DNA of 37,515 bases, taken from a virus. The translations under genes and the position numbers were made by a program. The notes beneath the pieces were generated by a model, which was not told the DNA's origin, searched no databases, and worked only from the letters and a program-made list of their open reading frames with translations. Each line of letters opens with the position of its first letter. Within the stretch, counting starts at the first letter, position 1. The DNA lies in the IMG/VR virus record IMGVR_UViG_3300048597_000488, positions 1-37,515 of that record. The stretch is one strand, 5' to 3'. Shown piece by piece: positions 1 through 37,515 of this stretch.

Positions 1-5928: not shown

Positions 5929-6780
5929 GTGCCAAAAACAGAATTGTTGCATAAAGCTACAAGATTCATAGAAAGAAACAAGTCCTTGTTTTACTTGAGC
6001 GACATCACGTTGAAGTGGGACGAAGGCATAGGAAAAGATACAGACTATTACCAAGGAAGAGATTTTGACCTGACCGCCCATAATTCATTCTCTATAAAGT
6101 ATGGGAGGCATGAATCCACTATTTACTTGGGCAAGCATCGGTTTGGAGACGATGGGCTGGGAACGTTTAAGCGATGCTTGTGTGGGGCTATTGTGGAGGA
6201 CGAAAAAGAGCACTATAAGCATCAAAGAGAATGTGTGTGTTGCATCGAAAAAATAAAAGAGATTGACACTGATGTGTTCGAGGATCTTATTGAATATTAC
6301 AGATCAAGAAAGAGGGTTGTAAATCCAGAAATTTGGGATAAATACCAGATCGGCAAATGTCGCTCATTGACCCCAATAACTGGAGGTAAAGGCAAGGATG
6401 GCAGCCAGATGTCTGATTTCTTTCTGCTTAGTAGCGTATTGGTTTCGGATCCAAACGATTTTCCCGAATGCCGTGGTGTTTACCTTGTTAGGTTTTTAAA
6501 CAACAATAAATGGATTCCACTTTACTGTGGCAAAAGTGAAAATATGCATGAAAGATGGAAGACTCATCACAGAATGCCTGAGATAGAACTTCTTCAAAAA
6601 ATAGGTGTTCAGTTAGAGTTTCGATATATTGCGGAAACCCCTTTGGTCAAGCTAAATGGAACCATTGATGAGCTTGAACTGCAACTTATCAACTCATTTA
6701 AGCCCAAGCTGAATAACACCCTCACATTAAAGTCTTCTCGATTTCCCATCCGCCAAGCAAAATCCAGTGATCAGCAATAG
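5929..6780 (+). CDS. GIY-YIG family endonuclease (module 1, gene 2)
   Basis: A 283-residue protein starting at GTG with AGAAGG nine bases upstream. The N-terminal half is unrecognised but has a possible zinc site (C83, C85, H95/H98, C102, C104, C105). The C-terminal GIY-YIG nuclease domain spans about 180-265: GVY at 183-185, YCG at 199-201, catalytic Arg in HERW (R209), acidic residue in DELE (E250) and Asn in KPKLN (N262). GIY-YIG enzymes of this type nick or cut DNA and often drive homing of phage elements. The nuclease domain is clearly related to that of the gene at 15742-16350 (HHRMxEI...L...G...YxxET). The gene has no internal HIP1 site and is A+T-richer than its neighbours, which suggests recent arrival. 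Confidence 0.8.
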   Translation: MPKTELLHKATRFIERNKSLFYLSDITLKWDEGIGKDTDYYQGRDFDLTAHNSFSIKYGRHESTIYLGKHRFGDDGLGTFKRCLCGAIVEDEKEHYKHQRECVCCIEKIKEIDTDVFEDLIEYYRSRKRVVNPEIWDKYQIGKCRSLTPITGGKGKDGSQMSDFFLLSSVLVSDPNDFPECRGVYLVRFLNNNKWIPLYCGKSENMHERWKTHHRMPEIELLQKIGVQLEFRYIAETPLVKLNGTIDELELQLINSFKPKLNNTLTLKSSRFPIRQAKSSDQQ

Positions 6781-6799
6781 GCGATCGCCAGCAATTAAA

Positions 6800-6893
6800 C
6801 TAAACAGTTAGAATAGTTCCAGGTCAGTGACCCATATCCGTAGGCTGTGCCAAAGGAACTGTAAAACCCTTTAAGCCCACGGAGGGCAAAGAT
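6800..6893 (+). promoter_or_regulatory. Late promoter and structured leader of the major tail gene
   Basis: TAGAAT at 6809-6814 is followed by GGTC-AGT-GACC (6822-6832), AGGC-TGT-GCC (6842-6851) and the ribosome-site hairpin GCCC-ACGGA-GGGC (6875-6887) before the ATG at 6894. The similarity to 1570-1663 extends over about 100 bases, including AATTAAAxTAAAC upstream of the -10. The gap between the first two mini-hairpins differs (10 versus 13 bases), so the pieces rather than their spacing are kept. Confidence 0.65.
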
Positions 6894-7313
6894 ATGACGA
6901 CCTATCGAGGCGAAGGTGGTTTCGTTCGATTTAATAAAGTGGCTCCGGCTTCCGGGGTGGCCCAGGTAAGATCCTGGTCGATGAATTTGGAAAAGACTGA
7001 GGTTGAAACTACAGACCTTGGTTCCGGCTATCGGAAGTATATGGGTAGCTTAGTTGGTGCATCTGGTACCGCTGAAATTTTTTATGACGCTGGTGCAACC
7101 ACTTCCACCAAAGACTTTTTAGATGCAGTCAACGATACGGAAGACGATGCCGATTCGGTCTTTGAGCTTTACACGGACACCGACCGGAAAATTTCATTCT
7201 CTGGGATGATCACCGGGATGGATATTTCCGCCACTCCTGGGGAGGCCATTATGGGATCCTGCTCCTTCCGGTGCAATGGCACTATCACCACTAGCGGATT
7301 GTACAGCGCATAA
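6894..7313 (+). CDS. Major tail (tube) protein
   Basis: A 139-residue protein of the siphovirus tail-tube family. Typical features are the start YRGEGGFVRFNKVA, SWSMNLEKTEVETTDLG, a central loop YRKYMGSLVGASGTAEIFYD, and the end FSGMITGMDISATPGEAIMGSCSFRCNG, which matches the beta-sandwich with the late 'G....p....eg....s..f...G' pattern of tube proteins. It is followed by the G/GT chaperone pair and the tape measure gene, as in lambda-type tails. It has its own repeated late promoter. In the expected order it would directly follow the tail terminator; module 1 separates them. Confidence 0.85.
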   Translation: MTTYRGEGGFVRFNKVAPASGVAQVRSWSMNLEKTEVETTDLGSGYRKYMGSLVGASGTAEIFYDAGATTSTKDFLDAVNDTEDDADSVFELYTDTDRKISFSGMITGMDISATPGEAIMGSCSFRCNGTITTSGLYSA

Positions 7314-7315
7314 CC

Positions 7316-7711
7316 ATGGCAGCATCAAAAAGACTGATTGACCGCCTGAAAGAGGCTGAAGGCTGGAACGTTAAACAACGTTATCCATACGAAATCAAAG
7401 ACGCTAACGGGGAGGTCATAGAAACCGTTTTCTTTTATCCCCGTACCCGTGCCGTCCGTAAAAAAGTGCAGTCCCTAAAGCCCAAGGATGCGGCTGAATA
7501 CACCACCCAAATGTTGATTCAATCGGCAGAATTGGAGGACGGCTCCAAGGCGTTTGAGTTGGGGGATTTTGACGTTCTCCAACGGGAAATCAGTGAAGCT
7601 CAATTGGATGAAATTGAGCTATTCATGATCAATGTTGGTGCCACCGCCACCGTTGAAGATGAAAAAAAAGACTCAGATCCGACCTCGACGCCCGCTTTGA
7701 ATACCAACTAG
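7316..7711 (+). CDS. Tail assembly chaperone G
   Basis: A 131-residue protein just downstream of the tube gene and upstream of the tape measure gene, the position of lambda gpG. It is helical, with a charged start (SKRLIDRLKEAEGW) and TRAVRKKVQSLKPKD. The final residues after VEDEKK come from the zero-frame reading past a slip site and end at TAG 7709-7711. Its partner GT is made by -1 frameshifting at 7663-7669. These chaperones coat the tape measure protein during tail assembly and do not remain in the virion. Confidence 0.8.
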   Translation: MAASKRLIDRLKEAEGWNVKQRYPYEIKDANGEVIETVFFYPRTRAVRKKVQSLKPKDAAEYTTQMLIQSAELEDGSKAFELGDFDVLQREISEAQLDEIELFMINVGATATVEDEKKDSDPTSTPALNTN

Positions 7712-7851
7712 CCAAAGACCTCGGCATGACCGTTGAGCAACTCAACAATAATCTCACCCAGGACGAGTTTACCGGCTGGGTAGCTTTTTATGAGTTGGCC
7801 TACGAGGACCAAGAAAAAATGATCGCCGATTCCAAGGCACGACGGAGGTAA
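7316..7851 (+). CDS. Tail assembly chaperone GT (-1 frameshift fusion)
   Basis: After 118 residues of G, ribosomes slipping by -1 at A_AAA_AAA enter an open frame that continues RLRSDLDARFEYQLAKDL and ends DSKARRR at TAA 7849-7851, giving 178 residues. The T part has the helix pattern of lambda gpT-like extensions (FEYQLAKDLGMTVEQL, then EFTGWVAFYELAYED). No start codon in a good context precedes this frame, and frameshifting at this point is a conserved property of lambda-type tail operons. The tape measure gene starts three bases after its stop. Confidence 0.8.
7663..7669 (+). promoter_or_regulatory. Programmed -1 frameshift slip site (G to GT)
   Basis: Eight consecutive A residues (7662-7669) give A_AAA_AAA in the zero frame (GAA AAA AAA GAC). 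Tandem slippage by one base back joins the G frame to the open T frame. Position and direction match the known lambda G/GT arrangement. Confidence 0.8.
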
Positions 7852-7854
7852 CCC

Positions 7855-10800
7855 ATGGCAACCATATTCACCGTTGGCGTTGAGGTTCAGGCTTCTGCGG
7901 CGCAAGCGGCGATCGCCAGGTTAGAGAGGGCATTTGATGGCTTTGCCAGGTCTAGCCAGTCGGCCACCAATGCCACTCAAAGATTTGACCAGGAATTGGA
8001 CGATGCCACCAAGCAAATTGACCGATTTGCCGACGAAATGGAGGTGGCTAACCGTCGGCAACAGGAATTTGAACGGGGCAACCTAGCTGTTGCCGTGGCA
8101 TTGGGCGGGGTGGCCATTAAAGCCAAGCAATATATCAGCGCCATCATTGGTGTTGGGCAAGCTACCCAACAGGCGATCGCCGCCAACTCCACCTTGGCGA
8201 AGGATGCCAAGGCAGTAGATAAGGCGTTTCGGCAACTGACCAAGGAATTAAATTACACCACCAACTCCCTGGAATTGAACCAGGCGGCCTATGACGTATT
8301 CTCCGCAGGGGTAACGGAAACTACTGACGTGTTAAACGTCATGAGGGCTGGGGTAGCCGGTGCCAAGGGCGGATTCTCTGACCTGGCCACGGTGACCGAT
8401 GCGGTGACCACCATCATGAACTCATTCGGCAAGAAATCATCGGAAGCACAGAAGATTGTGGACATGATGATTACCACCCAGAATGACGGGAAGATTGTAG
8501 CGGCGCAATATGGGCAACAAATTGGGGTAGTAGCATCGGCGGCGGCAACGGCTGGGGTCAAGTTAGAAGAATTGAATGCGGCAGTAGCATTGGCCACCGT
8601 GTCCGGGGTGCAGGTTAGCTCCACCTTCTCTGGACTACGACAGGCGATCAGTTCCGTCGCTTCCCCCTCAGAACAGGCCAAGAAAATGGCCAAAGAATTG
8701 GGGATTGAATTTAGCCAGCAGGCGATCAAGTCCAAGGGGTTTGCCCAGGTTTTGACGGACGTGGCAACGGCTACTAGGGGCAATGCAGAGCAGATCGCCA
8801 AGTTATTCGATTCTGTGGAAGCTAGGGCAGTAATTGACCCGATATTGAGCAATCTTGACCGTTATAACCAAATGCTGGCAAACCAGTCCCAGGTGGCGGG
8901 GACGGCAGAAGCGGCGCAGCAAAAACTGGCTGGTGGATTACAGCAATCACAGGCGGCATTTGCCAATGTCCGCAAGGAAGTCGAAATCGACATCTTCCGT
9001 ACCATTGAGCCGGCAGTGACAGCGGTTACCAATGCCGCCACCGCCATGGCCAAGTCCTTTGTGGAGTTGCCTGGACCCATCCAAAAAGTGGCGATCGGTA
9101 TTGCTGCCCTCGGCGGTGCATTGGTGGTAACCACAGCGGCTATGGCGGCATTCCAAGCCATGGGTATTACCACAGCGGCAGTGATGGGTGGATTGTCTGC
9201 GGCTATGGGCATCATCCTAAGCCCCATTGGGCTGGTGGTGATCGCCGTTGGAGGGTTGTATTTAGCCTTCCAGCAGATGATGGATAGCTCGGAAGAGTTA
9301 AGGAAGGTAATGACCGAGTCCATGGACAAAATGGGCAAGGCAATTGAGAAGATATTTAACTCCATTGGGCGAGTGGTGGATGTGCTAACCGGCAAATACG
9401 CCGAGCATGAAACCAAATCCAAGAGCATTTTCACTAAGATGGGTGACTTCTTTGCCCGCTATGTCAGGGACACAGTGGCAGGGTGGGAGATGATCGCCAA
9501 TGCGGTAGAAAGAACGGCGATCGCCATGGAGAGACGGGCTGGGGTGGGCACCATGAAGGGACTAAGCATGACGGAGGTGAGCAACAAAATCCAGGCGGGG
9601 AATGTGGGGAGTGGGTTGGCCACCATGCTCCAGTTGACCATGGAGAGTCGCAAGTTAGAGGAAGAAATCAAAAAGATGGAAGCCGAGGCTAAGCGCTTCC
9701 GTAGCAGTGGCATGGGCATCCCCAATGTGCAACTGGAGGAAGAAATTAAGAAGCGCAAGGAAGACCTGGCAGAAATGCGGGCTGCTTACGATCGCCTTAA
9801 TGCTTCCATTGATAGCTACAACAAAAAAATCAATGAACCAAATACAACCCCTGGGCAAAGCACTCCCGGTGCGGCACCTCCTCCTCCTGGTGCGGCAGGG
9901 GAAGATGAAGACGCCAGGAGGGAACGTCTAAAGCGAGAAAAAGAATTAGCTGAGGAACAACTGCGGCAAGAAAAGGCGATCGCCGATCGCCGGAGGCAGG
10001 AATTTGAAGAAAGACAGAGACGGGAGCGGGATGGATTCCAGGACCGGCAACGGTTTGAGGGGCTGACCTTTGACCAACGGAATAACTATGAAACCCGTTT
10101 GTTTGACCTGCAAACAAGGCATCAGGAAATCTTGCGGGAACAACGCCTGGAGACGGAAAGCGAAATCGCCAACGCTGTTATCAATAACCAGAGGAAGATT
10201 GAGGACTTCCAGCGGCAAATGGAACGGCGGCGCATGGAACGCCAATTCCAACAGGAGCAGATGGCGAGGGATATTCAAGCATTGGCCCAACAGCGGATGT
10301 TTGAACAAGCCCAAGCTAATGCCGCCAATGTGTTCAACCAAGGGCAAATGGTTTCTGCCGGTGCGGCCATGCAATCTGGTGGTGGTGCCCAGGCTGCTTT
10401 GTCCGGCATTCTTGCCTACGTTGGAAGCACTGGACGTGGATCAGGTCCCCACCTAGACCTGCGGGGCTTCACTGGCGGCGATCGCCGGAATCGCATTCCC
10501 CCACAGCGACTAAAAGAGATAGCGGAGATGTTCACGGCTGGGGGTAAGCCAATTTCCGCCTATCCCATCACCTCTGGCTATGGCCCACGACGGGCACCTG
10601 TCCCTGGGGCATCCACCTTCCACCCTGGCTTTGATTACGGTATTCCAGAGGGGACACCGTTGCGGTTCAATGGGCAGGCAGTCAATATGAAGCAACGCCC
10701 CAATACAACGGGGGGGGGTGGAAACGTCCTAGAAATTACGTTGGCCACTGGGGAGATTGTCCAACTTCTACACCTACAGAAGTTTGGTGATGCCCTGGTT

Positions 10801-12444
10801 AAAGCAATGCCTGCCCAGGCTGCACCTAAACCAGCAAGTGGTGGCATTACTGCGGCCAATAGCAAAGGGGCGGCGATCATTCAAGCGGCAAGGGCGTTGG
10901 GCATTAACCCCGTTGACCTGGCGACCATCATCGAATTTGAGTCGGATGGTGTTACCCACAAAAAAGGTGGTGCGGGGGGCAACTATCAGGGATTAATCCA
11001 ATTTGGACGCAATGAACGCCAGAAATATGGTTACCGTCCAGACATGAGCTTTGAGGAAATGGTCACCGGTCCAGTGGTGCGCTATTTCCAAGACCGCTTC
11101 CGTGGGGTGGACATGAGTACCCAGGGGGCTGACCTGGAAACCCTCTATACCACCGTCCTCGCTGGTAACCCCAAAGCTAACCGCAATGCTAGGGACGCCT
11201 TTGGAACCAGTCCAGCTTCGGGAGTCAGGAAAATGACCGCTCCCGGTGCCGACCGAGACATTGCCTTAAGGAAATACTTTACGGGTGGTTCCGGTGCCGG
11301 TGGTGGCGTTGCTGCCGGTGGAGGGGGAATGGTGCCCTATGCCCAAGCCGGTGTTCCCGGGGTGACCGTTACCGATCTTCAAATCCAAGGCAAGTTGAAT
11401 GCCTTGCAGTTTGAGCAGTCGATCGCCTTACGGGAGTCTGCATTAGAGCAAGAGCAGTTAACCCAGCTAATCAGGGAGCAGGCGAACATTGTCCCCCAGA
11501 TGATGAAGGAACGGGTAGCGGGGCTAAACGATGAAATTAAGGGAATCAGAGTCCAGTCCGATTTGCTACGGCTGCAAGGGGAAGAGAAAAAGGATTACCT
11601 GGCTAAGTTGGAATTTGAAAGCATTTTCCTGAATGAAAAACTCAACCTAGAGAAGGCGATCGCCAATGCCAGCAGTGATGCCGAGCGCCTTGCCTTGCAG
11701 GAAGCACGTAACAAATTGCTGAAGGAAGAAGCCGAAATCGTAACGGCGATCACCGTCAAGTACGCTGCCATGGACCAGTTGGAGGCGCAGCAAAAGCAGA
11801 CGGCATGGGCGGAAAAGCAAATTGATAGCCTGAAGTCAATGCGGTTTGGTTTCTCTGCCATGAGTGAACAGGCCCAGATGGCGGCCCGCATGGCAGACAA
11901 CATGGGCAACACATTTGGGGATGCCTTTAGCCGCTTTGTCACGGGGGCGGGGTCGGCCCAGGAAGCTTTTGCCGGATTCATGTCAGGCATGGCCAACGTA
12001 TTCGCCCAGGAATTACAGCGCATGGCCGCAACGGCGATCGCCAATAATGTGTTACCGGGGCTGATGGGTCTATTTGGTGGTGGTGCCCCTAGCTTATTTG
12101 GCGGTGCCTTCGGTGGTGGAGGTTTTAGTGTGGGCAATGTGACCGGAGTGGCTAGTGGTATTAGTTTGCCCGGATTTACTGTTCCTGCCTTTGCTGATGG
12201 CGGCATTGTGACCAAACCCATGATGGGTCTGGTAGGGGAAGCGGGGCGGGAAGCTATCATTCCCCTGGACAAATTAGATGGCATGGGTAACAACGTGACC
12301 ATCAATGTCAGCGTGTCCAACGATGGCAGTGTCACCACCGACCAGCAGAACGCCAGTCAATTGGGGCGGGAACTAGAGTCCGCTGTGGTGGCTGTGTTGC
12401 AAAAACAGAAACGACCTGGAGGACTCCTGGCGAGTGTCAGATAG
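7855..12444 (+). CDS. Tape measure protein with M23-like and lysozyme-like domains
   Basis: At 1529 residues this is the longest gene and sets tail length. The N-terminal part contains coiled coil and the usual tape-measure repeats of helix; about 395-470 is hydrophobic (IGIAALGGALVVTTAAM, MGIILSPIGLVVIAVGG). Residues about 660-800 are a charged coiled coil. Around 855-975 is an M23-peptidase-like domain in unusual order: GSTGRGSGPHLDLR (H866, D868), then ITSGYGPR, HPGFDYG (H923, D927) and LLHL (H973). Around 1010-1120 is a lysozyme-like transglycosylase domain: INPVDLATIIEFES (E1027 or E1029 likely catalytic) and YQGLIQFG. The end has the typical FADGGIVTKPMMGLVGEAGREAIIPL. The two domains would open peptidoglycan during DNA injection. 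The ATG follows GGAGG by six bases. Confidence 0.9.
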   Translation: MATIFTVGVEVQASAAQAAIARLERAFDGFARSSQSATNATQRFDQELDDATKQIDRFADEMEVANRRQQEFERGNLAVAVALGGVAIKAKQYISAIIGVGQATQQAIAANSTLAKDAKAVDKAFRQLTKELNYTTNSLELNQAAYDVFSAGVTETTDVLNVMRAGVAGAKGGFSDLATVTDAVTTIMNSFGKKSSEAQKIVDMMITTQNDGKIVAAQYGQQIGVVASAAATAGVKLEELNAAVALATVSGVQVSSTFSGLRQAISSVASPSEQAKKMAKELGIEFSQQAIKSKGFAQVLTDVATATRGNAEQIAKLFDSVEARAVIDPILSNLDRYNQMLANQSQVAGTAEAAQQKLAGGLQQSQAAFANVRKEVEIDIFRTIEPAVTAVTNAATAMAKSFVELPGPIQKVAIGIAALGGALVVTTAAMAAFQAMGITTAAVMGGLSAAMGIILSPIGLVVIAVGGLYLAFQQMMDSSEELRKVMTESMDKMGKAIEKIFNSIGRVVDVLTGKYAEHETKSKSIFTKMGDFFARYVRDTVAGWEMIANAVERTAIAMERRAGVGTMKGLSMTEVSNKIQAGNVGSGLATMLQLTMESRKLEEEIKKMEAEAKRFRSSGMGIPNVQLEEEIKKRKEDLAEMRAAYDRLNASIDSYNKKINEPNTTPGQSTPGAAPPPPGAAGEDEDARRERLKREKELAEEQLRQEKAIADRRRQEFEERQRRERDGFQDRQRFEGLTFDQRNNYETRLFDLQTRHQEILREQRLETESEIANAVINNQRKIEDFQRQMERRRMERQFQQEQMARDIQALAQQRMFEQAQANAANVFNQGQMVSAGAAMQSGGGAQAALSGILAYVGSTGRGSGPHLDLRGFTGGDRRNRIPPQRLKEIAEMFTAGGKPISAYPITSGYGPRRAPVPGASTFHPGFDYGIPEGTPLRFNGQAVNMKQRPNTTGGGGNVLEITLATGEIVQLLHLQKFGDALVKAMPAQAAPKPASGGITAANSKGAAIIQAARALGINPVDLATIIEFESDGVTHKKGGAGGNYQGLIQFGRNERQKYGYRPDMSFEEMVTGPVVRYFQDRFRGVDMSTQGADLETLYTTVLAGNPKANRNARDAFGTSPASGVRKMTAPGADRDIALRKYFTGGSGAGGGVAAGGGGMVPYAQAGVPGVTVTDLQIQGKLNALQFEQSIALRESALEQEQLTQLIREQANIVPQMMKERVAGLNDEIKGIRVQSDLLRLQGEEKKDYLAKLEFESIFLNEKLNLEKAIANASSDAERLALQEARNKLLKEEAEIVTAITVKYAAMDQLEAQQKQTAWAEKQIDSLKSMRFGFSAMSEQAQMAARMADNMGNTFGDAFSRFVTGAGSAQEAFAGFMSGMANVFAQELQRMAATAIANNVLPGLMGLFGGGAPSLFGGAFGGGGFSVGNVTGVASGISLPGFTVPAFADGGIVTKPMMGLVGEAGREAIIPLDKLDGMGNNVTINVSVSNDGSVTTDQQNASQLGRELESAVVAVLQKQKRPGGLLASVR

Positions 12445-12786
12445 ATGGCGATTACATTTAGCACCCCCATCCAATACGGTGCCACCTGCACCATCGCCAC
12501 CAGACTGAAGCGGTTACAGTTTGGGGACGGTTACGAGATGGTTTCCCCTGATGGACTCAATACCAATATTGAACGCTGGAATCTAACCACTGTCCCCCTG
12601 CGGTCTGCGGTCGCCGGCGGGCTAGAAGTAACCCTTAATGGGCTGAGGGGAGAATGGTTTTTCTGGACGCCTCCCAATGGGGACTCCGGCAAATTCCGCC
12701 TAGATTCTGACGTCACCCGCACCTACACCGGGGTTAACTCCCAAACCCTATCCTTCACTTTCAGGAGGGTCTATGTCCCCGAATAG
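12445..12786 (+). CDS. Minor tail protein M (lambda gpM-like)
   Basis: A 113-residue protein with the gpM pattern: KRLQFGDGYEMVSPDGLN, W.LTTVPL, then GEWFFWTPPNGDSGKFR and a final strand TLSFTFRRVYVP. It belongs to the distal tail tip made with L, K and I. It starts immediately after the tape measure stop codon (TAGATG) and overlaps the L gene by 14 bases; the AGGAGGG serving L lies within its 3' end. Confidence 0.8.
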   Translation: MAITFSTPIQYGATCTIATRLKRLQFGDGYEMVSPDGLNTNIERWNLTTVPLRSAVAGGLEVTLNGLRGEWFFWTPPNGDSGKFRLDSDVTRTYTGVNSQTLSFTFRRVYVPE

Positions 12787-13450
12787 TGACCTCCAACCCC
12801 TCTACAATTCCGGGATTATTGCCCTCTACACCCTCGACCTAACGGCGATCGCCGGTCCTGTGTTCCGGTTCTGCAACTACAACAACACCAGTGGGGCAAA
12901 TGTGAGTTTTGGTGGGGTGAGTTATACGGCGATACCTATTGAAACGGAAGGGTTTGAGATAAACTCATCGGGACAGATACCGACCCCCATTCTGCGGGTG
13001 TCCAACGTGTTTGGCACCATAACCGGGCTGATTGGCCAATATGAAGATGTGGTCGGGGCAAAGCTTATCAGACGGCGCACATTAATTAAATACCTGGATG
13101 GCCAACCCAGTGCCAATGGTTCCGCCCATTTCCCCGATGATATTTGGTTTGTGGAAAGGAAGATGCGGGAGGACAAGTTAGTGGTGGAATTCCAACTGGC
13201 ATCATCCCTTGACCTGGAGGGGGTGCAGTTACCATTCCGGCTGATGCTACAGGATACTTGCCCCTGGACGTATCGTGGTGATGGTTGCGGTTACGGTGGT
13301 CCCCCAGTGGCTAACCAATTCGACCAACCAACCGGCGATCCGAACCTGGATGATTGCGGTAAGCGTGTCTCCAGTTGCCGTCTCCGGTTTGGACCGTTCG
13401 CTATCCTTCCCTTTGGTGGTTTCCCTGGCTTAGATCGCCGTTCTTTTTAA
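12773..13450 (+). CDS. Minor tail protein L with likely FeS cluster (lambda gpL-like)
   Basis: A 225-residue homologue of lambda gpL, a tail-tip protein. It has the family motifs FRFCNYNN, YTAIPIETEGFEI, PTPILRVSNVFG and FPDDIWFVERK. The C-terminal part has four cysteines, C163, C172, C195 and C202, in CPWTYRGDGCGYGG and DDCGKRVSSCRLRFG. The spacings (9, 23, 7) are those I recall for the [4Fe-4S] ligands of lambda gpL, so it probably binds such a cluster. The ATG has AGGAGGG seven bases upstream. Its TAA overlaps the ATG of the next gene. In lambda the K gene would follow; here a nuclease gene and the inverted cassette intervene. Confidence 0.85.
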   Translation: MSPNSDLQPLYNSGIIALYTLDLTAIAGPVFRFCNYNNTSGANVSFGGVSYTAIPIETEGFEINSSGQIPTPILRVSNVFGTITGLIGQYEDVVGAKLIRRRTLIKYLDGQPSANGSAHFPDDIWFVERKMREDKLVVEFQLASSLDLEGVQLPFRLMLQDTCPWTYRGDGCGYGGPPVANQFDQPTGDPNLDDCGKRVSSCRLRFGPFAILPFGGFPGLDRRSF

Positions 13451-13776
13451 TGAGCGATTCTCCCCTAGAAAGAAAGTTTTCCCGCCTGTTCACTAAGCTT
13501 TACCCTGGGCTGGTGCTGATTCCCGACAAGGTGATGCCTGTCCCTAACCGCCGCTTCCGCCTCGACTTTGCCCATATCGACTCCCTGGTGGGGATTGAAA
13601 TTGCTGGGGGGATATGGGGTAAGGGTGCCCATTCCAGTGGCAAAGGGCTGATGCGGGACTATGAAAAGATGAACCTCTGCCAGATGAATGGGTGGATTGT
13701 TTTTCAGTTGTCCTCCCAACAGATAACCCCCCAATGGTGCAAGAGAATAGCTCAGACCATTGAGGGGCGGTATTAA
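13450..13776 (+). CDS. Small endonuclease-like protein (PD-(D/E)XK/VSR-like)
   Basis: A 108-residue protein that starts inside the stop codon of L (TAATG). The sequence FRLDFAHIDSLVGIEIAGG contains a D...EIxG core like the D-ExK active site of VSR and DUF559-type nucleases. It is followed by GAHSSGKGLMRDYEKMNL, where a conserved helix carries Arg, Asp and Lys, and by GWIVFQLSSQQIT, the last strand. The third active-site residue (K of ExK) is not in the classic place. Such small nucleases are carried by many phages as free-standing genes; here it closes the first half of the tail operon. Role (DNA repair, host degradation or homing) is unknown. Confidence 0.55.
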   Translation: MSDSPLERKFSRLFTKLYPGLVLIPDKVMPVPNRRFRLDFAHIDSLVGIEIAGGIWGKGAHSSGKGLMRDYEKMNLCQMNGWIVFQLSSQQITPQWCKRIAQTIEGRY

Positions 13777-13780
13777 CGGC

Positions 13781-13820
13781 GGTGTATTACTCTCCAGGTT
13801 TGGGGTGTATTACTCCCCAG
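13781..13820 (+). repeat. Two direct copies of a 17-nt sequence between convergent genes
   Basis: GGTGTATTACTCTCCAG (13781-13797) recurs with one change as GGTGTATTACTCCCCAG (13804-13820). Between the end of the + strand tail genes and the first - strand gene this is the only structure apart from a HIP1 palindrome (13824-13835). In the second copy GGGG and CCCC could pair around the loop, but no T-run follows. Confidence 0.5.
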
Positions 13821-13837
13821 ATAACGGCGATCGCCGC

Positions 13838-14299
13838 TTACATCCGTATGAAATCACTTAGACATCCCGTGGTATGCCTTCGGCATAGCAACTCTGCTTC
13901 ACGTGCCCTGTAGTGATCTACAAATGCAACCACCTGTTGTTTTACATTAAGAGGGCTTAATATCCGAGAAGGCTTAAGCATTAACATTCTTGCAAAGTCT
14001 CTTGCTTGTTCAGTCAATTCTATGGAATAAGCTATGGTTTGCCCATAAATAACTACAGGTATTTCCTGGGACTTTATGACTGCCCTAAGCAACATCGCTG
14101 TTGTTCGTCCTGTACCTCTATATTTGTCTGCATTTGGATTACGGCTAAATATTCGCCATGCCTCTGGATGACGAAATGATTCAAAAGGTTCTAGTTCTAA
14201 TATGTAGCGGGCTTGCTCAAACGTAAGATTTCTGTTTATTGGTGCTTCAGCGTGCAATGTCGAATCGATGATTGATTCTTGATGGCTTGGTTCTTGCAT
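13838..14299 (-). CDS. Hypothetical protein with GxGRTT P-loop-like motif
   Basis: The last gene of the - strand cassette. It encodes about 153 residues from ATG 14299; a TTG at 14326 would add nine. After a polar start comes an LTFEQARYILELEPFESFRHPEAW region, then KYRGTGRTTAMLLRAVI at about residue 70-85, which looks like a Walker A loop (GxGRTT) followed by a helix, then IPVVIYGQTIAYSIEL. No Walker B or helicase motif follows, so a full ATPase is unlikely; it may bind a nucleotide or be a fragment. There is no Shine-Dalgarno; the leader has the CCAACCACA sequence shared by several genes of this cassette. Confidence 0.5.
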   Translation of the reverse strand: MQEPSHQESIIDSTLHAEAPINRNLTFEQARYILELEPFESFRHPEAWRIFSRNPNADKYRGTGRTTAMLLRAVIKSQEIPVVIYGQTIAYSIELTEQARDFARMLMLKPSRILSPLNVKQQVVAFVDHYRAREAELLCRRHTTGCLSDFIRM

Positions 14300-14338
14300 G
14301 GTTTTATGTGGTTGGATTTTGTTCAACGGCGATCGCCT

Positions 14339-14593
14339 TTAAAGAATCGTATATTTGCCGCACTCCGATAAATGGGGAATCTGGGGGTTCATGATCGCCT
14401 GTCGTTCATCCTCGCTCAAATCCTCTATGGTTACAGTCAAGGACGATTTTAGGGCTAGGTATTCCTCAAATATGGCTTTAAGGTCGCAGGCTCGGCAATC
14501 CCCTATTAAACGAGCATTGGACACCCAAGATGAGGCGCACTCTAAGCCGTGTAATGCCACCTTCATTAAATCACCGTCAATTTCACTGTTCAT
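14339..14593 (-). CDS. Hypothetical protein (84 aa)
   Basis: An 84-residue acidic protein with AGAGG six bases before the ATG. It has a helix with paired cysteines (GDCRACDLKAIFEEYLALK) and a Glu/Asp-rich segment (TIEDLSEDERQAIMN). No family is recognised. It lies downstream of dnaN on the same strand, 25 bases after it, so it is probably co-transcribed with it. Confidence 0.5.
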   Translation of the reverse strand: MNSEIDGDLMKVALHGLECASSWVSNARLIGDCRACDLKAIFEEYLALKSSLTVTIEDLSEDERQAIMNPQIPHLSECGKYTIL

Positions 14594-14618
14594 GGTTTAC
14601 CTCTAATTTGGCGATCGC

Positions 14619-15701
14619 CTACTTGATAAGGTTAACGGGCATGACCAGATGGGTAATGTCTTGGCCACCGAGGGGGATGGTGATAACGGGCTGGTTAGGT
14701 TGATTGAATTTTAGCTGAATGGCTTGGCCAGGCAGATGGCGCAGGGACTCCAGTAGGTATTTCAAATTGAAGCCAAATTCCTCCGGGGTGCCGGTCAGTT
14801 GGGAGTCTAGCTGTTCCCTTCCATTACCTAGTTCCCCGTCCTCCGTGGTGGCAATTAAACAGTCTTTGTCAAAGTGAATCTGGGCCAGGTTATTTTTGTC
14901 CGACAGCACCGACAGACGGGTGAGAGTTTCTAGCAATGGCTGGCGATCGACGGTGACCACACTCTCAAATTGGACAGGGATTAGTTGATGGTAGGCGGGA
15001 TAGGTCCCCTGCAATACCCGACAGGTCAGGCGGCGACCAGGGACAGTAAAGCTAATTCGGTCTTCCCCTAGGCACATATTGATTTCTTCCACCCCGTCCA
15101 TCATCTTTTCCACTTCCAGCAGTGCTTTGGCGGGGATGGTAACGGCTATTTCGGGGGCGGCATAATCCAAACGATGCACGGCTAGGCGGTGCCCATCGGT
15201 GGCGGCAAGCTCTAAACTTTCCCCGTCCCCTTTGACATGAACCCCGGTCAATACCTGTTTGGTTTCATCGGTGCTAGCGGCAAATGCCACAGACCTGATC
15301 GCCTCCCGGAGTAGGTCAGCAGGGAAAATAATATCCTCCCCCTCCACCACTGGCAGATCTGGGTATTCTTCCGGGCTGATGCCCCGTACATTGAACTTGG
15401 CAAAACCGGCATTAATGGCGATCGCCTCTTCTTTTAATTCCAGGGACACATCGCCATCAGGCAAGCGGTTAACGATGTCGGAGAACATTTTGGCGGATAC
15501 CGTCCAGGAACCGGGCTGACCATCGGCGGGAATATCAACTTGCACCATGGTGCGGAGGTCAAACCCAGTGATGGTCAAGTCGGTGCCATCGGTTTCTAGT
15601 TTTAGGTTGCCGAGGATGGGATGGGTAGGTCTGGCACTAACGGCACGGCTGGCAAGTCCCACCGCATTGGCTAACTCTTTTTGCTGGCAGAATATTTTCA
15701 T
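14619..15701 (-). CDS. dnaN: DNA polymerase III beta subunit (sliding clamp)
   Basis: A 360-residue full-length clamp: start MKIFCQQKELANAVGLASRAV, then HPILGNLKLE, ATDGHRLAVHRL (the canonical ATDGHRLA), and the end GGQDITHLVMPVNL, close to the bacterial VVMPMR-L end that lines the partner-binding pocket. Three repeats of the clamp fold can be followed along the length. The clamp tethers a DNA polymerase to its template. A complete clamp is unusual in a siphovirus; it suggests the phage polymerase uses its own clamp or captures the host replisome. The gene has no Shine-Dalgarno; its leader holds ACAACCAACAAA before the ATG. Module 2 lies immediately upstream, between it and nrdB. Confidence 0.92.
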   Translation of the reverse strand: MKIFCQQKELANAVGLASRAVSARPTHPILGNLKLETDGTDLTITGFDLRTMVQVDIPADGQPGSWTVSAKMFSDIVNRLPDGDVSLELKEEAIAINAGFAKFNVRGISPEEYPDLPVVEGEDIIFPADLLREAIRSVAFAASTDETKQVLTGVHVKGDGESLELAATDGHRLAVHRLDYAAPEIAVTIPAKALLEVEKMMDGVEEINMCLGEDRISFTVPGRRLTCRVLQGTYPAYHQLIPVQFESVVTVDRQPLLETLTRLSVLSDKNNLAQIHFDKDCLIATTEDGELGNGREQLDSQLTGTPEEFGFNLKYLLESLRHLPGQAIQLKFNQPNQPVITIPLGGQDITHLVMPVNLIK

Positions 15702-15741
15702 TTTGTTGGTTGTTTAGTGGTTTGGTCATCGTCGTCGGCGA

Positions 15742-16350
15742 TCAAACTAACGACGGTAGGTAGCCAATTGGATCAATCTCCGCTTCTATGTTGCGGATAC
15801 TGCCATTCATTATTGGATAGAAATTTTGAATAAAGTCACGTTCGGTTTTGTGTAACATCCTGAATTTCATCATTTCAGTTTCCGATAAGTACACCAAATC
15901 GACTTCAAACCCACAATCTAGCAAAAACTTTATTTCATCCATTCTGTGGTGTTGTTTAAGCCTCTGGCTTAAGTTTGATGTCATGCCAACGTAAAGCAGT
16001 ACAGTATGGTCGACCACTAGATTCCCGTCTGTCCCTATCCATGTCGCATCACGATATAACCAAAAAGAATATAGTGACTGAGTGTTTGGAATATTGAAGC
16101 CATCAAATGCTTCATCTGCGGATACCCTCTGCGCCGTTTTTAGGTAATGGACAAAGCTATCTACTATCGTTTTGTCTATTGCGAAATCCAATATGCTATT
16201 CGCCGTAGTAAAAAGCCAATCTGAATCAAGATATTCTCCCGAAATAAAATTATAAGCATCACGGCAAAATCGGGGAGAATTTTCGGACTTTTTCTTGATT
16301 AGGTCTGCATAACATGCGTTTATTGCGTACCAAAAATAAGATGGCAACAT
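15742..16350 (-). CDS. GIY-YIG family endonuclease (module 2, gene 2)
   Basis: A 202-residue protein. The N-terminal half is helical and unrecognised. The GIY-YIG domain spans about 90-185: SLYSF at 92-96 in place of GIY, YVG at 120-122, catalytic-type Arg R130 (QRLKQHH), Glu E170 (KTERDF) and Asn N182. The stretch HHRMDEI...L...G...YLSET parallels that of the module 1 nuclease, so the two are relatives with different N-terminal parts. The degenerate first motif may lower activity. No HIP1 site lies inside. The conserved 38-nt element lies 30 bases upstream of the start. Confidence 0.7.
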   Translation of the reverse strand: MLPSYFWYAINACYADLIKKKSENSPRFCRDAYNFISGEYLDSDWLFTTANSILDFAIDKTIVDSFVHYLKTAQRVSADEAFDGFNIPNTQSLYSFWLYRDATWIGTDGNLVVDHTVLLYVGMTSNLSQRLKQHHRMDEIKFLLDCGFEVDLVYLSETEMMKFRMLHKTERDFIQNFYPIMNGSIRNIEAEIDPIGYLPSLV

Positions 16351-16379
16351 TATCTAAATACCTTTTGCGTGTAGGGACA

Positions 16380-16417
16380 AAAAGGTCAGGGGCGCCACTC
16401 CCTCCCTAACGGCGCAG
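16380..16417 (-). promoter_or_regulatory. Conserved 38-nt intergenic element, copy 2
   Basis: Identical on the - strand to 5866-5903. GCGCC (16415-16411) can pair with GGCGC (16396-16392), and GTTAGGG (16410-16404) with CCCTGAC (16391-16385), followed by CTTTTT. The flanks have diverged: the upstream gene stops about 50 bases before it here, but only six before it in copy 1, so ribosome position at the stop codon cannot be the shared signal. Confidence 0.6.
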
Positions 16418-16468
16418 ACTAATTATTCGCCTAGAAATAGCTGGCGGTTGCTGGAAATAACCAAATCG

Positions 16469-17146
16469 TCAGCAATCGCCATTAGAATCCTTGAATACAA
16501 TAGATGCAAGAAAATCTTTAACCTTGTCATTGTATTTAAACCACTCTCCCTTGACCTTATGCTCTGCGAGATAAGAGTGATACATAGCCTCGGTTTTTAA
16601 TGTGCCTGCGACCTCTCCTAGCACCAAAAAAGACTCTCCTACCGCCCCAGACTTAAAAGCAGAAAGTCTGCTTTCACAGTTATCGCTACCCGTAAAGCCC
16701 ACCTTCAAAAGGTTTCGTGTTTGATTCAAAACAAAATAAACAGTCCCTTGTTTTTCTTTGTCGTTGCTGGGGTCATTCTGCCACGGGAAATTTTCTAGCT
16801 CCCATTTTTTAAAGTCTTCCATATTGATGTCGGACTTAAATGGATTTTCCAAGTTGTAAAATGCTCTGACAAACCAGACATGGAATTTTGCATGTGATTG
16901 GTAGGCAAGTTCGGCGGCTAATTCAAAGTGCCCCCACGTTTCTCCGTCAACAAACTCAATGGGATGGACTATTTGTCCATGCTGAGTCGAATATAAGACA
17001 AAAATAGTAGATAATGCTGGCTTACTATCCAAAAAATCTTTAAGTCGCTTGCCGTTCGCTTGACACATCTGGGTCAAGTTCACAAACCCATCGGCACGAC
17101 GCTGGATCAGTTGTCCGTTGTAGTCAAAATTCTGTAGGCTGTTCAT
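16469..17146 (-). CDS. KilA-N plus T5orf172 (GIY-YIG-like) protein (module 2, gene 1)
   Basis: A 225-residue two-domain protein. Residues 1-100 are a KilA-N DNA-binding domain: IQRRADGFVNLTQMCQANGKR, DFLDSKPA, and ETWGHFELAAELAYQSHAKFHVWFV. Residues about 130-215 match T5orf172/MUG113 domains, a divergent GIY-YIG branch: GTVYFVLNQTRNLLKVGFTG, ESRLSAFKSG, TEAMYHSYLAEHKVKGEWF. Proteins with this layout are mobile phage accessory genes. Its first residues, MNSLQ, and the leader are shared with the BRO-N gene of module 1. It has its own promoter (TATAAT at 17218-17213) and no HIP1 site, so it looks newly acquired relative to the surrounding cassette. Confidence 0.8.
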   Translation of the reverse strand: MNSLQNFDYNGQLIQRRADGFVNLTQMCQANGKRLKDFLDSKPALSTIFVLYSTQHGQIVHPIEFVDGETWGHFELAAELAYQSHAKFHVWFVRAFYNLENPFKSDINMEDFKKWELENFPWQNDPSNDKEKQGTVYFVLNQTRNLLKVGFTGSDNCESRLSAFKSGAVGESFLVLGEVAGTLKTEAMYHSYLAEHKVKGEWFKYNDKVKDFLASIVFKDSNGDC

Positions 17147-17180
17147 TAGCCATTTACCTCCTATCTAGGTGAGTGGTGAG

Positions 17181-17218
17181 TCCCCCTGTTCGTAGCAGGG
17201 GGCATCTTTTTAATTATA
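17181..17218 (-). promoter_or_regulatory. Promoter -10 and 5' hairpin of module 2
   Basis: On the - strand TATAAT (17218-17213) is followed by TAAAAAGATG and a perfect stem CCCCCTG (17202-17196) with CAGGGGG (17188-17182) around a 7-nt loop. RNA starting about seven bases after the -10 would begin with this hairpin. No good -35 is seen. On the + strand the same hairpin is followed by CATCTTTTT, so it could also stop antisense transcription. Confidence 0.6.
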
Positions 17219-17254
17219 AGGCGATCATCTTTGTTGGCATCCAGGCGATCGCCG

Positions 17255-18268
17255 TTAGAAATCGTCCCATCCCTGGATAGTGGAAGCCATCATGTAGCTA
17301 GACACTGTTGTTTCAAAGAAATTCGCCTTGGTGCCCGCTTCCCCGCCGAGGTCGGCCACTTTTTCCAGGTGTTTATAGGGATTTTGTGGGGAACCATACA
17401 TGGGGGCCAAGGCGATCGCCCGGAGGCGTAAATCTGCCAGGTGCTTAGTGTAGTTAGCGGTGCTGGTTTCGGAAATGCCGAGGATGCCCCCCTCTGTTAT
17501 GTGGTTGGTCCACTCGATTTCCTGTTGCACGGCTGAATCAACCATTTCATAGAGCTTGTCCTTGGAATGGGGGAAGGTAGCCATACCTTCTGCTAATAAC
17601 TTTTGGAAAAGTCGGACATGGACCTGCTCATCCCGGTTGATGAGTTTCACAATATCGGCGGTGCCGCCCATTAATTGGCGACTCGATAGGGTATAGAAAT
17701 AGACAAAACCGTTGTAAAAATACAGACCCTCTAGCAGATAGTCCGCAAAGAGAGCATAGAGGTAATTTTCATCGGTGGGGCTGTCCAAATATCGCTGGTA
17801 GTGGGAGAGGATATTTTCACAGCGGGAATAGAGGGTTTTGTCTGATCGCCAGAATTCATAGATTTTGTCCCGTTCCTCCACTGGCAATAATGCCTCGACT
17901 ACATACTTGTAGGATTCCGAGTGGATTCCCTCGAAGAAGGCCTGTTCCGCTATGCAATGACGAACAGCGGGGGCTGTCATGGTATTGCCGATATAGGGCA
18001 GCATCGCCTCTTGGGTGCTGTCTAGGTAAATCAGGTAAGAGAAGATGCCATTGAAGGCCCTTTGCTCTTGGGAAAGGAGGTTATTATAGTCGTTCACGTC
18101 CCCCGTCAAATCCACCTTTTGGGGAACCCAGAAGAATTCCCGCATCTGGTTATAAATTTGGAGTGCCCATTGGAATTTGGGCTTGTTTAAGAGCATCAAG
18201 TTAGTGGTCTTGCCACCCCATAATTGCAAATCGTCATCGGTGGCGGTGGGGTCAAGAAGCAAAGGCAT
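17255..18268 (-). CDS. nrdB: Ribonucleotide reductase class I, beta subunit
   Basis: A 337-residue RNR small subunit that makes the radical needed to reduce ribonucleotides. All expected dimetal ligands are present: D83 (YLDSTQE), E113 and H116 (FFEGIHSESY), E180 (LLEGLYF), E214 and H217 (NRDEQVH). Y120, four residues after H116, is in the place of the radical tyrosine. The acidic C-terminus (QGWDDF) is the expected contact with the alpha subunit. No alpha subunit lies in this window, so it must be elsewhere in the phage or come from the host. GGAG precedes the ATG. It lies 24 bases after thyX, probably in one transcript. Confidence 0.93.
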   Translation of the reverse strand: MPLLLDPTATDDDLQLWGGKTTNLMLLNKPKFQWALQIYNQMREFFWVPQKVDLTGDVNDYNNLLSQEQRAFNGIFSYLIYLDSTQEAMLPYIGNTMTAPAVRHCIAEQAFFEGIHSESYKYVVEALLPVEERDKIYEFWRSDKTLYSRCENILSHYQRYLDSPTDENYLYALFADYLLEGLYFYNGFVYFYTLSSRQLMGGTADIVKLINRDEQVHVRLFQKLLAEGMATFPHSKDKLYEMVDSAVQQEIEWTNHITEGGILGISETSTANYTKHLADLRLRAIALAPMYGSPQNPYKHLEKVADLGGEAGTKANFFETTVSSYMMASTIQGWDDF

Positions 18269-18292
18269 AATTATCTCCAGGTGTGGGAACTT

Positions 18293-18946
18293 TTAATCTA
18301 TCGCTGTCGCTTCCGGGAAGCCCAATGCCTCGGCAACGGTGGGGAATTTTTCACAGAAGATTTGACGGGCCGCCAGGGCAATGTCCCGGTGTTCCTTTTG
18401 GGTGGCTGAGTCACACCGCACCTGGAAATAATGAATCCAACTGCGTACCGAACCCTTCATGTACATCCTGGTTTTGGTGTTCAGGGGCAAGAGTGAGCGG
18501 GCACATTCTTTGGCAACGCCATCATCTAAGGCTTGCTGATAATAGTCATGGCAGATTTCCCAAATGTGTGCTTGGGTAGCTCGAAATCTACGTTTTACGC
18601 TTTCCGGCAAGTCGTCAATAGAATTTTGGCGGTTCTTGTCGTCCTGCCTCCGGGCCTCGCATGGCTCATACCCCATAGCCTCGGCATATCTGAGGGAAAA
18701 TTCTTGAAATGAAAACGATTTGTGCCGGAGAATCTGAGGGGCGATCGCCCTTGTGGTGGTAATTTCCAGGGTCATATCTGCCATCTCAAACACAGACCAA
18801 TGGCCATGGTCAGCGCAATATTTTAGGAGTTTGGCATAGTTGGGGTTTTCCTGGTTCGGACTCGATACCCTGGCACAATAGGCGATTAGACCCTCTGCGG
18901 TAATGTCCCCTTCGGGCTGGGTCATGCTAACGAACTTCACTTCCAT
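18293..18946 (-). CDS. thyX: Flavin-dependent thymidylate synthase
   Basis: A 217-residue ThyX, which methylates dUMP to dTMP using FAD. The signature RHRxxSxxxxSxR is present as [13 protein letters not shown] at residues 74-86 (Lys for the third residue). [14 protein letters not shown] (flavin site) and [22 protein letters not shown] (the second substrate-binding segment) are also typical. With dCTP deaminase three genes upstream it completes a route from dCTP to dTMP. The leader is A+T-rich (TTTATAGATTTAAT) and has no clear Shine-Dalgarno. Phages commonly carry ThyX to keep dTTP high during replication. Confidence 0.93.
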
Positions 18947-18990
18947 ATTAAATCTATAAATTGGGTAAACAATCCGCCTGTCAATAGGCT

Positions 18991-19323
18991 TTATTTGTTC
19001 GTTTTGTTTTTGGCTAATGCCACTCGTTTCAGAATCAAATAGCCAATCAAATCAAGCTCTGCATCCTCGGTATCGTCGGACTGCCCAGAGGCAATGCGGG
19101 AAAGCTTGTCATCAATCCTCACGTTGATTTGTTCAATTGCTGATGCCTTTGAGAAAATTCGTCGGGGTTGAATGGCTGAGTTTCCATACTTCCTGTTTTT
19201 GTCCAGAAGCATTTTTTTGACTCCGTCACATTCAATGGCGATCAGTTCCTGGATGTCTTCAGCGCTATCGTTAGCCACGGGGCTGGGTTCGGGAGTGGAA
19301 TAGTTAGCTGGTTGTTCAGTCAT
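18991..19323 (-). CDS. Small helical protein, possibly Nmad1/DUF1599-like
   Basis: A 110-residue protein. After a Pro/Ser-rich start the core reads [13 protein letters not shown], then [21 protein letters not shown], then [20 protein letters not shown]. This order (KNxxYG, then RxDDKLxR, then D.IGYL) is widespread in small phage proteins and resembles the nucleotide-modification-associated domain 1 family and, more loosely, all-alpha NTP pyrophosphatases. That would fit a nucleotide cassette, but no activity can be claimed. Its ATG overlaps the TGA of the preceding gene (ATGA), so translation is coupled. Confidence 0.6.
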
Positions 19324-19550
19324 GGTTCTAGTGTGGCGGCGATTAATTCGGATTCTGGAGATGGGTCTAAGGTGTCAATCCAGGGGCATGATTCAACATC
19401 AATACCCAAGGATTCAATTTCGTTATAGGTATTCATCAAAATTCCATGCCAGTTATACCAGCGTAGATTTAGCCCAGTCCCTTTAAATTCATCTAGGCGA
19501 CGGTATAGGCGATGGCATCGGCGGAATAGTTGGAAGGTTTGCTTGTTCAT
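19320..19550 (-). CDS. Hypothetical protein (76 aa), coupled to dcd
   Basis: A 76-residue protein starting at ATG 19550, which overlaps the TGA of the dCTP deaminase gene. The first part is basic (FRRCHRLYRRLDEFKG), the middle aromatic (NLRWYNWHGILMN) and the end acidic (DTLDPSPESELIA). No family is recognised. Its own stop overlaps the next ATG, so the three genes dcd, this one and the following one form a tightly coupled set. A longer reading of the frame exists upstream inside dcd, but the ATGA overlap marks this start. Confidence 0.6.
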   Translation of the reverse strand: MNKQTFQLFRRCHRLYRRLDEFKGTGLNLRWYNWHGILMNTYNEIESLGIDVESCPWIDTLDPSPESELIAATLEP

Positions 19551-20131
19551 CCTTTTGACTCCATTACTGTTTTGTCGCCGTTGTAGCGGCCGGTCTGGGC
19601 ATAGTTTTTGGTGGGGGTGCCGAGGGTGAGGCTGAATATCAACTGCCCCATCTTTAACCCTGGATACAGCGGCAACGGAGCTAAATCCATGTTGATAATT
19701 TCCATGGTCAACTTGCTTCCATGCCATCCCGGATCTGCGAAACCTGCTTCCATGTGTTCATACCACTCCCTTCCTCGGCTACTCTTTAACCGGAACTGGG
19801 CACAGAGGAAGTTGGGCAAGTGGAACGTCTCCAGGCTGGACACCAAATACCGTTCACCAGGATAGATAAGGTCTGGCATATCTTCCGAGTAATCTGTTAA
19901 ATCCACGTCAACATAGCCATTCTCAGCGTCAAGGTGTCGCCATTTGGCCGTCTCCCCAACCCGAATATCAAGGGAGGCGGGGTTAATTAAATCGGGGTCG
20001 TAGGGTTCCACCATGGGCGGAATTTTGGCGGGGCACACCTCCCACCCCAGCACATAGGTAAAGTAGTTTTGCAACTCCTCCGGCACCTCACCCCGGCATA
20101 GGGCATCAATCTGGCGATCGACTAGAATCAC
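19547..20131 (-). CDS. dcd: dCTP deaminase
   Basis: A 194-residue enzyme converting dCTP to dUTP. Evidence: start V(M)ILVDRQI, LINPASLDIRVG, LKSSRGREW (117-123), GFADPGWHGSKLTMEIIN with E144 in the catalytic position, YPGLKMGQLIF and the end YNGDKTVME. The GTG at 20131 follows GGAGGA and gives the family's usual length; the frame extends 40 codons further but that part does not fit the family. Whether it also hydrolyses dUTP cannot be judged. The product feeds ThyX after loss of pyrophosphate. The gene is separated by an intrinsic terminator from the zinc-ribbon gene before it, so a promoter probably lies at about 20140-20190; TAAAAT there is a weak candidate. Confidence 0.85.
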   Translation of the reverse strand: MILVDRQIDALCRGEVPEELQNYFTYVLGWEVCPAKIPPMVEPYDPDLINPASLDIRVGETAKWRHLDAENGYVDVDLTDYSEDMPDLIYPGERYLVSSLETFHLPNFLCAQFRLKSSRGREWYEHMEAGFADPGWHGSKLTMEIINMDLAPLPLYPGLKMGQLIFSLTLGTPTKNYAQTGRYNGDKTVMESKG

Positions 20132-20189
20132 GATTCCTCCGTAGTTGGTTCTGAGGGATTTTAACCGTGGAGGTTGGGTTAAATGAAAC

Positions 20190-20213
20190 AAAAAACCCGC
20201 CACTAGGACGGGT
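20190..20213 (-). terminator. Intrinsic terminator after the frameshift/zinc-ribbon gene
   Basis: On the - strand ACCCG (20213-20209) pairs with CGGGT (20199-20195); CC and GG in the loop can extend the stem past a bulged T. Six T residues (20195-20190) follow. It begins nine bases after the stop of the -1 frame (20223) but almost 100 bases after the zero-frame stop (20309), supporting the longer reading as the true gene end. Confidence 0.7.
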
Positions 20214-20222
20214 CGGAGTTGA

Positions 20223-20584
20223 TTAGTTTTTCCGGTTGAACTGTCTGCCACAGTCCTTGCATAACCATTGTTGCTTGCCGTATTTGGTTATGCCATTTTT
20301 GACTGTGTTTATGCCACCGCAGTCCGGGCAGACTTTTTTGCCATGTCATCTAGCCATTTTTGATAACGGATGGCACTGTCGGCGATCGCCGCTTCCAGGT
20401 TGGCACCATAGCCATGACAAGCATTTTTGCCAGAGAATAGCCATGGCAAGTCACATTTGCCGTCATAAGTGATGGAAATATTGCTATTGTCTGCGGGGTA
20501 GGTTTGGGCGGTTAATTCGTTGTAATGAAATTCAACAGAAGGAAAAGATTGTTCAATCTCTTGGCGGAATTGTTTCGGTGTCAT
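20223..20584 (-). CDS. Frameshift product: small protein fused to a zinc ribbon
   Basis: Slippage by -1 at A_AAA_AAG (20339-20333) after 84 residues gives a 120-residue protein. The added 36 residues read VCPDCGGINTVKNGITKYGK and continue to QFNRKN: two CxxC pairs around a GKQQWLC core. This is the zinc ribbon of IS1 InsA-type and related transposases. The ribbon frame has no ATG, GTG or TTG before the first CxxC and a stop (TGA) just before the slip site, so it can be read only by frameshifting. GACTG (20324-20320), eight bases after the slip site, can pair with CAGTC (20305-20301) as a stimulating stem. The terminator follows directly. The first part is of unknown function. Confidence 0.7.
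20309..20584 (-). CDS. Hypothetical protein (91 aa), zero-frame product
   Basis: The zero-frame reading gives 91 residues, MTPKQFRQEIEQSFPSVEF to SARTAVA. ATG 20584 has GAGG eight to ten bases upstream; an earlier ATG at 20620 lacks one. The middle (ITYDGKCDLPWLFSGKNACHGYGANLEAAIADSA) suggests a small alpha/beta domain. The last seven residues after the slip site are low in structure, as for a frameshift by-product. The leader (20585-20690) contains ACAACCAACCACA and a 7-bp hairpin. Function unknown. Confidence 0.6.
   Translation of the reverse strand: MTPKQFRQEIEQSFPSVEFHYNELTAQTYPADNSNISITYDGKCDLPWLFSGKNACHGYGANLEAAIADSAIRYQKWLDDMAKKSARTAVA
20333..20339 (-). promoter_or_regulatory. Canonical -1 frameshift heptamer A_AAA_AAG
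   Basis: In the zero frame the - strand reads GCA AAA AAG TCT. A_AAA_AAG is the most efficient known slip heptamer in bacteria (as in Escherichia coli dnaX). A 5-bp stem, GACTG with CAGTC, begins eight bases downstream, a normal distance for a stimulator. Confidence 0.7.
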
Positions 20585-20655
20585 TTTGATTTCCTCAATG
20601 TGGTTGGTTGTGCCACCCATTAGGCGGGGTGGCGATCGCCGTTATAATTTCCTTG

Positions 20656-20686
20656 TCCCCGCTTTTCCGTGGTTGGTTGGCGGGGA
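20656..20686 (-). promoter_or_regulatory. Leader hairpin with ACCAACCAC loop
   Basis: TCCCCGC and GCGGGGA form a perfect 7-bp stem around a 17-nt loop that contains CAACCAACCAC on the - strand. On the - strand no T-run follows, while on the + strand TTTT follows, so it may end antisense transcription or shape the leader of the zinc-ribbon gene. Confidence 0.45.
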
Positions 20687-20692
20687 TTTTGA

Positions 20693-20917
20693 TTAGTAGT
20701 TCAACAAGGGGTGGTCAGAAAGCATCTTTAGGGTAATCTGGCGACGAATCTCATTCACTGCCGCCTCCAAGACTTCTCTTTTGCTGTTCAGAGGGGGAAC
20801 ATTCCACCCCTGATCCCGTTTTAGGCGTAACTTTGCTTGTAGTAGACGGTAGGGGGTTTTAATGCCACCGTCTTTGATTTTTTGTTGGAACTTGGCTTTT
20901 AACTCTTGGTTAGACAT
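20693..20917 (-). CDS. Hypothetical protein (74 aa), first gene of the cassette
   Basis: A 74-residue basic helical protein (ELKAKFQQKIKDGGIKTPYRLLQAKLRLKRDQGW, ending SDHPLLNY). ATG 20917 is preceded by ACAACCAACCACAAACACC and no Shine-Dalgarno. The frame stays open for 54 codons upstream but that part lacks a start with a ribosome site and reads as non-coding. No family is recognised; small basic proteins in the first early position often bind DNA or host proteins, which is only a guess here. Confidence 0.5.
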   Translation of the reverse strand: MSNQELKAKFQQKIKDGGIKTPYRLLQAKLRLKRDQGWNVPPLNSKREVLEAAVNEIRRQITLKMLSDHPLLNY

Positions 20918-21020
20918 GGTGTTTGTGGTTGGTTGTTTTGTTGACTCTTTTACTATCTCACCATTTCCAACCCTATCATGTTGCGTTGTGCCACTTTCTA
21001 AATTGACACAATGCCAAGGG

Positions 21021-21113
21021 CTAGTATTTGGTTCGGTCGGCGATCGCCGCCATGGAAAAGGCAACAAAGAAGGCGGCAAGGGCGAGGGTGAAGGCGATAA
21101 CTAACCAGAGCAT
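21021..21113 (-). CDS. Possible single-span membrane miniprotein (30 aa)
   Basis: Within the 225-base gap between divergent gene blocks the - strand has a 30-residue ORF that starts MLWLVIAFTLALAAFFVAF, a clear hydrophobic span, and ends with a charged ADRTKY. It has no Shine-Dalgarno. The opposite strand reads as a Lys/Ala-rich ORF, and antisense of such sequence is hydrophobic by nature, so it may be chance. Confidence 0.25.
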   Translation of the reverse strand: MLWLVIAFTLALAAFFVAFSMAAIADRTKY

Positions 21114-21142
21114 AGAATGGGGTGGTAGTGGAGTTTTGAAGT
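21113..21142 (+). promoter_or_regulatory. Candidate late -10 upstream of gene K
   Basis: TAGAAT (21113-21118) lies 25 bases before the ATG of K and matches the -10 of the three leaders at 1581, 6809 and 22424. The mini-hairpins are absent. A promoter is needed here because an oppositely oriented cassette separates K from the upstream tail genes. The TTGACA at 21003 is too far away to be its -35. Confidence 0.35.
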
Positions 21143-21844
21143 ATGTTAACCCCGGACATCAAGGAAAATATCGCCATTTGGGCCAGGGCAAACCCAGGGA
21201 AAGAAACCTGTGGATTTGTGTTGGCTGGGGGGGCTGTGATCGCCGTGGAGAATGTGGCCCAGTACCCAAAAAAGGAATTTGAAATCAGGGCAGAGGACTA
21301 TGCCAAATATGGGCACGATATAACGGCGATCTGGCATAGCCACCCAGAGGGGGAGTTTGTGTTTTCCCCAGCGGATGTGCAGGGATGCAAGATGATTGGA
21401 TTGCCTTGGGTGTTGTTCCACTGCCCAACCCAGGGATTTAAGGTGGCAGACCCCACCGGTACGGCTCCCTATCTGGGGAGGGATTGGGTTTATGGGTTAA
21501 ATGATTGCTTTGGGCTGGTGACCGACTGGCTAAGGAAAGAAATAGGGTTTGACTTCCCCGACGTGGACAGATACCACGACAAACCAGAGCCGAGCCTTAA
21601 AATATTAGAAGCATTCCCACCGTTGATGGAGTCCTGTGGGCTGAAACGGGTCACGGACGGAGTGCAGTTTGGGGATGTGCTGTTCATGCAAATTAATTCC
21701 CCATTGCCCAACCATTGCGCTGTGATGGTGGACCCAGGAAAGAACCGCATTTTGCACCATTTAATTGACCGCTATTCCAGCACCGATTACTACGGCAGTT
21801 ATTGGCGAAATGTTACTGATTCAGTGTGGAGAATATGCAGCTAG
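21143..21844 (+). CDS. Tail assembly protein K (JAMM plus NlpC/P60 domains)
   Basis: A 233-residue lambda gpK homologue. The N-terminal JAMM/MPN metallopeptidase domain has E21, then HSHPEGEFVFSPAD, a full HxHx7SxxD zinc motif (H65, H67, S75, D78). The C-terminal NlpC/P60 cysteine peptidase domain has C122 (YGLNDCFGLVTDWL), H191 (PNHCAVMV) and a further His at 205-206. It helps assemble the tail tip and probably cuts peptidoglycan or a tail precursor. GGAG lies shortly before the ATG. It restarts the tail operon after the inverted cassette and overlaps gene I by several codons. Confidence 0.88.
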   Translation: MLTPDIKENIAIWARANPGKETCGFVLAGGAVIAVENVAQYPKKEFEIRAEDYAKYGHDITAIWHSHPEGEFVFSPADVQGCKMIGLPWVLFHCPTQGFKVADPTGTAPYLGRDWVYGLNDCFGLVTDWLRKEIGFDFPDVDRYHDKPEPSLKILEAFPPLMESCGLKRVTDGVQFGDVLFMQINSPLPNHCAVMVDPGKNRILHHLIDRYSSTDYYGSYWRNVTDSVWRICS

Positions 21845-22431
21845 TCACCGTTAAGCTACTCGGAGAATTGGGCAGAAGGTTTGGCAGGGAGTACCGGCTG
21901 ATGGCCAACAGTGCCGCCCAGGTATTCCATGCCTTGTCTGTTCAGGTGCCCGGATTCGCCGCCTATCTCTACCAGTCCGGGGATAACGGCATTGGCTACC
22001 GAGTTGTTAACGATGACCCCCTGGGTATGGATGAAAAGGAATTACCCTTGCCCCTCGGCGATCGCCTGATTGTGGCTCCGGTTGTGCAGGGTAGGGGGGC
22101 AGTGGGGCGAATATTGGCGGGGGTGGCATTGATTGGGGCAGGGCTGTTGCTTGGCCCTGGGGTGGGCTTTTTGGGTATTAGTTGGGGTAGTTCGTTGATG
22201 ACCCTGGGGGGTGCGTTGGTGCTGGGGGGTATTGCCCAGATGTTGACCCCCACTCCAGCGGGACCAAAGAATTCACGGCAGGCAAAGCGGACGGAATCAT
22301 TTTTGTTTGACCGTTCCAGTGAAATCAACGATGAGGGCTTACCCGTACCATTGTTATATGGGGAGCGTTATATCAGTTCCCTGGCGGTGATTAGCAGTGG
22401 GCTATCGGCAGAGGACATCCCTGTAGAATAG
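21835..22431 (+). CDS. Tail assembly protein I (lambda gpI-like)
   Basis: A 198-residue protein. It starts QLVTVKLLGELGRRFGREY and has a ubiquitin-like N-terminal part (to about residue 85), then two hydrophobic glycine-rich segments, VGRILAGVALIGAGLLLGPGVG and LMTLGGALVLGGIAQML, and a short tail that includes PVPLLYGERYI. This is the gpI pattern. ATG 21835 has GGAG close upstream; a GTG at 21826 is the alternative. The last codons, EDIPVE-stop, contain the TAGAAT -10 of the following leader. The same six residues, in other synonymous codons, recur at 22908-22928 just before J. Confidence 0.82.
   Translation: MQLVTVKLLGELGRRFGREYRLMANSAAQVFHALSVQVPGFAAYLYQSGDNGIGYRVVNDDPLGMDEKELPLPLGDRLIVAPVVQGRGAVGRILAGVALIGAGLLLGPGVGFLGISWGSSLMTLGGALVLGGIAQMLTPTPAGPKNSRQAKRTESFLFDRSSEINDEGLPVPLLYGERYISSLAVISSGLSAEDIPVE
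22410..22431 (+). repeat. Duplicated end of gene I, copy 1 (in use)
   Basis: GAG GAC ATC CCT GTA GAA TAG encodes EDIPVE-stop. It matches 22907-22928 at all positions but three, each a synonymous third base. The changed bases create the TAGAAT of the leader. Confidence 0.75.
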
Positions 22432-22488
22432 ACGTAGGTCTGTGACCCAAATAAGGCTGTGCCTAACAAACAATTAGCGAGGTACGTT
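22424..22488 (+). promoter_or_regulatory. Late promoter and leader of the accessory gene between I and J
   Basis: TAGAATAG (22424-22431), five bases, then GGTC-TGT-GACC (22437-22447) and AGGC-TGT-GCCT (22454-22464), then GAGG before the ATG at 22489. It shares the -10 and both mini-hairpins with the capsid and tail leaders, but not the ribosome-site hairpin. The -10 overlaps the stop codon of I. Confidence 0.6.
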
Positions 22489-22908
22489 ATGGCAGGGCCG
22501 TCAATCGGAACATGGGTCAAGGTTAAAAATAAGTCGGGAAGAATGACCGCTAGGGTTATTCCGAATAAGTATGGCGGCGGCAGTTACTCCCAAGGGCAAG
22601 TTATTACCCAATCAGAATTTCAGAAAGTACAGGAGCGGCGGGCTGAGGCGAAAAAAGCCAAGGGGGAAGAACCGGCTAACAAGGTGGTTAAATTTGAATC
22701 CACCCAAAGATACCTAGACCAGGGCAAGGTCGGTAAGGCGATCAAAAAATGGTCTGACGACAATAAAAAATGGATGGAGAAGGTTGATCGCCAGGATGCC
22801 ATTGATATTGCCAAGACTGACAAACTTCTGGCTGATACGGACAAGATGTTAAATCGGTATGGGCAGTCAGGGAAAAAGAAAAAAGGACGTAAAAAGAAAG
22901 ATCAATAG
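22489..22908 (+). CDS. Lys-rich hypothetical accessory protein inserted between I and J
   Basis: A 139-residue very basic protein. Residues 1-45 (IGTWVKVKNKSGRMTARVIPNKYGGGSYSQGQV) look like a small beta domain; the rest is charged helix (VQERRAEAKKAKGEE, DIAKTDKLLADTDKML) with a poly-Lys end (KKKKGRKKKD). ATG 22489 with GAGG is preferred over a GTG at 22459 that lies inside the leader hairpin. It may bind nucleic acid, but no family is recognised. It interrupts the usual I-J order and carries its own promoter, so it behaves as a late accessory gene. Confidence 0.6.
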   Translation: MAGPSIGTWVKVKNKSGRMTARVIPNKYGGGSYSQGQVITQSEFQKVQERRAEAKKAKGEEPANKVVKFESTQRYLDQGKVGKAIKKWSDDNKKWMEKVDRQDAIDIAKTDKLLADTDKMLNRYGQSGKKKKGRKKKDQ

Positions 22909-22928
22909 AGGACATCCCCGTTGAGTAG
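22907..22928 (+). repeat. Duplicated end of gene I, copy 2 (ancestral I/J junction)
   Basis: GAG GAC ATC CCC GTT GAG TAG would encode the same EDIPVE-stop as gene I. GAGGA here serves as ribosome site of J, whose TTG start (22921) overlaps the relic. This looks like the original I/J overlap left behind downstream of the insertion. Confidence 0.75.
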
Positions 22929-24873
22929 CATTAAGGGTCAGTTTGGCGGCGGTGGCGGTGGCGGCGGTGTTCCCATCGCCCCGGAATTGATAGAAGAGGA
23001 CGATACCCTGGCCAGTCGGACCACGGCGAGGGTGTTGTTATTGGTGGGGGAAGGGGAAATCCAGGGCACCACCCAAGGGGACCTATTAAAAGATATTTAC
23101 CTAGACGAAACGCCCATCCAACGGGAAGACGGGCTGGTGTTGTTCCCCGGTGCCAATGCTCAACTATTGCCAGGGACTCCCACCCAAAACCCCGCTGATG
23201 GCTTTAATTTCACCGAGACAGAGGTGCCGGTGGGTGTGGAGGCGATCGCCAATATCCCCATTGTTCGACAATTCAGTAATCCCTCGGCTACCCAGGTGTC
23301 GGTGCGGGTAGTGGTGCCGGAACTGTGGTCAATATTTGAGGTGTCAGAGGGGGGTGTGACAAACCGGGTGGTGGGAGGAACGACGGTAGAATTCACCATC
23401 ACCATTACCTTGCAGGGAGGCAGTAGCCAAAGTTTCCCCCTGTCCATTACCGGCAAAGCCACCAGTGCCTACGAGAGGAATTACCTAATTGATTTGCCTG
23501 GGGCGGGGCCCTGGCTGATTGAATTTGAGCGCACTACGCCGGACTCAGAGGACGAAAACGAACTCCGCAACAAAACCATTTTCCAGTCCTTCACTATCCG
23601 CACCGGCAACCCGTTCCGTTCTCCCTACAGCGCATTACTGGCGATCAGGGTAAGAGCTGACCAATTCCAGGCAGTACCGGCTATTTCGGCTCGGTTGCGG
23701 GGATTGAGGGTGAGGGTGCCCAATAACTACAACCCCACCGACCGCACCTATAGTGGCTTTTGGAATGGGCAATTTGCGCCAGCGGCATGGACCAGTAACC
23801 CCGCCTGGATTTACTATGACCTCCTGACTAATGAACGCTATGGGGTGGGTCGCTTCCTGGACAGTGACCAAATTGACGTCTATTCCCTCTATGCGATCGC
23901 CCAATACTGTGACGAATTAGTGCCGGATGGAACCGGGGGGCTGGAGCCACGCTTTACCTGCAACTGCTATATCCAAAACCGGGATGATGCCTATTCGGTG
24001 CTGAATGGGTTGGCTAGTATTTTCCGGGGTGTCCTCTATTGGTCAGAGGGCATGATAGTGGCCAGTCAGGACAGACCAGGGGAACCCGTCAGGCTCTACA
24101 CCGAAGCCAATGTGGTGCAGACGGTGGACGACCAGGGCAATATCACCAGACCACCATTCAGTTACTCCGGCACCGCTCGGAGAGCTAGGCATACCGTGGC
24201 GATCGTCTCCTACGCTGACCCCAAAGACCTCTATAAAAACAAGGTGGAGTATGTGGAGGATAGGGAAGGCATTCTCCGTTATGGCTACCGGGAAATCGAA
24301 ATCACTGCCTTTGGTTGTGCCAGTCGGGGGCAAGCACAGCGGGCGGGACGGTGGACCCTGATAACAGAACGGCTAGAGACGGAAACGGTTAACTTCCGGG
24401 TGGCAACGGAGGGGCTATTGGTGCGGCCAGGGGAAATCATCAAGGTGGCTGACCCATTGAAAGGGGGGCAACGCTTCGGGGGGCGCATTGTGTCCGCTAC
24501 TTCTAGCACCGTTACCCTCGATCAGGAAGTAAACGCCAATGGGGGTATCCTGTCCGTTCTCAACACCGATGGGCAACAGGTGGAAGCACCCTGTAGTGGT
24601 GTGGGAGCCACCATTGCCGCTAGCTTTGGCTTCATTCCCCAGGCTGAGAGTGTGTGGATATTAAGCGTGGGCAACGTCCAACCCCGGCTATACCGAGTCA
24701 TTGGGGTCACGGAACAGGAAGATGGTGCCTACGAAATCACCGGTGTCCTCCATGCGCCAGAGAAATATGCCGCCGTTGATAACAACACCATCATCCCCAA
24801 CCAAAGCTATTCCGGGCTGGCGATCACCCCCCAAAATGTGAGTCAGAATTCTATTCAGATAACAGTCCAGTAA
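22921..24873 (+). CDS. Tail tip/host-specificity protein J, N-terminal part
   Basis: A 650-residue protein with the gpJ layout: a glycine run (FGGGGGGGGVP) near the start, then LLVGEGEIQGTTQGDLLKDIYLDETPIQ, AIRVRADQFQAVPAISARLRGLRVRVPNNY, NPAWIYYDLLTNERYGVGRF, and VLNGLASIFRGVLYWSEGMI. The later part (TRRARHTVAIVSYADPKDLYKNKVEYVED, then VRPGEIIKVADPL) is also typical. Lambda gpJ is about 1130 residues and goes on with fibronectin-type domains; this one stops just as such a domain would start (PQNVSQNSIQITVQ). The start is TTG with GAGGA upstream. The C-terminal continuation is probably the gene at 25374. Confidence 0.88.
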   Translation: MSSIKGQFGGGGGGGGVPIAPELIEEDDTLASRTTARVLLLVGEGEIQGTTQGDLLKDIYLDETPIQREDGLVLFPGANAQLLPGTPTQNPADGFNFTETEVPVGVEAIANIPIVRQFSNPSATQVSVRVVVPELWSIFEVSEGGVTNRVVGGTTVEFTITITLQGGSSQSFPLSITGKATSAYERNYLIDLPGAGPWLIEFERTTPDSEDENELRNKTIFQSFTIRTGNPFRSPYSALLAIRVRADQFQAVPAISARLRGLRVRVPNNYNPTDRTYSGFWNGQFAPAAWTSNPAWIYYDLLTNERYGVGRFLDSDQIDVYSLYAIAQYCDELVPDGTGGLEPRFTCNCYIQNRDDAYSVLNGLASIFRGVLYWSEGMIVASQDRPGEPVRLYTEANVVQTVDDQGNITRPPFSYSGTARRARHTVAIVSYADPKDLYKNKVEYVEDREGILRYGYREIEITAFGCASRGQAQRAGRWTLITERLETETVNFRVATEGLLVRPGEIIKVADPLKGGQRFGGRIVSATSSTVTLDQEVNANGGILSVLNTDGQQVEAPCSGVGATIAASFGFIPQAESVWILSVGNVQPRLYRVIGVTEQEDGAYEITGVLHAPEKYAAVDNNTIIPNQSYSGLAITPQNVSQNSIQITVQ

Positions 24874-24933
24874 AAATGGGTCAACACAGTTTTAGTTATG
24901 CTATTCATTGCAACACTGCGAGAAAACCTAAAA

Positions 24934-25371
24934 ATGAGCAAAATAATTCCTTCGGGTGCATTAGTGCGTGGTTCACAGATTTGGGTGGAAGGCATACCCG
25001 CCATTATAGAATCTGCGACTATATCATCAGAAACATTATTTGATAAGCTTTCTTATGAATTTGGCAAGGTGGTAGTCCATCCAAGTGGTGTGTTCAAAAT
25101 CACGGGCGAAGTTGCGGCTAGAATAGCGTCAACTCATATGAGTCAAATTTGCGAAATTTTGAACGCAAAACAATATTTGGTAAACATTAAACTCGGCAAT
25201 GTTACTGCTACTTTTTTTTGTGTCAGTGTGTCTATAGGTCTTGATGGCGTATTGCTAAAATTACAGGCTGAGTCAGTTAAGTATCAGATAGCAGATGATT
25301 CTTCGTCAGAAGACGATCAGATTGAATCCGCTAAACCTCAAAAGAAGATATTGCCGATCGCCGGTAAATAA
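24934..25371 (+). CDS. Hypothetical accessory protein splitting J
   Basis: A protein of about 145 residues from ATG 24934; ATG 24898 would add twelve, and neither has a good ribosome site. It starts SKIIPSGALVRGSQIWVEGIPAI, has beta and helix pattern in the middle (GKVVVHPSGVFKITGEVAARIAS) and an acidic end. No family is recognised. Base composition is A+T-richer than the tail genes on both sides and it lacks a HIP1 site. It lies between the truncated J and a fibronectin-like gene, so it is probably an insertion. Confidence 0.5.
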   Translation: MSKIIPSGALVRGSQIWVEGIPAIIESATISSETLFDKLSYEFGKVVVHPSGVFKITGEVAARIASTHMSQICEILNAKQYLVNIKLGNVTATFFCVSVSIGLDGVLLKLQAESVKYQIADDSSSEDDQIESAKPQKKILPIAGK

Positions 25372-25373
25372 TC

Positions 25374-25727
25374 ATGCCCACCCTTAACGTTTCCTGGTCT
25401 GTCCCTGTTCGCTATGCCTATTCCGTAATGGGTAATGTTTTCCCTGGGCTGGCATGGCAACTACCCCAAGCCGACTGGGAAATCAAAGGTTATCGGGTGC
25501 AGTACCGGCTAGAGAGAGACAAAAACTGGATAGATGCGGGCATCGTGCGGGAACCCTTCATTGAGATCAAGAATGTGGGGGCTGGAGGGTACAGGGTTAG
25601 AATTGCTACTATTGATGTGGCAGGAAGAACAGGTTCGTGGATAGCCAGTGGCGAGTTCGGAACAATAATCAACTTTGTTGCCCGGTTCAGTGAGCCAAAC
25701 CACGCTATCTATTTAGGTATTGTCTGA
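25374..25727 (+). CDS. Fibronectin type III-like protein, probable detached J segment
   Basis: A 117-residue protein. LNVSWSVP begins a fibronectin type III fold; LAWQLPQADWEIKGYRVQYRL, then NWIDAG, EIKNVGAGGYRVRIATIDVAGRTGSW follow the B to G strands (YxVxY...W, then G.Y.vRV...d..G..s.w). In gpJ proteins such a domain follows directly after the part seen in the 22921 gene. The missing first strand is at the end of that gene (IQITV). It starts two bases after the accessory gene and overlaps the next gene by one base. Confidence 0.6.
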   Translation: MPTLNVSWSVPVRYAYSVMGNVFPGLAWQLPQADWEIKGYRVQYRLERDKNWIDAGIVREPFIEIKNVGAGGYRVRIATIDVAGRTGSWIASGEFGTIINFVARFSEPNHAIYLGIV

Positions 25728-26131
25728 TGGCCAACCTGTATGGGCGGGATGCCCTGGGGGCTGACTCCTACCTGAGCGCAACGGGTGCTGGCACCAATGC
25801 GGACCCATTTGTAGTCGCCCACGACGTTTTCTGTAGTATTCAAAAATCTGCCTTCATCGCCGCATCGGGTAACGCTGACCTGATCGCCGCTGTGACGGGA
25901 AAGAAATTAAAGGTATTGGCGATCGCCGTGACGGCATCGGATGCCTGCACTATTAAGATTCAGAGTGCCGGAAGCACCGACAAAACCCCGCCGTGGCACA
26001 TTGCCCCCAGTGGTAACTTGACCTTGGCTAGTGAATTGGGGCTGTTTGAGAGTGGCACCGGAGAAAAATTAAACGTCGTTTTGAGTGGCACCGCCAGTTA
26101 CACCGCCTTTGTTAGCTATCGGGAGGTGTAG
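25727..26131 (+). CDS. Distal tail protein of unknown function (134 aa)
   Basis: A 134-residue protein with a short variable start (YGRDALGADSYLSATGAGT) and a beta-sandwich-like rest: SGNADLIAAVTGKKLKVLAIAVTAS, IKIQSAGSTD and KLNVVLSGTASYTAFVSYRE. This kind of domain is frequent in phage distal-tail and base proteins. The ATG overlaps the TGA of the previous gene, and the next starts two bases after, so it belongs to the distal tail operon. Confidence 0.6.
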   Translation: MANLYGRDALGADSYLSATGAGTNADPFVVAHDVFCSIQKSAFIAASGNADLIAAVTGKKLKVLAIAVTASDACTIKIQSAGSTDKTPPWHIAPSGNLTLASELGLFESGTGEKLNVVLSGTASYTAFVSYREV

Positions 26132-26133
26132 CC

Positions 26134-26892
26134 ATGGCCAGGGTAGTAGGCAATATCGGCACCAATGTAAACGGCACCCTGTACGTCAAGCCATCGGCCC
26201 CATTCCTGGGGGTAGAGGCTGGGTATCGTTCCTATGGAGTGCTGGACGGATTGATAGACATCGAACTTGCCCCCACCCCCAGGGGCACTTTCTATTTAGT
26301 GGACTTCCAACCAGAGGGGAGTTTTACCAACCCCAACCCCCAGGAAAAATGGAGTATTCCCCCCGTTGCTGATGTGCCCCTGGATAGCCTGCGCTTCCCT
26401 CGGCAACGGCGATTGCCGCAGATGAACGCCCCCCAGTCCAATGGTTTTGCGGAAGTGGAACTGAATTTGTTGCGCCAGGAGAAAGTGCAACTTCAGGAAT
26501 CCTTAGCCGGGATGAAGGAACGGTTGCTGGGTATCCAAGAGGAACGGGAAGCCACTAACCAGAAATTAGAGAGTGCCAGGGCTGAAGTAGCGGAACTAAA
26601 AACCAAGCTTTACCTGGCGGGATGCCCCCAGGAGACGGTGGTGGAAAAACTGGTAGAGGTGCCAGTGGTGGAACGGGTTAGCAACCAGTCCATGGAACGG
26701 GAAATTCAAACCCTCACCGCCATGGTGTCCGAGCTACGGGCTGAAAATGAACGGCTATCCAACCAACTCCAAACGGCGATCGCCAATGCCCCGGCTTGGG
26801 AGGAACCACCGCCACCACCCCGGCAGGGCATTTCGGCCACGGCTTCCCCGGCGGAGCAATTAGATTACCTGCTACGGCAACGGGAGGGTTGA
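26134..26892 (+). CDS. Coiled-coil distal tail protein
   Basis: A 252-residue protein. The first 90 residues (VVGNIGTNVNGTLYVKPSAPF, then YLVDFQPEGSFT) are beta-rich. Residues about 105-160 and 190-215 form a long coiled coil (ERLLGIQEEREATNQKLESAR and MVSELRAENERLSNQLQ). A Pro-rich hinge (EEPPPPPR) and SPAEQLDYLLRQREG end it. It may be a stalk linking tail tip and fibres. It overlaps neither neighbour; GGAGGTG lies before its ATG. Confidence 0.55.
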   Translation: MARVVGNIGTNVNGTLYVKPSAPFLGVEAGYRSYGVLDGLIDIELAPTPRGTFYLVDFQPEGSFTNPNPQEKWSIPPVADVPLDSLRFPRQRRLPQMNAPQSNGFAEVELNLLRQEKVQLQESLAGMKERLLGIQEEREATNQKLESARAEVAELKTKLYLAGCPQETVVEKLVEVPVVERVSNQSMEREIQTLTAMVSELRAENERLSNQLQTAIANAPAWEEPPPPPRQGISATASPAEQLDYLLRQREG

Positions 26893-26893
26893 T

Positions 26894-27601
26894 ATGAGCG
26901 AATGCATTAACGTCACGGTACGGGAAGGGGATAGCTTTGATGAGCTTTACCTGAACTATGAAAAACCCTGGGGCACCCCCCACGACTTTGCCAATAGCGT
27001 TCTGGTGGCCAACATCAAAGAACGGTTCTCTGAGGCTGAGGCGCTGGATAGTTTTGGCATTGTCCGCCTGCCCACCACGGGGCAAATTAAGCTTTCCCTC
27101 ACCGCACGGCAAACGGAACGGTTGGCCAGGATTATTGAGCTAGGTTACGCCGAACGGGACATCAGCACCGCTGTAGTTAGTCGCTTTGGCGATCCAGGGG
27201 TAACGATCGCCGAGTTTCCTGATTCAGTGTTTTCTTTCCTGTGGGATTTGAAAGAGTTTTGGTATCAGGATGCGGGCACCATCAACACGATTGTGGCTGG
27301 GGCTGACCTGGACAATACGCCGGAGGGTACTTTGCTGCCGTTGGTGATTAATACCACCACCCCCCATGGACTGACCACGGAGGACTCCATCAGGATTTCC
27401 GGCACCAGTGTAGGGGGCTATAACGGCGTCTATGCCAACAACCAACTAGCCATCCTCAGTCCTACCCAGTTCTACATTGTACCCCTGGCGGGGATTCCCC
27501 AATGGAGTTCCAACGCCACCGGCGGCACAGTGCAGGTGTTGAAGCAGGACACCGTTTGCATTGGCACCCTGAAAGTGATTCCCCGTATTTCCCAGCAATA
27601 G
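26894..27601 (+). CDS. Distal tail protein (235 aa)
   Basis: A 235-residue protein with an N-terminal part starting INVTVREGDSFDELYLNYEKPWG that resembles small phage tail proteins describing a linear 'u-shaped' beta domain, and a C-terminal part with TTPHGLTTEDSIRISGTSVGGYNGVY, a motif common in phage tail proteins (H.l..gd.v.isg....nG.y). The second half of gene 31194 has the same motif (SHPFATGDPVRIATTGTFPGGLNG). No enzyme signature is present. It starts right after the coiled-coil gene. Confidence 0.55.
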   Translation: MSECINVTVREGDSFDELYLNYEKPWGTPHDFANSVLVANIKERFSEAEALDSFGIVRLPTTGQIKLSLTARQTERLARIIELGYAERDISTAVVSRFGDPGVTIAEFPDSVFSFLWDLKEFWYQDAGTINTIVAGADLDNTPEGTLLPLVINTTTPHGLTTEDSIRISGTSVGGYNGVYANNQLAILSPTQFYIVPLAGIPQWSSNATGGTVQVLKQDTVCIGTLKVIPRISQQ

Positions 27602-27610
27602 GAGGCTGTT

Positions 27611-29149
27611 ATGGCAGTAGATATTGAAGAAGGCAAGGCGATCGTCAGTGTGGGGCGTAGTGCCCCCATCCCTGCGGGACAAGCGGCGGCGGCCAATAGT
27701 GTGCCGGTAGTGATCGCCAGTGACCAAAGCCCGGTGCCTATTCTGGATAACCTTTCCGCTCCTTCTGAGGTGCGGGACGATATGTTGGGCATCCCCAGGG
27801 TACAGACCCCCCTCGCCATTTTTGACGACACCAATATCCTCGACATTGACCCCCAGAAGTGGAGTCGGGCTGAGGATACGGGCAACGGTTATTCAAGTGT
27901 TACCCACCTCCCTTTGGAGTCCGGGGCACAGTTATTGGTTAACACCAACGCCCCCAATGGCCATGTTTGCCAGTTGCAGACTCGGCTAGTTTTCCCCTAC
28001 CAAACCGGGCGCATTACGGTGGCCAGTTTTGGGGTCGCCAGTTTGGCCAATGCCAACGCCACCCTAGAGTGGGGGATGTTTGATGGGCGGGATGGTTACT
28101 TCCTCCGGCTGGTGGGCAGTCAACTTTACTTTGTTCGTCGGACTTCATCCGGTGAAACTCCCCAAACCCATGGGGCCGCCCCCGGTGCTGTTTCCTACAC
28201 CGTTGGCAATACCACCTATGCGCTGATTTCTGCCCCCGGCGATCCGGCCGTGATGGAAGAAATTGTTAGTCGGGCTGGTTTCACCGGCGATCCGCTGGAT
28301 GGTTCGGTGGAAGGATCCGCTGGCACCCATACCGTGTCATTCTCCAACGTCTGTATGTGGCGGATTGAATATGGCTGGTATGGCGGCACGGGAGCCAGGG
28401 TCTTTGCCTATGTGCCCATTGACGAGAATTTACCCCAGGGGGAAGTGCCGAAATATTCCCGTTGGGTGTTGATGCACCAGATTAACGTCTCTGACCGCAT
28501 TCCCTTCCCCTCCCTGGGTAACCCGAATTTACCCATGACTTTCCGGGTGCAGAAGACGGGCAACTTACCCAGTGCTGTATTCCTGAAAAAGTATGGGGCC
28601 CAGGTGACCATCGACGGTGGGGAAGCCAAGAAACTGGACATCTATTCCGCCGAGTCCCCGGCTGTTTCTGTGGGCACAGCGGCTCTGCGTCCCCTGTTCA
28701 CCATCCGCATGAAGGATGTGATTGTGAACAACCAAGCCACCAGCAAGCGGAATAACCTGCGGGTGTTGCCGATCGCCTTGGGGATTAGTTCCCTGTACCG
28801 GGCCCGGTTTGTGTTGATTAAAAATGTCACGGCATTGAGTTTGGATGCGGTGGCCATTAACTTGAATGGTTCCTCGGGCTGGACAAGCCCCAATGCTTTG
28901 TCGGCGGTGGATGTGAATACCACAGCGGATACGGCCAGCGGCGGCACCATTATCGGCACATTCTTCTCTGGGGATGACGATGGCCAGACCATTGACCTGA
29001 CCGAGATATTCCAAATTGACCGGATGTTTTTAGCCAGGGAATTGCAACTGGCGGATGGGGTCAAAGGGGATAACCTCACCATTGCGGTGCAGTCCATCAG
29101 TGACAACAGCAACACCTGCAAGGCTTCACTAATTTGGGGGCAACGATGA
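27611..29149 (+). CDS. Distal tail/fibre-type protein, paralogue 1
   Basis: A 512-residue protein with a strong AGGAGG before its ATG. After ANSVPVVIASDQSPVPI comes a segment PSEVRDDMLGIPRVQTPLA and a lectin-like beta-rich middle; IEYGWYGGTGARVFAYV and SRWVLMHQINVSDRIPFPSL follow, then YGAQVTIDGG. Every one of these has a counterpart in the next gene, so the two are tandem paralogues. Both are probably structural proteins of the tail tip or fibre; no catalytic motif is visible. Its TGA overlaps the ATG of the next gene. Confidence 0.6.
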   Translation: MAVDIEEGKAIVSVGRSAPIPAGQAAAANSVPVVIASDQSPVPILDNLSAPSEVRDDMLGIPRVQTPLAIFDDTNILDIDPQKWSRAEDTGNGYSSVTHLPLESGAQLLVNTNAPNGHVCQLQTRLVFPYQTGRITVASFGVASLANANATLEWGMFDGRDGYFLRLVGSQLYFVRRTSSGETPQTHGAAPGAVSYTVGNTTYALISAPGDPAVMEEIVSRAGFTGDPLDGSVEGSAGTHTVSFSNVCMWRIEYGWYGGTGARVFAYVPIDENLPQGEVPKYSRWVLMHQINVSDRIPFPSLGNPNLPMTFRVQKTGNLPSAVFLKKYGAQVTIDGGEAKKLDIYSAESPAVSVGTAALRPLFTIRMKDVIVNNQATSKRNNLRVLPIALGISSLYRARFVLIKNVTALSLDAVAINLNGSSGWTSPNALSAVDVNTTADTASGGTIIGTFFSGDDDGQTIDLTEIFQIDRMFLARELQLADGVKGDNLTIAVQSISDNSNTCKASLIWGQR

Positions 29150-31191
29150 CCGAAATTATCTATCAATTGCCAGAAAACTTGGGGCAAAAGGCGATCGCCG
29201 GCAATGGTCAAACGTTGCAGGAGGCTGGGTCATTCCCGGCGGGGGTGAACACCAAAGCCAATAGTATGCCGGTAGTGTTCCCCCGGTCTAACTTTGCCCT
29301 GCCGGTAATTGATCGATTTCGGGTGCCGTCGGAGGTGGGGCGGGACCATTTGGGCATTCCCCGGCTGACCACTCCCCAGGCGGTGGTGGAAGCGGTGGAC
29401 CAATTTGAAATCCGCTCCCAGGACTGGATACAGGAGGTGTCCGGGGTCAATGAACGGGTGGAGAATGGGGTGGCATCGGCTCGGTGGACCCAGTTGCAGA
29501 AAGCGGTGGTGAATTATGACCCATTGCCTGACGGAGATATTCAATACGATGCCCTGGGGCAAGCGGCCCGGTTAGAGTTGCGCCGCTGTGAAGGTGGTTA
29601 TCAACGGGTCCGGCTGACCACTAGGAACCGCTTCCGTTACCAAGTGGGCAGGATAACCCGGGTATCCATGGGCATAGAAATGTCCGTTAATGCCTTGCCC
29701 GCCTGCACCAAAACCTGGGGCATTGGCGACGCCAGGGACGGTTACTTTTTCCAAATCCAAGGGGATGGGCAGGGGGATAAATTCCGCCTAATTTATCGTT
29801 CCAGTGCCCAAACGGGGCTGGTGCGGGATGTGATTACTCCCCGGTCTGAGTTCAACCGGGACAAATTGGATGGCACAGGACCGAGTGGGTTAGACCTGAT
29901 TTTCCTCAACGTCACCATGTACCTGATTGAATGGGGCTGGTATGGCGGCACCGGGGCACGGTTCTATGCCCATGTGGTGGACAGCAACGAATTGAATCGC
30001 ATTCCCCGCAGTCGGTGGGTGTTGATGCACGAAATGCTATTGCCCGATAGCAACCCCTTCCCCACCCTGCAAACCCCGGCACTGCCCATCACTGTTGAAT
30101 TGGCTAACAGCGGCTCTTTGGTGGAACCCCAATACCTGAAACGGTTCGGGGCTTCGGTGTTGGTGGATGGGGGCACAGACTCCGCTCGGAATGTACAAAA
30201 TATCGACTCTAACCGGCAAATTACCCTGGGTCCCCTGTTGGGTGGGCTGAATGCCTCCACTCCCAAAACAGTGATGGTGTTGGAGTCCAAGGATTACGCC
30301 GCCAATGGTCAACTCAACGTCCAGCAAGCTTTTCCCCTGGTATTCACGGCGATCGCCAATGCCACCTCCGAAATTCTTTTCTACCTGGACCCGGTGCTGG
30401 AGGATGCGGCGGCAGTGGTGGGCCACGATAACGGCACCCTACCCCTAACCGGGGCTGGTACTCCCGGCACCCTCCCCACGGCGATCACGGTGATTGATGA
30501 CGGGGAGGAAACCATTCTGGTGACAGAGGATGTGTGGGGGCAATCCTATACCGTTGACGAGGACTATCTAGGGGCGGGGCTGTTATCTAGCACCCAGGTC
30601 ACCTTCAACAGCAACCAAGTGGTCACGGGAGGGAGGTTAATTGCTAGCTATTTTGTAGGCAAGAATAAACCGGCCACCATTGCCCTGGAAAACATTTTCC
30701 AACTGGTCAGGGAAAGGCTTAGCACCGAATACGATACCCCGTTTGAGTTCCCCACCACCGCCGACGATTACCAAGTTACCGCCCAGGCTGGCACCGTTCT
30801 AACCCTGAACCGTAAGCATCGCCTCCTGGTGGGCCAACGGGTCGTAATTGGGACCAATACCTATTACATCCAGTCAGTCCCGAGCGAATTCACCATCACC
30901 TTAGGGGCCACGGTGGGCGACGAGGCTGTCACCCTATCCACCACCCCAGAGAAAATTACCGCCTTCTATGACCTTGAGTTCGGTGCCACCCAAACCCAGC
31001 GGGGGGTGCCAATTTATCAAACCAAACTGGCGATCGCCGCTCGGATTGTGGAGTCTAACCGGACCCTGGCGACGGGGGCGGAGGCTAATGCAGAGTGGAT
31101 CGCCGTTTATGGTGCCACCACTAGCAATAGTTTTGCACCGGTGGACCCTGCTCCCACCCTGAATTACAGCTTAAACATAGGAACTAACTAG
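29146..31191 (+). CDS. Distal tail/fibre-type protein, paralogue 2
   Basis: A 681-residue paralogue of the preceding product. Corresponding parts are ANSMPVVFPRSNFALPVIDR, PSEVGRDHLGIPRLTTPQA, IEWGWYGGTGARFYAHV, SRWVLMHEMLLPDSNPFPTL and RFGASVLVDGG. It then has an extra C-terminal part of about 200 residues (YDTPFEFPTTADDYQVTAQ, RGVPIYQTKLAIAARIVES). The ATG at 29146 overlaps the previous stop (ATGA); a TTG at 29134 would be an earlier start in the same frame. The extra part makes it longer by about a third and may be the exposed tip. Confidence 0.6.
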   Translation: MTEIIYQLPENLGQKAIAGNGQTLQEAGSFPAGVNTKANSMPVVFPRSNFALPVIDRFRVPSEVGRDHLGIPRLTTPQAVVEAVDQFEIRSQDWIQEVSGVNERVENGVASARWTQLQKAVVNYDPLPDGDIQYDALGQAARLELRRCEGGYQRVRLTTRNRFRYQVGRITRVSMGIEMSVNALPACTKTWGIGDARDGYFFQIQGDGQGDKFRLIYRSSAQTGLVRDVITPRSEFNRDKLDGTGPSGLDLIFLNVTMYLIEWGWYGGTGARFYAHVVDSNELNRIPRSRWVLMHEMLLPDSNPFPTLQTPALPITVELANSGSLVEPQYLKRFGASVLVDGGTDSARNVQNIDSNRQITLGPLLGGLNASTPKTVMVLESKDYAANGQLNVQQAFPLVFTAIANATSEILFYLDPVLEDAAAVVGHDNGTLPLTGAGTPGTLPTAITVIDDGEETILVTEDVWGQSYTVDEDYLGAGLLSSTQVTFNSNQVVTGGRLIASYFVGKNKPATIALENIFQLVRERLSTEYDTPFEFPTTADDYQVTAQAGTVLTLNRKHRLLVGQRVVIGTNTYYIQSVPSEFTITLGATVGDEAVTLSTTPEKITAFYDLEFGATQTQRGVPIYQTKLAIAARIVESNRTLATGAEANAEWIAVYGATTSNSFAPVDPAPTLNYSLNIGTN

Positions 31192-31193
31192 CC

Positions 31194-31994
31194 ATGGTCA
31201 GCGGATCTTCCATTACCAATACGACGGACACGGGACTGCCTTCGGTGACCACGGGGCTGGCCTATTCCTTTGCTGTCACCGCCCAAAGCTTTGTTAACCC
31301 GACCAATAACCCCACTGATGCCTACATTGAATTTGGCATTGACGGTTCCTTGATGGTCAATGAAGCCACCACGTCCTACGGGCACAACTATTTAGGCTTT
31401 GCCCTGCCCACTCAATTAAATGATTTGGCCCAGTGGTTACCGGCTCGGTATGTGTCTTCTGGTGGCATCTGGGCTGTGAGTTTCGGGCAACGTTTCAGCA
31501 ATAGCAAACAAATTGCCGTGTTTGCCGATGGCGGGGAAAGGGCAGTGGTAGCCAAACCCCAAACCGTCGGGTCCGTTAGCACCGGCGGTAATACTTTTGG
31601 TATTACTAGTCATCCCTTCGCCACTGGCGATCCGGTGCGAATTGCCACCACTGGCACCTTCCCTGGGGGGCTGAACGGCACCACCACCTACTACGTGGCC
31701 AACGTCAATGCCAATGCCATTGCATTAGCTTTAACTGCCGGACAAGCGGCGATCGCCGACACGGTGGACATTACAACCACGGGGAGCGGCACCATCACGG
31801 TTAACCCGGTGGATGTGTGGCGAGTGGAAAGGACGGGGCTGACCGGGGTGACTAGGTTGCTGCGGAATGGCACCTCAATTTACACCTTTGGAGCCACTAG
31901 CACCGCCACCCTGCGGGGCTTCTATGCCAGTCGGGAAGCCATGGAAGCTTCTGGCCCTGTGTTTTCTGCCATTAAGGTTTTTGGAGGAATTTAA
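31194..31994 (+). CDS. Distal tail protein with GLNGTTTYYV motif
   Basis: A 266-residue protein. The first half (GLAYSFAVTAQSFVNPTNN, then IEFGIDGSLMVNEATTSYG) is beta-rich and lectin-like. The middle contains FGITSHPFATGDPVRIATTG and GLNGTTTYYVANVNANAI, a short repeat type found in many fibre proteins. The end returns to the first fold (RNGTSIYTFGATSTATLRGF). A sugar-binding role is possible but only inferred from fold character. The next gene starts directly at its stop codon. Confidence 0.55.
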   Translation: MVSGSSITNTTDTGLPSVTTGLAYSFAVTAQSFVNPTNNPTDAYIEFGIDGSLMVNEATTSYGHNYLGFALPTQLNDLAQWLPARYVSSGGIWAVSFGQRFSNSKQIAVFADGGERAVVAKPQTVGSVSTGGNTFGITSHPFATGDPVRIATTGTFPGGLNGTTTYYVANVNANAIALALTAGQAAIADTVDITTTGSGTITVNPVDVWRVERTGLTGVTRLLRNGTSIYTFGATSTATLRGFYASREAMEASGPVFSAIKVFGGI

Positions 31995-34325
31995 ATGACT
32001 ACTACTAAGCCCATTACCCAATTGGCGGAAGCCACCAGCGTCGGGGATGATGACCTACTGCTATTGATTGACCAGACCACTAACCCTGGCGTACCGACGG
32101 GGAAAAAGTTAGAGGCTGTGGTCCTTAAAGACTATATCGGGGAGAACAGCGGAGCAACTGTTACCGAAACCGCCACCGTTGACGTCACCTATAACAACGA
32201 CAATACGGAGGTGGCCCTGGACGTAAAGCCGGACACCTCCACCCAACGTGTTAACGTAGCCAAGGCTGGGTCCGTAGCGGGCACCCGTAGCACTATCAAC
32301 TTTATCGATGGGGCTTTGATTTCGGTCACTGCCGCCGACAACAATGGCGACGGACGGGTGGATGTGACCATTGCATCCTCTGGCATCGGGACTGTTACCA
32401 ACCTGACCACCACCGGCACCTATTACGACATCGTTAAACAGATAGTCACCAACGGTAATGGGAGTCGCACCATCCAGAATCGGGCATTGAAAAGCAACAA
32501 TGCGGCGATCGTCATGGCGTTGACCGGGGACAGCAATGCCATTTCGGTGGAGTTTGTGCCGGGGGAAGTGGCTATTAATGACCTGGACACCACCACGCCT
32601 TTGGAGGTGGATAGTGGGGGCACCGGGGCGGCAGATGCGGGGAGTGCTAGGGCTAACCTGGGGGCGGCATCCACGGGTGCCAACAGTGACATCACTTCAT
32701 TAACGGGGCTGACCACTCCTTTGGCAGTGAACCAAGGGGGCACGGGGGCTAACACGGCTACCAATGCCTTGAATAACCTGGGGGGTGTTTTCACTGGTGC
32801 CAACGTCGGTGTGGGCGGGGTGGGAATATTCCGCCAGAAAGCTTTGAATGGGGGTAACAACCGTCTAGAGTTCCGCAACATTAATGCGGGGGCTGGCGGC
32901 TACGTCACCGTTACCCTGGACAATGGCAACAACGAAGTGGACATCAACGTTGCCCCCGACGTTATCCTCAATGCCGCTAGTCAGAATGTGGGGCTGAATG
33001 GCTATCAGATTAACGACCTGGGGGAACCCACAGCGGCCAGTGATGCGGCGACCAAAGCCTATGTGGATGCGGTGGCTCAGGGGGTTGTGTACCTAGACCC
33101 CGTGCGGGTTGCTACCACCGCCAACCTCTCCGGCACCTACGACAATGGACCCAAAACCCTAACCAATAATTCCACCCAAGTCGCCATTGCCATTGATGGC
33201 ATTACCCTGTCCAACGGTGATCGGGTGCTAGTGAAAAACCAAAGCACCGCCAGTCAAAACGGGATTTATACGGTAACCACGGTGGGCAGTGGCTCCACTA
33301 ACTGGGTGCTGACCCGTGCCACCGACTTTGACACCAGTGGCGAAGTGACGGCTGGCTCCATTGTCTTTGTAGAGTCCGGCACCACCAATGCCAGTGCTTC
33401 CTATGTGCAATCCACCGACGCTCCTACCCTGGACACCGACCCCATTGAATGGACGTTGGTTAGTCGGGCTGGAAGTATCAATGCGGGCACGGGGTTAAGC
33501 AAAACCGGGGATACCATTTCCTTGGCTAATACCGCAGTCAGTGCGGGGAGTTATGGCTCATCTTCAGTGGTGCCTGTCTTCACCGTGGATGCCCAAGGCA
33601 GGCTGACCGCTGTCACGAATACCAACATCCGCCCCGGCACCACATCGGAAACTGGCATTGTCCAACTGGTGGATTCTGTTGCTTCCACTTCCACCACTAC
33701 GGCGGCCACCCCCAACGCAGTCAAGACCACCTACGATTTAGCGGCCGCTAAGCTCAACTCCTCGGCAGTATCCGCCTTTGCCCTGACCTATTTAGATGAC
33801 ACCACGGCTGGAGCAACCCTAACCACCCTGGGCTTTTCTGGCTTTATTCAAACCCTGATAAATGATGCGGATGCTGGCGAGGCACGAACCACCCTAGGGG
33901 CGGCACCCCTGGCTTCCCCCACCTTTACCGGCACTCCGGCGGGACCAACGGCGGCGGCAAATACCAACACCACCCAATTCGCTACCACCGCCTTTGTCCA
34001 AACGGCGATCGCCGGTCGATTCACCAGGGCTGTTAATGCAGTGGGTGCTTTAGACATTGATTGTTCTTTGGGGAATTACTTCACCAAGACCATTAACGGG
34101 AACAGCACATTCACCTTTTCCAACCCCCCGGCATCGGGCACCGCCTACGCCTTCACCCTGGAATTGACCCACACCAGTGGCACCGTCACCTGGCCTGCCT
34201 CAGTAAGATGGCCCACCGATACCGCTCCCACCCTTAACACCAACAAAACCCATTTGTTTATGTTCATCACCGACGATGGGGGCACCCGTTGGCGGGGTGC
34301 GGCTCTACCGGACTACACCAACTAG
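31995..34325 (+). CDS. Long tail fibre protein
   Basis: A 776-residue fibre protein. It starts TKPITQLAEATSVGDDDLLLLI, typical of fibre N-termini, then has the phage fibre repeat PLEVDSGGTGAADAGSARANLGA and again PLAVNQGGTGANTATNALNNLGG. Later come PTAASDAATKAYVDAVAQG, ATTANLSGTYDNG, DGDRVLVKNQST-like and GIYTVTTVGSG. Near the end PASPTFTGTPAGPT and TTQFATTAFVQTAI occur, a very common fibre motif. The C-terminal domain (FTKTINGNSTFTFSNPPASG, then TWPASVRWPT) is a frequent beta-sandwich end domain. It probably recognises the host surface. The next gene starts ten bases later. Confidence 0.8.
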   Translation: MTTTKPITQLAEATSVGDDDLLLLIDQTTNPGVPTGKKLEAVVLKDYIGENSGATVTETATVDVTYNNDNTEVALDVKPDTSTQRVNVAKAGSVAGTRSTINFIDGALISVTAADNNGDGRVDVTIASSGIGTVTNLTTTGTYYDIVKQIVTNGNGSRTIQNRALKSNNAAIVMALTGDSNAISVEFVPGEVAINDLDTTTPLEVDSGGTGAADAGSARANLGAASTGANSDITSLTGLTTPLAVNQGGTGANTATNALNNLGGVFTGANVGVGGVGIFRQKALNGGNNRLEFRNINAGAGGYVTVTLDNGNNEVDINVAPDVILNAASQNVGLNGYQINDLGEPTAASDAATKAYVDAVAQGVVYLDPVRVATTANLSGTYDNGPKTLTNNSTQVAIAIDGITLSNGDRVLVKNQSTASQNGIYTVTTVGSGSTNWVLTRATDFDTSGEVTAGSIVFVESGTTNASASYVQSTDAPTLDTDPIEWTLVSRAGSINAGTGLSKTGDTISLANTAVSAGSYGSSSVVPVFTVDAQGRLTAVTNTNIRPGTTSETGIVQLVDSVASTSTTTAATPNAVKTTYDLAAAKLNSSAVSAFALTYLDDTTAGATLTTLGFSGFIQTLINDADAGEARTTLGAAPLASPTFTGTPAGPTAAANTNTTQFATTAFVQTAIAGRFTRAVNAVGALDIDCSLGNYFTKTINGNSTFTFSNPPASGTAYAFTLELTHTSGTVTWPASVRWPTDTAPTLNTNKTHLFMFITDDGGTRWRGAALPDYTN

Positions 34326-34334
34326 GAGGCACCC

Positions 34335-35357
34335 ATGGATTTTATTAGCCAAATGTTGATGATGGGAGCCGCAGGCGATCAGTCAACGGGTTACCTGGCT
34401 GTCTCCCATATTGAACCTCCATACCTGGCGATCTACGACCGCAAGGGGGATACCTTTGCTAAACTTCCCAATCCGAGTGTTTCCCCAGTGGGTAACGGCA
34501 ATGGGGTGGCGTTCTCTACCGATGGCACTTACCTAGCTGTAGCCCATGCAGCATCACCATTCGTCACCATCTACAAGCGGAGTGGGGATACCTTCACCAA
34601 GCTTTCCAATCCATCCGATTTGCCAGCGGGAACCGGCAATGGGGTGGCGTTCTCCACCGATGGCACCTATCTGGCTGTTGCCCATAGCGATTCACCTTAT
34701 ATCACCATCTACAAACGCAGTGGCGATACATTCACTAAACTTTCTAACCCTGCCACACTGCCAGCATTCTCCGCCGTAAGCGTGGCGTTTTCCCCTGATG
34801 GCACCTATCTGGCTGTTGGGCACGTTGTTACGCCATTTATCACCATCTACAAACGCAGTGGCGATACCTTCACCAAGCTCTCTAACCCTGCCACACTGCC
34901 CGCAGAGACGGCTTATGGGGTGGCGTTTTCCCCTGATGGCACCTATCTGGCTGTTGGACACTTTGAGTCGCCATTTATCACCATCTACAAACGCAGTGGC
35001 GATACCTTCACCAAGCTCTCTAACCCTGCCACATTGCCCACGGGGTCATTTGCTTGGGGGGTGGAATTTTCCCCTGATGGCACCTATCTGGCTGTTACCC
35101 ATGATGCTTCACCCTATATCACCATCTACAAGCGGAGTGGCGATACCTTCACTAAACTTTCCAACCCCTCCGATTTGCCTATTGCCCCTGGGCTTGGAGT
35201 AAGTTTTTCCTCCGATGGCACCTATCTGGCAGCGGGAAGTTTTGGCGATTTTGCCTTAGTTTACAAGCGCAGCGGCGATACCTTCACTAAACTGGCAATT
35301 GATGAATTTCTTGAACCACCATCTTCCCTTGGAACTGACGTTGCTTTCTTTGGTTAA
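34335..35357 (+). CDS. Seven-repeat beta-propeller tail protein
   Basis: A 340-residue protein built of seven copies of a 46-47-residue unit: YLAVxHxxSPFITIYKRSGD, then TFTKLSNPATLP, five variable residues, GVAFSPDGT. Seven repeats fit a closed seven-bladed beta-propeller, similar to WD40-like proteins seen in other phages. The variable residues lie at fixed places (after LAV and after LP), as expected for exposed loops. Such propellers in tail regions probably bind the host or other tail parts. AGGAGG precedes the ATG. The middle repeats are nearly identical in DNA (see repeat feature). Confidence 0.85.
   Translation: MDFISQMLMMGAAGDQSTGYLAVSHIEPPYLAIYDRKGDTFAKLPNPSVSPVGNGNGVAFSTDGTYLAVAHAASPFVTIYKRSGDTFTKLSNPSDLPAGTGNGVAFSTDGTYLAVAHSDSPYITIYKRSGDTFTKLSNPATLPAFSAVSVAFSPDGTYLAVGHVVTPFITIYKRSGDTFTKLSNPATLPAETAYGVAFSPDGTYLAVGHFESPFITIYKRSGDTFTKLSNPATLPTGSFAWGVEFSPDGTYLAVTHDASPYITIYKRSGDTFTKLSNPSDLPIAPGLGVSFSSDGTYLAAGSFGDFALVYKRSGDTFTKLAIDEFLEPPSSLGTDVAFFG
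34392..35300 (+). repeat. Seven tandem repeats of about 138-141 bp (propeller blades)
   Basis: Units start near 34392, 34530, 34668, 34806, 34944, 35085 and 35223. The core GCGGTGGCGATACCTTCACC and the segment for FSPDGTYLAV are almost unchanged in blades 3 to 6. The first and last copies diverge most. Confidence 0.8.
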
Positions 35358-35363
35358 CCACCT

Positions 35364-35912
35364 ATGAACCTAATTAAACTCTCAACCAAGTTTTACCCCT
35401 ACACGATCGCCGAATTGCAGGCGGATTTTCCTAATGTCAGTTTCCCGGCGGGGCTGGTGGGAGTTGACCTGGGGGACTACGATGCGGCGGAGGTGATTAC
35501 CGATGAACCGCCACCCCATGACCCGGCAGTGGAAGTGTTGGAACCATTACCACCCAAGAAGATGAAGGGTATCTGGAGGGTGCGGTGGGAGAAGCGCAAG
35601 CTGACCAAGGCTGAGATTAGGGCACGGACTCCCGCCGATTGGCAGGGATTCGCAGATCGCCTGTTGGGGGATGAGGAATTTAATTGCTGTTTCGGCATTG
35701 TTTCCCACCAAGCTCCCGCCTTGTCCCATAGCGTGGTTGCTGCCTTCAACGGCGATCCAATTCGTCCCGGTGTCTTGGTGGAACGGTGGGAGAAATTCTG
35801 CCGCCTAGGGGAGGTTAGCTTTGTAGCCAGGGATGACTGGGGAGCCATGGCGGAGCAATTCTTCCTGCCTGACTATTGCATTGCTATGTTAAGAGGTGAC
35901 CAAAATGGTTGA
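35364..35912 (+). CDS. Hypothetical protein downstream of the propeller gene (182 aa)
   Basis: A 182-residue protein. The start STKFYPYTIAELQADFPNVSF, an acidic proline-rich linker (DEPPPHDPAVEVLEPLPP) and GIWRVRWEKRKLTKAEIRAR, W..FADRLLGDEEF give it the look of a chaperone-type or fibre-assembly protein: in many phages a small gene after the fibre with WRVRWEPRKLTxxE-like sequence is the fibre chaperone or attachment protein. That is an inference from position. The last eight bases overlap the next gene. Confidence 0.5.
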   Translation: MNLIKLSTKFYPYTIAELQADFPNVSFPAGLVGVDLGDYDAAEVITDEPPPHDPAVEVLEPLPPKKMKGIWRVRWEKRKLTKAEIRARTPADWQGFADRLLGDEEFNCCFGIVSHQAPALSHSVVAAFNGDPIRPGVLVERWEKFCRLGEVSFVARDDWGAMAEQFFLPDYCIAMLRGDQNG

Positions 35913-36252
35913 TTTGATTTCCTTTGGGGCTGGGTTCCTATCCTTGGTGGTGGTGAAAACCGTTGCTGAACCCCTGGCAGTGCTGGTGGGACGTTGGACA
36001 TTAAGCAAAATCTATAGCGGCATTGATGACCTGTTGCCGGACATTTGGGACACGTTCGACCTGGAATGGTTACCCCAGGCATATAAACAGGACGCCAACC
36101 CAAAGCAATGGCTAGAGGAGATTATCCCCGCCAAAGCCGAAGCCAAGGGGCTGGAACTACCTAACCCCATCGTCAAGGCGATCGCCGGTTATGTGGTGAA
36201 GGAATTCGACCTACAAAAACACTTGGACAAGGTGCGCCATGCCCAGCTTTGA
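35905..36252 (+). CDS. Hypothetical protein with N-terminal membrane segment (115 aa)
   Basis: A 115-residue protein from ATG 35905, which has AGAGGTG upstream; a GTG at 35896 is an alternative. Residues 3-30 (LISFGAGFLSLVVVKTVAEP to LAVLVG) are hydrophobic and may be a membrane segment. The rest is helical and charged (WLEEIIPAKAEAKGLE, VKEFDLQKHLDKV). It overlaps the preceding and following genes. Position after fibre genes and next to another small membrane protein suggests a lysis-related or packaging-related role, unproven. Confidence 0.5.
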   Translation: MVDLISFGAGFLSLVVVKTVAEPLAVLVGRWTLSKIYSGIDDLLPDIWDTFDLEWLPQAYKQDANPKQWLEEIIPAKAEAKGLELPNPIVKAIAGYVVKEFDLQKHLDKVRHAQL

Positions 36253-36412
36253 TGAGGATTACATTCCCCTAGCACTCATTGCCCTATTGGTGACGGTGTG
36301 GCTGAGTAGTCTATGGCGATCTGAGGACATAGCTGTTCTCGCCGCCGACGTAGTAAAAATTGGCATTTCGGCGATCGCCGGATACATGGCCAGGGACAAG
36401 CAAATGAGGTGA
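36239..36412 (+). CDS. Small membrane protein, possible holin-type (57 aa)
   Basis: A 57-residue ORF starting inside the previous gene (ATG 36239, AAGGTG upstream). After an acidic start (MPSFDEDY) comes one strong membrane span, IPLALIALLVTVWLSSLW, then a second, weaker one (VVKIGISAIAGYMA) and a basic end (RDKQMR). Two short spans with charged ends are common in small holins, and genes with such features often follow fibre genes. No endolysin is seen in the window, so this stays a suggestion. Confidence 0.55.
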   Translation: MPSFDEDYIPLALIALLVTVWLSSLWRSEDIAVLAADVVKIGISAIAGYMARDKQMR

Positions 36413-36416
36413 TGCG

Positions 36417-37515
36417 ATGACTACCAGAAAATACCCAGACCTGATAAACGAATTGGCGATCATCCAAGGGGAAACCTATCGGCAATTAGCTGATGGGCTG
36501 ATTACGGTAGACGGGGACTGGTCACTGGGCACCCCCAGGGGGCAGATTCGGAACAACCTTTTTGAACTGGGTGGCCAACTGCTGACCTCGTTTGAGTTTG
36601 AATCCTCCACCTACGACTCCAACACTGACAAGACCACCATCAAACCGTTTTTGCAGGACGAAATCACCGCCAACCTACCGGCAACGACATGGAAGGAAGG
36701 GCGCCCCCTCACCGCCAGGAATGCCTACGTCTATGACATTGAAATTGAACTGGCTGGGGTGGTAGCTAAGCTAGCCTATGGCTTTGTCCAAGTCGTAGGC
36801 GAAGTAACCGTCAGTGACAACACTCCCCCCATTGTGGTGCCGTCCCCAACTTTTCTGACCGCAGAAAATAATCTTTCAGAATTAGACGATGTTGACGAGG
36901 CTGTTGCTAACCTTGGTTTAGATGATGTCGTGCGGGAAGCCCCTAGCGATGGCAACCAATACGCACGGCAAGACGGGGATTGGGTAGAGGTCGATGCTGT
37001 TAGTGGAGCAAATGATCACACCCAACTAACTAATATTGGCACCCTCTCCCATGCACAACTAGAAACGGCGATCGCCAACTTTGAAACCAGCACACAATTA
37101 AACGCTAGGGATACTGCTAACCGGAGCAGGGCTAACCACTCTGGTACTCAGACAGCTTCTACTATTTCTGATTTCCAGGAAGCTGTTAGCGCAAACTCTG
37201 ACGTTGCCGCCAACACATCTGCTCGTCATGCTGCTGTAACTGTCACTGATTCCGACACGATTAACTTCACCCTAGCTGGACAAGATATTACGGCAGACGT
37301 TAAGGATTCAAGCATCACCTCATCCCAGCTTTCTGCGGGCGTCAATGCCAGTCTGGGCAGGGCTGACAGTGCGTTGCAATCTGCTGATATCGCCAACTTT
37401 GAAACCAGCACACAATTAAACGCTAGGGATACTGCTAACCGGAGCAGGGCTAACCACTCTGGTACTCAGACAGCTTCTACTATTTCTGATTTCCAGGAAG
37501 CTGTTAGCGCAAACT
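36417..37515 (+). CDS. Tail fibre-like protein, 3' end beyond window
   Basis: The frame is open from ATG 36417 (GAGGTG upstream) to the window end, at least 366 codons. The N-terminal 140 residues contain YPDLINELAIIQGETYRQLA and GDWSLGTPRGQIRNNLFE, then AYVYDIEIELAG. After NLSELDDVDEAVANLGLD, a standard fibre motif, come repeats HAQLETAIANFETSTQLNAR and NHSGTQTASTISDFQEAV, also typical of phage fibres. A perfect DNA repeat lies inside. It is a separate fibre gene from that at 31995, so the phage carries at least two fibre proteins. Confidence 0.75.
   Translation, partial: MTTRKYPDLINELAIIQGETYRQLADGLITVDGDWSLGTPRGQIRNNLFELGGQLLTSFEFESSTYDSNTDKTTIKPFLQDEITANLPATTWKEGRPLTARNAYVYDIEIELAGVVAKLAYGFVQVVGEVTVSDNTPPIVVPSPTFLTAENNLSELDDVDEAVANLGLDDVVREAPSDGNQYARQDGDWVEVDAVSGANDHTQLTNIGTLSHAQLETAIANFETSTQLNARDTANRSRANHSGTQTASTISDFQEAVSANSDVAANTSARHAAVTVTDSDTINFTLAGQDITADVKDSSITSSQLSAGVNASLGRADSALQSADIANFETSTQLNARDTANRSRANHSGTQTASTISDFQEAVSAN
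37071..37197 (+). repeat. Perfect direct repeat in fibre gene, copy 1
   Basis: The 127 bases from ATCGCCAACTTTGAAACC to GTTAGCGCAAACT recur without change at 37389-37515. The distance is 318 bases (106 codons), so the frame is kept. The base before each copy differs, which marks the left end exactly. Confidence 0.9.
37389..37515 (+). repeat. Perfect direct repeat in fibre gene, copy 2 (cut by window end)
   Basis: Identical to 37071-37197 up to the last base of the window, so the real repeat may be longer and further copies may follow. Confidence 0.9.

Follow-up and report, generated by a model that had tools for sequence, protein, structure and literature searches.

A slip-prone heptamer predicted to add a zinc ribbon by -1 frameshifting to unrelated small phage proteins

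From the comparison of related phage contigs, we consider it highly probable that a small phage gene is decoded in two ways, and that its 3' end is a heptamer/ribbon module acquired, in the -1 frame, by at least four unrelated N-terminal parts (N-parts). The anatomy of the locus, its recurrence, the selection acting on the ribbon and the absence of any other start in three of four loci were directly observed, whereas the occurrence of slipping, its rate and the use of both products are inferred. According to this model, most ribosomes would read the zero frame and synthesize the N-part followed by an eight-residue tail. At A_AAA_AAG, replaced by G_GGA_AAG in two relatives, a fraction of the ribosomes would slip one base back, so that the N-part is extended by a C-terminal zinc ribbon of the IS1/IS1595 type. 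It may be inferred that the two products are made in a set ratio. The heptamer, the ribbon and, in most loci, a terminator would move together as a single 3' module, attached in the -1 frame to the ORF that closes a small array with leaders between its members.

The DNA analyzed here, referred to as the window, is the whole of an IMG/VR virus record of 37,515 bases. The cyanobacterial HIP1 motif GCGATCGC occurs 41 times in this record, whose major head protein is 55% identical to the counterpart in cyanophage KBS-S-2A. On these two grounds, and on sequence likeness only, the window was taken as a putative cyanophage of the KBS-S-2A/S-H1 kind. The zero-frame ORF (20309..20584, minus strand, 91 codons) likely starts at ATG 20584, preceded by TTGAGGAAATCAAA, and ends at TAA 20311-20309. 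Its product consists of an 84-residue N-part (MTPKQFRQ...) and the tail KSARTAVA. The slip heptamer A_AAA_AAG is located at 20339-20333 (minus strand) and has counterparts at the same place in three other distinct loci. After TGA 20348-20346, the -1 frame reads CAT GGC AAA AAA GTC TGC and so on, leading to HGKKVCPDCGGINTVKNGITKYGKQQWLCKDCGRQFNRKN, and no ATG, GTG or TTG is present from this stop to the first Cys. The zinc ribbon encoded in this frame (VCPDCGGINTVKNGITKYGKQQWLCKDCGRQFNRKN, 20223..20333, minus strand) contains four Cys and ends at TAA 20225-20223. The predicted shifted product would comprise 120 residues, of which 84 precede the ribbon, with LDDMAKKVCPDCGG... as predicted junction peptide. 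An intrinsic terminator-like hairpin (20214-20194, minus strand), followed by a T run, lies 8 nt past the -1 stop. An earlier note on this DNA had described the heptamer within GCA AAA AAG, the -1 ribbon frame with its stop at 20223, the sizes of 84 and 120 residues, the upstream stop with no start codon before the first CxxC, and a terminator after the -1 stop. All these features were re-found and their coordinates and sizes proved correct.

The same geometry was observed in four other IMG/VR contigs (L007, L017, L021 and L022). As L021 and L022 are identical at the ribbon locus, they were counted once; the contigs represent three further distinct loci and, with the window, only four distinct loci are known. 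L007, with a ribbon 78% identical to that of the window, was found through a search with the neighboring dCTP deaminase, L017 through a short conserved DNA string, and L021 and L022 through an alignment search. In all four loci, the two ORFs overlap and a canonical heptamer in the correct phase links them, precisely nine bases ahead of the first Cys codon; it is A_AAA_AAG in the window and L021 and G_GGA_AAG in L007 and L017. The zero-frame stop is invariably found 19 nt past the first base of this codon, and the upstream ORF extends in the zero frame over at least 68 codons in each case. Conservation of the terminator-like hairpin is clear in L017 and L021 and weaker in L007. The N-parts, of 84, 68, 137 and 98 residues, are mutually unrelated by BLAST, and no N-part homologues were found in phages. 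The window N-part gave neither a family match nor a relative in viral contigs, and the L017 N-part matched nothing in viral contigs except L017 itself; in plasmids, its matches were confined to ribbons/transposases, apart from one weak match. The earlier note had proposed to follow the heptamer and the ribbon frame through homologues of the N-part: the N-part turned out to lack homologues in the sequences searched and to differ fully at each locus, but the heptamer and the ribbon frame always occurred together. To judge from these four loci, the conserved unit is the heptamer with the ribbon and the terminator, and not the N-part. The zero-frame tails (KSARTAVA, KPVQPAEV, KSAQTVTA and KSVQTATA) were also considered as possible degrons, but this idea was dropped, because reading the Cys codons one base on already accounts for the Ala/Val content of the tails.

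In the window, L017 and L021, the ribbon frame is preceded by a stop 3-5 codons before the first Cys, after which no ATG, GTG or TTG occurs, and near-cognate starts were also absent on reading these three sequences. The ribbon frame of L007 has an ATG (6255), 9 codons ahead of the Cys. As far as the sequences can tell, translation of the ribbon from a start codon without a shift is not possible in three of the four loci. Between the four loci, the ribbon shows a dN of 0.14-0.21 against a dS of 1.2-1.6 (Nei-Gojobori, on 37 codons and therefore rough), and its variable columns are distributed as 13/10/25 over codon positions 1/2/3. These values, together with the codon-position pattern, indicate that the ribbon frame is translated. 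A lack of conservation of the -1 frame, which the earlier note had made part of a refuting case, is contradicted by this strong purifying selection.

At the same dS of 1.2-1.6, the heptamer is kept as AAAAAAG or GGGAAAG across the relatives. Homology between the loci starts with the AAAG of the heptamer, and the preceding three bases fall in the unrelated upstream ORFs. These bases are AAA, GGG, GGG and AAA, and each time they complete X_XXY_YYZ, although a one-base triplet at this place would be expected by chance in about 1/16 per locus, by our inference. As no position is shared between AAA and GGG, the pattern would point to selection for slipperiness rather than to descent. Likewise, the recurrence of the same tail, joined by the -1 arrangement behind four unrelated proteins, marks this arrangement, on comparative grounds, as selected and not as an error.

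An in-frame ribbon fusion without slip site, which the earlier note had named as a refuting case, was not found in IMG/VR. In DNA pattern scans of viral contigs, the heptamer accompanied every ribbon of this subfamily that was found, and relaxing the ribbon pattern brought up nothing but chance matches or unrelated ribbons having their own starts. Among about 75 bacterial contigs with more distant ribbons, none had a heptamer at -9, and almost every one had either an ATG shortly ahead of CPxC or a long upstream part in the same frame. When four of the phage genomes were scanned mechanically for a heptamer with an upstream ORF and a long -1 extension, only 1-3 hits per genome were returned, the ribbon locus being among them in each. 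This low number and the shared geometry of the three further loci, with their unrelated N-parts, indicate that the arrangement exceeds chance. The ribbon module had no match among 386 and 243 sampled cyanobacterial genomes, and a covariance model search of six cyanobacterial genomes was empty, though without a positive control.

Usual stimulators of frameshifting are a stem 5-9 nt downstream or a Shine-Dalgarno sequence 10-14 nt upstream. The GACTG/CAGTC stem put forward in the earlier note is present at its place in the window (20324-20320/20305-20301), where it forms a weak local stem of 5 bp beginning 8 nt past the heptamer, but each of L007, L017 and L021 has a change in one of its arms. 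Being intact in none of these three, it was rejected as a stimulator. A longer candidate RNA stem-loop within the ribbon (20250..20306, minus strand) pairs the same CAGTC with a downstream GACTG (ACAGUC, 20306-20301, with GACUGU, 20255-20250) and has an 11-bp upper helix (20295-20285/20267-20257). It is kept in 91% of pair cells. Compared with synonymous recoding, its pairs are in excess in the window (16 vs 11.2, p 0.001) and in L017 (17 vs 13.5, p 0.0055), whereas in L007 and L021 the excess does not reach significance (p 0.15 for each). The longer stem may be considered better supported than the local one; however, the evidence is only moderate because the structure was derived from these same sequences. 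Besides, it begins 26 nt past the heptamer, beyond the usual distance for a stimulator. No conserved upstream Shine-Dalgarno stimulator was found in the four loci, a Shine-Dalgarno-like site being present in L007 only.

Several other explanations of the -1 relation were weighed. Since a run of six A is a typical error site, the window taken alone could contain a sequencing or assembly indel within an in-frame fusion gene. However, the same -1 relation recurs in three further loci, each distinct and with an N-part of its own, and two of them, with GGGAAAG, lack a homopolymer of six; the relatives exclude this reading, to which we give practically no credit. The A6 of the window and L021 could also promote transcriptional slippage, leading to mRNAs of mixed length that are each read normally. 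This is very unlikely: L007 and L017 have only three A within GGGAAAG, which makes an unlikely slippage site for the polymerase, and both heptamers are strong ribosomal -1 sites. Translation of the ribbon alone, through re-initiation or an unusual start, would yield a free peptide of 37-45 residues. It cannot be excluded for L007, given the ATG at 6255, but no start is available in the window, L017 or L021, and we hold this explanation to be extremely improbable. Instead, tRNA slipping at A_AAA_AAG or G_GGA_AAG, both of which are reported to be highly shift-prone in E. coli (PMC5009743), appears as the simplest route to the ribbon.

It remains conceivable, if rather unlikely, that the shift is mainly regulatory, for example with the ribbon product binding the stem-loop of its own mRNA and the fusion having no other task. 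The excess of stem-loop pairs over synonymous recoding in two of four loci would be in line with such a role. However, L007 and L021 show no significant excess, no binding data are available, and the ribbon is retained alongside unrelated N-parts.

The earlier assignment of the ribbon to the IS1 InsA-like pattern was supported by a match to NCBIfam NF050000 (IS1/IS1595 N-terminal zinc-binding domain; E 1.3e-14, 54.5 bits), the scores obtained, 54.5 and 52.1, being above the cut-off of 28 bits. The corresponding Pfam models scored below their cut-offs on the ribbon, and the IS1 equivalog NF033558 gave 30.7 vs a cut-off of 100. No transposase catalytic domain is present, as the -1 frame stops eight residues past the last Cys and is followed by the terminator. 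The ribbon is expected to bind nucleic acid, both zinc and nucleic-acid binding being inferred. A PDB sequence search provided no useful relative, its top matches being repeat and zinc-finger proteins aligned through short stretches. A second, different ribbon protein was noticed in three of these phages (L007 17550-17467, minus strand, L110; L111; L112); it has a longer open frame (CAHCGSIRTVKNGLYNGKQRIRCRDCGK in L007) and is without the slip-site arrangement in L007.

In each phage, several small ORFs set apart by a common leader form a run, which ends with the ribbon gene. In the window, this leader (20593..20640, minus strand) is composed of GGCGATCGCC, a hairpin of 7 bp with GCCACCC/GGGTGGC arms enclosing CGCCTAAT, and then AACCAACCAC and a ribosome-binding site. 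Across the phages, it comprises a HIP1 site, a hairpin, AACCAACCAC and a ribosome-binding site, and precedes the ribbon gene in all four loci as well as other small ORFs of the same arrays. It also recurs near 20678, 20934 and 20150 (minus strand) of the window and in G001-G004, the recurrent hairpins having a CGCYTAA loop and arms that differ yet still pair, with AACCAACCAC near the ribosome-binding site. Such a recurrent leader may promote the exchange of cassettes or control translation. Another repeated intergenic hairpin, AATCAAAATCCCCGCCAACCAACCACGGAAAAGCGGGGA, was found at 20656-20696 (minus strand) of the window and at 16100-16140 and 17202-17242 of G002, with about 97% identity between the two phages.

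The window ribbon gene adjoins small ORFs and a dCTP deaminase gene located downstream. In the relatives, for which neighboring genes were named from reading of the sequences, the ribbon gene is followed by a small ORF and a tyrosine-integrase-like gene in L007, by one small ORF and a portal-like gene in L017, and by a DNA clamp gene in L021. The placement in an early phage region suggested in the earlier note suits the window, but in the relatives the neighbors are different. These differing downstream neighbors and the common leader fit, by inference, a moron-like unit in which the N-part is exchangeable between leader and ribbon. In L007 (about 6550-8000), the integrase-like gene following the ribbon unit also has a possible tRNA-like stretch before it; together they suggest that L007 is temperate.

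Programmed frameshifting in tailed phages is chiefly known from tail chaperone genes, and elsewhere in bacteria mostly from mobile elements. As in lambda gpG/gpGT and other tail-assembly chaperones, the putative shift uses a canonical heptamer located late in a small phage ORF and adds a C-terminal domain to part of the product, and the lambda-type G_GGA_AAG is present here too. In contrast, the appended domain is a zinc ribbon, the N-part varies between phages, and no tail role is evident. Nor is the gene beside a tape measure gene, so that the G/GT criterion of lying immediately upstream of it is not met. The mechanical scan separately revealed a probable tail-assembly-chaperone -1 frameshift in the window (7316-7851, plus strand), with a slip run at about 7663 (A run before AAG) and a -1 extension KKRLRSDLDARFEYQ...LTQDEFTGWVAFYELAYEDQEKM, adjoining a probable tape measure gene of 1529 codons downstream; it provides a case of a known kind within the window itself. 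IS1 InsA/InsB' and IS3-family OrfAB share the A6-type slip site and the fusion of two ORFs, and the ribbon is of the InsA/IS1595 N-terminal type; however, it is here C-terminal, after the shift, and without transposase catalytic domain. The A_AAA_AAG heptamer and the two products from one gene recall dnaX (tau/gamma), except that the shift here gives a longer product with an additional domain, and that no conserved upstream Shine-Dalgarno stimulator is present.

The use of -1 frameshifting, also by phages (lambda G/GT), and IS1-type ribbons are already known, whereas the literature searched, mainly open-access, gave no case of a C-terminal ribbon that frameshifting attaches to a series of unrelated non-tail phage proteins. 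More tentatively, the module could be a portable 3' translational adaptor, through which the last-encoded protein of an array would gain a low-dose nucleic-acid-binding form and N-parts would be tried both free and tethered to DNA or RNA; this remains a possibility that we do not favor strongly. Annotation misses such products, as a ribbon without start codon would be omitted, and the heptamer followed by the ribbon offers a simple sequence signature for finding further cases. A frameshift-coupled domain behind unrelated proteins would represent domain combination at the level of translation.
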